This document shows positions 1 through 64,000 of a stretch of 64,000 nucleotides of DNA, piece after piece. The translations under genes and the position numbers were made by a program. The stretch covers positions 434,001 to 498,000 of the forward strand of contig NZ_AP025172.1 in assembly GCF_003402535.2 (NCBI RefSeq). The letters are read 5' to 3'. The notes under the pieces were generated by a model that ran no database searches, was not told the origin of the DNA, and saw only the letters and a list, made by a program, of their open reading frames with translations. Position 1 is the stretch's first letter. Every line of letters begins with the position of its first letter. The DNA is from Cupriavidus sp. P-10. Its GTDB lineage: Bacteria > Pseudomonadota > Gammaproteobacteria > Burkholderiales > Burkholderiaceae.

Positions 1-23
1 GTCCGTTGGGATCCTGCCGATCG

Positions 24-1151
24 TCAGCCAGGGCCAACGCAAGCCCCCAGTTGCGTCAGCAGATGAGCGAGCCTTGCTTGGGAACCAGTCTCGGTCTTGT
101 TAAAGATCATCTTGAGCTGCGTGCGAGCCGTCTCGTGCCCGATGGCGAGTCGCGCACTGGCTTCAGGCAATCCTATTCCCGCGGTGAGTAGGGTCGCCAG
201 CCGAGTTTCGGCTGGCGACAGGCCATATAAATCGCACAGCATATCCGACAAGAGAGGCGCCGCAGCGCCGGCCTCGTGTATGACCACCAGCGCGGCGGGA
301 CGCTGCCATGGCTCGGCCAGATGGTGGGCCGGTGGCAGAGGTAGCACGATGACGTCTGCGCTGTTCCCGCTGTTGTCGCAGGCATGCGTAGCCTGGGCCG
401 GGACGGTCTCGCACGGGTCGCAAGCCGAGGCCAACATCTCCTGGAGCGACCGCTTCATCCACCAACCGTCGTGGCTCACGAGTCCCGAGGAGACGCCATG
501 GCCTGCCAACAACCGCCTGACCCAACGTTCGCCACAGGCGTTGTGGAGTAGCACCTTGCCATCAGCGGCGACCGCGATCAGGCCAAAGGAAAGTCGCTCG
601 AGTACTTGTTCGGACAATTCGACAAGCGCGCGGGCCTCGTGCGCGCGCTGCCGCAGACGAAGTGCCTGGCGCAGGTGCGGGATCGCCCAGCCTATTCGGT
701 GCGCGTCGTCGGCCTGGTAGGGCGGGTGCCCGAGGGGCTTCTGGAGGAAAAAATAGATTTCCTGGCTCCGCTTGCGCTCGACCAGGCAAGCCATGACGGA
801 ACTCAGCCTGAAACCGTACATGAATTCCCGGTAAAAGGGTAGCCGCATCATGTTCGCTTGACCCAGTTCACGTGAATCGATATACCAGTCACCCTGGTCC
901 ATGTGGCGCATGTATGTGCGCGCCGGATCCTCGGCTTGGTAATGGCCATTGTAGGCGTCGACCAGTTCCTGGTTTTGGTCATATATCTCGTTGACCCGGA
1001 ACCGCTGGTTAATGGGTGTGAACTCGACTAGCGAGGCGTTCATGCTGTCGCTGGCGTCGCGCAACCGTACCAGGCCAGACTGCCAGGCGGTCTCGTCGAG
1101 GATGCCCTCGTACAGACCTCGTATGGTTTGAGATACCACTTCTTCGTTCAT
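24..1151 (-). CDS. LuxR-type helix-turn-helix transcriptional regulator
   Basis: A 375-residue protein with a long N-terminal sensory region and a C-terminal LuxR/GerE-like helix-turn-helix (GLSPAETRLATLL near residue 310, then a recognition-helix stretch HETARTQLKMIF). This is the usual architecture of ligand- or PAS-linked single-component regulators common in Burkholderiales. I chose the ATG at 1151 because a GGGGAAG ribosome-binding sequence lies just upstream; a GTG 12 bases further out is possible. The neighbours give no clear target, since the AraC gene beside it is transcribed the same way from its own region. The ligand is unknown. Confidence 0.8.
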   Translation of the reverse strand: MNEEVVSQTIRGLYEGILDETAWQSGLVRLRDASDSMNASLVEFTPINQRFRVNEIYDQNQELVDAYNGHYQAEDPARTYMRHMDQGDWYIDSRELGQANMMRLPFYREFMYGFRLSSVMACLVERKRSQEIYFFLQKPLGHPPYQADDAHRIGWAIPHLRQALRLRQRAHEARALVELSEQVLERLSFGLIAVAADGKVLLHNACGERWVRRLLAGHGVSSGLVSHDGWWMKRSLQEMLASACDPCETVPAQATHACDNSGNSADVIVLPLPPAHHLAEPWQRPAALVVIHEAGAAAPLLSDMLCDLYGLSPAETRLATLLTAGIGLPEASARLAIGHETARTQLKMIFNKTETGSQARLAHLLTQLGACVGPG

Positions 1152-1363
1152 CGGCTTCCCCACAATGCCGTCAGCGGTGCACCTGCAGAGCGCTGCCCCG
1201 TACAGCGTGACGGCCCACGTGCTCTGTCTGGCCTAGCCCCCCAATCGGGGGAATGCGTAGACGATAGGGGATCCGGCCCGTTCCCACTTGCGGTTTCTTG
1301 CGCAAAATTTGGGGCGCGGAAATTGCCCGCGCCTAAGCCGGCCTCATGGCGGGCAGGCCTGGC

Positions 1364-2302
1364 TTAGCTTGACTGCCTTCCGACACTGCGGCGAAACTCG
1401 CTTGGTGAAATTCGGCTAAATTTGCGGAAGGCTGCGAAGAACTGAGTGTAGGAATCGAAGCCGCAGGCGGCCGCCACATCGGCCAGTGGCATATGGGGGT
1501 GGCGCCGTATCAGCTTGCGTGCATACTCGATCCGGCAGATCAATACATATTGCCAAAGGCTGACCTGGCGTGTTTTGCGGAACATGCGGCACAGGTGGAA
1601 AGGGCTGACATGGATCGCCGCGGCGATTGTGTCGATAGTGAGCGGCTGGGCGAGGTGAGCGAGAATGAAATCGTCCAGCCGCGCGAGCGTGTGTCGGGAC
1701 AGAAGGCCACGCTGAGGCGTGACGGCCAGCGCTGTGGTGTTCGACACGCCGGCGCCATAGAGGAGGCCCACGCGCAAACTAATAGCCAGCAGCAAGGATT
1801 GCTCGTAAAGGCTACCGCCCACGCTACCACCCCTAACGTGTGCGTCGAGCGTCAGCACCAATTGCACAAGGCCGCTGTCGGCCCCGCCGGCGAAGTCGGA
1901 CTGCAGATCAGGTGCGCTGCGTTCGTGCGTCTGTTCATGAGCGTGGACAACGGCATCGGGTCGCACGGAAAAATAGACGGCATCTAGCGGCGCTGACCAA
2001 CTGCTCGACAGCGCGTCGCCAGCGGCGCGGAAGTAGACCCGTTTTGGCGCCATCGTCCCGTCCATTCCCCGTCCGTTGATTTGCCAACGAATCGGCACAG
2101 GATGGCGGGTGACCGGGATGGCCAAGCAGTGCACAGGCATGACCGTGGTGTCCAGGGCGCCGGCGGCGAGCACATGGCGCTCCAGTACAAAGCCGTCCCA
2201 GTGAGAGGAACCGCTGCCATAGCGGGGTGTGGTGGGGATAGCTGGCACGGTGCCGTTGCCGGTGGTGGCCAGCAACTGGGTGGGTGAAGGTGCTTGGCCC
2301 AT
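1364..2302 (-). CDS. AraC-family transcriptional regulator
   Basis: A 312-residue protein. The last ~100 residues form a typical AraC double helix-turn-helix (IAAAIHVSPFHLCRMFRK, then LADVAAACGFDSYTQFFAAF). The N-terminal two thirds look like a cupin-type effector domain with no motif I can tie to a ligand. It probably activates a nearby or distant catabolic operon, but no obvious target lies next to it. Start ATG at 2302. Confidence 0.88.
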   Translation of the reverse strand: MGQAPSPTQLLATTGNGTVPAIPTTPRYGSGSSHWDGFVLERHVLAAGALDTTVMPVHCLAIPVTRHPVPIRWQINGRGMDGTMAPKRVYFRAAGDALSSSWSAPLDAVYFSVRPDAVVHAHEQTHERSAPDLQSDFAGGADSGLVQLVLTLDAHVRGGSVGGSLYEQSLLLAISLRVGLLYGAGVSNTTALAVTPQRGLLSRHTLARLDDFILAHLAQPLTIDTIAAAIHVSPFHLCRMFRKTRQVSLWQYVLICRIEYARKLIRRHPHMPLADVAAACGFDSYTQFFAAFRKFSRISPSEFRRSVGRQSS

Positions 2303-3023
2303 GTGGTTGGCTCGATTAAAGTCGCCTTATCGCAGCGTTCGGATGGTCAGCTATCCAGTGCTCGGCATTCCGGTGCGCCGCCACCTACCAACTCTGAGGT
2401 AGCCATAAACGATATGGGCGCGTTGAAGTATACATACTTGGTCCGCACGCATCGGGGATCAACACCTCAGGTATCAACGCAAAGGCACGCGGATTGGACA
2501 GCTTGTGCATGTCGCGCGCGACAGTGCCTTCCATCGCGTAGGCAGGCAATCCGCTCCCAACAGAGCAGCATCAGCAGACGAGCCATTAGGATCTCCGGCG
2601 CGGGGCAAGGAAATTTGCGCGACGTACGGCATGCACGCCGGCAACTGGTGGCGATCCTTCTGTTGGCCCACCTGCCGCGTTGAAAGGGTACATGCCGCTA
2701 CTAATCGACATCTGTGATTCGCCCGCTCACACCGCGGCACTTCTTTGACGAGGGGGCGAAATGAGTGCGTGAATCATTCGCGTTTTCCGGCCCGAACTAG
2801 GATGCGCTCGAATTTTGGAGAGTGATTTCTAGACACCCAGCGATTTCATCGCTGGAAGCTGCAATAGCCGCCGGAAGGCACCTCGCGTGAAGAGAACAAG
2901 CGCCGCCCCTGAAGTCGGCGGGCAGGGGTGACGCTGCAGGCTCCCGTTGTAGGACCCCGCCTGATACCTGCGCCTTCGCCTCTGAGCTATCACAAAAGCA
3001 TAAGCACCAGCATGGAGGTCGTC
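2303..3023. other. Intergenic stretch, no convincing gene
   Basis: I see no complete gene. On the minus strand around 2440-2560 a short coding-looking stretch (YAMEGTVARDMHKLSNPRAF) follows a stop codon and has no start, so it may be a decayed gene of unknown family. No tRNA-like fold or strong terminator was noticed. Confidence 0.4.
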
Positions 3024-3251
3024 ATGCAACCCGGACTAGAGGATCTAAGAGACCTAGACGAAACGCATCTCGCCATAGAGCGAGTTGAGAAGCGCATCGT
3101 TGCGCAGGAATTGCGGATTGCGCAATTGAAAAGGGACCGTATCGAATGTGATTCCGCCGAGCGGCTACTGGCTACCATGCGCGACAGTCTCAAGGAGCTC
3201 ATCACGCATCGGGCGCTAATCGTGCATGCAATCGCCTATCGCGAGTCATGA
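3024..3251 (+). CDS. Small coiled-coil hypothetical protein
   Basis: A 75-residue, highly charged protein that is almost entirely predicted helix with heptad-like spacing (LAIERVEKRIVAQELRIAQL), suggesting a coiled coil. The ATG at 3024 is preceded by GGAGG at 5-base spacing; an ATG 12 bases upstream is less likely. No family was recognised. Its stop is followed directly by a DNA-ligase remnant on the other strand. Real because of the strong ribosome-binding site and consistent composition; function unknown. Confidence 0.55.
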   Translation: MQPGLEDLRDLDETHLAIERVEKRIVAQELRIAQLKRDRIECDSAERLLATMRDSLKELITHRALIVHAIAYRES

Positions 3252-3274
3252 GCGAATTCGGGCACCCGCTGGCA

Positions 3275-3530
3275 AAGAGGGCGCTACCACTTGGTTTCCC
3301 GAGATAGGCTTGCGGAGTACTGCCTTGCGACGCTCAAGCGGCTGGACGTACATCCTTCCCCTTGGCAACGAGCAGGTCGAACACGCAATAGACCACCAAG
3401 TCTGCACCCTTATACCAACGCTTGCGACGCGCGCGAGCGTGTAGGCGCTCGAAGTCGCTCGGCCGACATCGTCTAGCGCGCATACCTTGCCGTCTAGAAC
3501 GTAGCCAGCCGGGAGGGCAGACAGCGCCGA
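3275..3530 (-). pseudogene. Remnant of ATP-dependent DNA ligase (LigD-type)
   Basis: Reading the minus strand from about 3520 gives YVLDGKVCALDDVGR. After a one-base shift it continues DFERLHARARRKRWYKGADL then VVYCVFDLLVAKGKD, and after a further shift PLERRKAVLRKPI. This matches the adenylation-domain core of LigD-type ligases, including the LDGE-like motif (here LDGK) and the FDLL motif. Both ends of the gene are missing and at least two frameshifts are present, so it is a dead fragment. No Ku gene is visible in the window. Confidence 0.7.
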
Positions 3531-3597
3531 ACCGCCAGCGCCCGTGGTCTGCTACCGCGACGCCGCGGGACAGGGACGGGCAGGGCGAGATGCCCGA

Positions 3598-3619
3598 CTA
3601 GTACAACATCCCGTAAATA
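3598..3619 (+). repeat. IS630-element left inverted repeat with TA target
   Basis: The sequence CTAGTACAACATCCCGTAAA and two further bases (3598-3619) is the exact reverse complement of 5054-5075. The terminal TA is the duplicated target. Confidence 0.93.
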
Positions 3620-3655
3620 TCTTGAATAATTAATCACCTCGGATATCATGGCGGG

Positions 3656-4738
3656 ATGAGCCGAGGCCGCCAAGCTACGCCAGTGAAGCTGGCGAAGAAA
3701 GAAAGACAGGAATTGCTAGCGCTGATCGAGCGCAAGACGGCGCCGCAGCAGGATGTGATGCGGGCGCGAATCGCGCTGTGGGCCCACGAGGGCCACGCCA
3801 ATACAGCCATTGCGCGGGAACTGAGTGTCTCGGTGCAAACGGTCTGCCTGTGGCGCAAGCGCATTGCCCAGCAAGGTGCCCATGGCATCCGCGAGGGCGA
3901 GCGCAGTGGCCGTCCGCCGCGCATCACGCACGAGGCGCGACTGCAGTTGATCGCGCTGGCGTGTGAAACGCAAGAGCCTGAGGGACGAGTCACGCCCACG
4001 CTCGACGAGATTGTGGAGCGCGCGGTGGACCGTGGTGTTGTCGAGCAGATCAGTCGCAGCCAGGTGCAGCGCATTTTGCAGGCCGGCGACGTGCGTCCGC
4101 ACCGGGTCCAGCAATGGTTACATAGCCCAGACCCGGCCTTTCGCGAGAAGGTCAACGGGATTTGCAAGCTGTACCGCAAAGCACCTCGAAACGCGGTGGT
4201 ACTCAGTATCGACGAGAAGACCGGCATTCAAGCCATCGAGCGTAAGCACCCAGGACGCGCACCCGCACCGGGGCGGCTGCGTCGGCGTGAATTTGAGTAT
4301 ATTCGTCACGGCACCCAGGCGTTGATTGCCGCGCTGGACGTGCATACCGGACAGGTGCTGGCAGAATGCCGCGATCGGCGCACCCAGGAGGATCTGGTCG
4401 CCTTCATGGAGCGCGTGGCATGCGCGTACCCGGGCAAACAGGTGCACGTCGTGTGGGATAACCTCAACACCCATTGCGCCCAGGCCGTCTGGCAGGCGTT
4501 CAACGCGCGGCACGATGGGCGGTTTCACTTTCACTTCACGCCATTGCACGCGAGTTGGGTCAATCAGATCGAACTCTGGTTTGCCCGCTACGCGCGTCGA
4601 GTGCTGCGCCACGCGAGCCACACCAGCACCGCGCACCTGCGCGAGCGCACCGAGCAGTTTGTCCGCGCGCACAATCAGGTGGCCCGCCCGTTCAAATGGA
4701 GTTTCCGGGGCTATCCGCTACAAACCGGCGCATCGTAA
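3656..4738 (+). CDS. IS630-family DDE transposase
   Basis: A 360-residue transposase. The N-terminal ~80 residues hold a helix-turn-helix (AIARELSVSVQTVCLWRKRI) that should bind the element ends. The catalytic core shows the IS630 pattern: D186 in SIDEKTG, D268 in VVWDNLNTH and E306 in SWVNQIELWF. Length and motif order match intact family members, with no frameshift. The ATG lies 55 bases inside the left repeat. It cuts and pastes the element into TA dinucleotides. Confidence 0.95.
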   Translation: MSRGRQATPVKLAKKERQELLALIERKTAPQQDVMRARIALWAHEGHANTAIARELSVSVQTVCLWRKRIAQQGAHGIREGERSGRPPRITHEARLQLIALACETQEPEGRVTPTLDEIVERAVDRGVVEQISRSQVQRILQAGDVRPHRVQQWLHSPDPAFREKVNGICKLYRKAPRNAVVLSIDEKTGIQAIERKHPGRAPAPGRLRRREFEYIRHGTQALIAALDVHTGQVLAECRDRRTQEDLVAFMERVACAYPGKQVHVVWDNLNTHCAQAVWQAFNARHDGRFHFHFTPLHASWVNQIELWFARYARRVLRHASHTSTAHLRERTEQFVRAHNQVARPFKWSFRGYPLQTGAS

Positions 4739-4750
4739 TCGAGAATCGAC

Positions 4751-5050
4751 ATGCCAGCCTTACCCGCAAAACATTACGCTGCCGAATTGCAGCAGCAACT
4801 GCGCAGCCTGCTCGGCCACGAGCACATCATCACGCAAGCCTACGGGCGTCACCTGCTGATCAAACGTCTGGATGATGAGGAGCCGACCGTGGTGGCTCGG
4901 CTGACCGAACTCGGACGCAATCGTTATGGTTCCGCCTTTCGCACCCATAGCGGGCGTTGGGAACCGTTGCCAGGCACAGGCTCGCTCGACGAGATGGCCC
5001 AGCTGGTCGTCACGCTCCTGCATCCGTATTTGCAGCCCGATAATTATTAA
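4751..5050 (+). CDS. IS630 passenger ORF, unknown function
   Basis: A 99-residue protein encoded inside the IS630 element, 12 bases after the transposase stop and ending 3 bases before the right repeat. It is therefore carried by the element and probably co-translated with the transposase. It is soluble with no membrane segment; the central part reads RLDDEEPTVVARLTELGRN. I do not recognise the family. It could be an accessory transposition factor or cargo. Confidence 0.7.
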   Translation: MPALPAKHYAAELQQQLRSLLGHEHIITQAYGRHLLIKRLDDEEPTVVARLTELGRNRYGSAFRTHSGRWEPLPGTGSLDEMAQLVVTLLHPYLQPDNY

Positions 5051-5053
5051 AGC

Positions 5054-5075
5054 TATTTACGGGATGTTGTACTAG
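5054..5075 (-). repeat. IS630-element right inverted repeat with TA target
   Basis: Exact reverse complement of the left repeat at 3598-3619. It closes the element just after the second ORF's stop codon. Confidence 0.93.
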
Positions 5076-5906
5076 CCGCGGCGGACGGTCAATACCAAAC
5101 TACTCCTTTTGAAGCAGGATCGGCTTGCCCATCCCCTCTGCGCTGTTGTCACAACGGACGAGGTTAACAGTCGCCTGGTGAGATGAATTTTCGGCCACCC
5201 ACCGAAGTGGGGAAGCCAATGGACGCATTACGTGTAAGGATGTTTATCGGCGGGTCTGCGAACGCCCGTCGCACCCTTATGGCCCCTGAGCATTTGCCGG
5301 GGGTTTTCTTTTTGCTCGCCAATGCCTGTCGGGAAGAGTCTCGCGCAGGGGCCATGGACAGTCCCGGCGCGCAAAGCTTCCTCGATGCAAACGCCACCGT
5401 TGGCATTACGTGCAATCGGCGGTCGCCAAGAATTCGATGCCGGGCGTCAACGATGAGGTTGCTCTGATTGCAAAAAGCTCACTAGCGCACATTTTACGAT
5501 GTGAGGGCTTTTGGAAGCAATCCAACGCGCAAATTTGCCGACTTTGTATAACGGTGAGCGCCAAAGCATGGGAAGTAGAGCGAAGCGAAAGCCTGAACAG
5601 CAAAGCGAGAAGCAGGGCGTATCAGCCGCCGCCGCCCTCACCCCGGGAAGCAGCGCTGACAATAGCGATCCCAGGTCGCTAAGACGTAAAGAGTGACGCG
5701 TGTGCGAGGCAAGCCTCCATCCACGGCCGCATCACAGTCTGACCTCATAGTGGCGCATCAGACGGGTCCGCGGCCCACCTGGTACGGCGTTTGCGCCAGC
5801 GTTAGGGAGGCAGCCATTAGGCCGCGATAGAAGTGATCCAGCCACCCATTGGCCCTCACTACAGTGAGGCGCAAGGGTCTACCGCTTCTTTTTCACGGAG
5901 CTTTCA
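5076..5906. other. Intergenic stretch with one terminator-like hairpin
   Basis: No gene was recognised. At about 5283-5312 a CCCC/GGGG hairpin followed by TTTTCTTTTT looks like a rho-independent terminator on the plus strand. Several short ORFs here have unnatural composition and no homology I recognise. Confidence 0.4.
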
Positions 5907-6292
5907 TGACGCACTTCGTACCCTTCGAAATGCAGCATCTTGAAGCCGCATGCCGGGTGCTGGGTGACAGGCAGCGCGGCCTTACAGGCCCACAAATTGG
6001 AAGGCTGCTCAAGGAGATGGGACTGCCGGATCCGTGCCAAACCGCGACTAAGTGGAAGCGCCTATTTACAGCACTGGCGAGCGCACAGGCAAGCTATCGG
6101 GTAGGAAATCATCTGATATTGTTGATCAACCGCGCGACTCATGATTCGGACGGTTTTCGTTTGTGCCCGGAAGAACTAAATGTTGTGCTTTCATCTTCAG
6201 GCTTATATGTGCGCAAGGACGGCCGCGTTGCGTATCTGGCGGATGGTAAGAAAAGAGAGATCGTCGCTACGTTGCCTGGTGTCGACGCTTAG
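5907..6292 (+). CDS. TIGR02391/Ymh-like N-terminal domain protein, short form
   Basis: A 128-residue protein. It begins with a helix-turn-helix-like region (GLTGPQIGRLLKEMGLPDP followed by KWKRLF) and runs into GNHLILLINRATH and LNVVLSSSGLYVRKDGRVAY. This is the N-terminal pattern I associate with TIGR02391/abortive-infection type proteins. Family members normally carry a further C-terminal Ymh domain that is absent here; the gene stops right after the inter-domain stretch. The start ATG has a GGAG ribosome-binding site. It may be a truncated gene or a naturally short form. The functional guess (phage-response protein) is inference. Confidence 0.6.
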
Positions 6293-6722
6293 TTGGTAGC
6301 CTGATCATCCATTGGGATTGCTCGTGCAGACCTCTGTGGACTGTCTCGTGATGGTGCGTCAAAATCGAATCCGCTTGCGAGGTCGCGGCGCGTGCAGAAG
6401 TCGCCGAAATGGAGCGGCAGATCCTTGCTGCAGCGAAACGCCGACTTGCGACCAACTAACAGGAAGAAAACCCCGGGGTGGCACGCCGATGGCAGAAGAG
6501 AATGCACCCTCTCTGCGCTCGGCCAACCCTCCGATGTCACGGGTGCTCTGCGATTCTACAATCGCAGGCCCCAAGCGGAAGGTGCTCAAAAAATTGCGAT
6601 AGTATTCCGGACGACGATTCGTCAGGGGTGCGATAAAGAAAGATCTCTCGGCCAGGAAAGGCGAGAACTCTCATCGTTGCTAGTCTCTCCCATGGGAGCT
6701 AGCGCCAATGGCACGCGCGCCG
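6293..6722. other. Intergenic stretch with a coding remnant
   Basis: Around 6365-6455 the plus strand reads ARAEVAEMERQILAAAKRRL in frame up to a TAA. It resembles the helical tail of some lost protein, with a stop codon upstream and no start. Nothing else was recognised. Confidence 0.35.
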
Positions 6723-8273
6723 CTATTTGGCAAGCGGGCCAGGCGGGAGGATGCTGACGTCGTTGGGATTGACCAAGTCCGGCACGGTCCAGCCGCTCAG
6801 GTCATACTCGTCCATCGCTGAGCGCGCAAACGCCTTCATGCGCTCAAGGTTGCCGCTGTCCTGCGCCGCCGACAAGTTGGTCAGTCGGCTTGCGTCATTG
6901 CTGCCAATGTAGTTGATTTCGTACAACTCGTGGCGCGCGCCGAACTCGGTGCCGATGGCATCCCAAAGCATCTTCATCACCTTTACGCGCTCCTGTGCCG
7001 GGGCGCCGCCAGAGCCGCGAAGGTACTTGTCGAGGCAGGCGCGAATTTCGGGCACCTGGAAATCGTAGGCGTGCGAATTGATGTAGATGAGACCGCTGGC
7101 CACCACCTGTTCAATGATATTGCGAATGCGCGGCAGTGCCTCCTGGCTTAGCACGCGATATGCGCCGGCAAAGTGCGAATCGGGGCGGACATGGCCTTGC
7201 CATGGGACATCGCTCTTGGCCATCGCATCCGACAAGCCCCAGAAGGCATTGCGCCACGCGATCACCTCGCCCAACTGAACCTGAACGCCATGGAAGCCTC
7301 TGGTACCCGTGATCTCCAGCGCGCGCGCCAGCAGTCCGACAATAAAATCCAACTTGACCGCCACGCGCGTGCAGCCATGAAGCGACGCGCGTTCGAGGTA
7401 TCCGGAGCCGCATTGTGTACAGTCTTCCTGCGCGACCTCGCCGTGCATGAATACGTTTTCCCAAGGCACGAAGACATTGTCCATCACCAGGATGGCGTCG
7501 TTCTCGTCCAGTCGCGATGACAACGGATAGTCAAACGGGCTGCCGAGTACCGCCGCGCGGTATTCATTCGAGACCCGGCACAGCAGCTTTACGCCCGGCG
7601 TGTTGGTGGCCACTATGAACTTTGGCCCACGCGCCGGCATGGTGTCGACATGCGCCACGTAAATATAGTGGGTCAGCGCCGCGCCGGTCGCTACCACCTT
7701 GGCGCCGCTGACATAGATGCCGGCATCGTCCTCACCGACTACGCGTACGTACACCTCGGATGTGCACGATGGCGGCAGATCGCGGTCCACCGGCGGATTG
7801 ACAACGGCATGGCCCATAAACCAGGTTCTCTCTTGAGCCTTGCGGTACCACCGCCGTGCGTTGACTTCATAGCCTTTGTAGAAGTCTGCGTTAGCGCCTA
7901 GCGTGGCAAGGAAAGCGCCCTTATAGTCCGGCGACCGTCCCATCCAGCCCCAGGCGCGCTGCTGCCAGCAGGCGATCGCATTCCGTTGTGCGACTTGTTC
8001 GGCCACGTCGAGCGGCGCGCGGAAGAAGCGATGAGTGTACCCGCCCCACTCGGTTGGAACGCAGAGCACTGCATGGTGCGCCGGATCGTGTAGGGCCTGA
8101 TACAGGCGTGCGACCATTCGCGCCATATTGCGAAATGCAGGATGCTCTGCGACATTGCGCACACGTTCGCCATAGATCCAGATCTCTCTCGAATCATCGA
8201 GGCTACGCAGATACTCCGCGCCGGAGAAGGGAACATAGACCTGGTTATAGGCGCTGCGAAGATCGTCGAACAT
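6723..8273 (-). CDS. HpaB-family FADH2-dependent aromatic monooxygenase
   Basis: A 516-residue protein of the 4-hydroxyphenylacetate 3-hydroxylase large-subunit family (HpaB/PheA/TftD type), which uses reduced flavin and O2 to hydroxylate or dechlorinate phenols. Visible hallmarks are DFYKGYEVNARRWYRKAQ, the central SRLDENDAILVMDNVFVPWE and the C-terminal GSNDASRL region. Length is normal and the frame is intact. No flavin reductase (HpaC) gene lies in this window, so its FADH2 must come from elsewhere. The real substrate cannot be told from sequence; a phenolic compound is likely. Confidence 0.88.
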   Translation of the reverse strand: MFDDLRSAYNQVYVPFSGAEYLRSLDDSREIWIYGERVRNVAEHPAFRNMARMVARLYQALHDPAHHAVLCVPTEWGGYTHRFFRAPLDVAEQVAQRNAIACWQQRAWGWMGRSPDYKGAFLATLGANADFYKGYEVNARRWYRKAQERTWFMGHAVVNPPVDRDLPPSCTSEVYVRVVGEDDAGIYVSGAKVVATGAALTHYIYVAHVDTMPARGPKFIVATNTPGVKLLCRVSNEYRAAVLGSPFDYPLSSRLDENDAILVMDNVFVPWENVFMHGEVAQEDCTQCGSGYLERASLHGCTRVAVKLDFIVGLLARALEITGTRGFHGVQVQLGEVIAWRNAFWGLSDAMAKSDVPWQGHVRPDSHFAGAYRVLSQEALPRIRNIIEQVVASGLIYINSHAYDFQVPEIRACLDKYLRGSGGAPAQERVKVMKMLWDAIGTEFGARHELYEINYIGSNDASRLTNLSAAQDSGNLERMKAFARSAMDEYDLSGWTVPDLVNPNDVSILPPGPLAK

Positions 8274-9015
8274 GTTGATTGGCCTTCCTCAAATTATTCT
8301 GGCCTTGACGCCGGGCCAAGAGCATTCATGCCCATGTGTGTCGCTCGCAGCTGAAATGACGATACATTGCAACTCCATCTTTTAGACGAGGGTTCTGTGT
8401 GCTGGGCAACGGAATCAATGTCTTGTTGCCGGTGCAAACGATCATTTGACGGACTGTCGGCGGTGAACGGAATCTGGGTGGGTGTACGTGGAATCGTCGG
8501 AAATGTCAGTCAGACAATTCAAACATCGCTAAGTCTTTGCCGCACCGTGGCCGACGAATGGGACGCAGAGATGAGTTACAAGTGGGTACTGCGCTAACGT
8601 TTTGTAAACACTTCCTGCCTCGCGTCGCGACTACAGTCCATGCCAGGAGGAAATAGTTGGCATGCTAGGCATTGGCGTGGTCGATCGGGGGAGTGCGCAA
8701 GCCCGTGTCGAGGTAGGCATCGGCATTGGAGTGCCGGGTTATGCCGTGCCTGCTCCACCGCCACTCGTCTATTACGAACCCGTCCCCGTCCAATGTCGCC
8801 CCGCCTCTGGCGAGCGCGGCGTGCCTGGCCCGACCAACAGTGGCGCGAGCGCAAGTGGCGGGAACGTCGATCCTCGACCACACGAAAGTTGCTTGCAATA
8901 GAGCTTTGGCCTTCCTGCATAGGCTGACCGTAGCTCGGTTGCTTGGGAGCGGGAAACTAACGCCAACGGACGGGCGAGGTTGCCTTGTCCAGTTGAAAGG
9001 CACAGGAGTCTGAAG
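8274..9015. other. Intergenic stretch with a low-confidence proline-rich ORF
   Basis: Between 8662 and 8901 the plus strand encodes VGIGIGVPGYAVPAPPPLVY, a composition typical of small exported proline-rich proteins, but no signal peptide precedes it. It may be a 3' remnant. The rest of this stretch shows nothing I can name. Confidence 0.3.
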
Positions 9016-9300
9016 TTGGGTTCTACAGAAGCGGTACCTTGCTTATTATGTGCTGCATTAGCGCGACGATGGCGCGACCGACTAGATCATCGACATGGAA
9101 GTCGTATGTACCGTTGCGCCTCGTGCGGGGGACGATTCGCAGTTACCGCTGACGCGCTGCTCGCCATCGTGCAGGGTTGCTGGCATGCCGTTGAACTAAA
9201 GAATACGGTCAGGCAGCGGATTGCTGCCGGCACCCTGCCGCGCATTGAAGAGGTTGACGGCAAGCCGAACGTGATCGCAGTCGGCCGTCAATCATCGTGA
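9016..9300 (+). CDS. Small zinc-ribbon-like hypothetical protein
   Basis: A 94-residue protein with two CxxC pairs (CLLC near residue 9 and CASC near residue 34) separated by a basic stretch, which suggests a structural zinc site. I chose a TTG start at 9016 because AGGAG sits about 7 bases upstream; no ATG or GTG is better placed. The helical C-terminal half ends IEEVDGKPNVIAVGRQSS. No family was recognised and the neighbours give no clue. Confidence 0.45.
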   Translation: MGSTEAVPCLLCAALARRWRDRLDHRHGSRMYRCASCGGRFAVTADALLAIVQGCWHAVELKNTVRQRIAAGTLPRIEEVDGKPNVIAVGRQSS

Positions 9301-10241
9301 ACATCTCCCAGATCCGACGACGTATCGAATCAGGGGAATGCAATCAAAGTGCGTGCTATCCATGCCGCTCGATTCATCGCCAGGGCCCGTTGTTAGAGGC
9401 GGGCATCGGAGCGATTGCAATGTGCACAGTCATCTTGACCACACACGGTGGAGGCTTGCCCCGCCGCCCCTCAAAGCTCGCTGGAGTGCCATGCCATTTC
9501 GCTTGACAGCCAGAGCAGGAGCCCAGCCGCCGAGGTGAGAATACGCTCCTCCAAATGCAGGGGAACGTCAACACCGAACAGCCCCAGGGCCCACGCTCCC
9601 ATTGGCGGCAGTGAGACCAGGCCGGCGACAACGTATCAATCCTCGTGCAATCACTTCTGTCATTTCGCTTATTTCTTGAAGAAGAGAGGATCGATGTGTC
9701 GCTAGTATCAGTCCATGCTTCAAACTCTTACGTGCGGAAACGCACTTATCTGGCCGCCAGATGCTGGCCGCTTACTTGGCGTCGCGATGGCATAGCGTTG
9801 CCTCCAGGTCTGTCCGTCGCGGACCTGAACTTCAGCTCAAACACCTTTTCCTTTGCGACGTTGCCTGCGGTGATGGGGTACATCACCACTTCATGTTTCC
9901 TGGGTCATTGCTGAAGCTTCGGCGCCGACCGACGCGACCCTGCGTGAGTTCATCGAACAAAGAGAGCCATGTTATGCCGCTGATATCACCCTTGTCGCTA
10001 AAATCCGTAATCCTGCCCAATTCCCCGCGGTCCGCGGGCATGTCCCTGACCAGGTCCGCAAGATTGAAGCGTTTGCCGGGCTGAGGCACCACATATACGG
10101 CCAATATCGCCGAGGACGCAAGCCAGCGTAGCCGAATCATCGAAGCGCGACCGCGCCGGGACAAACTTGAGCACGCCGCCGGTGGCGTGCAATAAGGCTA
10201 CCGTCCCAGCGAGAACGAACCGAAGCTGGGACTGGCAACTA
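9301..10241. other. Intergenic stretch, probably decayed coding DNA
   Basis: No intact gene. Minus-strand fragments near 10160-10210 (FVLAGTVALLHATGGVLKFV) and 9930-10100 (PGKRFNLADLVRDMPADRG) look coding but lie in different frames. They are probably remnants of one or two unidentified genes. Confidence 0.35.
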
Positions 10242-11126
10242 CTACACCAAGCGCAGATCCCACAGCACATCAAGTACGTGTTGGGTGGAGCGTTCAACGT
10301 ACCCCGCACGATGAGCGATGCCGAGCCGACGCCATAACGCCGGGCGCAGCGGACGCATGACGATGCGCTTGTCCGGAAATGGCGTGGTGGCCTCGTGGGG
10401 TAAAAGCGCCGCGCCGTAACCCGCCGCAACCAGACTCTTGATCGCGTCGTTGTAGTTGAGCTGAATGCGTGGTGCGGGATGGTGTCCCGCGGCCGCGAAC
10501 CACTCCGCAGTCTGACGCGAGAGGCGCGTGGTCGCGTCGTTGAGAATCAGCGGCTGGGCGGCGAGCCATTCCGGCGTGACGCGGGCCGGGCACTGCCAGT
10601 GCGCCGGCACGAAGGCCATCACGGGGTCGCGGCGCCAGGGCGTTATCACCAGTCCGGCCACCGGCGGCTGAGGCAGTGCAACCAGTCCGATATCCAGCGT
10701 GCCGTCCACCAGTCGGGACAGTGTTTCCTGCGAAGTGAGGACCGCAATTTGAATGTCGATCGCGGGATGCTGCTGGCGCAGCACCTCTAGCGCCTGTGGC
10801 AGCAGGTGCGCGATCACACCAGTCGAAGCACCGAGCCGGGCGCGCCCTTCGAGCCCCTCCACTTGTCGTTGAATATCGTCCAGCGCCTGCTCCGCATCGG
10901 CCAGCAGCCGACGCCCGCGCTCCACCAGCACCTCTCCGATCGCCGACGGCCTTACCTGTCCGCGCTTTCGCGACAGGAGCGGTGCTCCGATGCGGTGTTC
11001 CAGTTCAGCGATGTGGAGGCTGACCGTGGGCGGCGCAAGGTGCAATGCACGCGCCGCCTCGGCGAATGAGCCATGGTCGGCAATGGCGACCAGCGTGCGC
11101 AGGCGGTCCAGGCTGATCTCTCGCAT
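10242..11126 (-). CDS. LysR-family regulator divergent from argC
   Basis: A 294-residue LysR-type regulator with the N-terminal winged helix (LDRLRTLVAIADHGSFAEAA) and a type 2 periplasmic-binding-like effector domain. The ATG at 11126 was preferred over one 48 bases upstream because the shorter protein starts at the canonical LysR position. It is divergent from argC across a 127-bp gap that holds a TTGAAT-N14-ATTCAA repeat, so it most likely controls argC and itself. The co-inducer is unknown. Confidence 0.88.
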   Translation of the reverse strand: MREISLDRLRTLVAIADHGSFAEAARALHLAPPTVSLHIAELEHRIGAPLLSRKRGQVRPSAIGEVLVERGRRLLADAEQALDDIQRQVEGLEGRARLGASTGVIAHLLPQALEVLRQQHPAIDIQIAVLTSQETLSRLVDGTLDIGLVALPQPPVAGLVITPWRRDPVMAFVPAHWQCPARVTPEWLAAQPLILNDATTRLSRQTAEWFAAAGHHPAPRIQLNYNDAIKSLVAAGYGAALLPHEATTPFPDKRIVMRPLRPALWRRLGIAHRAGYVERSTQHVLDVLWDLRLV

Positions 11127-11148
11127 GTCGGCTCCAGATTCAGGAAAA

Positions 11149-11174
11149 TTGAATGTCAAGGTTGTGAAATTCAA
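11149..11174. promoter_or_regulatory. Candidate LysR operator
   Basis: An inverted repeat TTGAAT (11149-11154) and ATTCAA (11169-11174) with 14 bases between, placed in the gap between the divergent LysR and argC genes. The position and AT-rich dyad fit a LysR site (related to T-N11-A), but binding is inferred. Confidence 0.4.
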
Positions 11175-11253
11175 CTTTCCCTATTCTAGTGGTCCATGGA
11201 AGATTGAGGCTCCTTCGATGTGTTAACCCTTCAGTCACCGGAGTATTCCTCGT

Positions 11254-12183
11254 ATGAGCTCTCCCCTGGTTTTTATCGACGGCGACCAAGGCACCACCGG
11301 GTTGCAAATCCACGAACGGCTGCGCGGCCGGGCCGACCTCAGCCTGGTCACGCTTGCCGCGTCGGAACGCAAGGATCCGCGGCGTCGTGCGGAAGCCATC
11401 AATGCCTGCGACATCGCCATCCTCTGCTTGCCCGATGCCGCCGCACGCGAGGTGGTGAACGCCATCGTCAATCCCGCCGTCAGAGTGATCGACGCAAGTT
11501 CCGCCCACCGCACGCATCCGGACTGGACATACGGCTTTCCGGAAATTGCACCGGGACAGGCCGCGCGCATTGCGAACGCGCGACGCGTCACCAATCCTGG
11601 CTGCTATCCGACCGGTGCGATTGGCCTGCTGCGTCCCCTGGTGCAGGCCGGGCTTGTGCCACCCAGCTACCCGGTCAGCATTCATGCGGTGTCCGGCTAC
11701 TCCGGACGCGGGCATGCCGGCGTGGAGGAGTTTGAGGGGCCGGATGCCGGCAGCGCACCCGCATTCCAAGTGTATGGCCTGGAACTCGCCCACAAGCACC
11801 CCCCGGAGATCCAGCAGCACGCCGGGCTCGCGCAGCGTCCCATCTTCGTTCCCGCGTATGGTGCGTTCCGCCAGGGCATCGTGCTGACTGTGCCCGTCGC
11901 GTTGAGGCTGCTGGCCCCCGACGTGGATGGCGCCACGCTCCACGCATGCCTCGCCCGCCACTATGCCGGGGCGGCCCATGTACATGTCCTGCCGTTGCAC
12001 GAGTCGTGCGCTTTAAAGCACCTGGATCCGCAAGTGCTGAACGGTACGAACGACATGCACTTAAGCGTATTTCCTAACATGGAACACGGGCACGTTCTGC
12101 TGTCCGCGGTTTTCGACAACCTTGGCAAAGGCGCATCCGGCGCCGCGGTTCAGAACCTGAACCTGATGCTCGCGCAGCAATAG
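11254..12183 (+). CDS. argC: N-acetyl-gamma-glutamyl-phosphate reductase, short type
   Basis: A 309-residue ArgC of the shorter type. It reduces N-acetylglutamyl-5-phosphate to the semialdehyde with NADPH, the third step of arginine synthesis. The nucleotide-binding start is [17 protein letters not shown] and the catalytic cysteine is C117 in [18 protein letters not shown] follows. The frame is intact. It stands alone with a dedicated divergent LysR rather than in an arg operon, which suggests an extra regulated copy or a related acyl-phosphate substrate. Confidence 0.9.
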
Positions 12184-12299
12184 CGGCCGATGGCATGAGC
12201 TAAAGGTCGGCCGATATCAGGGGTATGGCAAACGAACTCCTGGTCGATCCATTCCTGCAACCCAGGAGCAAACTCGCCTACCTTGATCAGCGGTTCCAT
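12184..12299 (-). pseudogene. 5' fragment of a D-2-hydroxyacid dehydrogenase-like gene
   Basis: An ATG at 12299 with AAGG upstream opens the reading MEPLIKVGEFAPGLQEWIDQ and then EFVCHTPDIGRP. This resembles the N-terminus of D-2-hydroxyacid dehydrogenases. The reading then runs into the 3' end of argC, so the rest of the gene is gone. It starts 28 bases after the Bug-receptor stop in the same direction, so it was probably the next gene of that operon before a deletion joined it to argC. Confidence 0.5.
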
Positions 12300-12326
12300 G
12301 CAGTCTACCTTCAGATTGTGCCGCAA

Positions 12327-13319
12327 TCAGTTGTCCGACTTGATGCCGGCATCGGCGATGACCTTCCCCCAACGGGAGACCTCCTGGTTTAGCCGGGCCG
12401 AGGCTTGTGCCGGCGACTGCGGCGTTGCCGCATAGACGCCCTGCTGCAGCATCTGCGCCTTCACGTCCGCGCTCTGCACGATGTTGGCCAACTCGCTATT
12501 GAGACGGGCGACGACTTCCGCTGGCGTGGCGACCGGCACGAGTACACCAAAGTTGGACACCACCTCAAAACCCTTCCATCCCGACTCCTGCACCGTCGGC
12601 ACATCGGGCAATATGGACAGTCGCTGTGGCGTTGTAACTGCCAATGCGCGTAGCTTACCGTCCTTGATGAACTGCTGAACGGCAGGGACGGTCTCGGCCA
12701 TCATCATGACCTGCCCGGCGATGAGGTCGGTCATTGCAGGACCACTTCCCTTGTAAGGTACGTGGAGAATGTCGACGTTTGCCTGCTTCTTAAACAACTC
12801 GGCCGCCATTCGTTGCGGTGCGCCTACGCCCGAGGAGGCATAGCTAAGCTTGCCCGGATTTGCCTTGGCATATGAGACCAGTTGGGCAAAGTCCTTGACA
12901 GGCACGGAAGGATTGACCACAAACACAAGCGGTACGTATCCGACCACCATAGCGGGCTTCAGGTCCTTTAGCAGATCGTATGAGAGGCGCCCTTTTTCGA
13001 GCGTTGCCATGGTTGCATGAGAGGTGATCGCACCCATCAGTATCGTGTAACCGTCCGGCTTCGCTTTCGCGACGGCGTCTGCGCCGAGGTTTCCGCCCGC
13101 ACCGCCCTTGTTCTCCACCACGACTTGTTGGCCCAGCGCCGTCGAAAGGCGTGCTGCAAGAATGCGTCCGATAACGTCCGTTGCGCCGCCTGGAGGATAA
13201 GGCACGACCATCCGGATTGGCTTATCCGGGTACGCTGCCAATGCAGTCAGGGGAAGGATCGCTGCGCTTGCAATGGCGGCCAGCAGCAGGCGACGCGCGG
13301 GGAAGTGGGTATGAGCCAT
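12327..13319 (-). CDS. Bug-family tripartite tricarboxylate receptor
   Basis: A 330-residue periplasmic solute-binding protein of the Bug/TctC family, extremely expanded in Burkholderiales. A signal peptide (LLLAAIASAAILPLTALAA) is followed by YPDKPIRMVVPYPPGGATDV, the family hallmark, then VVENKGGAGGNLGADAVAKA. It should bind a carboxylate for a TctAB-type transporter or act as a sensor; no TctAB genes are present here. It is flanked by a LysR gene in the same direction and a broken hydroxyacid-dehydrogenase gene. Confidence 0.9.
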   Translation of the reverse strand: MAHTHFPARRLLLAAIASAAILPLTALAAYPDKPIRMVVPYPPGGATDVIGRILAARLSTALGQQVVVENKGGAGGNLGADAVAKAKPDGYTILMGAITSHATMATLEKGRLSYDLLKDLKPAMVVGYVPLVFVVNPSVPVKDFAQLVSYAKANPGKLSYASSGVGAPQRMAAELFKKQANVDILHVPYKGSGPAMTDLIAGQVMMMAETVPAVQQFIKDGKLRALAVTTPQRLSILPDVPTVQESGWKGFEVVSNFGVLVPVATPAEVVARLNSELANIVQSADVKAQMLQQGVYAATPQSPAQASARLNQEVSRWGKVIADAGIKSDN

Positions 13320-13501
13320 GGCGATTGTCTCCGTTCTCTGTTGTGGGTGAAGTGCCTAGCCCACAGTCTTGTCGCTGCAGCCGACGAACGAAAGACAGTG
13401 CCGTTATGTTCAGAACAGAATCTTTTTATGGTGTGGGTAGCAACCCCATGTACCCTGCGGCCAGGCGGCAAGGAATCAGCACGCAACCTGGCGCGGAGGA
13501 T

Positions 13502-14380
13502 CTACTGCGCGAACACTGCTTTCGCCTCAATCATTAGCTCCCGTGCCATGACCGCACGCGCGCCATACTCACTCCAGACGATCCCCACTTTTCTGACCGG
13601 CGGCCGATCAGGCAGGGGCACTCTTGCGATCGCCATGTTCCGACTCCAAAGCGGCGACCAATCAGGAACCAGGCCCACGCCAAGTTCCTGCTCGACGAGC
13701 GCGGCAATGGCGAGCAGCCCGTCAATCTCCAGACGTTGATTTGGGCGTATGCCATGATCACGCAGGTACCGGTCGGCGAGTTGTCCCCCTAGGACGCTGC
13801 GGTCATAACGGATGAACGGCTCGTTTCTCAGTAGGTCGTGGGCGTCGCGGTTCCCAAGGGACGAAGGGGCGACAACAATCAACTCTTCTTCGATTAGCGC
13901 TTTCCATTCGCAGCCCTTGCCGATTGCGAACTGGGGTTCGACGACGATGGCGGCATCGAGGTCTCCTTGGCTGACCAGGTTGGACAGTTCGATGGAGGAA
14001 CCCACCTTGACGAAGATCTTCAGCTCGGGATACTTGGCGTAGAGCCGCTTCAACACGGGTGGCAGCACGCTCACCATGGCAGATACGAACACGCCAAGCC
14101 GCATCTCTCCGACGGCAAGCCCTGAGCTTGCAATCGATCGCAGTTCCCTGAGGTCTCTCAAGACCGGCTTTGCGCGCTCGAGAAAAACCACCCCCATTTC
14201 CGTAGGCTTGACGACGCGTCCGACGCGCGTAATCAGCTTGGCCCCAATCTCATCTTCCAGCGCGTGAATACGGGCGGCTACTGCAGCCGGCGTTAGATCC
14301 AGGCGTCGACCAGCCTCGGCCAAGGACCCGAACTCAACCACGCTCACAAAACTCTGGATATAGCGCACATCCATGGCCAT
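13502..14380 (-). CDS. LysR-family transcriptional regulator
   Basis: A 292-residue LysR-type protein: DNA-binding helix IQSFVSVVEFGSLAEAGRRL and an effector domain ending near WSEYGARAVMARELMIEAK. It lies upstream of the Bug receptor on the same strand and downstream of the sugar-acid dehydratase block, so it may govern either. Start ATG at 14380 (alternative 6 bases in). The ligand is not predictable. Confidence 0.87.
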   Translation of the reverse strand: MAMDVRYIQSFVSVVEFGSLAEAGRRLDLTPAAVAARIHALEDEIGAKLITRVGRVVKPTEMGVVFLERAKPVLRDLRELRSIASSGLAVGEMRLGVFVSAMVSVLPPVLKRLYAKYPELKIFVKVGSSIELSNLVSQGDLDAAIVVEPQFAIGKGCEWKALIEEELIVVAPSSLGNRDAHDLLRNEPFIRYDRSVLGGQLADRYLRDHGIRPNQRLEIDGLLAIAALVEQELGVGLVPDWSPLWSRNMAIARVPLPDRPPVRKVGIVWSEYGARAVMARELMIEAKAVFAQ

Positions 14381-14525
14381 CCTCGCGCTCTAGTGGTTGC
14401 GGCGAAAGAAAATTATGAGGGCTCATTCTACGATGTTGAGTCGCACATCGGAATTCCAGAGCGCTCGGCAGACCGTGCTATGCGATGGATCGCTCCGTCA
14501 GGGGCTCCCGCACTCGAACGTCAAA

Positions 14526-14552
14526 GGGCACGCCATGCTTCATGGCGTGCCC
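14526..14552 (-). terminator. Strong hairpin, probable terminator of the ilvD-type unit
   Basis: A perfect 12-bp stem GGGCACGCCATG / CATGGCGTGCCC with a 3-base loop sits just after the MFS remnant stop. On the minus strand it is followed by only three T, so it may work with limited efficiency. Confidence 0.6.
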
Positions 14553-14578
14553 TGCATGGAGAAACGCTCCGGCCCCGA

Positions 14579-15050
14579 CTATTTCAGCTCAACGCGTTTG
14601 ATTTCGCCAACCACAAAGAGATAGCACAAGATCGCCACGGCTCCGTGGGCTCCCACGTAGAGGAGTGCAGACTCGAATGACCCCGCCTTGTTCACCAGGA
14701 ATCCGATGGCGAGCGGCATCGTAATGGCCCCCAGATTTCCACAGGTGTTCAAAACAGCACCGCTGATGCCAGTGGCCTGCTTTGCCGCCGTGTCCGAGTT
14801 CAAGGCCCAGCCCAAGGCAGCCACGCGTTGAAAATTGCCGAGGCAGTCCCGCGTTCATGTCCGGGAAACCAGGCCGCTACGATGCGGCTGTTCCCAGGGA
14901 ACGATGGCGCTTCACACGCCCCCACCAGGAAGCGCGGCAAGTTGGAAGAGTACGTAGGCCCATCCGAATGCCGATAGGATGAAGCCCATTTCCACGGGGC
15001 TGAGTTGAAAATGCTTGGCAAGTGTGTCTCCTGATGGCGATCTGCGTGAC
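14579..15050 (-). pseudogene. Decayed MFS transporter (sugar-acid/ACS-type)
   Basis: Three collinear pieces of an anion:cation symporter-type MFS protein survive. These are AKHFQLSPVEMGFILSAFGW (about 14960-15045), RFLVGACEAPSFPGNSRIVA with the following AWFPGHERGTASAIFNA, and the C-terminus beginning LGWALNSDTAAKQATGISGA and ending EIKRVELK at 14579. The two joints lack roughly one and several transmembrane segments, and the N-terminus is gone. It lies directly downstream of the IlvD/Edd gene on the same strand and was probably its uptake partner for a hexonate or hexarate. Confidence 0.82.
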
Positions 15051-15186
15051 TGCACGACGGCAGAATGCCCGTCGCTTGGTGAGCGATCTCGTGACGTGTG
15101 TGTTCACGGCGCCTCAGGAGCGCCGGGTTGGGAAAGCGTCGAGCAGGGTTGAAGTTTTGCTGGTGCTCAACGCTCGCTTGATCGCG

Positions 15187-16941
15187 CTACCGCGCCTTGG
15201 GTACCTTGTCGGTCATGACTTTCGGTCGCAGGAACTCAAAATCGACGCCGGCGTCCGCTTGGGTGACCGAGTCATAGAACAGCCGCTGGAAGCCTCGTTC
15301 GACCGTCGGTGGCGTGATCGGCTTCGCTCGCTTCCTGCGTTCCAGTTCCTCGTCGGAAACCAACAAGGAGATCTCCCTCTTGCTCGCGCTCAGGCGGATT
15401 CGGTCGCCGTTGTGCACATAGGCCAGTGGTCCACCGACGGATGCCTCCGGGTTGACGTGCAGCACAATGGTTCCGAAGGCCGTGCCGCTCATCCGACCAT
15501 CCGAGATGCGGACCATGTCCTTGACGCCAGCCCGCGCCAGTTTCTTGGGGATCGGGAGGTAACCCGCTTCCGGCATGCCGGTACCGCTGCGGGGGCCAAT
15601 GTTCTTCAGCACAAGCACATCGTCGGCATTCACGTCGAGGTCCGGGCTGTCGATGCGCTCCGCCATATCTTCCAGGCTTTCGAACACCACGGCGCGCCCT
15701 TCGAACTCCAGCAGTTCCTGCGTGGCAGCGGCTTGCTTGATAATGGCTCCTTGTGGGGCAAGGTTGCCGCGCAGGACAGCCAGGCCACCACTCGCATAGA
15801 TCGGCTTTTGGACGGAGCGCACGATCTCCTGGGGAAAGGACTTGGGCGCCGCATCGATTTCCTCGCCGAGTGTGCGGCCGGTGACGGTCAGCGTATCCAG
15901 ATGAAGGAAAGGACGGAGTTCTCGCAGCAAGGTCACCATGCCGCCGGCCTTGTGGAAGTCCTCCATGTAGTTCTGGCCGGACGGCTTGAGATCGACGAGT
16001 ACTGGCGTCTCGCGCCCCATTGCGTCAAGCTGGTCAAGATCGATTTCGATACCCAGACGACCTGCGATGGCAGTCAGGTGAATGATCGCATTGGTTGAGC
16101 CGCCGATCGCCAACAGCACGCGAAGCGCGTTCTCGAAGGCCTTGCCGGTCATGATCTGGCTGGGCCGCAAGCCGTGTTTTGCCAGTTGCACGGCGTAGCG
16201 ACCAGTCTGCTCCGCGATGCGGACGCGATCGGCTGTCACCGCGGGCGGAGTCGCGCCGCCCGGCGTCATCATGCCGAGCGCTTCCACCACGCACGCCATG
16301 GTGCTGGCCGTACCCATCACCGAGCACGTGCCGATGCTCGAGACGAGCCGCGTGTTAACGTCGGCGATCTGCTGGGCGTTGATTTCTCCGGCGCGGTACT
16401 TACCCCAATAGCGACGGCAGTCCGTACAAGCACCAACTCGCTCGCCTTCGTATGAGCCGGTCAGCATGGGGCCGGTCACCAACTGGATTGCGGGCACGTC
16501 GGCGGACGCCGCGCCCATCAATTGGGCCGGGACGGTCTTGTCGCAACCGCCGATGAGGATGACGGCATCCATTGGCTGCGCGCGCACTGTCTCCTCCGTG
16601 TCGATCGACATCAGGTTGCGCAGATACATCGCCGTCGGATTGACGAAGCTCTCATGCAGAGAAATGGTCGGAAACACCATCGGCAGCGCCCCCTCCAGCA
16701 GGATGCCTCGCTTGGCCGCCTCAATTAGCTGCGCCGCATTGCCGTGGCAGGGGTTGTAGTCGTTCGCCGTGTTGACGATGCCGATGATCGGCCTATCCAG
16801 CGCGTCGTCGGAATAGCCGGCCCCTTTGATGAAAGCCTTACGCAGGAACAGGGAGAACTCCTTGTCGCCGTAGTTGGTTACCCCTTTCTTCAGTCCCTTC
16901 TCGGGGTTTTCGGCGTCGGCGGTTGTCTCTCGATCAGTCAT
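15187..16941 (-). CDS. IlvD/Edd-family dehydratase, likely sugar-acid type
   Basis: A 584-residue Fe-S dehydratase of the IlvD/Edd family. The cluster-binding cysteines are visible in NPCHGNAAQ, GGCDKTVPAQ and GTCSVMGTAS. The context (DapA-family aldolase divergent, ACS-type transporter remnant downstream) points to an aldonate dehydratase giving a 2-keto-3-deoxy acid rather than branched-chain amino-acid synthesis. I chose the ATG at 16941 because AGAGG lies 7 bases upstream of it; an ATG 6 bases earlier would leave no spacing. Confidence 0.9.
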   Translation of the reverse strand: MTDRETTADAENPEKGLKKGVTNYGDKEFSLFLRKAFIKGAGYSDDALDRPIIGIVNTANDYNPCHGNAAQLIEAAKRGILLEGALPMVFPTISLHESFVNPTAMYLRNLMSIDTEETVRAQPMDAVILIGGCDKTVPAQLMGAASADVPAIQLVTGPMLTGSYEGERVGACTDCRRYWGKYRAGEINAQQIADVNTRLVSSIGTCSVMGTASTMACVVEALGMMTPGGATPPAVTADRVRIAEQTGRYAVQLAKHGLRPSQIMTGKAFENALRVLLAIGGSTNAIIHLTAIAGRLGIEIDLDQLDAMGRETPVLVDLKPSGQNYMEDFHKAGGMVTLLRELRPFLHLDTLTVTGRTLGEEIDAAPKSFPQEIVRSVQKPIYASGGLAVLRGNLAPQGAIIKQAAATQELLEFEGRAVVFESLEDMAERIDSPDLDVNADDVLVLKNIGPRSGTGMPEAGYLPIPKKLARAGVKDMVRISDGRMSGTAFGTIVLHVNPEASVGGPLAYVHNGDRIRLSASKREISLLVSDEELERRKRAKPITPPTVERGFQRLFYDSVTQADAGVDFEFLRPKVMTDKVPKAR

Positions 16942-17307
16942 TGTCATACCTCTTTTGTGGCGTTCGTCTAATGCGCAGCATCGGGGCTGGAGCGCCTTGG
17001 GCTTACCTCACAGGCGTGGGCGAGCAAATGTGAACCATCCGGCTGCTGGCAACAGACCTGGCGGCTGTCTGGGATGAAGACTAGGGCCCTGGGCGGGCTC
17101 GAAGGCATAAAAATTTTTGGTTCTAAACGTGGAATGACCTATGTGATCGACTCATAAGATCGAGTCGCAGCAGGGTGTTACGGCCTACGCCAGCAGGACT
17201 CCTGCCCACCCTCAGCCATAGGGCGCCGTTGGCGTCCGCCGGTGTCTTGTCTTGTAAAGAGAGGGCGTCCCCGTGCGTCGCCAGACCATTTCACAGAAGG
17301 AGACTCG
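16942..17307. promoter_or_regulatory. Divergent control region, dehydratase / aldolase
   Basis: A 366-bp gap between divergent genes that should hold both promoters. It contains the inverted repeat CGACTC (17148-17153) and GAGTCG (17162-17167) near an AT-rich patch at 17110-17125. This is a plausible operator for a catabolic regulator, by inference. Confidence 0.45.
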
Positions 17308-18231
17308 ATGACAGACCGCATTCGCGGCGCACTTGCGCCGGTCCTTACTCCATTCAACAATCGCCTCGAACCAGATACCGAGCGGTTTATCGCGCACTGC
17401 CGCTGGCTGGTGGACAAGGGTGCTGGGCTCGCCGTGTTCGGCACCAATTCGGAGGCAGCGTCGCTGTCCGTGGACGAACGTATCGCGCTAACCGACGAAC
17501 TTCTGGCAGCCGGCATCCCGCCCCGCAAGCTCATGCCCGGCACAGGGGCGTGCGCGGTGTCGGACGCGGTCACATTGAGCCGCCACGCGGTGAAGAATGG
17601 CGCCGCAGGTGTCCTGATGCTGCCGCCGTTCTACTTCAAGAATGTTCCCGACGCGGGTCTCTTTGCCTACTACTCGGAAGTCATCGAGCGTATCGGCGAT
17701 GATCGCTTGAAGGTGTACCTGTACCACATTCCCCAGTTTACGGCGGCACCCATCACCCTGAACTTGATCGAGATGCTGCGCAAACGCTATCCAGAAACGG
17801 TGGTGGGCGCCAAGGACTCGTCTGGCGATTGGGAGAACACGCGCGCCATGATCGACCACTTCGCGGCCGATGGGTTCGACGTCTTTCCGGCGAGCGAATC
17901 GCTTCTGACGAAGGGGCTGAGCAGCGGTGCTGCGGGTTGCATCAGCGCGACCGTAAACATGAATCCACATGGCACTGTGCAACTCTACGAGGGATGGAAC
18001 TCGCCGCAAGGGGAAGCGTTGCAAGTCAATGCGGACGTCATTCGCAAGGTGTTCCAATCCGCGCCGATGATTCCGGCAATGAAGCGTGTAGTTGCTGAAT
18101 TTTCGGGACATGCGAGCTGGAGCACGGTGCGCCCGCCGTTGATCGCGCTTGATAGCGCTACCACAGCGAGCTTGCTCGCGCAGCTCCGCCAAGCAGATTT
18201 CACCATGTCCGGATACCCGCGCGCTACATGA
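17308..18231 (+). CDS. DapA-family aldolase/dehydratase for keto-acids
   Basis: A 307-residue class I aldolase of the dihydrodipicolinate synthase superfamily. Seen are the Schiff-base lysine K169 in VVGAKDSSGDW, the catalytic tyrosine Y139 in YLYHIPQ and the GTNSEA loop (residues 45-50) that replaces the GTTGE of true DapA. With the divergent IlvD/Edd dehydratase it probably cleaves or dehydrates a 2-keto-3-deoxy sugar acid. The ATG at 17308 follows GAAGGAGA; the frame opens upstream but without a comparable site. Confidence 0.88.
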   Translation: MTDRIRGALAPVLTPFNNRLEPDTERFIAHCRWLVDKGAGLAVFGTNSEAASLSVDERIALTDELLAAGIPPRKLMPGTGACAVSDAVTLSRHAVKNGAAGVLMLPPFYFKNVPDAGLFAYYSEVIERIGDDRLKVYLYHIPQFTAAPITLNLIEMLRKRYPETVVGAKDSSGDWENTRAMIDHFAADGFDVFPASESLLTKGLSSGAAGCISATVNMNPHGTVQLYEGWNSPQGEALQVNADVIRKVFQSAPMIPAMKRVVAEFSGHASWSTVRPPLIALDSATTASLLAQLRQADFTMSGYPRAT

Positions 18232-18369
18232 CGCTGTGCTGATGTTCCGGATGCCGCTCCTTTTCTCCGGCGCCTAAGATGCTGCACGGTCGCGGTCTTG
18301 ATGGGCGACGGAGGATTAGTTGGTGGGCTCGTCCCGAAATGTCCTGAGTTCGACGACCTCGCTCCTATT

Positions 18370-18670
18370 TGACTGGCCCGCATGCGGCAGGTCTGCCGAG
18401 CGCTGTCATTCCTACCTATGAGAAACAAATGACTGAGTACGTTATTCCGGCTCCGCGGCTGACAGAGAACTTGCATCACGAAATTGAGCTTGTGGTTGCG
18501 ATTGGGCAATCCGGCGAAAATGTTGACCCATCGACACACTCGAGCTTGTTTGGGGCTATGGCGTCGGCATAGACTTGACGCGGCGCGATCTGCAGGACGT
18601 AGCCAAAAAGATGAGCCGTCCTTGGGACTGGGCGAAGGGCTTCGATGCTTCTGCACCTTGCAGTCCGCTG
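18370..18670 (+). pseudogene. Frameshifted fumarylacetoacetate-hydrolase-family remnant
   Basis: One frame reads LTENLHHEIELVVAIGQSGE up to about 18540. After a frameshift the text continues [20 protein letters not shown] then [13 protein letters not shown]. Together these are the core of an FAA-hydrolase domain, which cleaves C-C bonds in keto-acid catabolism. Both ends are missing and it runs directly into a VOC-family remnant, indicating a deletion. Confidence 0.72.
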
Positions 18671-18909
18671 CGCACACAAATGGAGACCATCTCGTACCGA
18701 TGCCGCATCTGGGGCTGGTCATGGACGTGCAAGATTGGCGAACTCCTGCCAATCGATTGACAGCGCAAGCGATCGACTTTGTGCTACCGCCCAGTTCGCG
18801 CTTCGTTGGACAGCCTGGCGAGCAGGCAACGATGTTCTTTCTTGATCCGAGCGGAAATCCCATTGAGGTGAAGGGCTGTGCGAATCTCGATGACGTTTAC
18901 GCGAAGTGA
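18645..18909 (+). pseudogene. C-terminal remnant of a VOC (glyoxalase/dioxygenase) protein
   Basis: The frame ending at 18909 reads [20 protein letters not shown], then GQPGEQATMFFLDPSGNPIE and a terminal LDDVYAK. This is the second half of a small VOC-fold metalloprotein (the DPSGN motif and a metal-ligand glutamate are present). Its N-terminal half is replaced by the FAA-hydrolase remnant, so the join marks a deletion and no start codon of its own remains. Confidence 0.65.
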
Positions 18910-19283
18910 GGACGCAGCGCGAAAAGAGCGCGGTATGCAGGCTATTTACAAGCGAGCCATATCGACTATTCAATTGAATACCGGGGCACATCAATCAGGC
19001 CCTGGCACACGTCCGACACGCGTGCCCTCCGATAACGACATCACTGCTCCTGTGGTCATGAGAAAGCGGCGTCCGATGCCGGCTGGTGGGGGAGGGGAGT
19101 AGTTCCGTGCTCAATAGCCAACTCCGGTCTTGCGTTGACCGATGGTATCCGTCCATCGCCGGAAAAGAAGAACGCCGCCTTGCCGCCTAGTCAGCCCCGG
19201 TTTGGCGCGGTTTCATATGGGCCCTTGCACGCTATAGGTTCGTGTAGTAACGTAACTACATCTTCGGTCTGCAGGGGCTAAAA
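18910..19283. other. Intergenic stretch upstream of the toxin-antitoxin pair
   Basis: No gene was recognised. The only notable feature is the near-palindrome GTAGTAACGTAACTAC (19244-19259) just ahead of the antitoxin, listed separately. Confidence 0.5.
19244..19259. promoter_or_regulatory. Candidate autoregulatory operator of the toxin-antitoxin pair
   Basis: The 16-bp GTAGTAACGTAACTAC is a palindrome with one mismatched base pair on each side, placed 24 bases before the antitoxin start. Phd/YefM-type antitoxins usually repress their own promoter at such sites, so this is the likely operator. Confidence 0.45.
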
Positions 19284-19538
19284 GTGCACATCACAACTCT
19301 ATCCAGTCGAGAGCTGAACCAGGATGTAACTCGCGCCAAGAAGGCCACGAAGGACGGCCCCGTTTTCATTACTGATCGCGGCCGACCTTCTCACGTCCTG
19401 TTGAGCATCGAGGAATATCAGCGACTCACTGGTAGTCAGCAAAAGATTGCTGACCTGCTGGCCATGCCGGAAGCCGAGGATATTGATCTCGATATCCCCC
19501 ATCATGCTGAACTTGCTCGACCGGCGGACCTCGACTGA
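19284..19538 (+). CDS. Phd/YefM-family antitoxin
   Basis: An 84-residue antitoxin. The N-terminal DNA-binding fold (SSRELNQDVTRAKKATKDGP then VFITDRGRPSHVLLSIEEYQ) is typical of Phd/YefM. The acidic C-terminal tail (PEAEDIDLDIPHHAEL) should wrap the toxin. It begins with GTG and its stop overlaps the toxin ATG by one base (TGATG), so the two are translationally coupled. Confidence 0.88.
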   Translation: MHITTLSSRELNQDVTRAKKATKDGPVFITDRGRPSHVLLSIEEYQRLTGSQQKIADLLAMPEAEDIDLDIPHHAELARPADLD

Positions 19539-19963
19539 TGTTCATCCTAGACACTAACGTCGTCTCCGAACTGCGCAAGGCTCGACATGGAAAAGCTGAT
19601 TTCCACGTCGTTCAATGGGCCGACAGCGTCGCCGCTGCCGATTTGTTCGTGTCGGCTATCACGATCCACGAACTGGAAATAGGCGTTCTGCTGGCCGAGC
19701 GTCGTGATCCGCCGAAGGGAGCGGTTCTACGAGCCTGGCTCGATAGCCACGTCCTGCCAGCGTTTGCGGGACGCATCTTGCCAATTGATACGGCAGTTGC
19801 GCAGAGGAGTGCGAGGTTGCATGTCCCGGACCCGCAGCCGCTGCGGGATGGCCTGATTGCTGCCACCGCGCTGGTGCACGGAATGACAGTCGCAACACGA
19901 AACGTTTCAGATTTCGTCGCTTCACGGGTCGCGCTGCTCAATCCCTGGACGTGGGAACCATAG
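19538..19963 (+). CDS. PIN-domain (VapC/FitB-like) ribonuclease toxin
   Basis: A 141-residue PIN-domain protein. It starts MFILDTNVVSELRK with the first catalytic aspartate, has the acidic IHELEIGVLLAE and ends with LRDGLIAATALVHGMTVATR plus NVSDF, the usual VapC metal-site order. It should cleave RNA, commonly tRNA or rRNA, unless bound by the preceding antitoxin. Length and motifs are intact, so the pair is probably functional. Confidence 0.9.
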   Translation: MFILDTNVVSELRKARHGKADFHVVQWADSVAAADLFVSAITIHELEIGVLLAERRDPPKGAVLRAWLDSHVLPAFAGRILPIDTAVAQRSARLHVPDPQPLRDGLIAATALVHGMTVATRNVSDFVASRVALLNPWTWEP

Positions 19964-20090
19964 CGGTAAGCCTCGTGGTGCGCGCTGCGCGATCCGGGCC
20001 TTCCGTCATTGGTTGTGGGATGGTCGACCGTAGGTCTGACGACGCCGTTGACGAGAGCCGCTAGAATGTTTCAGCGCATCCGCACCTGCA

Positions 20091-21227
20091 GTGACTTCGA
20101 CGAAGGAGAACAAATTGGCCCCAGAGCAAGCGGTTGAACCACTTGTCGCGCAGGATGCGACGGACGTTCCCGGTCAGATGGAGGTGGCCAGCGCTGACGT
20201 GGCGTCCGACGCGAACCCCGTCATTGGTCAGGCCAGTAGCGAAGGCGGCGGTGTTGGAAGCATTGATACTGAGGCCCGACGCCTGGACTTCTGGACGACC
20301 AGCCGGAATAGCAGCGCCAAGGCGACGGTGTCATATCGGCGCCGACGGACTTACGCAAGCCCGGAAGCCCCGACTGAAGCGCCGACCCAGGAAGAACCGA
20401 TTGAAGCTGCCGCCCCGCAAGCGCTGGTCGAGTATGGCGCTGCTGAGGCACCGATTGAAGCGATGCGGCCAGTAGCGCCGACTGAAGCGTTGACCGCCGA
20501 AGTTCCGGTTGAGGCCGCGGCGGCGGTAGAGTCGCTTGAACCGGACGTCCAGGGCGAGTTCCCTGAAGCTCAAGCCTCGATAGAGCCGCTTGAAGCCCTG
20601 GCCCCGGAAGCATCCACTGAAGAGAAACGACCACGGAAGCGCCGACAGACGTCGAAAGCGCTGACAGAACCTGCCGCGCCGGCAGCAACGACTGAAGAGC
20701 GGAGACCACGGAAGCGCCAACAGAAGCCGAAAGCGTCGGCTGAAGTTGCCGCTCCGGAAGCTCCGACTGAAGGGACGCGAACCCGGAAGCGTGGACAGAA
20801 GCTGAAAACGCTGGCTGAAGCCGTCGCTTTGGAAGCAACGACTGAAGTGACGCAAACCCGGAAGCGCCCACAGAAGCGGGAAGCGCCTGCCGAAACGCAA
20901 AGCACACCCAAACCCGTAACCTCTCATGAACTGCTCGCGCAACTGGCATCCGTCGATGCGCAAATTGAGCAGTTGTGGGCTGCGGAGGTGCCAAAGGTGG
21001 TGGAGGAGATTCAGCAGTTGATGCAGGAGTACGACCTGAGCATTGACGACATTGCAGGCAAGCCAAGCGTTGGGCGCGCTGCTGGTGCGGTTCCAACTAA
21101 GAAAAAGGCTGCCCCCCTTCCGAAGTACCGCAATCCCAAAACGGGGCAGACCTGGTCGGGTCGTGGCAGGGCTCCGGCATGGATTGGCACGAAGCCCCAG
21201 CGTTTTCTGATTGATCTCCACGACTGA
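20091..21227 (+). CDS. H-NS-like nucleoid protein with long repeat extension
   Basis: A 378-residue protein. The C-terminal ~50 residues are the H-NS DNA-binding domain (KYRNPKTGQTWSGRGRAPAW), preceded by a short coiled-coil oligomerisation segment (HELLAQLASVDAQIEQLW). Typical family members are about 90-140 residues; here ~250 extra N-terminal residues are rich in Ala, Pro and Glu and include four tandem 25-residue units with a basic RPRKR-type core. It should bind AT-rich DNA and silence transcription. The GTG at 20091 is the only early start; an ATG at 20178 is possible. Confidence 0.85.
   Translation: MTSTKENKLAPEQAVEPLVAQDATDVPGQMEVASADVASDANPVIGQASSEGGGVGSIDTEARRLDFWTTSRNSSAKATVSYRRRRTYASPEAPTEAPTQEEPIEAAAPQALVEYGAAEAPIEAMRPVAPTEALTAEVPVEAAAAVESLEPDVQGEFPEAQASIEPLEALAPEASTEEKRPRKRRQTSKALTEPAAPAATTEERRPRKRQQKPKASAEVAAPEAPTEGTRTRKRGQKLKTLAEAVALEATTEVTQTRKRPQKREAPAETQSTPKPVTSHELLAQLASVDAQIEQLWAAEVPKVVEEIQQLMQEYDLSIDDIAGKPSVGRAAGAVPTKKKAAPLPKYRNPKTGQTWSGRGRAPAWIGTKPQRFLIDLHD
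20601..20900 (+). repeat. Four tandem 75-bp repeats inside the H-NS-like gene
   Basis: Units begin at 20601, 20676, 20751 and 20826. Each encodes a degenerate 25-residue block of the form AP-E-A-TEE-RPRKR-Q-KA-AE. They are imperfect, so they are old enough to have diverged, and they keep the reading frame. The alternating acidic and basic patches resemble lysine/arginine-rich nucleoid-protein tails. Confidence 0.85.
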
Positions 21228-21772
21228 AGGTCGCGTTGTCGGGTGCGACCGGTCCGCACTCATTCAGACATGGGGGCAGCTGATGTCGATCTTGTTCGTC
21301 CTTGCGCTGGGTTTTGGCGGGGCGGGTGGGCGCTCTGGCTGTACGTCACCGGCCGGGGCGAGGACGCGCTACTGGTCGCGTTGGTCACCATGGGGGTCAC
21401 GCGCTTCCTCGCCGGCGGCTGGTATTACAAGCGCTGACTAAACTCGGAGACGCGCTCGGCTGGGGACAAGAGACACGTCGGTCCGCCTTGACGCCCCAGG
21501 GCCACAGTTCGCGAAAGGCCCGTTCAAGCTTTAGAATCTCCGCTTTCCAGTCGAGCAGCAATTCCGCGACGCGCTTGGAATGCTCCGGACTTGCTTCTAG
21601 GCCCATAGTCGCAGTCGCAACGCCGTCTAGCCGGGAGCGAGCGATGCCAAGCCAGTCAGCCTACGAGTGCTGCTGGCCGGAATGGGACCACGGTCATCAT
21701 GGAGTCGGAGACCGGCATCCTTGGCAAGACGGTTGGCCTGAGCTCGCTGCTCGGGGCGAGTGCGCGACTACT
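21228..21772. other. Intergenic stretch with two possible small remnants
   Basis: On the plus strand an ATG at 21284 opens MSILFVLALGFG. After a one-base shift it continues WALWLYVTGRGEDALLVALV to a stop at 21437, resembling a frameshifted small membrane protein. On the minus strand 21397-21606 begins MGLEASPEHSKRVAELLLDW, which looks coding but turns atypical. Neither is recognised. Confidence 0.35.
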
Positions 21773-22339
21773 TCAGCGCGCATGCTTCTGGTAGGTCCCG
21801 ATGAGTTCGGCATGGGCCAAAACGTGCCCCCTCATTGCCTGCTCCAGCGCCGCCTTGTCCGGCTTGCCGAGATCCGGCAGCACGACGTCCAAGGCATATA
21901 GCTTGTGGAAATACCGGTGCCGGCCAATTGGAGGACACGGTCCGCCGTAATCGGCACGGTGCCAGTCGTTGAGACCTTCGCGTGCGCCGGGCGGCAAGCT
22001 CTGCCGGCTCATACCTTGCGCAAGCGCGACGGGCTGCGGAGGCAGGTTGTACACGAGCCAATGGACCCATGTCATTTGCGGTGACGCCGGGTCAGGCGCA
22101 TCCGGATCATCGACAATCAAGGCCAGGCTGGCAGTGGAGGGTGGCAACCCTGACCACGCCAGGGGCGGTGACACATCGGCGCCTTCGCACGTGTGCACAG
22201 TGGGAATCTCCCCGCCTTGGGCAAACGCGGGGGATGTCAGTATGAGCGGCATCGATGGCCTCCGCTGGGCAAGTAGCGCTGGTCCGAACAGCATGACCGC
22301 AAAGGCCAGCAACCATGGTAGAAGTGCCAATCGCACCAT
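21773..22339 (-). CDS. PEBP/YbhB-family secreted protein
   Basis: A 188-residue phosphatidylethanolamine-binding-protein family member. A signal peptide (LLPWLLAFAVMLFGPALLA) leads to GGEIPTVHTCEGADVSPPLA and the ligand-pocket motif LIVDDPDAPDP, then GPCPPIGRHRYFHKLYALD. These are all hallmarks of bacterial YbhB/YbcL. The biochemical role in bacteria is unclear. The ATG at 22339 was chosen because it places the signal peptide at the N-terminus; the frame is open further upstream without one. Confidence 0.9.
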   Translation of the reverse strand: MVRLALLPWLLAFAVMLFGPALLAQRRPSMPLILTSPAFAQGGEIPTVHTCEGADVSPPLAWSGLPPSTASLALIVDDPDAPDPASPQMTWVHWLVYNLPPQPVALAQGMSRQSLPPGAREGLNDWHRADYGGPCPPIGRHRYFHKLYALDVVLPDLGKPDKAALEQAMRGHVLAHAELIGTYQKHAR

Positions 22340-22779
22340 ATCTGCCCCCGCCGGCGCATGACGGCTGTTCCAACTTAGCCCGCATTCAACCCCTGTGCAA
22401 GGGACCGTGCAGTTATCTGAAGCTGCAGGGTGCCGGTGTCGCTTCCTATGCTGCTTTCGAGCACGAACAGCGCCTGAAGACCTCCGCCCCCAGGATTCCG
22501 TCCCGCGCAGGCCACAGCGGGAACCCGAAAGCCACCACTCCGCATCAAAAGGCGATTTCCCCGTTGCTGGACACTGGCGCCAGTGGATCGATTGTGGGAG
22601 GGCTGACCGCCATCCGCAGCTATCAGTACGATGCATGATGGCCTGTCGGCCGACGCATGACCTGAATTTCCGGCCCAGTACGGGATTCGCAGGAACTTGC
22701 TACATTGCTGACTGCTGGCGAAAACGGCCGCACGCTGCCGCCTCGCTCACCGCAAACCGACAGACCAAGGAGACATCGA

Positions 22780-23916
22780 ATGCCCACTGCACTTCAACTT
22801 CGTTCGAAAATCAAGAGCAGCGGTGAACTCGAGCTTTCGCTAGACAGCATCGACACGCCGCAGCCTGGCCCGGACGAAGTGCTCATCCGCATTGAAGCCT
22901 CTCCCCTCAACCCGTCCGATCTCGGCCTGCTGTTCGGTGCGGCCGACATGAGCACGGCCAAGGCCAGCGGCACGGCGGAGCGCCCCATAGTCACCGCGCG
23001 CGTTCCGGAAGGCGCGATGCGCAGCATGGCGGGCCGCCTGGATGCGTCCATGCCGGTTGGCAATGAGGGCGCGGGCGTGGTCGTCGATGCAGGCTCGTCC
23101 CCTGCGGCGCAAGCCTTGATGGGCAAGACTGTGGCTGCCATCGGCGGCGCGATGTACTCGCAGTACCGCTGCATTTCCGCGGACCAGTGCCTAATCTTGC
23201 CCGAAGGCGCCACACCTGCTGACGGCGCGTCGTCATTCGTCAACCCGCTCACCGCACTGGGCATGGTCGAGACCATGCGGCTCGAAGGACATAGCGCCCT
23301 GGTGCACACCGCCGCGGCCTCTAACCTGGGCCAGATGCTCAATCAGATCTGTCTCAAGGATGGCATCAAGCTGGTGAACATCGTGCGCAAGCAAGAGCAG
23401 GCGGACCTGCTCAAGGTACAAGGTGCGGTCCACGTCTGCAACACCGCGTCGCCCACGTTCATGCAGGACCTCACCGAGGCACTCGTCGCCACTGGCGCAA
23501 CGATCGCGTTCGACGCCACGGGCGGCGGCAAGCTCGGCGGCCAGATCCTCACCTGCATGGAAGCGGCCCTGAACAAGACGGCCCGCGAATACAGCCGCTA
23601 TGGCTCGAGCACCCACAAGCAGGTCTACCTCTACGGCGGCCTGGACACAAGCCCGACCGAGTTCAGCCGCAACTTCGGCATGGCGTGGGGCATGGGCGGC
23701 TGGCTGCTGTTCCCGTTCCTGCAGAAGATCGGGCGCGAGCGGGCCAACGCGCTGAAGCAACGCGTAGTGGCGGAGCTGAAGACCACCTTTGCCAGCCACT
23801 ACTCGAAAGAAATCTCGCTGGCCGAGGTGCTGAACCTGGACGTGATCGCCATCTACAACAAGCGTGCGACGGGGGAGAAGTACCTGATCAACCCGAACAA
23901 GGGCCTGGCGGAATAA
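22780..23916 (+). CDS. MDR-family NAD(P)H:quinone oxidoreductase-like protein
   Basis: A 378-residue medium-chain dehydrogenase/reductase without the zinc ligands. GroES-like half: DEVLIRIEASPLNPSDLGLL and MPVGNEGAGVVVDAG. Nucleotide-binding half: LVHTAAASNLGQMLNQI and IAFDATGGGKLGGQI. It probably reduces quinones or enones with NAD(P)H. The ATG at 22780 follows an AAGGAG site at good spacing; it stands alone. Confidence 0.87.
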   Translation: MPTALQLRSKIKSSGELELSLDSIDTPQPGPDEVLIRIEASPLNPSDLGLLFGAADMSTAKASGTAERPIVTARVPEGAMRSMAGRLDASMPVGNEGAGVVVDAGSSPAAQALMGKTVAAIGGAMYSQYRCISADQCLILPEGATPADGASSFVNPLTALGMVETMRLEGHSALVHTAAASNLGQMLNQICLKDGIKLVNIVRKQEQADLLKVQGAVHVCNTASPTFMQDLTEALVATGATIAFDATGGGKLGGQILTCMEAALNKTAREYSRYGSSTHKQVYLYGGLDTSPTEFSRNFGMAWGMGGWLLFPFLQKIGRERANALKQRVVAELKTTFASHYSKEISLAEVLNLDVIAIYNKRATGEKYLINPNKGLAE

Positions 23917-23944
23917 ACCACCCCGGGCCGCCTTGCGCCCCCAC

Positions 23945-24232
23945 CGTGTCAAGAATCAGCTGCTGCGCCACAGCCAGCGGCGCGGCGCTGCCGGCCGGCA
24001 ATGGGTGAGGGCCTTCTAGTTCCGCGGCGGTGTGGACGCTCACCCTGGTGCTGCCCTGGCAGTCATCGCGCACCAGCACGCGCAGGGCAAGTCCAGCGCA
24101 ACGCTGGGTGCCGCGAGCATCAACGGCGTTCCCCGCTTGGCGTTGCCATAGATCAGCACCTGCTTTGGCGGCATTGCCAGACCGACGTTGCGTGCGGCCT
24201 CAGCATGGTCGATCCGCCACGTTGGCCTTCTG
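23945..24232 (-). pseudogene. Frameshifted DUF302-family remnant
   Basis: From about 24230 the minus strand reads RIDHAEAARNVGLAMPPKQV then LIYGNAKRGTPLMLAAPSVA. After a frameshift near 24070 it continues LVRDDCQGSTRVSVHTAAEL and LAVAQQLILDTV. This is the ordering of a DUF302 domain (the small protein family with the IFGNPKxGTPLM-type core). The N-terminal end is missing and the two frames cannot make one protein. Confidence 0.68.
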
Positions 24233-24909
24233 GATGCCGTCCATGCTGCGACCACAGGGGCTGCTGCAACCGTGGTGATCGGCGCTCCAAGGCCTACTCG
24301 CCGCTGCGCTTGCCGCCGGTGCCGACCTTACCGCGCCCGACCTTGCGATGCGGTACACAGGGGCGCAGCCTTTTTCTGGAGCTAGCCGTCGACGTGACGT
24401 GCTCCGCAGGGTAGCGGGTTGTCCTATGCAGCGCTGCCTGGTAGGCGGGGTGGCCCGGATCCATGCACTTGATAGCGGACATGATTCACACCTCCTCCGA
24501 GGATTCTAGTCCGAACAGGTACGGCGATTTTGCCGCCTTCCTGAACACGCCACGCGTTCATTCTGGTGGATACCGTCCGGCGTCAGCTTCCGCCGCACAG
24601 CGATCATTCAGCGCTTCGTCCCAGCCCGCAAATCCTCGCCCGACAGGTCCGTTTGCGTTCCATCGGCAGTTTCCTTGCGGTACGAGGATTTCTGCCTCAC
24701 GGCATTTACCCATCCATCAACCGCGCGCCCTCCCGTCAACAGACGTGGCCTTCGGGTCGCATGCGGGAATCGCGCTCGCCCAGTTCTGCTAGTTGAGTGC
24801 AGTTATCTGCACCTGACATCAAATGCAAAGCTAGTGGCGGCTCGGGCAAAGTCGCGCCTCTGCGTTACGCCTATTTTGGTAGTGTAAGTTTTCTGGGGTA
24901 CAAAATGAA
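24233..24909. other. Intergenic stretch with one minus-strand ORF start
   Basis: A minus-strand ATG at 24482 has an excellent GGAGG site and opens MSAIKCMDPGHPAYQAALHR, but the tail (to 24294) becomes unnaturally basic, so it is probably a broken small gene. No other feature was recognised up to 24909. Confidence 0.35.
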
Positions 24910-25044
24910 ATGGCTATCAAGATTAGCGCTGTGCTCGCTTTCGGTGCGGCCTATATTTCCTCCGTCTGTGCTGTTTGGGAGAGAATTTCCGAAAACGGCA
25001 TGGCACCACCGGCTTTCACTATCGAATTCCTTTCCAACGACTAA
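24910..25044 (+). CDS. Short ORF with a single hydrophobic segment
   Basis: A 44-codon ORF starting MAIKISAVLAFGAAYISSVC and ending FTIEFLSND. One hydrophobic segment close to the N-terminus suggests a membrane anchor or signal. It sits at the start of a locally AT-richer patch and 19 bases before the next gene's possible GTG start, so the two may form a unit. No family was recognised. Confidence 0.35.
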   Translation: MAIKISAVLAFGAAYISSVCAVWERISENGMAPPAFTIEFLSND

Positions 25045-25117
25045 AGGTTCCAATCGGGCAAGGGTGGAGCGGGCTGTCGCCCGTGAGTTTGTGAATTACC
25101 TAAACGAAGTCTTAGAT

Positions 25118-25444
25118 ATGTTTGGATTGTTCAAAAAGAAGCCTGCCAACATCCATGATTTGCCCTTTGGTGAAAAGAGCCAGGAAGAAATTCGCGAACT
25201 AGCACAGAGTTTGGCGAACCAAATCCGGATCATAGTGTATGAAGATGTTGCTGGCTCAAGTCACGAACATGACAAATGCACTTTCCTCAAGATCGAAGAA
25301 GCGGCATTCGACATTAGCAGCAGCATGTTCGATCGCGTCAAGATTTGGAATACCGTGGAGAGCGTTGACAGGGACGCGTACCACAACCTTATCGCCGCTA
25401 TCCAAAACCAAGGGCGAAACAAGCGCTTCGCATCGAGCAACTAA
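25118..25444 (+). CDS. Hypothetical soluble protein in a low-GC patch
   Basis: A 108-residue protein beginning MFGLFKKKPANIHDLPFGEK. It is mostly helical and charged, with no transmembrane segment. A GTG at 25064 in the same frame would add an 18-residue helix (VERAVAREFVNYLNEVLD) and is also credible because AAGGG lies upstream. Base composition is clearly lower in GC than the surrounding genes, suggesting acquisition. Function unknown. Confidence 0.6.
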   Translation: MFGLFKKKPANIHDLPFGEKSQEEIRELAQSLANQIRIIVYEDVAGSSHEHDKCTFLKIEEAAFDISSSMFDRVKIWNTVESVDRDAYHNLIAAIQNQGRNKRFASSN

Positions 25445-25572
25445 CAACGCACGCAGCATTCCTGCCGCCGTGGGCCGATAATCCGCTTGCGGCAGGCAGT
25501 CGATCTGAAAGCGAAGCGCCCGGCAGTCCGGGCGGAGAGGAGATCTGGCACACGTGCTGCGACGGCGAGACT

Positions 25573-26601
25573 TCAATCAGGTACCTGAGAAGAAGTGAAA
25601 AGGCGGTCGAAAGGCAATACGACGACGACTCTCAGCATGCGCCATCCGTAATTTTCGTTGAGGTTCTGGACTGCATCCGAATAGGAGCTTCGGCTGTAGG
25701 CGAACTGCACCGCGGCGGTGATGCCGTTGCTGAAGGTGCGTCTGGCGGAGATTCCAAATTCTGCCGTCGGCTTGTCAATGTGGTGATCGATCCATTCGTG
25801 GCCCAAGCGGGCATACGCAAAAACCCGCCAATCGCCAAACGAACGCCGCAACCGTAGTCCCGCCTCTGCCTTGCGGTACTCCTCTGGATTGAAATACATC
25901 TGCTGGGGTTGCCCGCTACCGTGAAAGCCCTGTCCCTTCAGTTCAATGCCGATCCCGCTCTCCGGCACCGGGGTAAAGATCAGCCACGCTCGCCCGCCAA
26001 GCTGCTTGTTGCCATCGGTAAATCGCCGCCAGGTTGGCATGGCTATCATCGTCAGACGCTCGGTGGGCGCGTAGTCAAAGCTTGCCGCAAGGAAATTGGA
26101 GAGGATGTTATTCTGGAGAGCCGCTTCGCTCTCTACAGCGTCGCGATTCGCAATAAGCTCGACACCGCCACGCTCTCCAAAGCGCACGTTCCATGTGGCC
26201 TCCCCATGCCATTGAGGATGCCCGGTATTCGTGGTAACCGCCAATCGGCCAGTGATCCCTTCTGCGGTACGCTGATTGACTCTCCGCCCTTCGACCAGGA
26301 TGGAGTCAGCAATGCCAGTCCAATCGCCGTGGCGGAATTCATCGCGAGACACGCCAACGCTGACAAAGTCGTACCGGGATGCATAGTGAATCATTCCACC
26401 AAGACGGAGCGAATCCCGCTTGAACCCCGTCGTATCGCGGGTCCCAAAATAGTCGGTTGTTATCCCGGTCAGTGGGTCATATTCAGGCGACTCGAAGAGG
26501 TCGGGGCTCTGTCCGGGCGGGCGTTTGTCGACCACCTCATCGGATGCGGCCGCGCTGACAGCGACCGCAAGGAGCAGCACTGGCAGGAAGCGCACGACCA
26601 T
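25573..26601 (-). CDS. Outer-membrane beta-barrel protein, PgaA C-terminal-like
   Basis: A 342-residue exported protein. The signal peptide RFLPVLLLAVAVSAAAS is followed by alternating aromatic/polar strands (FDYAPTERLTMIAMPTWRRF, VFAYARLGHEW, GITAAVQFAYSRSSY) typical of a porin-like barrel. The ATG overlaps the glycosyltransferase stop by one base (TAATG), so it is translationally coupled to a PgaC-like polymerase. It most resembles the barrel part of PgaA exporters but lacks the TPR half. Role as an exopolysaccharide export pore is inferred. Confidence 0.7.
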   Translation of the reverse strand: MVVRFLPVLLLAVAVSAAASDEVVDKRPPGQSPDLFESPEYDPLTGITTDYFGTRDTTGFKRDSLRLGGMIHYASRYDFVSVGVSRDEFRHGDWTGIADSILVEGRRVNQRTAEGITGRLAVTTNTGHPQWHGEATWNVRFGERGGVELIANRDAVESEAALQNNILSNFLAASFDYAPTERLTMIAMPTWRRFTDGNKQLGGRAWLIFTPVPESGIGIELKGQGFHGSGQPQQMYFNPEEYRKAEAGLRLRRSFGDWRVFAYARLGHEWIDHHIDKPTAEFGISARRTFSNGITAAVQFAYSRSSYSDAVQNLNENYGWRMLRVVVVLPFDRLFTSSQVPD

Positions 26602-27977
26602 TATTTCGTACCCCACGTTTTCGCCTGTCCGAACAATTCGGCGAGGTAGCCACGCAAACTGGCCGGATGATTGATGAGTCCGTAGGCCAGCGTGTAGAAG
26701 ACAAGCGCCAGCGGATCCCACGCTACCGTACAGCCTGCCTGCTGAAACACCTTCGCGCTCATCCGGTACATCACGAAGCCGATAAGGCCGGCCGATGGGA
26801 TCAACGCCAGCGTCACTGGACCAACCAACCAGTACTGACCGAACAGTGCGAGTACCAGGCCCGGAATAAACGCAAAGGTAAAGGCCAGGTCCTGCCACGG
26901 GAAAAGCAGATTCCAGCCAACCAGAAATGTTGTGATGCGGCGCTGGCGCAGAATGCCCGGGTGATGACGGAAGGCCTCGACCATGCCTCTCGCCCAGCGA
27001 GCCCGCTGCCGTAGCAAGCCGCCGAAAGTTTCCGGCACGTTGGTAAAGCAGAGCGCCCGCTCGGCGTAGCCGACGTCGTATCCTCGAGACAACAACGCCC
27101 AGGTGAGGACGATATCCTCGCCAAGGCTTTGTGGCCACCCCCCGATTTCTCGCAGCAGATCGGTACGGTACAGTGACAGGGCACCTTGGGCGACCAGCGT
27201 GCCGCCATAAGCGGCCTGCGTGCGTTTGGTCGCCGCTATGCCATGCAAGTAGTCCCAGTATTGGACGCGAGACGACCAACTCCTGTCCCCGTTGCCCACG
27301 AATACGGCGCCGGCAACCGCTGCGGTATTGGGTGGGCCATTCACGTACTCCAGTACCAGATAACGGAGCGCATCGGCATGTAGCCAACTGTCGCCGTCGA
27401 CGGTGACGACCAGAGAATGGTGCGCGACAGCCAGTCCACGATTGAGCGCTGCCGCCTTGCCCGCGTTGCATGCCAACGCAATCACACGTACTTCCGGGAA
27501 CGTCTCGCGTACGATCGTTGCGGTTCCGTCATGGGAACCGTCGTCAATGACAATAATGTCCAACGGCGCAGAGTACTTCTGGCCCAGAAGAGAGCGCAAG
27601 GCATTGGCGATCTGGTCGGCCTCGTTATAGGCCGCGATCAGGACTGTCAGGGCGGGGTAGGCAATGGGTTCGCGGTAGCGAGCGCTTGGGCGTTGCAGCA
27701 GACTGGCGGTCTGAAAGGCGTTCATGAACCCTGGCGCCAGCGCAATGCCACCGACGATCAGCCATGTAGGTACCGAGCCGATCCTTTCCGCAAGTCCGGC
27801 CATCCAGGGCAACGCCAACCATAAAGAAACGCCAAGCCATGCAGTGGCCATAACCAGGGCGCAGCCAAAACCGCGGATGCCGAGCGAGCCTGGCCCGGCA
27901 CCAAACGGCCGGGAATGTACTGGGTCGATGTCTTCGGTGCGCATGGCGTGGCCGGTTTCCAGTGGCGCCGCCGGCAT
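26601..27977 (-). CDS. GT2 family processive glycosyltransferase (PgaC-like)
   Basis: A 458-residue membrane glycosyltransferase. Two N-terminal membrane segments lead into the GT2 domain (LTVLIAAYNEADQIANALRS), with DDGSHDG, the VTVDGDSW metal motif, the LGEDIVLTW acceptor motif and the processivity motif RQRARWARG, followed by three or four C-terminal membrane segments. This layout matches poly-N-acetylglucosamine, hyaluronan and cellulose-type synthases. It is coupled to an outer-membrane barrel gene. No PgaB deacetylase or PgaD is nearby. A start at 27944 is equally possible. Confidence 0.85.
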   Translation of the reverse strand: MPAAPLETGHAMRTEDIDPVHSRPFGAGPGSLGIRGFGCALVMATAWLGVSLWLALPWMAGLAERIGSVPTWLIVGGIALAPGFMNAFQTASLLQRPSARYREPIAYPALTVLIAAYNEADQIANALRSLLGQKYSAPLDIIVIDDGSHDGTATIVRETFPEVRVIALACNAGKAAALNRGLAVAHHSLVVTVDGDSWLHADALRYLVLEYVNGPPNTAAVAGAVFVGNGDRSWSSRVQYWDYLHGIAATKRTQAAYGGTLVAQGALSLYRTDLLREIGGWPQSLGEDIVLTWALLSRGYDVGYAERALCFTNVPETFGGLLRQRARWARGMVEAFRHHPGILRQRRITTFLVGWNLLFPWQDLAFTFAFIPGLVLALFGQYWLVGPVTLALIPSAGLIGFVMYRMSAKVFQQAGCTVAWDPLALVFYTLAYGLINHPASLRGYLAELFGQAKTWGTK

Positions 27978-28447
27978 ATTGCGACAGCGCCAGTCCAATA
28001 TAGTGCGCAATTTGAACTTTGGCGCGACGCTCGCGCGGACCGTGGCGTGCACGTTCCGGCTTCAAGTCTTATAGGCGATGGCCTCGATTTCTATCTTGCC
28101 GTTCCATAGACCGAGCCCGGCCATACCTTGAGACATCTTGGGTCTGGACTCTGTCCGAGAGCTGTGCGTCCGCATGTCGTGGATCACGCCAGGTATTGCC
28201 ATGGCTGTTGTTGAGCGCACGGTGAAGCTTCAGAGCGGGCACGGAGCATGCGGCGCAGGCGACTGTTGCAATTGGCCGACACTGTGTTGCGCTTCACGCG
28301 GTTTTCATTCATCGGATGTTGGCGGAGAACGGACTGCCTCCTATGCTCGAACATGCTGCCCGGCAGCATGCTGTAAGGTCAGGGCATGCAACAAGCAACG
28401 CATTGGACTGGACCCACCACGAAGAAGATAATAAGAGGAGAGCGGGC
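27978..28447. other. Divergent upstream region, glycosyltransferase / porin
   Basis: No intact gene was seen. At 28066-28110 the minus strand ends GKIEIEAIAYKT, resembling a RidA-type C-terminus, too short to call. Otherwise this is the shared upstream region of the glycosyltransferase and porin genes. Confidence 0.4.
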
Positions 28448-29611
28448 ATGGTACTGAAAAGGATGGCCCTGGCATCACTGATGGGTTGGCCGCTAGCAAC
28501 CCTTGCGCAGTCAAGCGTCACGCTGTACGGCGTGATCGACGCCAACCTGGAATACGTCAACCACGCGGGCGTCGTGCCGACGGCCGCCAACGGGTTTAAT
28601 CCGGGACCGGGCAACGACGCCTACCGGCTGACTTCGGGAGGACTTTCCGGCTCCCGCTGGGGCCTGCGCGGCAACGAGGACCTGGGCGGCGGCATCAAGG
28701 CTATCTTCGTGCTGGAAAGCGGCTTTGGCATCGACAACGGCTTGTCGCAGCAAAGCGGCCGTCTGTTCGGCCGCCAGGCATTCGTGGGCGTCCAAAGCGA
28801 CCGTTTTGGCCAGGTCAGCCTGGGCCGTCAGTACACTTCGATGTTCGAGGCGCTGGCCAACTTCTCTCCAACCGCCTATGCCACGCAGTATGAACCGGTC
28901 GTCATGCAGTCCGGCCCCAACTACCGCGCGGACAACACCGTCAAGTACACCGGGAAGTTCGGAGGACTGACGGCGCTTGCGCACTGGTCCTTCGGCGTCG
29001 GGGTAGCCCTGCCGCCCTCGGTAGGGTTCCCCATTCCGATCGGCGGCAATGGCGAAGTGCCGGGGCAGTTCCGACGCGACACCGCCTATGGCGGGGCGCT
29101 AGCTTATACGTTCGGCCCGTTCGCCGCGACAGCCGGCTATGATCAGTGGAATCCCACCATCGGCACCGGCACCGGCACCGTCAAGAAGGCCGTAGTAGGC
29201 GCCAGCTATGCCTTCGGCCCCGCCAAGATCATGGGCGGCTACCGCTGGGGCCAGAACAGGAATGCGGCCGATGCCTTGATTCAGCGGGATGACTTCTACT
29301 GGATAGGGGCAAACTACCAGGTCACGCCGGCGCTTGCGCTCACGCTCGAGTACAACTACGACGATCTCAAGAACCTTTACGGCAACACGAGCGTGGCCAA
29401 CCCGTGGCAGATCTCCTTCGTCGCCGATTATGCGCTATCCAAACGCACTGATCTCTACATGACTACGGCCTACGCCAAGAACGCGGGGTTGATGCTTGAG
29501 TCGCTGGCGACTTTCTATGCCAACAGCCTGTCACTAGGTAACAGCTATGTTTTGGGCAACGGCCAGAGCAACATGTTCGGCGTCGCCTTGGGCGTCCGGC
29601 ACAGATTTTGA
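28448..29611 (+). CDS. Gram-negative trimeric porin (Burkholderiales type)
   Basis: A 387-residue porin. The signal peptide ends at LATLAQ and the mature protein starts SSVTLYGVIDANLEYVNHAG, the classic first strand. GGLSGSRWGLRGNEDLGGGI, SGRLFGRQAFVG and the terminal FGVALGVRHRF (C-terminal Phe) are family hallmarks. It forms a general or substrate-selective diffusion pore. A paralogue lies on the minus strand at 54441. Start ATG at 28448 after GAGGAG. Confidence 0.93.
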   Translation: MVLKRMALASLMGWPLATLAQSSVTLYGVIDANLEYVNHAGVVPTAANGFNPGPGNDAYRLTSGGLSGSRWGLRGNEDLGGGIKAIFVLESGFGIDNGLSQQSGRLFGRQAFVGVQSDRFGQVSLGRQYTSMFEALANFSPTAYATQYEPVVMQSGPNYRADNTVKYTGKFGGLTALAHWSFGVGVALPPSVGFPIPIGGNGEVPGQFRRDTAYGGALAYTFGPFAATAGYDQWNPTIGTGTGTVKKAVVGASYAFGPAKIMGGYRWGQNRNAADALIQRDDFYWIGANYQVTPALALTLEYNYDDLKNLYGNTSVANPWQISFVADYALSKRTDLYMTTAYAKNAGLMLESLATFYANSLSLGNSYVLGNGQSNMFGVALGVRHRF

Positions 29612-29737
29612 GTGGACCATAAGTGAGAAGGCCTATTTTCCACAGCTGGATAACACGATTCAGCTTGAAATGGCAAAAATCAACTCACAACCATCGCTTT
29701 GTTCCCTTGGACAAGTTGGAGCATTCTGGAGAGTGAC

Positions 29738-30160
29738 GTGCTGATTCGAACCATAATCTTTCCTGTCTGTGTCGCGACAACGCTGACGTGCGCATGCTCG
29801 ACCACCCCCATAACGGCGACCAAGGCGGCGCCAGCACCTTCAGAACGACTTAGCGGATTGCAAACGCCGCCGCCTGGCGATTTCGCGACGTTAATCGTGA
29901 CCCGGGATGAAGGGTTCTACGGCAGCGCCTGCGATACAGTCCTATCAGTGGACGGGAAGGAAGTGGGCCGACTCAGATCAGGTGAGGTAGCCCGGTTTTA
30001 CGCTAAACCGGGGCCGATCATTCTTGGCGCCCAGACTTCAGTGATGTGTCCCGGAGGGTTAAAGGAGAGGGAGGTAAGGCTTAATCCAGCTTCGACGGTC
30101 CGCTATCGCATTTCGATCGATTCTAGCGGCGGGCTGGACCTGTCGCCCACCGCATTCTGA
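29738..30160 (+). CDS. Putative lipoprotein
   Basis: A 140-residue protein with a lipobox-type N-terminus (ATTLTCAC; the acylated Cys is near residue 18) followed by a PEGA-like beta domain (TVLSVDGKEVGRLRSGEVAR then YAKPGPIILGAQTSVMC). It should be anchored in the outer or inner membrane facing the periplasm. The GTG at 29738 lies at the proper place before the signal sequence. No specific family was recognised. Confidence 0.6.
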   Translation: MLIRTIIFPVCVATTLTCACSTTPITATKAAPAPSERLSGLQTPPPGDFATLIVTRDEGFYGSACDTVLSVDGKEVGRLRSGEVARFYAKPGPIILGAQTSVMCPGGLKEREVRLNPASTVRYRISIDSSGGLDLSPTAF

Positions 30161-30281
30161 CGAGACCGCGCCCAAGCGATGGCAGACGACCGGTCCTCTG
30201 CTATGGCCGAATTCGTCATGGGGCATATGGCGCAAAAAGCTGGTTCCTCGAATGCAAGTCCTATTCAGGTTGCCTTTTGGC

Positions 30282-30309
30282 TTGACACGCGACGCTTGGC
30301 GGCTACGCT
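30282..30309 (+). promoter_or_regulatory. Sigma70-like promoter of the oxidase operon
   Basis: TTGACA (30282-30287) and TACGCT (30304-30309) are 16 bases apart, just upstream of the first cytochrome start at 30337. The spacing is close to the 17-base optimum. Confidence 0.55.
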
Positions 30310-30336
30310 TGATGCATCTCACACGGCACACCGACC

Positions 30337-31050
30337 ATGCGCCCCACATGGAAGTTTCCGCCGCTCGCGACTCTACTAGTCTTCCCCTTGGTCGGGATCG
30401 CGCAACCTGAGGCGATTCCGGCGTTCAGGCAAGTGGACTCCCTCGAAGCCAGGGTGCAAGGCTGCGTGACCTGTCATGGCCAGAGTGGCCAAGGCACAGC
30501 AAACGGCTACTTCCCTCGCATAGCCGGCAAACCGGCAGGGTACCTTTATAACCAGTTAGCGGCCTTTCGCGACGGAACGCGGCGCTATCCGCCGATGAAC
30601 TACCTGGTGGCCTACCTGCCCGACCCCTACCTGAAGGAAATGGCCGAGTACTTCGCCAAGCTTCGGCCGCCCTTCGCGCCCAAGGAGAGCACCAACGCCG
30701 CGCCACCCGTGCTCGCACGCGGTCAGGCGCTTGTGACCAAGGGCGATGCTGGCCAGGGCATTCCGGCCTGCGCCGCCTGCCATGGCAACGGGCTGACCGG
30801 GATGGAACCGGGTATTCCAGGGCTGGTCGGGCTGCGCCGCGCGTATATTGTCGGCCAGCTCACGCGATGGAAGGTAGGCGAGCGCCATGCGGCCGAGCCC
30901 GACTGCATGAAGCGCATCGCCGGTCGGCTGAGCGACGCCGACGTCTCTGCGGTGGCTGAGTGGCTGTCGCAGCAGCCTGCCCCCAGCGACCCGTCGCCGG
31001 AATCCTCAAACCTCGTTCGCATGCCGCTGGCTTGCGGCAGCCAGCGGTGA
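30337..31050 (+). CDS. Diheme cytochrome c4-like protein
   Basis: A 237-residue exported protein with an N-terminal signal and two class I c-type domains. The CxxCH heme sites are CVTCH near residue 47 and CAACH near residue 145; downstream segments provide the methionine ligands. Cytochrome c4 proteins carry electrons to terminal oxidases. It is the first gene of a six-gene operon with a ba3-type oxidase; only 4 bases separate it from the triheme cytochrome gene. Confidence 0.88.
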   Translation: MRPTWKFPPLATLLVFPLVGIAQPEAIPAFRQVDSLEARVQGCVTCHGQSGQGTANGYFPRIAGKPAGYLYNQLAAFRDGTRRYPPMNYLVAYLPDPYLKEMAEYFAKLRPPFAPKESTNAAPPVLARGQALVTKGDAGQGIPACAACHGNGLTGMEPGIPGLVGLRRAYIVGQLTRWKVGERHAAEPDCMKRIAGRLSDADVSAVAEWLSQQPAPSDPSPESSNLVRMPLACGSQR

Positions 31051-31054
31051 TGCA

Positions 31055-32368
31055 ATGAAACGCTGGCCACGACTCATCCTCGGCGCTGCGGTCATAGTCG
31101 CCGTCGTGGTGCTGGCGACACGCCTCATGCAGCGTACCCCCTCGGCGCCGCAGCAGGCGGGCTCGCCACCGACCAAGGCCGCTCCTGCCGGGCCGGTCGG
31201 CGCTGCCACCCAGGTCATCACCAAGGGCGAGTACCTGGCCCGCGCAGGCGATTGCGTGGCCTGCCACACCGAGCCAAATGGAAAACCCTTTGCCGGTGGA
31301 CGGCCCATGGCCACCCCCTTTGGCAACCTTTACGTGCCCAACATCACCCCCGACGATGAGACCGGTATCGGCCGGTGGAGCGCGGACGACTTCTACAAGA
31401 TGATGCACACCGGCGTCTCGCGCGATGGCACGCTGCTTTACCCCGCCATGCCGTTCGCCTCGTATACGAAGGTGACGCGCGAGGATTCGGACGCCATCTA
31501 TGCCTACCTGATGTCTGTGCCGCCGGTGAAGCATGCCAACCGGCCACACGAGCTGCGCTTTCCATTCAATAAGCGCGAGTTGCTGATCGGCTGGCGTACC
31601 CTGTATTTCAAGGAAGGCGAGTACCAGCCCGATCCGAAGCAAACGGCACAGTGGAACCGAGGTGCCTACCTGGTAGAAGGGCTAGGCCATTGCGCGATGT
31701 GTCACACCGCCATCAATGCGCTGGGCGGCTCCAGCGAATCGAAGGAATTCGAGGGCGGCATGATTCCCAACCAGAACTGGTATGCACCGTCCCTGACCTC
31801 CAATCGGGAAGCGGGACTGGGCAACTGGCCGATCAAGGATATAACCGACCTGCTGCAGGTGGGCATTTCTCACCGGGGCACGGTGTATGGACCGATGGCC
31901 GAAGTGGTCTACAACAGCCTGCAATACTTGACCGATGCGGACGTGGAAGCAATGGCCGTCTATTTGAAGTCACTGCCGCCGCGCGACGCCGAGCCGCCTC
32001 CTACCAGCCAGGCGCGACTGGTCCAGCCGGCGGTGATGGAACTGGGTCGGCAGGTCTACACGCAGCAGTGCGCGATGTGCCATGGCGATGACGGCAAGGG
32101 CCATCCGCCATCCTTCCCGCCACTGGCTGGCAACCAGTCGATCACGATGGCCTCGCCGGTCAATTCCATCCGCATGGTCCTCAATGGCGGCTATCCGCCC
32201 GGCACCGCCAAGAATCCTCGTCCACACGGCATGCCGCCGTTCTCGCACATTCTTGACGACGACAAGGCTGCCGCTGTCGTTACCTATATCCGCGTAGCGT
32301 GGGGCAATGCCGGCACGCCGGTCGCTCCAAGCCAGGTGAATGAGTTGCGCAAGCTGCTGCCGGAGTGA
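31055..32368 (+). CDS. Triheme membrane-anchored cytochrome c
   Basis: A 437-residue protein with an N-terminal membrane anchor (LILGAAVIVAVVVLATRLM) and three CxxCH heme sites (CVACH, CAMCH and CAMCH). This is the layout of the cytochrome subunits of alcohol, gluconate and sorbitol dehydrogenases (AdhB/GndC type). No such dehydrogenase gene is adjacent. In this operon it may pass electrons from quinol or a periplasmic dehydrogenase to the oxidase. GTGA overlap with the next gene. Confidence 0.88.
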   Translation: MKRWPRLILGAAVIVAVVVLATRLMQRTPSAPQQAGSPPTKAAPAGPVGAATQVITKGEYLARAGDCVACHTEPNGKPFAGGRPMATPFGNLYVPNITPDDETGIGRWSADDFYKMMHTGVSRDGTLLYPAMPFASYTKVTREDSDAIYAYLMSVPPVKHANRPHELRFPFNKRELLIGWRTLYFKEGEYQPDPKQTAQWNRGAYLVEGLGHCAMCHTAINALGGSSESKEFEGGMIPNQNWYAPSLTSNREAGLGNWPIKDITDLLQVGISHRGTVYGPMAEVVYNSLQYLTDADVEAMAVYLKSLPPRDAEPPPTSQARLVQPAVMELGRQVYTQQCAMCHGDDGKGHPPSFPPLAGNQSITMASPVNSIRMVLNGGYPPGTAKNPRPHGMPPFSHILDDDKAAAVVTYIRVAWGNAGTPVAPSQVNELRKLLPE

Positions 32369-32589
32369 ATCCGATGACCATACCCAGTCCGATACCCAGC
32401 GCGAAACCGGTCGCCCCCGATCCTGACCATTCCGAGCCCATCGAGCCCAGCGAGGCCGACGTGCATCGCGTGGTCAGCGCAGGACCCACCGGCGCCTTCG
32501 CCGTGGCAGGGGTGGCCACGGCTATCGTCGTGCTGATCTACCTCGCCTTCTGGTTTTTCATCCACGTGCCGAGGGGGATAGTCCAGTGA
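32365..32589 (+). CDS. One-TM small oxidase-associated peptide
   Basis: A 74-residue protein with a Pro/acid-rich N-terminus and one C-terminal transmembrane segment (FAVAGVATAIVVLIYLAFWF). Start GTG overlaps the previous stop by 4 bases, and its own stop overlaps the subunit II start in the same way. Position and topology suggest an analogue of the small subunit IIa of ba3 oxidases, although it is longer; this is inference. Confidence 0.65.
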   Translation: MNPMTIPSPIPSAKPVAPDPDHSEPIEPSEADVHRVVSAGPTGAFAVAGVATAIVVLIYLAFWFFIHVPRGIVQ

Positions 32590-33179
32590 ACGCAGCAACG
32601 CCGCCTTCCAGACCGTCCGCCGCCCCGGACGGCCATCACGCCGAGGCGGTCGCGGTCGCGGCCGAGCGGCGCTGGGCCGTGGTGGTCGGACTCATCATTG
32701 TCGTGATTATTCTTCTGATGATCTTCGCCGGGCTGCACTGGGCGTCGATGCCGCCATCGCGGGTGGAGACGGTGGATGTTAAGACGTTGCACCTGCGCGG
32801 CGAATTCGCCGAGGGCAACCTGGGCACCGCCGTGGACGCCGATGGCAAGGTCACGGTGCGGCTCATCGCTCAGCAGTACTCATTCGAGCCACAATGCATC
32901 GTGGTGCCTGCAGGGGTGCCCGTCACCTTCCGCGGCACCGCCGCCGACGCCATCCACGGCTTCATCGTCGGCACGACCAACGCCAACACCATGCTCATTC
33001 CCGGCTTCGTGGCCACTTTCACCACCACCTTCCCCAAGGCCGGCGAGCACCTGATGCCCTGCCACGAGTACTGTGGCACGGGTCACGAGGCGATGTGGGC
33101 GCGGGTGCAGGTCCTGCCCCGAGAGGAGTTCATGGCCCGCGCGCGTGGCGCGGAAAGGATGAACTGTGTTTCTCGCTAG
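32586..33179 (+). CDS. Heme-copper oxidase subunit II with CuA site
   Basis: A 197-residue subunit II with a single N-terminal membrane segment (VVVGLIIVVIILLMIFAGLH) and a cupredoxin domain. The CuA ligands are present: His in AIHGFIVG, then the two cysteines and histidine in CHEYCGTGHEAM. One-TM subunit II proteins are typical of the B-family (ba3) oxidases. It accepts electrons from cytochrome c and passes them to subunit I. The GTG start overlaps the upstream ORF. Confidence 0.9.
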   Translation: MNAATPPSRPSAAPDGHHAEAVAVAAERRWAVVVGLIIVVIILLMIFAGLHWASMPPSRVETVDVKTLHLRGEFAEGNLGTAVDADGKVTVRLIAQQYSFEPQCIVVPAGVPVTFRGTAADAIHGFIVGTTNANTMLIPGFVATFTTTFPKAGEHLMPCHEYCGTGHEAMWARVQVLPREEFMARARGAERMNCVSR

Positions 33180-34788
33180 AAAGCTCGTCCTCGCGCATTT
33201 CTGGGTGGCGTTCGTTGCCTTCCTCGGTGCCCTTCTGCTTGGCGAATGGCAGATGTTCATCCGCAGCCCGCTGGCGCAGTGGGTCAACAATCCCGAGCAC
33301 TACTACCGCTCCGTCACCGCCCACGGCACGGTCATGGCCTATGTGCTGCCCACGCTGGTGGCAATGGGATTCGGCTATGCGATCACCGAGCTGTCGCTGA
33401 AGCGGCCTCTGCTGGGGCTGCGCTGGGCATGGCTCGGCTTCTGGCTGGTGATTGCCGGCACGGGACTGGCGGCCATCGCCATGGGACTGGGCAAGGCGTC
33501 AGTGCTCTATACCTTCTACCCCCCCATGATCGGCAGCCCGTTCTACTACCTCGGCGTGGTGCTGGTGGTGGTGGGCTCGTGGGTGTGGGTGGCGCTGATG
33601 TCGGTGAATCTGCACGCCTGGCGGCGAGACAACCCCGGCGCGACCGTTCCCCTGGCGCTGTACGGCACAGTGGCCGGCGCCTACCTGTGGGCGTGGACGT
33701 CGGTGGGTGCCGCGGTCGAGGTCCTGGTGCTGATTCTGCCTGCGTCGCTCGGGCTGACCGACACCATCAACGCCGGGTTATCGCGAGTCTTTTTTTCGTG
33801 GACACTGCATGCCATCGTCTACTTCTGGCTGATCCCGGCCTACGTGGCCTTCTACAGCATCGTGCCGCGCGCCATCGGCGGGCGGCTCTACAGCGACACG
33901 ATGGGGCGGGTAGCCTTCGCGCTGTTCCTCGTCTTTTCCATGCCCATTGGCATCCATCACCTGTTTGCCGATCCGCAGGTCGGCGCGGGCTTCAAGTTCG
34001 TGCATGCAGCCATGACAGCACTGGTGTCAGTGCCCACGCTGCTCACGGTGTTTACCATCGTCGCCTCGGTGGAGATCGCGGGGCGGCTGCGCGGCGGCAA
34101 GGGCGTGTTCGGCTGGCTGACGGCGCTACCGTGGCGCAACCCGATGATGCTGGCGGTAACGTTCTCCTTCATCATGCTCGGCTTGGGCGGCGCAGGCGGC
34201 ATTATCAACATGAGCTACCAGCTCAACGAGACAATACACAACACGCAGTGGGTCACCGGACATTTCCACCTGATCTTCGCTGGCGCCATTGTCATCATGT
34301 ACATGGTGGTCGCCTATGACCTGTGGCCGCAGCTCACTGGGTGCGCGCCGCTGCAATCGGGGCTGGTGCGCCTGCAACTGTGGCTGTGGTTCCTCGGCAT
34401 GCTGGTGCTGTCGCTGCCGTGGCACTGGGTTGGCCTGCTTGGCATGCCGCGCCGCATGGCCTATTACGACTACACCCACCCGGCGCTCCAGCCGCAGGCA
34501 TGGACGGTAACCGCCTCCACCTTCGGGGGGCTGGCAATGGTCGTCTCGGCCATCCTGTTTGTGCTGATCCTCGCCCGCGCCCAGCGACGCCCCGGGCCGG
34601 TGCCCACCCCTTACACCTTTAGCCAGCCGCTGCATCCCGGTGCCCGCCCGCCAGCCGCGCTGAACGGCTTCGCGCTGTGGGTGGGCATGATGATCGCGCT
34701 GACGCTGGTCAACTATGGCTATCCCATCGTGCAACTGGCCATGCTGGACAACGCCCGCGTGCCGGTGGTGCCCATCGGGAGCCGCTGA
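33166..34788 (+). CDS. B-family (ba3-type) heme-copper oxidase subunit I
   Basis: A 540-residue polytopic protein with about 13 membrane segments. The low-spin heme His is in VTAHGTVMAY. The CuB region reads WTLHAIVYFWLIPAY, keeping the His and the cross-link Tyr of ba3 enzymes; IGIHHLF gives the His pair and WVTGHFHLIF the heme-binding HxH. It reduces O2 to water and pumps protons. It overlaps subunit II by 14 bases. All key ligands are present, so it should be active. Confidence 0.93.
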   Translation: MFLARKLVLAHFWVAFVAFLGALLLGEWQMFIRSPLAQWVNNPEHYYRSVTAHGTVMAYVLPTLVAMGFGYAITELSLKRPLLGLRWAWLGFWLVIAGTGLAAIAMGLGKASVLYTFYPPMIGSPFYYLGVVLVVVGSWVWVALMSVNLHAWRRDNPGATVPLALYGTVAGAYLWAWTSVGAAVEVLVLILPASLGLTDTINAGLSRVFFSWTLHAIVYFWLIPAYVAFYSIVPRAIGGRLYSDTMGRVAFALFLVFSMPIGIHHLFADPQVGAGFKFVHAAMTALVSVPTLLTVFTIVASVEIAGRLRGGKGVFGWLTALPWRNPMMLAVTFSFIMLGLGGAGGIINMSYQLNETIHNTQWVTGHFHLIFAGAIVIMYMVVAYDLWPQLTGCAPLQSGLVRLQLWLWFLGMLVLSLPWHWVGLLGMPRRMAYYDYTHPALQPQAWTVTASTFGGLAMVVSAILFVLILARAQRRPGPVPTPYTFSQPLHPGARPPAALNGFALWVGMMIALTLVNYGYPIVQLAMLDNARVPVVPIGSR

Positions 34789-35597
34789 TGCAAGACAACC
34801 CTACGCCCCCGGAGCGCAGCCCGCTCGGCAGGCAGAGCGTGGTGGCTCTGGCTGTAATCACCGCCCTGCTGATGCTGGTCGGCTTTCTGTGGCTGCCCAT
34901 GGCGCAAGGCGACTTTACCGTGCGTGGACTGTGGGACACCATCTGCCGTGCTGCGGGCGTACCGTCCGAATGGGCCGGCAACAGTGCTGCGCGGACCGGC
35001 CACGTGGCCACCAACGTCGTGCTGGACCGCGCAATGGCAAATGCGGCGCCGGCCGACGCCGTAGGCCGGGGTGCCACGCTCGCGCTGAACTGCACCATGT
35101 GCCACGGCGCGCAGGGTATGAGCGCATCCAATGCCCCCAACCTCGCCGGACAGTATCCCGAAGTTGTCATCAAGCAGATGCAGGACTACAAGGCAGGTAA
35201 GCGTAATAGTCCGATCATGGAGACGCTTTCCCGCAATCTCTCCGAGCGCGACATCACCGATCTCGCGGCCTACTACGCTTCGCTTCCAAGGGCCCGCACG
35301 GCTCCGACGACCTACAACGAGAACCTGCCCGCCCTGGTGCGCGTGGGAGACCCGTTGCGCAATGTGGCGCCCTGCATTTCTTGCCACGGGGGCGTGGATC
35401 AGAAATTCGGCGCGCCGTGGCTCGAAGGCATGCCGCACGCCTATTTGACAAGCCAGTTGCGCGCATTCCGCGAGGGTACCCGCCGCAATGACAGCGAGGC
35501 GCAGATGCGCAATATGGCGCGAGCGATGACCGATCACGAGATCGAGGAAGTTTCGAATTTCTACGCAAGAAAGTACAGTGCGGCAGAAGGGCGCTAG
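34788..35597 (+). CDS. Membrane-anchored diheme cytochrome c (c4 type)
   Basis: A 269-residue protein with one N-terminal membrane segment (VVALAVITALLMLVGFLWL) and two heme sites, CTMCH and CISCH. It begins on the TGATG overlap with the oxidase subunit I stop, so it is translationally coupled and probably the direct electron donor or a bound subunit. It is the second c4-like protein of the operon. Confidence 0.88.
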   Translation: MQDNPTPPERSPLGRQSVVALAVITALLMLVGFLWLPMAQGDFTVRGLWDTICRAAGVPSEWAGNSAARTGHVATNVVLDRAMANAAPADAVGRGATLALNCTMCHGAQGMSASNAPNLAGQYPEVVIKQMQDYKAGKRNSPIMETLSRNLSERDITDLAAYYASLPRARTAPTTYNENLPALVRVGDPLRNVAPCISCHGGVDQKFGAPWLEGMPHAYLTSQLRAFREGTRRNDSEAQMRNMARAMTDHEIEEVSNFYARKYSAAEGR

Positions 35598-35756
35598 GCG
35601 GTTTCCCGAAGCTGCCCCAGCGGCGATACCGTTACGGCCACTGTTCGCCAGCAGGGCGACGGCAGCGTGCGGGTGGAGTTCAACGCAGCCAATCCTCGCG
35701 ATACCGGTTTGCTTGACCGCATTTCACGCAGCTATGACCGCCGCATGGGGCGCTGA
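35598..35756 (+). pseudogene. In-frame coding remnant after the last cytochrome
   Basis: Directly after the TAG stop of the cytochrome gene the same frame continues VTATVRQQGDGSVRVEFNAA then PRDTGLLDRISRSYDRRMGR to a TGA at about 35756. The composition looks coding, but it has no start and I do not recognise the family. It is probably the 3' end of a gene lost by deletion. Confidence 0.45.
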
Positions 35757-35791
35757 CGTGGGCCGCCAGCAGCCCTTGCCAGAATGACGGG

Positions 35792-36865
35792 CTAGCGTGG
35801 CAGGAAGAAAAAAGTAAGGGCAAGGGCGATGTAAACGACCAAGAGTTGTGCGCCCTTGAACCAGTCGGCGTGGCCGTCGCTCGCCATTTGTGCCGTGACC
35901 ACGACGGAGAGGACCACAATCAGAACAAGAGCGGGACGGAAGGCCAGATCCATCGGGGCTGGTCCCAGAAAGTGGCTTGCCAGCGCCAGCACTGGCGCGA
36001 CAAACAGCGCCACCTGCACACTTGAACCAACCGCAATGGAAAACGATAGATCCATCCGGTTCCTGAGGGCTGCGGTAATGGCCGACGCATGCTCGGCTGC
36101 ATTGCCGAGGATTGCGACCACGAATGCGCCGACGAAAATGTCGCTCAGTGCGTAGTCGCGCATAAGCGGGGCAAGCGACCCCACCATGATCTCGCTCACC
36201 CAGGCTGTTCCTACGGTGGCCGCCGCCAATAATGCCAGCGCCCGCCCTGAGGAAGAAGGGTTAGACTTTATCTCCTCGCCTTCGGTGCCAACGCTTCGAG
36301 CCTCGTAGGCACTTCGGAACAGCGCAGGGTGTGTGACCAGCGAGAACAGCAGATACAGCGCATAGACGACCAGGAGTGCGAACGAAATCCAGACGCTGAG
36401 TCGGTGCAGCCCTGCTGTCTTTCCCTCTACCGCTTCGAAGGTGGCGGGAAGAATCAGAGCCACGGCAGACAATATCAGCATGGTTGCCTGAGAACGCGCG
36501 CCACGCGGGTTAAACATTTGCTCAGGATACCGAATGCCTCCAGCGAGCATTGCGGCGCCAAACACCAGCAGTAGGTTCCCGACAATGGAACCGACGATGG
36601 AGGCTTCCACCACTTCGTGCAGGCCGGCACGCAGGGCGACCAGTGCGATGATAAGTTCCGCTGCATTGCCGAACGTTGCATTGAGCAGTCCCCCGACCGC
36701 CTCTCCCATGCGCTCCGCCAATTGCTCGGTGGCATGGCCCATGCATCCCGCCAGCGGCAGGATCGCCAGAGAAGACGCAATAAAGATTAGGAGATGTTGA
36801 TCAGCGGCCAGGAATTCTAGGGCGATCGCGATCGGGACAAAAATGAGAAGCAAATTCATCCACAT
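35792..36865 (-). CDS. cax: CaCA-family Ca2+/H+ antiporter
   Basis: A 357-residue membrane protein with two homologous halves of about five segments each. Each carries the acidic alpha-repeat: [20 protein letters not shown] near residue 60 and [20 protein letters not shown] in the second half. This is the cation-selectivity signature of Cax/ChaA antiporters. It exports Ca2+ (perhaps Mn2+) in exchange for protons. It starts after an unusually strong GAAGGAGG site. Confidence 0.92.
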
Positions 36866-37441
36866 GGATGACCTCCTTCGTCCGGTGAGGCCAGATCGTC
36901 CTCAAAACGTCCTTCGATCGCCTACCTGGAGGGATAAAAAGGGAGCTAAAGCTGCTAGAGCCGACGCCCAGATTACGTTGTATCCATCTCCATTCTGATT
37001 CGGCTGCATGAGGCCCATCTATTTTTCCGTCTCGCCCATCGCCGCTAATCGCGTCAAGCATGCCGCGTTCGTCAGCAATGGCGCTTCTGCGGTTTCGAAG
37101 GACCGCCGGGTGCCACACGCGCCAGCGTGAGAGTCGACACTGCAGCCCTAGCAGGCGACACCTCATGATTGTTCTCCATTGAGGGAGCGGGTGTGCACCG
37201 CGCCAGTTCAGCATAGCGCACGCAAAGTCCAGTAGGACTGGTCATTCATCCGGTAGAAATTTCTCTTATCTCGGCGTCCGAAAAGATTCAGTTCTATTGC
37301 AGCAACGGGTGACGGTAGAGTACGCAGCAAGACGCACGTCCGGGGCTGGCTACGATGCTTTCAACCGTGTCATTGACTGCCTAAGTGGTCATAGCGTGCA
37401 GCGGGGGTCGATGCCCGGCAGTCGGGCGAGGGGGATTGGCT
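36866..37441. other. Intergenic stretch between antiporter and DUF3300 gene
   Basis: No gene was recognised. The antiporter's strong ribosome-binding site lies at 36868-36876 on the minus strand. I looked for a yybP-ykoY-like (Mn2+) leader and did not see one. Confidence 0.4.
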
Positions 37442-37699
37442 ATGGAGGGAGGAGTACTGCGCCGCTGCATCCGCGCATGGATGTTCGAGGGCCTGACCTT
37501 GCTGGCGCTCTCCGCCCGGGCGCAGGACGCGACAGCCCAGCCGGCGCCGTTCAAGCCGGAAGAACTCGAGGCGCTGGTCGCACCCATCGCGCTCTACCCT
37601 GATTCGGTGCTGTCGCAAGTCCTGATGGCCTCCACATATCCCCTTGAGATCGTGCAGGCCGCGATGGGGGCGACGGTACCAGGCCTGCCGTGCGGCTGA
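37442..37699 (+). pseudogene. Truncated DUF3300 protein
   Basis: An 85-residue reading frame starts MEGGVLRRCIRAWMFEGLTL (signal-like) and reaches the DUF3300 hallmark EALVAPIALYPDSVLSQVLM then ASTYPLEIVQAA, but ends a few codons later. Family members are normally several hundred residues long, so most of the gene is missing. The plus strand after the stop (to 37812) carries another open fragment, LRGRIHDIFWKSHKITALIM, from an unidentified gene. Confidence 0.7.
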
Positions 37700-37876
37700 C
37701 CTTCGATACGCTCGACGACGACACCCTGGACAAGTTGCGGGGGCGCATCCACGACATTTTTTGGAAAAGTCACAAGATCACTGCCCTGATCATGAGAGAA
37801 CGCTTTAACTGAAGCGAGGGCGGCGTAGGACATCGCGAAATGGGCGCAATACAAGTCTGATCAAAGGGGATTCAGC

Positions 37877-38464
37877 ATGAAACGAAAGACACTTCTGGCT
37901 GTTGCAGTGATGGTAGCGGCTAGCGCCTCTGTATTGGCGCAACCCGAAACCCGTGTGGATGTCACGCAGTCGCCCGGACAGGCTGCGGCGACCGGCACGG
38001 CTAAAGTCACTGCCAAGATTGTCAAGATCGATGCGCCGACGCGAACGGTCTCGCTGAAATCCGCCGACGGCAAATCGACGGATCTCGTGGTGGGACCGGA
38101 GGCTAGAAACTTCGAACAGCTCAAGGTCGGCGATACCGTCACGATCGAGTACAAAGAAGCCCTGACCGTCAGCCTCAAGAAGGGTAAGGGGCCGCTTGCC
38201 ATGCACGAGCGCGAAATCTCGGACCGTGCGTCGCCGGGAGCCAAGCCGGGCGGCATGGTCGGCCGTGAGGTGACCGCCACCGCCGACGTTGTCGCGGTCA
38301 ACACCAGCGCCAGGACTGTCACCCTCAAGGGGCCAAAAGGACGTACCGTGGACCTCCTGGTTGAGGATCCGGAGCGTCTTAAGGACATCAAGAAGGGCGA
38401 CCGGGTCGAAGCGGTTTATACCGAGGCGGTTGCTGTGTCGGTGCAGCCGGCCGCAGGCAAGTAG
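37877..38464 (+). CDS. Exported protein with two homologous beta repeats
   Basis: A 195-residue protein with a signal peptide (LLAVAVMVAASASVLAQ). Two related ~70-residue units follow: KIVKIDAPTRTVSLKSADGK ... LKVGDTVTIEYKEALTVSL and VVAVNTSARTVTLKGPKGRT ... IKKGDRVEAVYTEAVAVSV. This pattern is common in small periplasmic Burkholderiales proteins of unknown function. Its gene precedes the DUF3141 gene by 154 bases on the same strand. Confidence 0.75.
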   Translation: MKRKTLLAVAVMVAASASVLAQPETRVDVTQSPGQAAATGTAKVTAKIVKIDAPTRTVSLKSADGKSTDLVVGPEARNFEQLKVGDTVTIEYKEALTVSLKKGKGPLAMHEREISDRASPGAKPGGMVGREVTATADVVAVNTSARTVTLKGPKGRTVDLLVEDPERLKDIKKGDRVEAVYTEAVAVSVQPAAGK

Positions 38465-38618
38465 CAGCACCGGATCATTCCAGGACAGGCCAAGCCCGCC
38501 GACCGTACTGGCCTCTTCCTGGCGTTCGCGGTCGCGTCACGGACTATTATGGGATCGCCATAGCAACCAACCCTGGCTCCTTGGCACCCATGTCACAGCA
38601 TTTCCAGTGGAGAACGGC

Positions 38619-40940
38619 ATGGATGCAGCAAAGCAACTGGTTCACGCGCGTGAAGTTGGCCTCAAGACCGGCATGGTGCTGCAAAAGCGCCTGAAGAATG
38701 CGCAGGAGGCCTATAGCGGCCGCGTGCAGCAAGCCGTTGGGGATCCGGGCGCTGGCCCGGCCATCCCGACGGCAGGGATGGACCCGATGAGCGGCTATGC
38801 CTATGCCGTCGACAGCATGCAGCGCGCCATCCTGTTCTGGGACACGCTCAGGCAACGGGGCAATAACTTTGTCGAAAACACCATGCAGGGGCTCAAGCCG
38901 GTCCTGCATTTTGGCTACGAGACCGTGTTGGATGCGCGCGAGTTTGAGCGGCCCGTCAACTATGCGCTGCTGAAGATCACGCCGCCCGACGGGGTGGCGA
39001 TCGATGATAGCCGCCGCCCTTACGTCATCATCGATCCGCGTGCCGGCCATGGTCCCGGCATCGGCGGCTTCAAGGACGACTCGCAGGTCGGCGTGGCACT
39101 GCGTGCCGGCCATCCGGTGTATTTCGTCATCTTCTTCCGCGATCCCGAGCCGGGACAGACCCTGCTGGACGTGTGCGAGGCCGAGCAGCAGTTCATCAAG
39201 AAAGTGCGTGCGCTGCATCCGCACAGTGCCAAGCCCGCCATCATCGGCAATTGCCAGGGCGGCTGGGCCGCGATGATGCTTGGCGCCTCGGACCCGGACG
39301 ACACCGGGCCGATCGTCATCAACGGCGCGCCGATGTCGTACTGGAGCGGCGCCTGGAGTGAGGGCGAGGGCGACAACCCGATGCGCTATTCCGGCGGACT
39401 GCTGGGCGGGACCTGGCTGGCCTCGTATACGGCTGACCTCGGCAACGGCAAGTTTGACGGCGCCTGGTTAGTCCAGAATTTCGAGAACCTGAATCCGGCC
39501 AACAGTCTGTGGGACAAGTACTACAACCTGTACAAAAAGGCCGATACCGAGCCGCCACGTTTCCTGGAGTTCGAACGCTGGTGGGGTGGCTACTACCTGA
39601 TGAACCGCGAGGAGATCGAATGGATCACGCGCAATTTGTTCGTCGGCAACAAGCTCTAGAGCGGTGACGTCAAGAACGCCGGCGGCAAGGCGTTCGATCT
39701 GCGCGAGATCCGCTCGCCCATCGTGCTGTTTGCCTCGATGGGTGACAACATCACGCCGCCGCAGCAGGCTTTCAACTGGGTCGTGGACATCTATGGCAGC
39801 ACCGAGGAGATCAAGGCGCGCGGCCAGGTGATCGTCGGCATGATGCATCGAAACGTCGGCCATCTCGGCATCTTCGTCTCCGGCAAGGTCGCGCAGAAGG
39901 AGCACGCGCAGATCGTCTCGGTGCTCAAGAGCATCGAACTGCTGCCGCCGGGGCTCTACGCCATGGTCATCCATGAGCGCAAGGGCAGCGCTGGCGTGGA
40001 GTATGAGGTCGAGTTCGAGGAGCACTCGCTGGAGGAGATCGCCAGCAGGCTTAACCGCTTCGAGCGCGTCGACGAAAAGCCGTTCGAGAGGGTCGCCAAC
40101 CTGTCGGACTTCACCCAGCGCGCCTACGAGCTGTTTGCGCAGCCTTACGTCCAGGCGCTGTCCAACGAGATGACTGCGCGGGTGCTGCGCGAATTCCATC
40201 CGCTGCGCATGCAGAACTGGTTGTTCTCCGACCTGAATCCGTGGATGGCCTGGTTGAAGCCTGCTGCCGACGCGGTCCGGGCCAGCCGGCAGGCGCTGGA
40301 GCCGGACCATCCGCTGCGCCAGCAAGAGCAGGCGGGCGCGGAAATGCTCAGCGCCGGTCTGGATGCATATCGTGCCGTGCGCGATGCGATGACCGAGTAC
40401 ACCTTTTTCAACGTGTACGCCAACCTGTTCCCGTTCCTGCCCGGAAGCGAGCCTTCCGCCCGCGCGGGTACCCCGACGGTGACCGACCCCAGGGAGTTGC
40501 CGGAAGTCAGAGCGGCGCTGGCCGCGGTGGGGCAAGGCGGATACGCCGAGGCCATTGCCCGGCTGGCCTGCCTGCTGGGCCGCAAGGGGGAACCGCTGCC
40601 GCTGTCCCGGCTGGAGTTGCGCAAGGAACTGGTCACGGACTATGCGGATCTGCTGCCGGAACTAGAGCCGGACGCCTGGCGCAAGCTCCGCGGCCAGCAG
40701 GAACTGATCACGCGGTACGCGCCCGAGCAGGCGCTTGAGACGCTGCCGGCGCTGCTCAGGCACCAGGCCGACCGGCAGCGGCTGCAGGCCCTGGCGGAAA
40801 AGCTGCGAACCGATGAGCGCGTGCTTGGCACCACGCCCACCGCCGAGCAGGCAGCCATGCTTGAGCAGGTCAGCACGGTGCTTGGCACCAAGCCGGAACG
40901 CGTGCGTGGCGCGGCCGTTCCGATCAAGCGCGCGTCCTAG
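38619..40940 (+). pseudogene. DUF3141 (PHA-synthase-like hydrolase) with in-frame amber stop
   Basis: The frame encodes an alpha/beta-hydrolase-like protein of about 770 residues in the DUF3141 family, related to poly(3-hydroxyalkanoate) synthases; the nucleophile elbow GNCQGGWAAMMLG is present. A TAG at 39657-39659 (after NLFVGNKL) splits it, yet the same frame continues with family sequence (FDLREIRSPIVLFASMGDNI) to 40940 with no other lesion. The upstream part alone would be a 346-residue protein. Start ATG at 38619 with GGAG. It heads the pta-ackA-fabI unit. Possible causes are a point mutation, a sequencing error or translational read-through. Confidence 0.85.
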
Positions 40941-40979
40941 CACGCCGTGGGTCGCCTGCATCGCGGGCGACCGTCACCG

Positions 40980-41939
40980 ATGACCCTGACGGAGCAAGCC
41001 GTGAACGCCAAGCATGAGAAGTACCAGCGTCTGATTGATTTTTGCAAGACCATGCCGCCTACACCAACTGCGGTGGTGCATCCGTGCGACCAGTCGTCGC
41101 TGCAAGGCGCGGTGGAGGCCGCACGGCTGGGCCTGATCGCGCCGATCCTGGTCGGGCCACGTTCGCGCATCGAGGACGCTGCGCGCGCAGCCAGCCTTGA
41201 TATCCGCGATTACCCGATCGTCGATGCCGAGCACAGTCACGCAGCCGCCGCGGCAGCCGTGCAACTCGTTCGCGAAAGCAAGGCCGAGGCCCTGATGAAG
41301 GGCAGCCTGCACACCGACGAGTTGATGGGGGCCGTGGTCAGGAGCGACAGCGGCTTGCGCACCGCGCGACGCGTCAGCCACTGCTTCGTGATGGACGTGC
41401 CGGGGCACGAGGACGCCCTGATCGTCACCGACGCTGCCGTCAACATCGCGCCGACGCTGGCCGAGAAAGCCGACATCCTGCAAAACGCGATCGACCTGGC
41501 CCATGCCTTGCGGGTCGAGGAGGTGCGCGTGGCGATCCTCTCGGCGATGGAGACGGTCAACCCGAAGGTGCCGTCCACGCTCGATGCTGCCGCGCTGTGC
41601 AAGATGGTCGACCGCCACCAGATCACCGGGGCGGTAGTCGACGGGCCGCTTGCGCTGGACAACGCCATCAACCTGGATGCCGCACGGATCAAGAAGATCG
41701 ATTCGCCGGTGGCGGGGCGCGCCAATGTCTTGCTGGTGCCGGACCTGGACGCCGGCAACATGCTTGCCAAGAGCCTGACCTTCCTGGCCGGGGCCGACGC
41801 CGCGGGCATCGTGCTGGGCGCGCGGGTGCCGATCATCCTGACCAGCCGCGCCGACTCGGTCACGACCCGGCTGGCGTCGTGCGCGGTGGCCGCGCTGGTG
41901 GCCAGGGCTCGCCGCGAGTCCGGCAAGGTGGCGGGGTGA
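40980..41939 (+). CDS. pta: Phosphate acetyl/butyryltransferase
   Basis: A 319-residue enzyme of the short phosphotransacetylase class without the N-terminal DRTGG part. Recognisable are AVVHPCDQSSLQGAVEAARL, LMKGSLHTDELMGAVVR, and the C-terminal GAVVDGPLALDNAINLDAAR and RANVLLVPDLDAGNMLAKSL motifs. It converts acetyl-CoA plus phosphate to acetyl phosphate. It is 4 bases upstream of ackA, so the pair gives substrate-level ATP or runs acetate assimilation. Confidence 0.9.
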   Translation: MTLTEQAVNAKHEKYQRLIDFCKTMPPTPTAVVHPCDQSSLQGAVEAARLGLIAPILVGPRSRIEDAARAASLDIRDYPIVDAEHSHAAAAAAVQLVRESKAEALMKGSLHTDELMGAVVRSDSGLRTARRVSHCFVMDVPGHEDALIVTDAAVNIAPTLAEKADILQNAIDLAHALRVEEVRVAILSAMETVNPKVPSTLDAAALCKMVDRHQITGAVVDGPLALDNAINLDAARIKKIDSPVAGRANVLLVPDLDAGNMLAKSLTFLAGADAAGIVLGARVPIILTSRADSVTTRLASCAVAALVARARRESGKVAG

Positions 41940-41943
41940 TGCC

Positions 41944-43134
41944 ATGGCCGAACTGATCCTGGTCCTGAATGCGGGTTCGTCGAGCCTCAAGTACTGCGCC
42001 TACGATACCCATGACGATGCGCTGCAACTTGTCTTGCGCGGCAGCCTCGACGGACTTTACACGGCGCCGGCGTTCCGCGCGACCGATGCGGCGGGGGCCG
42101 AGATCGAGACCAGGCGGTGGGACGCCGGCACCGAGCTCGGGCACGAAGGTGCCATCGCCTTCCTGGCGGACTTCCTGCGCGGCCATGGGGAAGGGCATAC
42201 GCTGAGCGCGGTGGGGCACCGGGTGGTGCACGGCGGGGTACGTTTCACCCAGCCGGCAAGGGTGACCGACGCGTTACTGTCGGAACTGGATACGCTTTGC
42301 CCGCTCGCGCCCTTGCACCAGCCCCACAACCTCAAGCCCATCCGCATCCTCGCCGAGCGGCGTCCGGAACTGCCGCAAGTCGCCTGTTTCGATACCGCCT
42401 TCCACCGGGCGCAGCCGGAAGTGGCACAGGCATTTGCATTGCCAGCGGAGATAACTGCGCGAGGCGTCAGGCGCTACGGCTTCCACGGACTGTCCTACGA
42501 GTACATCGCGAGTGTCCTCCCAGGCGTGGATGCGGGCGCGGCCGCGGGCCGCACCGTTGTGGCCCACCTCGGCAATGGCAGCAGCATGTGCGCGCTGGTG
42601 GCGGGCCGCAGCGTGGCCAGCACCATGGGCTTCACTGCGGTGGACGGCCTGCCGATGGGAACCCGCTGCGGCAGCCTCGACCCGGGCGTGATCCTGTACC
42701 TGATCAGCGAACTCGGCATGGATGCCCGCGCCATCGAGGACCTGATCTACCGCAAATCCGGCCTGCTTGGCGTCTCCGGTGTGTCGAGCGATATGCGCGC
42801 GCTGCTCGCCAGCGACGATGCTCAGGCGCGCTTTGCGGTCGAGTTGTACACGTATCGCATTGCCCGCGAACTTGGCTCGCTCGCCGCTGCCGCGCAGGGG
42901 CTGGACGCGCTGGTCTTCACCGCAGGCATCGGCGAGCATGCTGCGCCCATCCGCGAACGCGTATGCCGGCTGGCGGCCTGGCTCGGAGTGAGTGTCGATG
43001 CCGAAGCCAATGCGGGCGACGGACCGCGCATCAGCTCGGCCTCGGGCCGGGTACCGGTCTGGGTCATCCCGACCAATGAGGAACTGATGATTGCAAGGCA
43101 CACCCAGGAGATTCTCGCGGCGCATCCGCGATGA
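41944..43134 (+). CDS. ackA: Acetate kinase
   Basis: A 396-residue acetate kinase. It shows the N-terminal LVLNAGSSSLKYCAYD, the active-site stretch VAHLGNGSSMCALVAGRS, GTRCGSLDPGVILYL and the C-terminal DALVFTAGIGEHAAPIRERV. It interconverts acetyl phosphate plus ADP with acetate plus ATP. It is operonic with the phosphotransacetylase upstream and with fabI 74 bases downstream. Length and motifs are intact. Confidence 0.95.
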   Translation: MAELILVLNAGSSSLKYCAYDTHDDALQLVLRGSLDGLYTAPAFRATDAAGAEIETRRWDAGTELGHEGAIAFLADFLRGHGEGHTLSAVGHRVVHGGVRFTQPARVTDALLSELDTLCPLAPLHQPHNLKPIRILAERRPELPQVACFDTAFHRAQPEVAQAFALPAEITARGVRRYGFHGLSYEYIASVLPGVDAGAAAGRTVVAHLGNGSSMCALVAGRSVASTMGFTAVDGLPMGTRCGSLDPGVILYLISELGMDARAIEDLIYRKSGLLGVSGVSSDMRALLASDDAQARFAVELYTYRIARELGSLAAAAQGLDALVFTAGIGEHAAPIRERVCRLAAWLGVSVDAEANAGDGPRISSASGRVPVWVIPTNEELMIARHTQEILAAHPR

Positions 43135-43207
43135 CAGCCACCCCGGCCAGGTTGGCGCTCGGCACGGTTCGGCGCCACCGAAGCAACAAACCATCAGGGA
43201 ATGTGAC

Positions 43208-43987
43208 ATGACAGCCGAACAACAACCGATCCTTGCCAATGCCAAAGCGCTGGTCTGTGGCATTGCAAATGAGCATTCCATCGCCTACGGCTGCGCCAGA
43301 GCCTTCCACGAATTGGGAGCGGAGGTGGCGATCACCTATGCCAACGACAAAGCGCGGCCGCATGTCGAACCGGTAGCACAGGCGCTTGCTGCCCCCATCT
43401 TCCTTCCCCTGGACGTCTCGAACGAGACCGAAATGGAGGCACTGTTCGCGCGGATCCGGGAGCAGTGGGGGAAGCTCGACATCCTGATGCATTCAGTTGC
43501 CTGGGCCCCCAAGGACGACCTGCAGGGCGGCTTGCTCAACTGCTCGGCGGAGGGCTTCGCCAAGGCCATGGATGTGTCCTGCCATTCCTTTGTGCGTATG
43601 GCCCGGCTAGCCGCGCCGCTGATGCGCGATGGCGGCACGATGTTCACCATGAGCTACCACGGCGCCAACAAGGTGGTACCGAACTACAATGTCATGGGCC
43701 CGGTGAAAGCCGCCCTGGAGGCGGTGGCGCGCTACCTGGCATACGAGCTAGGGCCGCAGGGCATCCGCGTGCATGCGATCTCGCCCGGTCCGCTCCAGAC
43801 CCGCGCTGCGTCGGGACTGAAGAACTTCGACGTGATGCTCGCCGACGCCGTGCAGCGTGCCCCGCTTGGAGAACTGGTTGACATCATGGACGTGGGATAC
43901 ACCTGCGCGTTCCTGGCGACGCCTTATGCCAGGCGGCTGTCTGGCGAAACGCTATATGTGGATGGTGGTGTCAATATCATGGCTTGA
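43208..43987 (+). CDS. fabI: Enoyl-ACP reductase (NADH)
   Basis: A 259-residue FabI-type short-chain dehydrogenase: KALVCGIANEHSIAYGCARA at the nucleotide site and the catalytic Tyr-x6-Lys in NYNVMGPVKAALE with the preceding FTMSYHGANKVVP. It reduces the trans-2 double bond in fatty-acid elongation. It is probably an extra copy, since it sits with pta, ackA and the PHA-synthase-like gene rather than in a fab cluster. The ATG at 43208 follows AGGGAATGTGAC. Confidence 0.92.
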   Translation: MTAEQQPILANAKALVCGIANEHSIAYGCARAFHELGAEVAITYANDKARPHVEPVAQALAAPIFLPLDVSNETEMEALFARIREQWGKLDILMHSVAWAPKDDLQGGLLNCSAEGFAKAMDVSCHSFVRMARLAAPLMRDGGTMFTMSYHGANKVVPNYNVMGPVKAALEAVARYLAYELGPQGIRVHAISPGPLQTRAASGLKNFDVMLADAVQRAPLGELVDIMDVGYTCAFLATPYARRLSGETLYVDGGVNIMA

Positions 43988-44478
43988 GACACCAGCAAAC
44001 ACTGGTTGGGATCACGTGGGGAAAAGGGTAGCGCTCTGTGTCCAGTCGGCATAAAGTTCACGCTCAACAGTTTAAGCTTTGTCATGACAAACTGGCCCGA
44101 TGGTGTCCTCAGGGCAGATGGCCGCAGTTTTGAGGCAGCATGGTCTTCGCCCGGATGAATCCCGGCTTACCCACCGCGACGCCAATGATCTAAATTGCCA
44201 CCACGATGGCTCCGGTCAGCTTGGCAATGTGCGCCGCGAAAGCACCTGCCGAGGCCGCCACGGGAACCGCGAGCATGCCCCACACGCCACGACTGAAACG
44301 CCTATGCCGACCCGGAAGCGCCAAATGGCGGATGCCGGGGACTTAGCCTGAGTGTCGGATGGATTCACGGCCGGCTTGCGAGCGAGCGGGCAGGGCGGAT
44401 CGCATTTCAATGCCTATACTTTCACAGCCTACGTGCTGGGCACCCGCACCGCCCGCCATACCTGACTGGGAGGTCGAC
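43988..44478. other. Intergenic stretch, nothing recognised
   Basis: About 490 bases with no gene, tRNA or strong hairpin that I can support. Confidence 0.4.
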
Positions 44479-44664
44479 ATGGAAACCTTTAGAATCTTTG
44501 TGCGTTCACTGGCGCTGCTGCCTCTGCTCGGGCTGGGCAGCTGCTTCTCATTTGAGCGCCATGTCATCCAGTCGCCTTCGCCTCCCCCCGCGAGCGGGCG
44601 TACGGTCATTGTGCCGCCAGGGTCTACAGTGACATGCGTGCCGCAGCCGTGCCAAATACAGTGA
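44479..44664 (+). CDS. Small lipoprotein
   Basis: A 61-residue protein with a lipobox (LLGLGSC, Cys near residue 21) and a short Pro/Ser-rich mature part ending TCVPQPCQIQ. Small lipoproteins of this form are common in Burkholderiales; the function is unknown. A perfect 11-bp hairpin follows 21 bases downstream. Confidence 0.6.
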   Translation: METFRIFVRSLALLPLLGLGSCFSFERHVIQSPSPPPASGRTVIVPPGSTVTCVPQPCQIQ

Positions 44665-44685
44665 CGGATTTGAGGCACAAGAAAA

Positions 44686-44712
44686 AGCCCTCGGCCGGGA
44701 TGGCCGAGGGCT
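44686..44712 (-). terminator. Hairpin with a T-run on the minus strand
   Basis: A perfect 11-bp stem AGCCCTCGGCC / GGCCGAGGGCT with a 5-base loop. On the minus strand it is followed by TTTTTC, so it should terminate the leftward transcript of the XRE/hipBA region; it may also act on the rightward lipoprotein mRNA. Confidence 0.7.
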
Positions 44713-44851
44713 GGAAGTGGTAGCGGGCAAATCGCAGCCGCCCGGGCACAGTATTGGTGGAGGTGGGACCTGCGCCAATACCGATACCTCCGATGACTCG
44801 CGCAATCATTGATTACTAGTGGGTGGCGTTGTGCGCTCACCCAAAGCGCAG

Positions 44852-45331
44852 TCACGACCGATCACCCCATAGGCCCGAGCGCGTAGCATTGAGGGTCTGT
44901 GCCAGGCGCCGCAGGTTTTTCCAGATGTCCGTAGTTTCGCGGTGCCGTTTGGCGGCAACTTCAGCCACCACCTTGCAGACAAGCTGAAGCGGCGCTTCTT
45001 CGAGTACGTGAGCCAGCTGAGCATGATGTTGGGCCGGGACCTCGCCGGATGCCAACGCCTGCTCCAACTCCTCTGGCGTTAGCTCGCCGCTGTAGCTGAC
45101 GCTGGCGCTCTTGGCCGCGAGCCATAAAGCCCGCGTCGGCTTGCCGGCTGCGCTCCTGATCGCATCCGGGTCGATGACGTCGAGCACCAGGCCGAGCACG
45201 TCAAGCAACCGGCCGAGCGTATCGAGCGTGGCGTTGACTGTGCCCTGCTCGATTCCATTGAGGGACTGGCGAGAAAGCCCGGACAGCGGATCTCCTTGGA
45301 CAACTCCCTCGGGGGGGCGTGCGCTTAGTGC
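44852..45331 (-). pseudogene. 5'-truncated XRE-type regulator gene behind hipA
   Basis: The frame reads DPLSGLSRQSLNGIEQGTVN then ATLDTLGRLLDVLGLVLDVI, the second half of a helix-turn-helix domain, and continues with a helical tail ending WGDRS at 44852. The first half of the DNA-binding domain and the start codon are missing. The open frame begins immediately after, and in frame with, the hipA TAG. Either a gene fragment was fused here or the start lies at a poor codon. It is probably not a functional repressor. Confidence 0.6.
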
Positions 45332-46567
45332 CTAGACACTCCTTCGGGTGCGACGGCGCGTTGGCAATGGGGGAAGGTTGGTGTCACGCATCATGTAGCG
45401 TGCGCAGGCCTCGATGTCTTGCTCAGAAACTCCGGCTTCCGCGAAGGTGTTCCTCCATCCAGAAACGATGTCCAGAAGCTGCTCGACTTCAGCGTGTGCC
45501 TCCGCAGGCGTGAGCATGAAGCGGGTGGCCTGGGATAGGGCATTTTCCAGCGTCGGGTCAGTGCCGTGGTCGCCGACAATCAGTTGCTGGTAGGGAATGC
45601 CTTGCAATTGCGGCTGGATGTCATAGACCGGCGACAGCCGCCAGTTTTCGCCACCTTGATGCAGGAAGGCGTGATTCTTCGCATGGTCGTCCGTGTTTTC
45701 GATGAGGATGTTCAAAACCATGCGTCGGAACATTTGGAGACAGTCGTCGAGAGGCGAGGGTGAATAGCGGCGCCCGACCTCCGCGATGTCCGCGTAGGAC
45801 ATTTGTTCCTCAGGGATGCCTTCGGCAAGCAGCAGCGTGCGAGCGCTCGCGAAGTGGATGCGGTCGCCGCCAGGTTTCCGGTCAAACCGCTTGACCAGTA
45901 GCGTGTTTTTCGTGCCCAAACGGACAAGCCTGGACTCCGGCGCCTCGATGCCGCACGCTTGCGCCAGCACGAGCGAGGCATGCTCGATCGCGCAGAAATC
46001 CACCTCGTCGCCCTCTGCTGGGAACTTGGCGATCCAGGAACTGCCTTCATCATCGACAATCGCCTTGGGACGAGCGCCGCCGGCGGTGCCGCCTGGCCGT
46101 AGCAACTGGCGAAGGCGATCGTCGATTGGCAGCTGCAGCTCGACGGCGCGCGCGGCCTCGAGCAATCCTGGCAGATCCCCGCGATGGAACACGAGAGGAT
46201 GATTGACCTCATACCGATCCGCAAGATCGGCAAAGCCGAGCGCGCCGATCCGGTCCTCGCCGGCCAAGGCCAGGTAGTCAATCGCCGCACGTCTGCGTGG
46301 GTTGAAGGCCCGATCGATAACGCGCCGTCCCCAGCGGTCCGGTCCGGCGTCTTCGAAGACAGGGTGTAGCTCCAGGCCAGACGGCGCCGAATACTTGCCA
46401 TCACGGAGCGGCAAGTCTGGCGAGAGCGCGATGGCGTCCTTCCGCTGCAAATAATCAGGCGCGTACGAGAACAGACACTGCCGACCACCGATCAGATCCA
46501 GGCGGCCGCAGAGCACAGGTTCAGGGCTGTGAGGTCGGTAGAACCAAACGTACAGGTGGCCGTTCAT
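45332..46567 (-). CDS. hipA: HipA-family serine/threonine kinase toxin
   Basis: A 411-residue HipA-like kinase. Recognised parts are the N-terminal DLIGGRQCLFSYAPDYL, the ATP-loop region ARPKAIVDDEGSSWIAKFPA and the catalytic NILIENTDDHAKNHAFL with the following LSPVYDIQP metal motif. HipA phosphorylates glutamyl-tRNA synthetase in E. coli and induces dormancy; targets here are unknown. The ATG overlaps the hipB stop (ATGA), so the two are co-translated. Confidence 0.92.
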   Translation of the reverse strand: MNGHLYVWFYRPHSPEPVLCGRLDLIGGRQCLFSYAPDYLQRKDAIALSPDLPLRDGKYSAPSGLELHPVFEDAGPDRWGRRVIDRAFNPRRRAAIDYLALAGEDRIGALGFADLADRYEVNHPLVFHRGDLPGLLEAARAVELQLPIDDRLRQLLRPGGTAGGARPKAIVDDEGSSWIAKFPAEGDEVDFCAIEHASLVLAQACGIEAPESRLVRLGTKNTLLVKRFDRKPGGDRIHFASARTLLLAEGIPEEQMSYADIAEVGRRYSPSPLDDCLQMFRRMVLNILIENTDDHAKNHAFLHQGGENWRLSPVYDIQPQLQGIPYQQLIVGDHGTDPTLENALSQATRFMLTPAEAHAEVEQLLDIVSGWRNTFAEAGVSEQDIEACARYMMRDTNLPPLPTRRRTRRSV

Positions 46568-46905
46568 GCTTTCTTCCACTGGGACTGCGACTTGGCAGCA
46601 GGCCGTTGCACGCGGGAGATCTCCAGATCCAGCGCGACCTCATCCGCGGCAGGATTGGCAATCTCGGGAAGCCATTTGACGCGCCCGACCAGCCAGAGCG
46701 CCATGGCATAAACGGCGACTGACACCGTTGGATCGCCTTGCTCCATCTTCCGGAGCGTTGGCACGGAAACCTGCATCCGCTCGGCGAAGGCCGCCATCGT
46801 TTCTTTGCGTCGCTTGCGGGCAACTTGCAGGTTGAGGCCGAGCTGAATCAGCGACCGGCTGACCGGGCCAGGTAGGGTGGAAACGGCGCTGGCTTTTCTT
46901 GGCAT
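46564..46905 (-). CDS. hipB: HipB-type XRE antitoxin/repressor
   Basis: A 113-residue protein with a Cro/XRE helix-turn-helix (RRKETMAAFAERMQVSVPTL then RKMEQGDPTVSVAVYAMAL). It precedes and overlaps hipA. It should bind the palindrome just upstream of its own start and neutralise HipA. The C-terminal KSQSQWKKA tail is basic, unlike the acidic tails of many antitoxins. Confidence 0.85.
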   Translation of the reverse strand: MPRKASAVSTLPGPVSRSLIQLGLNLQVARKRRKETMAAFAERMQVSVPTLRKMEQGDPTVSVAVYAMALWLVGRVKWLPEIANPAADEVALDLEISRVQRPAAKSQSQWKKA

Positions 46906-46908
46906 GAT

Positions 46909-46955
46909 GCAAATAATAATAGCTCAAATCACTAAAAACAGAACGTATTATTTGC
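46909..46955. promoter_or_regulatory. hipBA operator palindrome
   Basis: A perfect 10-bp inverted repeat, GCAAATAATA (46909-46918) and TATTATTTGC (46946-46955), starts 3 bases upstream of the hipB start codon. The AT-rich 27-base spacer could contain the promoter. This is a typical arrangement for HipB autoregulation. Confidence 0.65.
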
Positions 46956-47030
46956 TTTTTACCTCAACGGTTGGGGGCGGCGCGTTGAGGCATCGCTGCC
47001 AACGTGCAAGTCAGCGCCTTGGCAGTTATA

Positions 47031-47055
47031 CTTAGCTAAGACTTCTAGCTAAGGA
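47031..47055 (+). promoter_or_regulatory. Operator-like palindrome overlapping the antitoxin ribosome-binding site
   Basis: CTTAGCTAAG (47031-47040) is a perfect palindrome. The half-site TAGCTAAG recurs at 47046-47053, where it merges with the AAGGAG ribosome-binding site. Repeated sites like this suggest cooperative autorepression by the Phd-type antitoxin. Confidence 0.5.
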
Positions 47056-47062
47056 GAGAAAG

Positions 47063-47320
47063 ATGCTGACGATCAACATGCACGATGCGAAAAGCCAGCT
47101 TTCGAAGCTGGTGGACGCTGTCGAGTCCGGCACCGAGGCAGTAGTCATCATCGCTCGCAATGGTAAGCCGGCTGCCCAGCTCGTCCCCGTACCCACTTTC
47201 GCACCACAACGCATCGGCGGGGCCAAGGGCATGCTTCCGTCGCTAGAGGGACTGACTCTGCATAAATTCAACGCCAGCGACGACGAAGTCGCGGCGATGT
47301 TTCTGGAGGGCGATGAGTGA
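47063..47320 (+). CDS. Phd/YefM-family antitoxin
   Basis: An 85-residue antitoxin: INMHDAKSQLSKLVDAVESG and VVIIARNGKPAAQLVPVPTF form the Phd DNA-binding fold; the tail ends NASDDEVAAMFLEGDE. It is preceded by AAGGAGAG and overlaps the toxin gene by 4 bases (GTGA). Confidence 0.9.
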   Translation: MLTINMHDAKSQLSKLVDAVESGTEAVVIIARNGKPAAQLVPVPTFAPQRIGGAKGMLPSLEGLTLHKFNASDDEVAAMFLEGDE

Positions 47321-47703
47321 GGGTGCTCCTGGATACACACATCGCGCTGTGGGCAGTGACCGGCAGCACTGATCTGCCGGCCGCGGCCGCGGCGGTCATT
47401 GCCGAGCCGACCAACGATATTTTCGTCTCCGTGGTCAGCCTCTGGGAAATCGGTATCAAATCGGCCATCGGCAAGCTGGGGTTCACAGCCACGCAGGCCA
47501 ACGCTGCTTTCGATCTGTGCGGATATCAAAGCCTGGTGATAAACAAGTACCATACGAGCACCCTCGATGCGCTGGCGCTTCACGATGACCACAAAGACCC
47601 GTTCGACCGCATGCTAGTAGCGCAGGCCCTCCATGAGGGAATGACGCTGCTGACCGCCGACACGAAGATGACCCGCTACTCCCCGACGACTAAGGTCGTA
47701 TGA
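47317..47703 (+). CDS. PIN-domain ribonuclease toxin
   Basis: A 128-residue PIN toxin of the group with the LLDTHIALWAV start (first catalytic Asp), VVSLWEIGIKSAIGKL (acidic) and HKDPFDRMLVAQALHEGMTL (third acidic site), then LLTADTKMTRY. It is presumably an RNase neutralised by the preceding antitoxin. It begins with GTG overlapping the antitoxin stop. This is the second PIN pair of the window, in a different subfamily from that at 19538. Confidence 0.92.
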   Translation: MRVLLDTHIALWAVTGSTDLPAAAAAVIAEPTNDIFVSVVSLWEIGIKSAIGKLGFTATQANAAFDLCGYQSLVINKYHTSTLDALALHDDHKDPFDRMLVAQALHEGMTLLTADTKMTRYSPTTKVV

Positions 47704-47960
47704 GTGCTACCGAATGCCATGAGCCAGAAGGCGAGCGCTAAATCCGAGAACCCCAAACTTGATGCCTGACGGCAGGAATCGCTCCAGGCATTCGAGCAGC
47801 GCTTGCTGTCGTTCGCTCGTGCTACGCCCCTCGTTCAGCGTTCTGTTAGCTGCGTGACAATTTTCTCGCTGGCAAAAGAACTGCCGGGAAAAATGGCACC
47901 TAATCCTGTGTTGCGCGATGTTTATTTCGCCGTATCCTGCTCCGGTAGGTCCTGCTACCA

Positions 47961-47995
47961 CCCGCGCCCCTTCCCTGGTGAGCGCGGGTTTTTTT
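47961..47995 (+). terminator. Rho-independent terminator
   Basis: A 7-bp GC stem CCCGCGC / GCGCGGG followed by seven T (47989-47995) on the plus strand. It lies about 260 bases after the PIN toxin and is the first good terminator downstream of that operon. Confidence 0.8.
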
Positions 47996-48357
47996 CGCGA
48001 ACAGTATGAACTGCGCGGCGCAGTCTGGATTGCCGTCAACGGCAACCTGGCGGATACTGACTGCGGGCGGCGCCGCAAGGTGTTACCCGATTTCTTCTTG
48101 GACGTTCTGCGGCTCTCCTCCATCGGAGCGAGGGCTGTTTTTTTGGTCGCGCCCACTATCTGGCAACCGGCGCGTCCAACTTGCCGACGGCAGCCGCCGC
48201 TGCGCGGTCGAGCACCGGATCTGCCGGTGTCATGTCGACCTGCGGGCGGCCTGGCCTGCGTGCACAATCCGAAAGCGCGCCGGTCGTCTGCCCTGCCGTC
48301 CAATAGCGCTGCCAGCGAACCTCAACCGCCGGCCGAACCTGCTTCGTCTTGATTTGG
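47996..48357. other. Stretch with an unassigned minus-strand fragment
   Basis: The minus strand from 48357 to a TAG at 48156 reads QVRPAVEVRWQRYWTAGQTT then DMTPADPVLDRAAAAAVGKL, which looks coding but lacks a start and overlaps the end of the metallophosphoesterase by a few bases. The family is not recognised. Confidence 0.35.
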
Positions 48358-48906
48358 TCAAGTCAGGACGCTGGGCAAGAACTCGCCCTCAATCGTGGCC
48401 AACGCGCACGCACCGAGACCGAAGATGCGGCACGGTCCTGTGGTCGGATAAGTCGTGGATTCGTGGTGATGACCGTGGAAAGCACGTTGCACGCCCATCG
48501 CTTCGATGAGCGTGTCAATCGCCTCGAACCCGTGTGGGTGACAAGCCGGAGCCTCTTGGCTGACCAGGACATCCGCATGCTGACTCAGCAGCGCGTTGTA
48601 GGTCTGCGGGAAGATCGTGCTGCGATGGCGCCGCGGCAGACCACCCCGCCAGTAATTCCCCTTCCCACATTTGGCGAGATAGTCAGTGGCGCTCTCTACG
48701 CGCGAGGCTTCGGGCGGCATCCAGACCTGGCCCCGAAAAATCCCCCCGAGCCCGGCAAGCCGAAGGCCTGAGATCGTGACCACCCTCCCATCCAGGTTCC
48801 GGTCGGCCAGGCCCGAGCCGAACAGGTTGTCGTAGTCGGCATCGCTGTCGGTGTCGTGATTGCCTGGAATCCACCACACCTGCGTCAGGGGAAGGATGCT
48901 GGCGAG
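48358..48906 (-). pseudogene. Metallophosphoesterase truncated by IS6-type element
   Basis: A calcineurin-like phosphoesterase C-terminal part, beginning LASILPLTQVWWIPGNHDTD at the IS boundary and containing the metal motifs GNHD and HGHHH. The N-terminal first metal motif (D-x-H type) is missing because the IS6-family element ends at 48907. The frame is open right up to the junction, so the cut is recent. Confidence 0.82.
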
Positions 48907-49736
48907 GGCATTGTCAACTTACCGAGAGTGAGACGTGCCGGCGGCAGGTGTGAGCATCGTTCAGATAGGGGCCAGCGGATTTTGGGCGTGTTCGGTCAAT
49001 TCGCGCCAGGCAACGAAGCGTGCGGCAAGCTGTTTGCGATAAAGCGAGGCGCGCAGCAGATGTCGCTTGAGCGCGAAGTGCTGCCGGATGGGGCCGAAGC
49101 TCGATAGGAACGCCTGCGCGCGCTTCGGGGCGCGAAAGCCGCGCATGCGCCGCTCCCGTTCGCGGGTCGGCTGGTGACTGTTCTCTGCCCGATTGTTCAC
49201 CCGGGCGGCGGCTTTGACGAACATGTGTTTGACGTTCGCCAGCTCCGGGATCTCGGCTTTCGCCGCAGGATAGCTGCGCAACTGATCGGTGACGATCTTG
49301 CGCGGCACTGGGCAGGAACGCAGCACGCGCTTGAAGAAACGTTTGGCGGCAGCCTTGTCGCGTCGCTTCTGCAGCAGGATATCGAGTTCGGCACCGTGCT
49401 CGTCGACCGCCCGCCACAGCAGGTACGGCTCGCCGCGGAGTGTCACGAACATCTCGTCCAGGTGCCATGTGCCGCCCGGTTTGCGACGCGCGGCCTTGGC
49501 GCGATGGGCAAAGCGGGCGCCGAATTTGTCGCACCAGCGACGGATCGTCTCGTAGGTCACCGTCACGCCGCGCTCGAACAGCAATTCCTCGATGTCGCGC
49601 AGGCTCAGGTTGAACCGGAAGTACCAGCGCACCGCCTGGCTGATGACCACCGCCGGGAAGCGGTGGCCGTGGTAGAGCGATTTCGTCTTCGTCATCGCGC
49701 CATCCTACGCGACCGCCCCACCAACGTGACAGTGCC
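48907..49736 (-). mobile_element. IS6-family insertion sequence
   Basis: An 830-bp element. Terminal inverted repeats are GGCATTGTCAACTT (48907-48920) and, at the other end, the reverse complement of GGCACTGTCACGTT (49723-49736); these are of IS26 type (GGCACTGT). It carries a single transposase gene. The 8 bases flanking the two ends (CTGGCGAG and CACTGCCT) do not match, so there is no target duplication. This is expected if IS6-type cointegrate formation or an adjacent deletion has remodelled the site. Confidence 0.87.
48961..49695 (-). CDS. IS6-family (IS26/IS240-like) transposase
   Basis: A 244-residue DDE transposase with a zinc-finger-less helix-turn-helix start (FPAVVISQAVRWYFRFNLSL) and the catalytic residues D80 in TWHLDEMFV, D137 in IVTDQLRSY and E171 in NNRAENSHQP. 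Length is as expected for this family and the frame is intact. It promotes replicative transposition and cointegrate formation. Confidence 0.95.
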   Translation of the reverse strand: MTKTKSLYHGHRFPAVVISQAVRWYFRFNLSLRDIEELLFERGVTVTYETIRRWCDKFGARFAHRAKAARRKPGGTWHLDEMFVTLRGEPYLLWRAVDEHGAELDILLQKRRDKAAAKRFFKRVLRSCPVPRKIVTDQLRSYPAAKAEIPELANVKHMFVKAAARVNNRAENSHQPTRERERRMRGFRAPKRAQAFLSSFGPIRQHFALKRHLLRASLYRKQLAARFVAWRELTEHAQNPLAPI

Positions 49737-49819
49737 CACTGCCTCACAGCACGGCCTAGGGCGACCCGGCGCCGAATCGGATCGTTCCACCCACCGGCGC
49801 AGCAACGCAGACTGTCGCC

Positions 49820-50646
49820 CTATTTTTCTTGAATCAGCCATGTGACGCCAAGATACTCATTGGTGAGTTCTCGAATGGCGGCGATCATGTCCATCGGGTT
49901 CCTGAACCCGTCCCTGTGCCGCGGCGGTTCCTGCCTCATTCTGAAATCGCTATCGATGCCTCCCGTCCGCCTTTGCGCGATGCGATCCTCCCGCCACCAC
50001 TGAGACACCGTCTCGAAAATCTCTTCGTATTCGTCCCGTAGTGACGCCGTGGTAAGGTTGATATAGTGCGGTCGGACGGAAATGTTTCTATTCCTGCTGG
50101 TTGGACGACTAATGGCCTTTCATCGGGATGCTCCGAGAACACAAAGGCGTGGGAACCGTTCGCTGGATACACAATGCAGTGGGATTCCGTGTTAGTCAGC
50201 GTCCCGCAAGCGGATATATCGATCCAGATTGAGTTCAGCGCTACACCGCCATTCTTGAAATGATCATTCAGTTCCCTTCTGCTCGTGAAGAGTGGCGCGC
50301 AGAAATAGAATTCTCGAGATTTCTTCTGCGAGAACTTATGAATGAGGTTGTACTGGTCCACGTCGATCGGAAAGGCGTAGTACGGCATACCCGCTGCCGA
50401 ACGGAAGTGCTTGTTGGAGCGACTAGCACCGTCTACCTTTCTGGAGATTTTGTGCTGGAGGTAGAGAAAGCGCACGGCCCCAGAATTTTTTAGCGCGAAT
50501 GCGACGTCAAAACCGAGTCGCTTTTCCTGATTTTGCGTGGGAATGTAGGGGCACCCGGCAATCACAGCGCTGCGCAAGGCGCAGAACTCCGAATTGAACG
50601 CGAACTCGAATACTCGCTCCGAGACGCCTGCTTGATATACGGCCAT
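49820..50646 (-). CDS. OLD-associated protein with PD-(D/E)XK-like signature, late frameshift
   Basis: The frame from ATG 50646 encodes VSERVFEFAFNSEFCALRSA, then PTQNQEKRLGFDVAFALKNS and FLYLQHKIS. The order E41, D47 and Q64-x-K66 resembles a PD-(D/E)XK nuclease core with Gln in place of the second acid. YYAFPIDVDQYNLIHKFSQK follows. Around 50080-50105 the coding text moves to another frame: RNISVRPHYINLTTASLRDE then YEEIFETVSQWWREDRIAQR to a TAG at 49820. Unless corrected, the product is 236 residues with an aberrant tail. It starts 15 bases after the OLD gene stop, so the two form one operon. No named family was recognised. Confidence 0.6.
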
Positions 50647-50661
50647 CTTGACGCTGGGACT

Positions 50662-52485
50662 TCAGAGCATTGCGCGAAGTCTGCGAAGCCAGCCGAGTAC
50701 TTCGCCAGCCGAATCCCGGGCTGCCACCCGTTCCGCTGTCATCAACGGGAAAGCCTTGTCGGCCAAGCGGATCTTTGCCTGCGTGTCCTTCATCACCCCA
50801 TCGAACCTCTGTTGCGCGGAGTAAACTTCTGCAAACAACTTGGGCACTGCCTTGCCGTCGGCGCCGGGTTGATCGGCCACCACTACGTCGACACCAAACG
50901 CCTCTTTGATGGCGTCGGCATGGAGATAACATTCGATCTCATGCTTCGCGGTCAATACACCCCACGAGCCATCGGTGCGCTTGTTGACGGCATCGATCGC
51001 CGCGCCATACGTGGCAACGTCGCTGTCATAAATATGGACCTCGGGACGGTTGAGCTGGCGCAGGTAGTGTGCGGCAACCCAGTGCTTGAGGGTGGACCCA
51101 CCTAGCAATACAAAGGCCACCCGCGGATCGCTCTCAAGATTCAACACGGTCTGATCTGCTGCATGCAGCGCACGGCTAAGGCATTTCAGCGCGATGATAT
51201 CGGTTGGACCCTCGACGCAGAGAAGGACCTTGACGCGGCTGTCCGGTACGACGCCAAGGGTTTCCGCGACGTTGCCAAAGACGTCAGCGCCCGTCTGAAT
51301 CTCTGGCTTCAAGTCGTTGCCGCGCGTCACAAATCGAATGCTTTCCGTTGGCAGTTCGGAAGCGAAACCGGGGCTATGGGTGGTCAGGATGACTTGGCAG
51401 CCCCGCTCGGCCGCCAGCGTCTTGAACGATTCGATCAGGATGCGCTGGTTGTTCGGGTGCTGAGCGGTTTCCGGTTCTTCGATCGCATAGATGATGTTCC
51501 GAGTGGTACCATTGCGCAGCCTGCGTTCCGCCTCCGCCTTGAAGAAGCTGACCAGGATAAGTCGCCTGACCCCGCTTCCCCGCTTATTCAGAGCGATTCC
51601 GTCGTCAGTATCCAGACTCACAGAGAAGAGTCCGGTCCATTTCGCTGCAGTGGGCGGCGCAAACTGCGGAGTCAGTTCCCTAGCAAGACCCGGATCGATC
51701 GTCTTCAGTGCCTCGTGTGTTGTCCGAGCGATTTGCTCGGCCTTCTCACGTACTTTCAACTGGATGCGCTCAATGTCGTCCTGCACCTCCGCAATCGCTG
51801 CGGCGACCGCGGCCTTCATCGGATTTTGTACTTCCCCATCCGAATCCCGACTGCTCCGATCGCTTTGGAACAGGGCGAATAGTGGTAGATGTGGCTCGAG
51901 CTGGTCCCAAATGCGCTTGCTGTCTTCCTTCGGCTTCGTGACATGTATCTCGACTTCCTTCAGATGGAGGTCGCCTGCCGCCGCCCAAAGGGCCTGCCGC
52001 ATGCCTGGATTTCCCTTGCGGGCGACAGGTAGTTTCTGATCATCCACCCGACGTTGCAGGTCTCGCTCTTTCAGTTCAAGCAGGTCCGCGACACCAGAAG
52101 TTGTGGGATGGTGTGCCAGGATCGAGACCTCTGCCGACACCGTCTTCTTGCTGCAATCAAAGCTCTTGCGAATCTTCAACGAACCGTTGGCAGCGAGCAG
52201 AAACTCTGCTTCCAGAGTCGTCTCTGCGCCGGCATCGAGAGTCAATGTTGTGGGCAGATCGGAAAACTCACACGTGATGGCGACGGTCTTGTCTTCGTTG
52301 TGGACGTTAGCGTCGCTGGCGTCGATCTTGACTGTCTCGTTGTTGAAAAAGATCTCGAGCGCCTCGAGGACAGTCGACTTCCCGATGTCGTTCTTGCCAA
52401 CAAACGTCGTCAGATCTGACATGGCTACCGTGATTTCATCACGATAACAGCGGAAATTTCGGATCGACACAGATTGCAGCCGCAT
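50662..52485 (-). CDS. OLD-family ATPase-TOPRIM nuclease
   Basis: A 607-residue overcoming-lysogenisation-defect (OLD) family protein. The ABC-type ATPase has Walker A GKNDIGKST (residues 30-38), the signature-like NKRGSGVRRL (300-309), Walker B IIYAIEEPET (331-340) and the switch His in TTHSP (370). The C-terminal TOPRIM nuclease has E425 in CVEGPTD, LGGST at 461-465 and D487/D489 in IYDSDV. Such proteins are DNases and include Gabija GajA and phage P2 Old. The partner gene here is not the UvrD-like helicase of Gabija. All motifs are intact. Confidence 0.9.
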   Translation of the reverse strand: MRLQSVSIRNFRCYRDEITVAMSDLTTFVGKNDIGKSTVLEALEIFFNNETVKIDASDANVHNEDKTVAITCEFSDLPTTLTLDAGAETTLEAEFLLAANGSLKIRKSFDCSKKTVSAEVSILAHHPTTSGVADLLELKERDLQRRVDDQKLPVARKGNPGMRQALWAAAGDLHLKEVEIHVTKPKEDSKRIWDQLEPHLPLFALFQSDRSSRDSDGEVQNPMKAAVAAAIAEVQDDIERIQLKVREKAEQIARTTHEALKTIDPGLARELTPQFAPPTAAKWTGLFSVSLDTDDGIALNKRGSGVRRLILVSFFKAEAERRLRNGTTRNIIYAIEEPETAQHPNNQRILIESFKTLAAERGCQVILTTHSPGFASELPTESIRFVTRGNDLKPEIQTGADVFGNVAETLGVVPDSRVKVLLCVEGPTDIIALKCLSRALHAADQTVLNLESDPRVAFVLLGGSTLKHWVAAHYLRQLNRPEVHIYDSDVATYGAAIDAVNKRTDGSWGVLTAKHEIECYLHADAIKEAFGVDVVVADQPGADGKAVPKLFAEVYSAQQRFDGVMKDTQAKIRLADKAFPLMTAERVAARDSAGEVLGWLRRLRAML

Positions 52486-52579
52486 TCGCTTTCTCTCGAG
52501 GCTAGGTTTGGAGCATCCAAGACTCTGGAACGAGATGTCAGGACAGTCAACCCGGCCCTAGAGGGGGGTATTGGATCTC

Positions 52580-52825
52580 TTAGTGCGGTGTCGACGGTGA
52601 TAGATTCCCGCGTTGACCCTGCGCCGGCGCAGACTGGACGAACGGGCGAGCGAATTTGGCATGCAGTAACCTCGTGACCAAGCGACGCGATTCGGCGAGC
52701 CCACCAGTGAGCGCTGCCGCAGGCCTCCAGTGCCACCTGACCTGGCTTCCGCTGGCTGAGGAACTCGATGAGTGCCTGCTTCCCAAAGCGCCGGCTTCCG
52801 ATCTCACCGGTCTCGGACTCAACCC
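52580..52825 (-). pseudogene. IS110-family transposase remnant
   Basis: The minus strand reads ETGEIGSRRFGKQALIEFLS then QRKPGQVALEACGSAHWWAR and RIASLGHEV. After a short indel it continues LLHAKFARPFVQSAPAQG. This is the N-terminal RuvC-like region of IS110 (DEDD) transposases. The start and the rest of the gene are missing. It lies between the OLD operon and a membrane-protein gene and marks an old insertion. Confidence 0.75.
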
Positions 52826-52883
52826 GGAGGGAGCCTATCTGCTGGCGCGATTGTGCGAGGAGGTGGCGCCTTCCGCCGTGGTA

Positions 52884-53102
52884 TAAATACTGTTCCTACC
52901 TACGCCGTCCCGTTCGACGCGCGTAACAAAGATCGATGCCGCAAATGCGTGGGAGATTATCGACGTGCTATGTACAAACGCGGGTGTGGAGTGCTTTTCC
53001 AATCAGGCGCGCGAGAATTTTCCTGTCGGACACACATTGCATTACTACCGACACTCTTACCCACTCATAAGTCGATTGCAAGACAAAACACAAGGCCGTT
53101 AA
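52884..53102 (+). CDS. Partial ORF upstream of a membrane-protein gene
   Basis: An open frame from just after a TAA to 53102 reads TKIDAANAWEIIDVLCTNAG then VECFSNQARENFPVGHTLHY. The text looks natural but there is no ATG; the only plausible start is a GTG near 52967. It is probably the 3' part of a gene cut by the IS110-associated rearrangement. Its stop is 4 bases before the next gene. Confidence 0.4.
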
Positions 53103-53106
53103 GAAA

Positions 53107-53790
53107 TTGGACTCTATCAAGAATTGGGGTTGGGTACTATCCGTCGCACTCATTGCGACCGCCGCTCTATATCTAGACGTCTACTACAGACCGTTTGGAA
53201 TCAATCCTTTTTCCTTCATCTCTCCGGCGGATGCCGTCGGCCACGCTCTGCGAGTGCTTGTCATGTCGGCAACGGTGGTGGCACTCGGTTTGGTTGCTTC
53301 CTTTTTGGGAGCAGTCAAGCAGACGAACACTCCGCTCGGCTATGGTGCCTTGGTGCTACCCGTCGTTGTGTTTTTTTGTGCGATTCTTGCTAGTGCCGGC
53401 GAATTTCCGCTTCTAAGCCAGAAGCACGACCTGCTATTCGTTGCTATCGTTCCATCCGTCTTATCTGCCTCTTATTGGGGGCCTTTAATGGAACGTATTC
53501 CGAGCCGCAATCTGCGAATTGCGCTGATCTCCCTAGTGTTCTCTTTTCCGCTATATGCCATTCTCAACGCGATGTCTGACGTAAAAGCAGTGCGGGAAGG
53601 GAAGAAGTCGACACTGGTCCGCCAAATTTTGCCGGGTGACGGCACTAGTGCCTTGCCGCCGGAGACGCGCGCCCTCGTAGGTAAGCTGGGATCGACCTAC
53701 TTTTTCCTTTCCCGATCCACGGGTCGTGTAATCGTGGTCAACGAAGACAAACTTGAGTCGCTGGAACTGCGACCCGAAGGAAGCAAATAG
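53107..53790 (+). CDS. Integral membrane protein of unknown function
   Basis: A 227-residue protein with about four transmembrane segments (WVLSVALIATAALYL, VLVMSATVVALGLVASFLGA, LVLPVVVFFCAILASAG, IALISLVFSFPLYAILNAM). A C-terminal soluble domain is rich in charged residues and ends LESLELRPEGSK. The start TTG at 53107 lies 4 bases after the preceding ORF, suggesting an operon. Base composition is somewhat lower in GC than the flanks. No family was recognised. Confidence 0.6.
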   Translation: MDSIKNWGWVLSVALIATAALYLDVYYRPFGINPFSFISPADAVGHALRVLVMSATVVALGLVASFLGAVKQTNTPLGYGALVLPVVVFFCAILASAGEFPLLSQKHDLLFVAIVPSVLSASYWGPLMERIPSRNLRIALISLVFSFPLYAILNAMSDVKAVREGKKSTLVRQILPGDGTSALPPETRALVGKLGSTYFFLSRSTGRVIVVNEDKLESLELRPEGSK

Positions 53791-53816
53791 CGAAGCCTCG
53801 GTCAATATGGTTCTGA

Positions 53817-53838
53817 GCCGAGCACTACTGCGCTCGGC
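53817..53838 (+). terminator. Probable terminator after the membrane-protein gene
   Basis: A GCCGAGC / GCTCGGC stem (7 bp) with an 8-base spacer, followed by CTTTC, lies 27 bases after the stop at 53790. Confidence 0.5.
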
Positions 53839-54397
53839 CTTTCGGCTCCATATACGAATTCAGCGTCTCAAGTGATCCAGAAATCGGTCATTGGAAAGCA
53901 CGCGCCACTCGACCGTTATTGGCCGGCTAACACCATTGGGCATCCGTCAACTTGAGGCAGTAGCGGTCCGTCACTGCGAGCAGAGCAGGGCAATCGCGAG
54001 ATCGGCGTACTGAGACGCGGCGATAAGGCACGATAACGCGCAGTTATCTGCGGAGAATGGCGCGCCGGTTCGGCGGACCGGATGGGCGAACATCGGGGCA
54101 GGCCAAGAGGGTTCCTGCCCGCGCACCGGTTCGGTGGCCGGGGCCGCGTTGGCGTCGGCAATCCTCATGTCGGCGGCCATTTGTTCGCCGACCTCCCTCT
54201 TTGCCTTGCGCCGAGCCGGACATTTCACGAACTCGATCGTCAAGGGGAACCAAGGGCGCGCGCTTGCTCAGGCGCGTCAGGCCCGGTAATCAATGCCAAA
54301 AACTGACGCTGATTTCACGGACTAACAGCACGCCGACGTTTTCCGCGATGATCATATAGTCACGCAGAACTGCGTCATCCTACCAATGACAAGAAGC
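53839..54397. other. Intergenic stretch, nothing recognised
   Basis: About 560 bases with no supportable gene. Minus-strand ORFs here (for example MTIEFVKCPARRKAKREVGE) match nothing I know and are of unnatural composition. Confidence 0.4.
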
Positions 54398-54425
54398 GTC
54401 CCCGCCGCTCGGACATAGCGGGGAC
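54398..54425 (-). terminator. Probable terminator of the minus-strand porin gene
   Basis: An 8-bp stem GTCCCCGC / GCGGGGAC with a 12-base loop, 15 bases beyond the porin stop on the minus strand. The following sequence is only moderately T-rich. Confidence 0.5.
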
Positions 54426-54440
54426 AAAAGAGCATCACTA

Positions 54441-55580
54441 TCAGAAATTATGGCGGATGCCGACAGCGGCGCCGAACATCGAACTCTGACCGGTACCGAG
54501 GAAGTAACCGTTGATAAAGCTGACTGCTGACGTGTCGAAGTTCAGGCCTGCATTCTTTGCATATGCGGTCGTCAGATAGACGTCAGTCCGCTTGGAAAGA
54601 CGGTAGTCGGCGATGAACGAGATCTGCCAAGGGTTCTTCATACTCCTATCGCCAAACTTCTTGATGTCGTCGTAGTAGTAGCCCAGGGTCAACTCAATTC
54701 CCTGAGTGAGGTTATAGTTGGCGCCCGCCCAGTAGAAGTCATCACGCAAAACCGTTGAGCCATCGGCACCCCTGCTCTGACCCCAGCGGTAGCCAGCCAT
54801 CAGCTTGGCGCGCCCGTCGAAGCTGTAGCTTGCGGCGATGGCGGCTTTCTTAAATCTACCAGTGTCGCCCGCCGTGGTCAGCGTAGGGTTGTACTGGTTG
54901 TACCCGACGGTTGCGGAAAAGGGGCCAGAATCGTACGTCAATGCAGCGCCATAGCCTGTGTCGCGACGAAACTGTCCTGGGACTTCGCCATTGCCGAGGA
55001 ACCCGTTGCCAAACGACCAGTTGGCGCTTGCAGTCAGGGGGCCGAATACCCCCGTGTACTTCAATGTGTTGTCAGAGCGGAAGTCCATGCCGATCTGTGC
55101 CACGATCGGTTCATACTGCGTTGAGAAGGCTGTCGGCGAAAAGTTCGCCAACGCGTCGAACCAGCTTATGTACTGGCGACCAAAGGTGAAGGTACCAATT
55201 CCTTTGTCATCGAAGCCGACAAAGGCCTGGCGACCAAACAGGCGCCCCCCTTGCTGCATCATGCCATTATCCAGGGCGAAGCCGCCTTCCAGCACGAAGA
55301 TTGCGTTCAGGCCGCCACCAAGCTCTTCGGTTCCCCGCATGCCAAAGCGCGAGCCCGACAAGCCACCCGAGTTCAGGCGGTAGACGCTCGTACCAGGACC
55401 CGTGCTGAATCCGTTTTCAGCGGACGGCGTCACGGTCGAGAAGTGATTGACATACTCGAGGTTTGCGTCGACCCCTCCATACAGCAACACACCGGATTGA
55501 GCCTGCGCAGCGCCACAGGCAAGCCACGCACCCAGCGTCAGCGCGGCACTGCGGCATTTGATCCCATACGTCGATTTCAT
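54441..55580 (-). CDS. Gram-negative trimeric porin (second copy)
   Basis: A 379-residue porin and paralogue of that at 28448; both share DANLEYVNH, SGGLSGSR, GGRLFGRQAFVG-like and ALANFSPTA segments. The signal peptide is LGAWLACGAAQAQ, mature start SGVLLYGGVDANLEYVNHFS, and the last residue is Phe, as expected for outer-membrane insertion. Gene context next to a polyamine-type ABC importer suggests it feeds that pathway. Confidence 0.93.
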   Translation of the reverse strand: MKSTYGIKCRSAALTLGAWLACGAAQAQSGVLLYGGVDANLEYVNHFSTVTPSAENGFSTGPGTSVYRLNSGGLSGSRFGMRGTEELGGGLNAIFVLEGGFALDNGMMQQGGRLFGRQAFVGFDDKGIGTFTFGRQYISWFDALANFSPTAFSTQYEPIVAQIGMDFRSDNTLKYTGVFGPLTASANWSFGNGFLGNGEVPGQFRRDTGYGAALTYDSGPFSATVGYNQYNPTLTTAGDTGRFKKAAIAASYSFDGRAKLMAGYRWGQSRGADGSTVLRDDFYWAGANYNLTQGIELTLGYYYDDIKKFGDRSMKNPWQISFIADYRLSKRTDVYLTTAYAKNAGLNFDTSAVSFINGYFLGTGQSSMFGAAVGIRHNF

Positions 55581-55933
55581 TTTTGTCTCCCTTTCGTGGT
55601 CAAACCTTCTGGCATGAGGGCGCCCCTATGGACGCGTTGATCCATTCGTCCCTTTTCGTGTCAAAAAGGGGCGGCCTGGACGGAACTACTACTAAGAGGG
55701 CAAGAGCCGCACGGGCCCGCGGTCGATGTACTACGCCGGAAGGTCCGTGCAAGCGGTATCACCGCGGCGGTGAATGCCTGCCGACGCACCACAACAGCGT
55801 GCTGTCAGCGGTCAGCCTGAGTGATCTCACGCGCTACGAGGGCGAGCAGACCCAGCCGGCCATGGCTGACCGGGCGATGCTTCCGCGGCGAATGGCTGGA
55901 GTTAGCCGAGGCCTGTCGATGCCCGTTGCGTTG
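55581..55933. other. Upstream region of the porin, nothing else recognised
   Basis: Contains the porin promoter region on the minus strand (its ribosome-binding site AAAGGGAG at about 55585-55592) and no gene that I can support. Confidence 0.4.
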
Positions 55934-56719
55934 TCATGGCTTCCGTTGCGTCAGCCAACGTACAAGAAGCAGGACTAGCGCCGTCGTGGTAATCAGAACG
56001 GTCGCCACTGCGGTGATGGTCGGTGTGATCTCCAGCATCAGGTCGTTGTACATCTTCTTCGGTACGGTGTTAATCGTGCCCGCGAGAAAAACGCTCACGA
56101 TGACCTCGTCAAAGCTGATTACGAAGGCAAAGATCCAGGCCGCTGCCAGATTGGGCGCCAGCGTCGGCAACACCACCCGTCGCATGGTCTGCGACCAGTT
56201 CGCCCCCAGGCTCCATGCCACCTGTTCCATGCGGATATCGAAGCCTCGGATCGCCGTATTGAGAACCATGACCACGAACGGAATAGCGAGCAAGGTGTGC
56301 GCGAGAACCAGACCGGCGATCGTGCCGAGCAGATTCCAGCGCGCGTAGAAGAAATACAGCGCGATCGCGATAATGACGCCCGGCACGATCAGTGGCAGCA
56401 TCAGATTGGCTTCGGCCATCGCGCGCCATCTTGGTTGCCCGCGACCCAGGCCATAGCTCGCCAGGCTACCGAGCACGACCGCCGCGCTGGCGGTCAGCGT
56501 CGCGATCAGTGCGCTGTTGGAAAAAGCATCAATCCAGTCAGCATCTGACAATAGAACCTGAAACCATCGAAGGGACCATCCCGGTGGGGGAAAGGTGAGG
56601 GCGTTTGCAGAAGAAAATGACATGGGTAGCACGATGGCCACCGGAATCAGCAGGAAGGCGAGGGTCAACAAGGCCCAGGCGCGGAGCCAAAGCGCAGACA
56701 TTGTATGTGGCGCATTCAT
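55934..56719 (-). CDS. ABC transporter permease (PotC-like)
   Basis: A 261-residue inner-membrane permease with six predicted helices and the EAA-type loop (MEQVAWSLGANWSQTMRRVV then LPTLAPNLAAAWIFAF) that docks on the ATPase. It is the second permease of a polyamine/opine-type importer. The start overlaps the upstream permease stop by 4 bases (ATGA). The substrate is inferred from the family only. Confidence 0.88.
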   Translation of the reverse strand: MNAPHTMSALWLRAWALLTLAFLLIPVAIVLPMSFSSANALTFPPPGWSLRWFQVLLSDADWIDAFSNSALIATLTASAAVVLGSLASYGLGRGQPRWRAMAEANLMLPLIVPGVIIAIALYFFYARWNLLGTIAGLVLAHTLLAIPFVVMVLNTAIRGFDIRMEQVAWSLGANWSQTMRRVVLPTLAPNLAAAWIFAFVISFDEVIVSVFLAGTINTVPKKMYNDLMLEITPTITAVATVLITTTALVLLLVRWLTQRKP

Positions 56720-57573
56720 GATTTTGTCTCCGTCATTCGGTTCAGGCGAAGGAAGACCGCAAAGACGCCGAGTGCAAAAGCGAGCAACGCCGTTGATATT
56801 GCGGCCGCGAGCGCCCACTCGGACGTCTCATTGATCAACGTGTCAAGAAGGTTGCCCAGAAGTGGCACCTTGCCCCCGCCGAGAATGGCCGGGGTGATGT
56901 AGAAGCCAAGGCTCAACATGAACAACAGCAAGACGCACACACCCAGCGCGGGCAATGACAACGGGAAGAAGACGCGCCAGAAGATCTGCCGCCTGGATGC
57001 GCCTAGTGACGCCGCCGCCTGCAGCAGTCGATCATCGATCCGCAACATGGCAGTGAGGAGAGGTAACAGCAGAAAAGGCAGCAGTACATTGGCCATGCCA
57101 ATCGTGACGCCGACTTCTGAGTACAAAAGCGTCAATGGCTCACGGATCAAGCCCGTGGCCAATAGCGCCCGATTCACCAGGCCCGCGTTTCCCAGGACAA
57201 CAATCCACGCATAGGTGCGCACCAGGATGCTCACCCAGAATGTCATCAACACCAGAGTCATGACCACAGCGCGGCGGCGCTCGTCGAGCCCGCGCATCCA
57301 GTACGCCAATGGATATCCAAGAAGAACGCAAACACTCGTCGCGATCAGGCTCACCTGCAAGGTGTCCACGAAAACACGAAAATACGCCTTCGTCGTCCAC
57401 GCTTCTTTGAAGTAATGGAGGGTGAGACCAGTACCACCGTGCACCGACTTCGCCAGCAGACCGCCCAATGAGTAATCAAAGACGATCAGGAAGAGGGCAA
57501 GCAGCGGCAGAGCGCGCCAGCCGTTTGCGTCGGGCATGATTCGATGCCAACGCGAGGAGGACAGAGTAGTCAT
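56716..57573 (-). CDS. ABC transporter permease (PotB-like)
   Basis: A 285-residue permease with six membrane segments and the coupling loop LLQAAASLGASRRQIFWRVF then FPLSLPALGV. It pairs with the downstream permease. Only 18 bases separate its start from the stop of the binding-protein gene, so it is in one operon. Confidence 0.88.
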   Translation of the reverse strand: MTTLSSSRWHRIMPDANGWRALPLLALFLIVFDYSLGGLLAKSVHGGTGLTLHYFKEAWTTKAYFRVFVDTLQVSLIATSVCVLLGYPLAYWMRGLDERRRAVVMTLVLMTFWVSILVRTYAWIVVLGNAGLVNRALLATGLIREPLTLLYSEVGVTIGMANVLLPFLLLPLLTAMLRIDDRLLQAAASLGASRRQIFWRVFFPLSLPALGVCVLLLFMLSLGFYITPAILGGGKVPLLGNLLDTLINETSEWALAAAISTALLAFALGVFAVFLRLNRMTETKS

Positions 57574-57591
57574 GGTGCGACCTTGGGGCGT

Positions 57592-58614
57592 TCAAGCGTT
57601 CAGGAGGAAGTTCGACCAGACCTTGTTCACTTCCGGTCCGTTCTTCTGCCACCATTGGGCGTTCTGTCTGAACTGGGCCTGCAGGTTGGCCTTTGCGGTG
57701 GGAAAGGACTGGAACGCCTTGGCGCCCAGGAGGCCTTCCAGTTGCGGGCTGTTGCCACTCAGAGGCAACACTTTTGCCGCGACCATCTGATTCTTCGCGA
57801 CGGTCACCTCATGCAGAAACTTCATGGCCAGGTCTTTGGTGGCGGGGGGCTGTCCGCGCGGTACGACAAGCCAGGCAATGTCGTACATGCCTTGATTGAA
57901 GGTTGAGCGAATTCCCGGCTCCCTTTCGATACCGGCCGACCAGGTCACTGCATACTGGACTTCGTTGTCCTTGAGCAGTTGCAGAGGTTGTGTTCCTGTT
58001 TTCCACCAGACAGAGACATGGCTCTTGATGCTTTCGAGCTTTCGCATGGCACGATCGACATCAAGAGGGAACAGGCTCGCCGGGTCCACGCCGTCTGCCA
58101 GCAAGGCGAATGGCAGCGTGTAATGCGGATAAGCAGACATACATCGCTTGCCAGGAAAGTGTTGGACATCGAAGAAGTCCGCCCATGTCTTTGGCGCCGG
58201 GTTGCCATCGCGCCACGCCATGACTGTGGAGAAATACTGATAGCCCATGCCGTAGTCATCGCGGGCCTCAGGGAACATCGGGTCGGGATGAATTGCCGTC
58301 CAGTCCAGCTTCTCCAGCAAGTTGAGTTCGCGTGCTTGCGCCAGGGTTGACGAGCCAAGCTCGAACAGCGCCGCATTGATACGGCCGCTTTCCACCATTG
58401 CACGCAGCTTGCCCAGCGACGAGGGGGCCTCGCGAACCACCCGCACACCGTACTTCTTGGTAAAGGGTGGAATGTAGGCGGCGGCAATGGATTCACCAGT
58501 GGTCCCTCCCGAGTCAATCAGTCGAATGCTCGTGGGTGCTGCCGCAAATACCTTGGGACAGGCTACGACCAGGGAGGCTGCGGGGGCGGACAGCAAGAAG
58601 TCGCGACGGTTCAT
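57592..58614 (-). CDS. Periplasmic spermidine/putrescine-type binding protein
   Basis: A 340-residue solute-binding protein. The N-terminus MNRRDFLLSAPAASLVVACP has a Tat-like RRDFL stretch and a signal peptide. The mature part has the family segments LIDSGGTTGESIAAAYIPPF, KTWADFFDVQHFPGKRCMSA and the binding-cleft Trp-rich region. It captures a small amine or amino acid and delivers it to the two permeases. Confidence 0.88.
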   Translation of the reverse strand: MNRRDFLLSAPAASLVVACPKVFAAAPTSIRLIDSGGTTGESIAAAYIPPFTKKYGVRVVREAPSSLGKLRAMVESGRINAALFELGSSTLAQARELNLLEKLDWTAIHPDPMFPEARDDYGMGYQYFSTVMAWRDGNPAPKTWADFFDVQHFPGKRCMSAYPHYTLPFALLADGVDPASLFPLDVDRAMRKLESIKSHVSVWWKTGTQPLQLLKDNEVQYAVTWSAGIEREPGIRSTFNQGMYDIAWLVVPRGQPPATKDLAMKFLHEVTVAKNQMVAAKVLPLSGNSPQLEGLLGAKAFQSFPTAKANLQAQFRQNAQWWQKNGPEVNKVWSNFLLNA

Positions 58615-58701
58615 GGAAAGTTCTCCAGGATTGGGATGTGTGTCTAGACCGTTGGAAGCGGGAGGAGGCGGATGTTACGGACGCTGCGTGATATCGCCGA
58701 T

Positions 58702-59769
58702 TCAGGTGCAAGGCCAGGCGTCTTCGGCACGCCAGGAAGCGTGGACGCGCTCCCCGGGGGAAATGCTTGCGGCAGGGGCGGTGGCCGGGATATTGGCCAC
58801 CATCTCGCCACCGCCGTCTAAGGCGATGTGCTGGCGTATGGATGGCCCCAGATAGACGGTGTGACGAACATGGCCCGACACACCGAAGCCGTCTTGTTCC
58901 CGGTTGATCCTGAGCCGCTCAGGGCGCACGACGGCTTGCCCGCCATCGGGTGTTTCGACGAAATTCGCCATGCCGAGAAAGGTCGCGACGAATGGATTGC
59001 TAGGCCTCAGATAGGCTTCGTTCGGAGGCGCTACTTGTTGTAGTCGCCCTTTATCGATGATCGCCAGGCGGTCGGAAAGAGACAGCGCTTCCTCCTGGTC
59101 GTGTGTGACCAGAATCATGGTTACGCCAAGAGAACGCTGCAGCTCCTTCAATTCAACTTGCAGGCGTTCGCGCAATTGCCGGTCCAGTGCGCCCAGGGGC
59201 TCGTCCAGCAGCACGATCGATGGCCGAAATACCAGTGCACGCGCAAGCGCGACCCGCTGCTGCTGACCGCCTGAAAGTTGCGAAGGCCGCCGGTCCCTGA
59301 CTCCCGTGAGTTGAACTCTTTCCAGCATCTCGTTGACCTTCTCGGCGATCTCGTGTCTTGGGCGGCGTCTGATCGAGAGCGGAAAGGCCACGTTGTCGAA
59401 AACCGAGAGATTGGGAAAGAGCGCGTAGTTCTGAAACACCACGCCAACGCCTCGCTGAGCCGGCTCAAGCGCGGTGACGTCACGGTCGCCAATCAACAGC
59501 CGGCCGCGACTGGGTACCGCCATCCCCGCGATCAGGGACAACAACGTTGTTTTTCCAGATCCGCTGGGACCCAGGATGGTGAAGAGCTCACCCGGCTTAA
59601 CGTGCAGGTCGATCTCATGCAGCACCGTCGTGCTGCCATAGGATTTGCCCAGCCCTTCCAGCGTGATCGAGTTGGAGCGCGGTGATGCCGCGCCACTGGA
59701 ATCTCCCTTCAAGGGGAGCATGTTCGGCTTTGAGTTTGCACGGATGATTCGGTCCCTCGTGGTTTCCAT
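58702..59769 (-). CDS. ABC transporter ATPase (PotA/FbpC-like)
   Basis: A 355-residue nucleotide-binding subunit: Walker A ILGPSGSGKTTLL, signature LSGGQQQRVALARAL, Walker B IVLLDEPLGALD and H-loop LVTHDQEEAL, with a C-terminal TOBE-like regulatory domain (VVRPERLRINREQDGFGVSG). The ATG at 59769 was chosen because a longer open frame overlaps the aminotransferase gene without conserved sequence. It energises the importer. Confidence 0.92.
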   Translation of the reverse strand: METTRDRIIRANSKPNMLPLKGDSSGAASPRSNSITLEGLGKSYGSTTVLHEIDLHVKPGELFTILGPSGSGKTTLLSLIAGMAVPSRGRLLIGDRDVTALEPAQRGVGVVFQNYALFPNLSVFDNVAFPLSIRRRPRHEIAEKVNEMLERVQLTGVRDRRPSQLSGGQQQRVALARALVFRPSIVLLDEPLGALDRQLRERLQVELKELQRSLGVTMILVTHDQEEALSLSDRLAIIDKGRLQQVAPPNEAYLRPSNPFVATFLGMANFVETPDGGQAVVRPERLRINREQDGFGVSGHVRHTVYLGPSIRQHIALDGGGEMVANIPATAPAASISPGERVHASWRAEDAWPCT

Positions 59770-59881
59770 CGAGTTCAACCTTTCGCGACAATGAGTCTGC
59801 ATAGGCGGGCCGCGCCCGGGCCGAGACCCGGGCGGCAAAGTCCGCCAGGATTGTTCAACTGCTGGGAGTGCGCGGTCTGAA

Positions 59882-61282
59882 TCAGCCAAGCAGGCGTTGT
59901 TCCCACTCGCTGAGAGCGGTGTCCAGCCGATCCATCATGTCGTCGATCTCGTCGGGCTGAATGCACAAGGGGGGAGCGATCATGATTGGCAAGCCGCGGC
60001 GTAGCGCCGCGCTGCGACGGGGGCCGTACAAGGTCCCATAGATCGCCAGGCCGTTTTTGAGGGCATAGGCCTGGAAGAGTCGTTCTGCTCCCTTTTCGAC
60101 GTCGAAGTATTCCCGTCGCTCCTTCGACTCAACCAGTTCGATCGCCATGAACAGCCCCCAGCCGCGAACGTCAACCACCGTGGGATGTTCCTTCAGCCTC
60201 TTGGCGTGCTCGAACAAGTGCGGGCTCATTGCGGCGGTTTGCTCGACCAGCTTGTCTTCCTTCAGGATCTGCAGTGTTGCCAGTCCTGCCGCACAGGCCA
60301 TGGGATGGCCTTGGTACGTGAAGCCGTGCAGGAAATATGCGCCATCCCGGCGGAAGGGCTCGTTCACCTTATCGCTCACCAGCACAGCGGCGAGCGGCAG
60401 ATTTGAACCCGAGATGCCTTTGGCCAATGTCATCAGATCCGGCTCGACATCGAAGTGTTCCATTGCGAACCACCGGCCCGTCCGGCCGAACCCTGTTACC
60501 ACTTCATCCGCGATGAGGAGTACGTTGTGCTCGTCGCAGATGCGGCGGATTTCTCGCCAATAGCTTGCGGGAGGAACAAGGCCGTAGTCCGCGCCGACGC
60601 CATGCGGCGTGGCAATGAAGGCGGCCACGGTATCCGGGTTATTGAAGTACAACACTCGCTCGAGCTCTTGCGCACACTGCACGCCCCAGGCATCGCGACC
60701 GATGCCCGGTGGCATGTGAACTTCGCTGTATTGGCCCATGTGAAGCCAGGGGGACATGATTGGATCGAAGGTCTTTCTGTAGCCGGGATTGCCTGCCAGC
60801 GACATGGTTGCCAGCGTCATGCCGTGATAGGACTCAAAGTAGCTGACCACCTTGAATTTGCCGGTCGACCCGGTCAGTACGTGATACTGCCTGGCAAGCT
60901 TGAGCGCGGAATCGACCGCTTCGCTGCCGCCACTGCAGAGATAAACGGCGTTCAGTGATGGCGAGGCGATGGCCACCAGAGCCTCGCAGAGCTCTGCGCG
61001 TCTGCGGTTGGCAAACGTGGGGTGGACGTACGCATAACGATCGAACTGTTCACTCAGCGCCGCCTTCATCCGCGGGTCGCCGTGGCCAATGTTGACGGAC
61101 ATCGGGCCGCCAGACGCATCGATGTATCGCTTTCCCTCGGTGTCGTACAAATACACGCGTTCCGCGTAGGCGAGTTCCACATCGAACGGGTGGTGCGAAA
61201 AGCAATGACGCCACGCCCCCTCGGGGGCCAGCATGCCGGGCAGGCCATGGTCAAGAGGGCTAACAGGTGAATGGAAAAGCAT
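59882..61282 (-). CDS. Class III aminotransferase (PLP, omega-amine type)
   Basis: A 466-residue fold-type I transaminase. Cofactor contacts are VYLCSGGSEAVDSALKLAR, the DEVVTGFGRTG aspartate stretch and the Schiff-base lysine in LAKGISGSNLPLAAVLVS. Such enzymes move the amino group of omega-amino acids, diamines or polyamines to pyruvate or 2-oxoglutarate. Being first in the unit with the ABC importer, it probably starts degradation of the imported amine. Confidence 0.9.
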   Translation of the reverse strand: MLFHSPVSPLDHGLPGMLAPEGAWRHCFSHHPFDVELAYAERVYLYDTEGKRYIDASGGPMSVNIGHGDPRMKAALSEQFDRYAYVHPTFANRRRAELCEALVAIASPSLNAVYLCSGGSEAVDSALKLARQYHVLTGSTGKFKVVSYFESYHGMTLATMSLAGNPGYRKTFDPIMSPWLHMGQYSEVHMPPGIGRDAWGVQCAQELERVLYFNNPDTVAAFIATPHGVGADYGLVPPASYWREIRRICDEHNVLLIADEVVTGFGRTGRWFAMEHFDVEPDLMTLAKGISGSNLPLAAVLVSDKVNEPFRRDGAYFLHGFTYQGHPMACAAGLATLQILKEDKLVEQTAAMSPHLFEHAKRLKEHPTVVDVRGWGLFMAIELVESKERREYFDVEKGAERLFQAYALKNGLAIYGTLYGPRRSAALRRGLPIMIAPPLCIQPDEIDDMMDRLDTALSEWEQRLLG

Positions 61283-61708
61283 GCGGTCTCCTTCTGGGAT
61301 TAGGGCGCGGTCGCAGGCGTGAAGTCATGCACCCTCATTGGGGCGGCACGCACGACGTTGCTGTTGTTGTCTGCTGACGGACGAATGCTATAACGTGTGT
61401 TATACAATTACAATTGTTGGGACGTCAGGGATTACGCGTATGAAACGGGTGTCGCTGGGGGGCGCGGTAAAGCCTTCCCCGTTAGGTGCATGACCGGTTA
61501 CATTAATCGTTGCTGCGCGGCGTCTTCAGGTGGGAAGTGTGCAATTCATCACCTGGAACCGCAGGGTGGGATTGCTAGGGGCAAGCTCGGCCAATGCTCG
61601 ACTCCTGGCCGTTCCGCAAGATGACGTCTTCATTTTTTGCGCCATATTCCCGAGCGATCGCATCGTCCGCGGACATCGGTATTTCTCTTAAATTGCTAGC
61701 TCTCTTCC
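61283..61708. promoter_or_regulatory. Divergent control region, aminotransferase / TetR
   Basis: This gap separates the aminotransferase-ABC unit (minus) from the TetR gene (plus). It holds the palindrome TATAACGTGTGTTATA (61389-61404) and an adjacent AT-rich stretch with CAATTACAATTG. The first is a good candidate operator for the TetR protein, by inference. Confidence 0.5.
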
Positions 61709-62461
61709 ATGACACAAGCCAAGAACTTGGAGACGCCAGATGGTCGTGATTCCGCGACCACCAAAGCCGAGACCAATGCGCGGAGGCGGCGACCCGGGCC
61801 AAAGGTCGGGGATCACGAAGCCAGGCGCGCGAGCTTTCTTGCGGCCGCAACCGCCGTGGTTGCGCGGGAGGGCTATGCCGGAGCTTCCTTGCGAAAGGTG
61901 GCGGAGGAGGCGGGCTGCACCACAGGTTCCTTGCTCCACTATTTCGAGAACAAGGAAGCGATGATCAAAGCTCTTGTTGAAAGCCACTTTGACAAGTTCG
62001 AATCCTTCATGGCGCCTGTCCATGACCCGAGCGATATCAAGGCGACTTTCAAGCGCTTCGTGACCTGGACCAACGCCGAGGATCCGGGACAGTGGTGGAT
62101 CGTGCAATTTCAATTGCTAGCCCAGGCGAAATGCGATCCGGCCCTCGCTGCCGTCTTCCAGCGGCGCAACGCCCAGTATCGGAGTAAGCGTGTGGCGCTA
62201 CTGGAGAGGGGCCAGGAAGAAGGTCTAGTCCGCAGCGATGTCTCTGCAGACCTGCTCGCCGACCAACTTAGCGCGATGGGCGACGGCTGGATGATGATGC
62301 TCCCCATCGAGCCGGAGCGATTCACGCCGAACCGTATCGATGCTCTTCTGGACGCCGTCATCACAGTGATAAGCCCACCCGGACCGCCACCTGCGAAAAC
62401 AGATCCTGTGAAGCCGGCAGTCCGCAGGCGCCGCCCAAATAAGAGTCACCTAGCCGATTGA
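61709..62461 (+). CDS. TetR-family regulator
   Basis: A 250-residue TetR-type repressor. A long basic N-terminal extension (RRRRPGPKVGDHEARRASFL) leads to the helix-turn-helix (GYAGASLRKVAEEAGCTTGS then LLHYFENKEAMIKALVE). The C-terminal ligand domain ends with a basic tail. Divergent from the aminotransferase gene, it likely represses that unit until the amine or its product binds. Confidence 0.88.
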   Translation: MTQAKNLETPDGRDSATTKAETNARRRRPGPKVGDHEARRASFLAAATAVVAREGYAGASLRKVAEEAGCTTGSLLHYFENKEAMIKALVESHFDKFESFMAPVHDPSDIKATFKRFVTWTNAEDPGQWWIVQFQLLAQAKCDPALAAVFQRRNAQYRSKRVALLERGQEEGLVRSDVSADLLADQLSAMGDGWMMMLPIEPERFTPNRIDALLDAVITVISPPGPPPAKTDPVKPAVRRRRPNKSHLAD

Positions 62462-62794
62462 AATGTTGGTCTCAGCGATTGCCGCGAAGACCAAACGTCG
62501 ACTGACTTGGGCTGGAGATGCCCAAGAGCGCGCAGCGGGCCGAGTAGAGGCGAAGGAACGGGGCGCGGCCTTAACGTCTACTTCAACCGTTCCGAGTTGG
62601 GGACACGGCGGGCAGCGCCAAGTTGTGGAGAGAATCAAGGGCGCTTTGCGACCCTTCTCCGCCGGTCGGCCGGTCCAACTGTTCTGACTGAAGTCGCGAC
62701 AAGAGCGGTCGCCCGGCTCGGTGCTGCGACCGTCGCCCGCGAGTTGGATATCAGGTTTTGGCAGACGATCAGGCTGCAGTGCAGGAGATCAAGC
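62462..62794. other. Intergenic stretch between TetR and IclR genes
   Basis: 333 bases between the convergent TetR (plus) and IclR (minus) stops. No gene or strong terminator was recognised. Confidence 0.5.
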
Positions 62795-63655
62795 TTATGT
62801 TGTCGGATCGGCCAACGAGGCGAACGACAGGTTGCTCCCGCAGGACCGCGAGATGCTCACGCTTGCCTCGACCAGCGCTTGGATTGCCTTTGTCTTGATT
62901 CGCCGGACATCAGGGCTTGCGCCGATTAGCGTCAGACAGGCGACTGCCTCGTTCTGAACATCGAGAATCGGCGCACTCATGGCTGACAGTCCTGGAATGA
63001 GAACCGATTCCGCTTCATCGTATCCGACTCGCCGGATCGTCGAAAGACGCTCAAGCAACTTCACTGGCGGCTGTTCATGGTTCTTCGAAACGGCCAACTC
63101 GATCAGGTCATCTCTGACCTGATCGGGGGTGAAGGCGAGTAGCACGCGACCTGTAGCCGAGTTCGTCAATTGGAATGTCGAGCCCACCGACAACGTAGTG
63201 ATGAACGGCACATAGCTGCGTTCCCATCGCACGATAGTGGGGCCGCGATCGCCGAGCACACACAGGAGGGCAGGCAATCCCGTGCTGGAAACTAGCTGTG
63301 GCATCGCTTCGCTGGCGAGGCGCAAATGATCAACACGCGCGAGGGCGGACGCGCCAATGCGTACCGCCGTCGGCCCAAGGTCGTAGAGACCGGTGACTTC
63401 ATCCTGTACCGCGAGACCGCTTGCCATCAGGCTCGCGAGGTAGCGATGCGCGAGGCTGTTTGGCATGCCGATGGCGCGCGCCAGATCTTTGAGGGGTGTC
63501 GCCTTACCCGCCTCGACAAGCGCAAGAAGAACCTCCGTTGCCTTGTCGGCCGACTGAATCCGGCGCCGTCCTGCGCCATTGCCGGCAGCAGTCGGTGGCA
63601 GGTCGTCCGCCGATACTGCCGATGGTTCTGCGATGGTTTTTTTTGCTTTTGTCAA
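62795..63655 (-). CDS. IclR-family regulator
   Basis: A 286-residue IclR-type regulator: winged helix (QSADKATEVLLALVEAGKAT then PLKDLARAIGMPNSLAHRYL) and an effector GAF-like domain ending SVSISRSCGSNLSF. It is transcribed leftward, away from the truncated DUF1330 gene that starts beyond the window. Its usual role is control of aromatic or carboxylic-acid catabolism, but the target cannot be fixed here. Confidence 0.88.
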   Translation of the reverse strand: MTKAKKTIAEPSAVSADDLPPTAAGNGAGRRRIQSADKATEVLLALVEAGKATPLKDLARAIGMPNSLAHRYLASLMASGLAVQDEVTGLYDLGPTAVRIGASALARVDHLRLASEAMPQLVSSTGLPALLCVLGDRGPTIVRWERSYVPFITTLSVGSTFQLTNSATGRVLLAFTPDQVRDDLIELAVSKNHEQPPVKLLERLSTIRRVGYDEAESVLIPGLSAMSAPILDVQNEAVACLTLIGASPDVRRIKTKAIQALVEASVSISRSCGSNLSFASLADPTT

Positions 63656-63742
63656 AGCCGTCGATACTCCTCTCGGAAGGGGCGCTCGGATTCAGGGTGC
63701 GCGAACGACTTTTGAGTTTATCACGGGCGATGACACGTGAAC

Positions 63743-64000
63743 TCACCCGGCCCCTGGCAAGCAAATGACGCGCGCGTCGGCATTTCGCAGACGGAGCGGC
63801 AGAATGCGCTGATAGTCCGTGGAGGTGTACCAGGCTTCGGCTTGCTCAGGGCTCTCGAACTCCAGAACCACGAACGTCCCCGTCTTGGCGTCGCCCTCGA
63901 GGACGTTGGGCGTGCCTCCCCGAATCAGGAACACGCCGCCATAGGAATCCAGCGTGGGCTGGACCTTCCTGGCGTACTCATCCCACTCCGCGCCGGGGGA
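63743..64000 (-). CDS. DUF1330-family protein, 5' end beyond window
   Basis: The visible 85 residues (PTLDSYGGVFLIRGGTPNVL, then FVVLEFESPEQAEAWYTSTD and YQRILPLRLRNADARVICLP) match the small DUF1330 ferredoxin-like fold family, about 95 residues in full. The N-terminus lies beyond position 64000. It ends 87 bases upstream of the IclR start on the same strand, so the two may be co-transcribed. Confidence 0.85.
   Translation of the reverse strand, partial: SPGAEWDEYARKVQPTLDSYGGVFLIRGGTPNVLEGDAKTGTFVVLEFESPEQAEAWYTSTDYQRILPLRLRNADARVICLPGAG

Follow-up and report, generated by a model that had tools for sequence, protein, structure and literature searches.

An OLD-type nuclease gene beside a frame-broken, nuclease-like partner in a mosaic island of Cupriavidus sp. 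P-10

The OLD gene and its genomic surroundings

The analyzed stretch of DNA (64,000 nucleotides of Cupriavidus sp. P-10, hereafter the window) was placed in a 1.64-Mb contig of the 9.08-Mb genome. It carries an intact gene for a 607-aa OLD-type ATPase-TOPRIM protein (50662..52485, minus strand), which matches the Pfam family AAA_15 with an E value of 2e-81. PADLOC profiles that matched include the ATPase model of AriA (7.8e-67), Old (6e-32) and GajA (1.2e-22), with the AriA match confined to the ATPase part of the protein (residues 1-374). Reading the sequence revealed a Walker A motif (GKNDIGKS), a Walker B motif (YAIEEPET) and the TOPRIM motifs VEGPTD and YDSDV. Both Walker motifs are invariant across an alignment of 35 OLD proteins, and the TOPRIM glutamate and DxD residues (E425, D487, D489) show no variation in the same rows. 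The Pfam TOPRIM model did not match the protein, and the TOPRIM assignment is based on these motifs together with the overall fold. A predicted model of the protein (pLDDT 85.5) had the OLD nuclease of Thermus scotoductus (6p74) as its best Foldseek match (E 4e-19), directly followed by GajA structures.

With its ABC-type ATPase domain, C-terminal TOPRIM domain and modeled overall fold, the window's OLD is a putative nuclease with the features of class 1, the class that includes the Thermus scotoductus OLD and the Old protein of phage P2. In common with these, it combines an N-terminal ABC-type ATPase and a C-terminal TOPRIM domain in one chain and, in the loci read here, has no constant second gene; it differs in that members of its branch often adjoin restriction genes (see below). 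P2 Old and the Gabija protein GajA are examples of OLD proteins in antiphage defense.

Upstream of the OLD gene and pointing away from it lies an unnamed gene for a 227-aa protein with a hydrophobic start (53107..53790, plus strand) and no Pfam match. By eye, two of the other loci (L025 and L038) likewise encode, upstream of the OLD, a hydrophobic protein without a name that is about 230 aa long.

Downstream, the OLD stop is separated by 15 bases (50647..50661) from the start of a second gene on the same strand, the partner (49936..50646, minus strand). Just 3' of the partner lies an IS6/IS240-type insertion sequence (48906..49737, minus strand; ends set by eye, imperfect terminal repeats) with a transposase ORF at 48961-49695 (DDE_Tnp_IS240, 4.1e-33). 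The window contains no second copy of this element type. On its other side the element cuts a metallophosphoesterase gene (48337..48906, minus strand), as seen by comparison with Cupriavidus necator pHG1; the first ~40 residues of the enzyme were not found in the window, and the cut gene is known from Cupriavidus plasmids. Further along are a Phd/YefM antitoxin and PIN toxin pair (47063..47703, plus strand; PhdYeFM_antitox 3e-9, PIN 4.5e-13) and a HipA-type kinase with a helix-turn-helix (HTH) partner (45332..46905, minus strand; HipA_C 4.6e-48, HTH_31 1.8e-5, the latter under the curated cut-off). The setting of toxin-antitoxin genes and insertion sequences described in the initial annotation is thus present, with a single IS6/IS240-type transposase. 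No methyltransferase was noticed beside the OLD-partner pair.

The partner gene and its family

The partner starts with an ATG at 50646, and its 236-aa ORF carries E41, D47, Q64-H-K66 and the segment YYAFPIDVDQYNLI. An intact relative (P0001) aligned to the window by tblastn in two frames, with residues 1-194 in one (~50646-50065) and residues 197-273 in another (~50056-49826). The conserved nuclease-like core therefore stays in frame from 50646 to ~50065, the frame is lost near 50060, and the 236-aa ORF ends with ~40 residues that are not in the family's frame. The family's C-terminal ~77 residues continue in another frame at 49826..50056 (minus strand; 88% identity to residues 197-273 of P0001), of which the ORF 49820-50008 is a part. 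Intact copies occur elsewhere; the one in the window is broken or mis-assembled. A search of the whole genome with the partner gave one match.

Among 276 candidates we identified 40 relatives of the partner, mostly 265-290 aa long. In 31 divergent rows, 12 residues are invariant (P33, P36, E41, G45, D47, Q64, K66, F92, Q98, P118, F120 and H156), and E10 is kept in all 30 rows that have this position. The invariance of E41, D47, Q64 and K66 across such divergent relatives is more than would be expected by chance. The gene layout first reported for this locus, namely an intact OLD gene, a 15-base gap and a partner with E41, D47 and Q-x-K66, is borne out. Judged against the libraries used, the family is unnamed: the window frame had no match in Pfam, NCBIfam or PADLOC, and the family members tested had no significant match in Pfam, PADLOC or PHROGs (NCBIfam was searched with the window frame only).

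The conserved residues include the catalytic-type D and (D/E/Q)-x-K of the PD-(D/E)XK superfamily, which suggests a PD-(D/E)XK fold. A structural model predicts the order helix 10-25, strand 27-31, strand 58-65, helix 76-85 and strand 89-94, compatible with the alpha-beta-beta-beta-alpha-beta core of that superfamily. In the model, D47 would fall between strands and the Q-x-K at a strand end, with residues 38-49, including the E41-D47 loop, at a pLDDT below 50. Structure searches with this model, in which the region 38-49 has low confidence (pLDDT <50), returned no nuclease match.

Profile comparison brought the partner's G-x-D and subsequent Q-x-K into register with Mrr and DUF4365, two families of the PD-(D/E)XK superfamily. 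The scores were not significant: single comparisons gave E values of 0.61 (Mrr) and 0.027 (DUF4365) versus 0.41 and 0.24 for unrelated control pieces, which thus outscored Mrr. The partner therefore resembles Mrr-type and DUF4365 domains in the register of these motifs and differs from them in the non-significant score and the missing fold match. Taken together, we lean towards the partner being a PD-(D/E)XK-type nuclease. Of the earlier proposal that the OLD is paired with a putative nuclease instead of a helicase, the catalytic-type residues and the reality of the family stand, and no library identifies the partner as a helicase; structure searches gave no confirmation of the PD-(D/E)XK fold. 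No UvrD-like helicase was seen beside the window's OLD.

Genomic contexts of the partner and of related OLDs

Restriction-modification genes accompany the partner family in 8 of 21 loci, and the remaining 13 have no such neighbor. In four loci (L002, L004, L005 and L007), the family member sits between a methyltransferase and a BPTD_3080-type restriction gene (NF046055), with starts and stops overlapping on both sides of it. The window differs from these operons, as the whole genome has no NF046055 match. Conversely, a partner homolog was absent within 1.5 kb at 30 other loci of the BPTD_3080 restriction protein from the window's order. At another locus of this protein (L062), a gene for a YhcG PDDEXK nuclease directly adjoins the restriction gene.

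The OLD-partner pair itself appears to recur on three metagenome contigs, combining the partners P0001, P0002 and P0020 with the OLDs P0046, P0041 and P0042. We infer this from equal longest-contig sizes reported for the partner and OLD proteins (11775, 11113 and 162250 bases). These OLDs are 96-97% identical to that of the window, and the P0020 partner is short (188 aa). Three of the six listed OLDs with at least 90% identity have such a partner match.

Beyond these contigs, 12 partner-family queries found no partner at any of 29 further OLD loci, of which 7 are on plasmids, 3 in genomes and 19 in viral contigs. Three loci of this set (L034, L043, L045) have no more than 300 bases beyond the OLD stop, L060 is fragmentary, and the set includes near-copies such as L051 and L052. 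In the opposite direction, none of 21 other partner loci, viewed over up to 8 kb per side and in some cases cut by contig ends, contained an OLD of the window's type. A comparable neighborhood exists in Billgrantia (L013), where an OLD-like gene, only distantly similar to the window's OLD, has a partner-family gene 106 bases upstream. Conserved adjacency across unrelated genomes, named in the initial annotation as support for a distinct defense architecture, was therefore not found, and what remains is the apparent recurrence in three near-identical metagenome relatives. Partner homologs were also absent from the plasmid and phage collections (E 1e-5) and from the viral contigs searched, and we dropped the idea of a phage-borne partner because neither the phage collection nor the viral contigs gave a match.

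OLD relatives, in turn, are numerous: of 7998 candidates that were scored, 7063 gave a match at E 0.001, and 357 plasmid records, most of them enterobacterial, matched at 1e-30. We read 15 plasmid OLD regions, picked for variety and not at random, and in six of them a restriction gene is the immediate neighbor of the OLD. These neighbors are MmeI in Micrococcus, a divergent HsdM/HsdS in Vibrio, PmeII/EcoO109I with Dcm in Lactiplantibacillus, DUF262/GmrSD_N in Salipiger, LlaMI with Dcm in Psychrobacter, and what is annotated as a DNA methyltransferase and a DEAD helicase in Leuconostoc. The other nine regions have no restriction gene at the OLD, with one OLD side visible in two regions (L043 and L134).

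For comparison, 9 of 146 other genes had such a neighbor, a rough baseline that was drawn from five of the six plasmids (one read in part) and hence from plasmids that had been selected because they have restriction genes. Given this choice, the bias runs against the observed enrichment (Fisher p 7e-4 for 6 of 15 regions versus 9 of 146 genes; p 2e-4 for 6 of 12 lineages when we grouped the four enterobacterial-type regions). In an unselected 50-kb stretch of pHG1, none of 41 genes is annotated as restriction.

Two of the three genome loci likewise have restriction genes at the OLD, while in the third (L036) none was recognized. In L037 (2890-8603), a D12 methyltransferase and an AlwI endonuclease are followed by the OLD after 37 bases. 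In L038 (3713-8818), from the window's own genus, the order is an N6 methyltransferase, a XamI endonuclease, a 230-aa gene and then the OLD. These two OLDs, each at the end of a methyltransferase-endonuclease operon, are sisters in the tree, yet stand beside unrelated endonucleases (AlwI versus XamI), so the restriction genes vary and the OLD is retained.

The association is not uniform. The closest OLDs with visible context (L025, L034 and L036; 67-69% identical, with 25 bases visible downstream in L034) have neither a partner nor a recognized restriction neighbor. The tree holds 27 OLDs besides the window's, and for 17 of them no neighbor is labeled as restriction or Mrr-type, with viral neighbors mostly judged from their first residues.

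On the Psychrobacter plasmid pP62BP1 we observed two near-identical Dcm-LlaMI modules (L137, 7289-11488 and 26411-30452; 99% and 96% identical). One lies by the OLD, the other by a different ATPase with, by eye, a GHKL/MutL-like start.

Interpretation of the locus

The reading that we prefer, and to which we give an even chance, is that two separately mobile, restriction-linked modules were recently combined in a mosaic island. One module would be a class-1-like OLD nuclease that stands alone and in which the ATPase domain may gate the TOPRIM nuclease; the other would come from an unnamed nuclease-like family whose members often belong to restriction-modification operons. On this account the pair amounts to no more than a local instance of a looser habit, an OLD beside a restriction-type cutter.

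Against this, the island may simply have gathered an OLD and a broken restriction-type orphan as chance neighbors with no working link. We consider this quite possible and treat it as a serious rival. The pair is shallow, being apparently shared with the three metagenome contigs only, the partner has lost its frame and directly adjoins an IS6-type element that interrupts the gene beyond it, and all 29 other OLD loci do without a partner. However, a spacing of 15 bases on one strand fits co-transcription, the Billgrantia locus has a similar neighborhood, and OLDs of this branch adjoin restriction genes more often than in the rough baseline, which argues against a purely accidental meeting. The same tight spacing, together with the conserved catalytic-type residues and the apparent recurrence in three near relatives, could instead point to a dedicated two-gene OLD and PD-(D/E)XK defense system with its own conserved architecture, as originally proposed. 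The distinct conserved architecture did not hold up: the window's partner is frame-broken, the arrangement was repeated at none of the 29 OLD loci and none of the 21 partner loci, and the phage and plasmid collections and viral contigs searched lack partner homologs. We therefore regard a dedicated system as unlikely.

Known OLD-based systems were also considered. Gabija consists of the OLD-family protein GajA and the UvrD-like helicase GajB, and PARIS of AriA and AriB (DUF4435). The PADLOC matches of the OLD ATPase domain to AriA and GajA, and the GajA structures next in the Foldseek list, speak for a divergent member of either. The window shares with Gabija an OLD-family ATPase-TOPRIM protein and differs in that no helicase gene is recognized and the second gene is unmatched in the libraries used. 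We rejected Gabija as no GajB-type UvrD-like helicase was recognized beside the OLD, the neighbors being the partner frame without a family match, the IS6-type transposase and the unnamed gene at 53107-53790. PARIS was rejected in turn, as DUF4435 was found in neither the OLD, the partner frame nor the 53107 gene (Pfam, E 0.1; for the OLD, PADLOC results cover the best 25 of 156 families) and the AriA match does not extend beyond the ATPase part. A divergent Gabija or PARIS is thus very improbable.

Returning to the two combined modules, we propose that the partner family would make or aid the first cut of foreign DNA in a sequence- or modification-dependent manner, and that the OLD would serve as a second-line enzyme on cut or otherwise exposed DNA, in this presumed order of action. 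The other OLDs of the branch would play the same role for the unrelated restriction enzymes encoded next to them. Both the nuclease activity of the partner and a benefit from pairing are putative. Given that the partner is frame-broken in this genome, the OLD here probably acts alone. If OLDs of this branch act as accessories to restriction systems, a large protein family gains a testable job. The partner family, for its part, would be an additional, unnamed candidate nuclease of restriction operons.

Two further contexts of OLD genes were recorded. On viral contigs (L051-L053 and L054), an nSTAND3 protein adjoins the OLD, as scanned in L052 and L054. In these two viral-contig lineages (L052, 6001-10243; L054, 1094-5356), the nSTAND3 protein comes after the OLD and is an NTPase of ~750-770 aa, with an Mrr_cat domain in L054. 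In two enterobacterial plasmid regions (L130 and L131), an OLD 36% identical to that of the window lies near silver/copper resistance genes.
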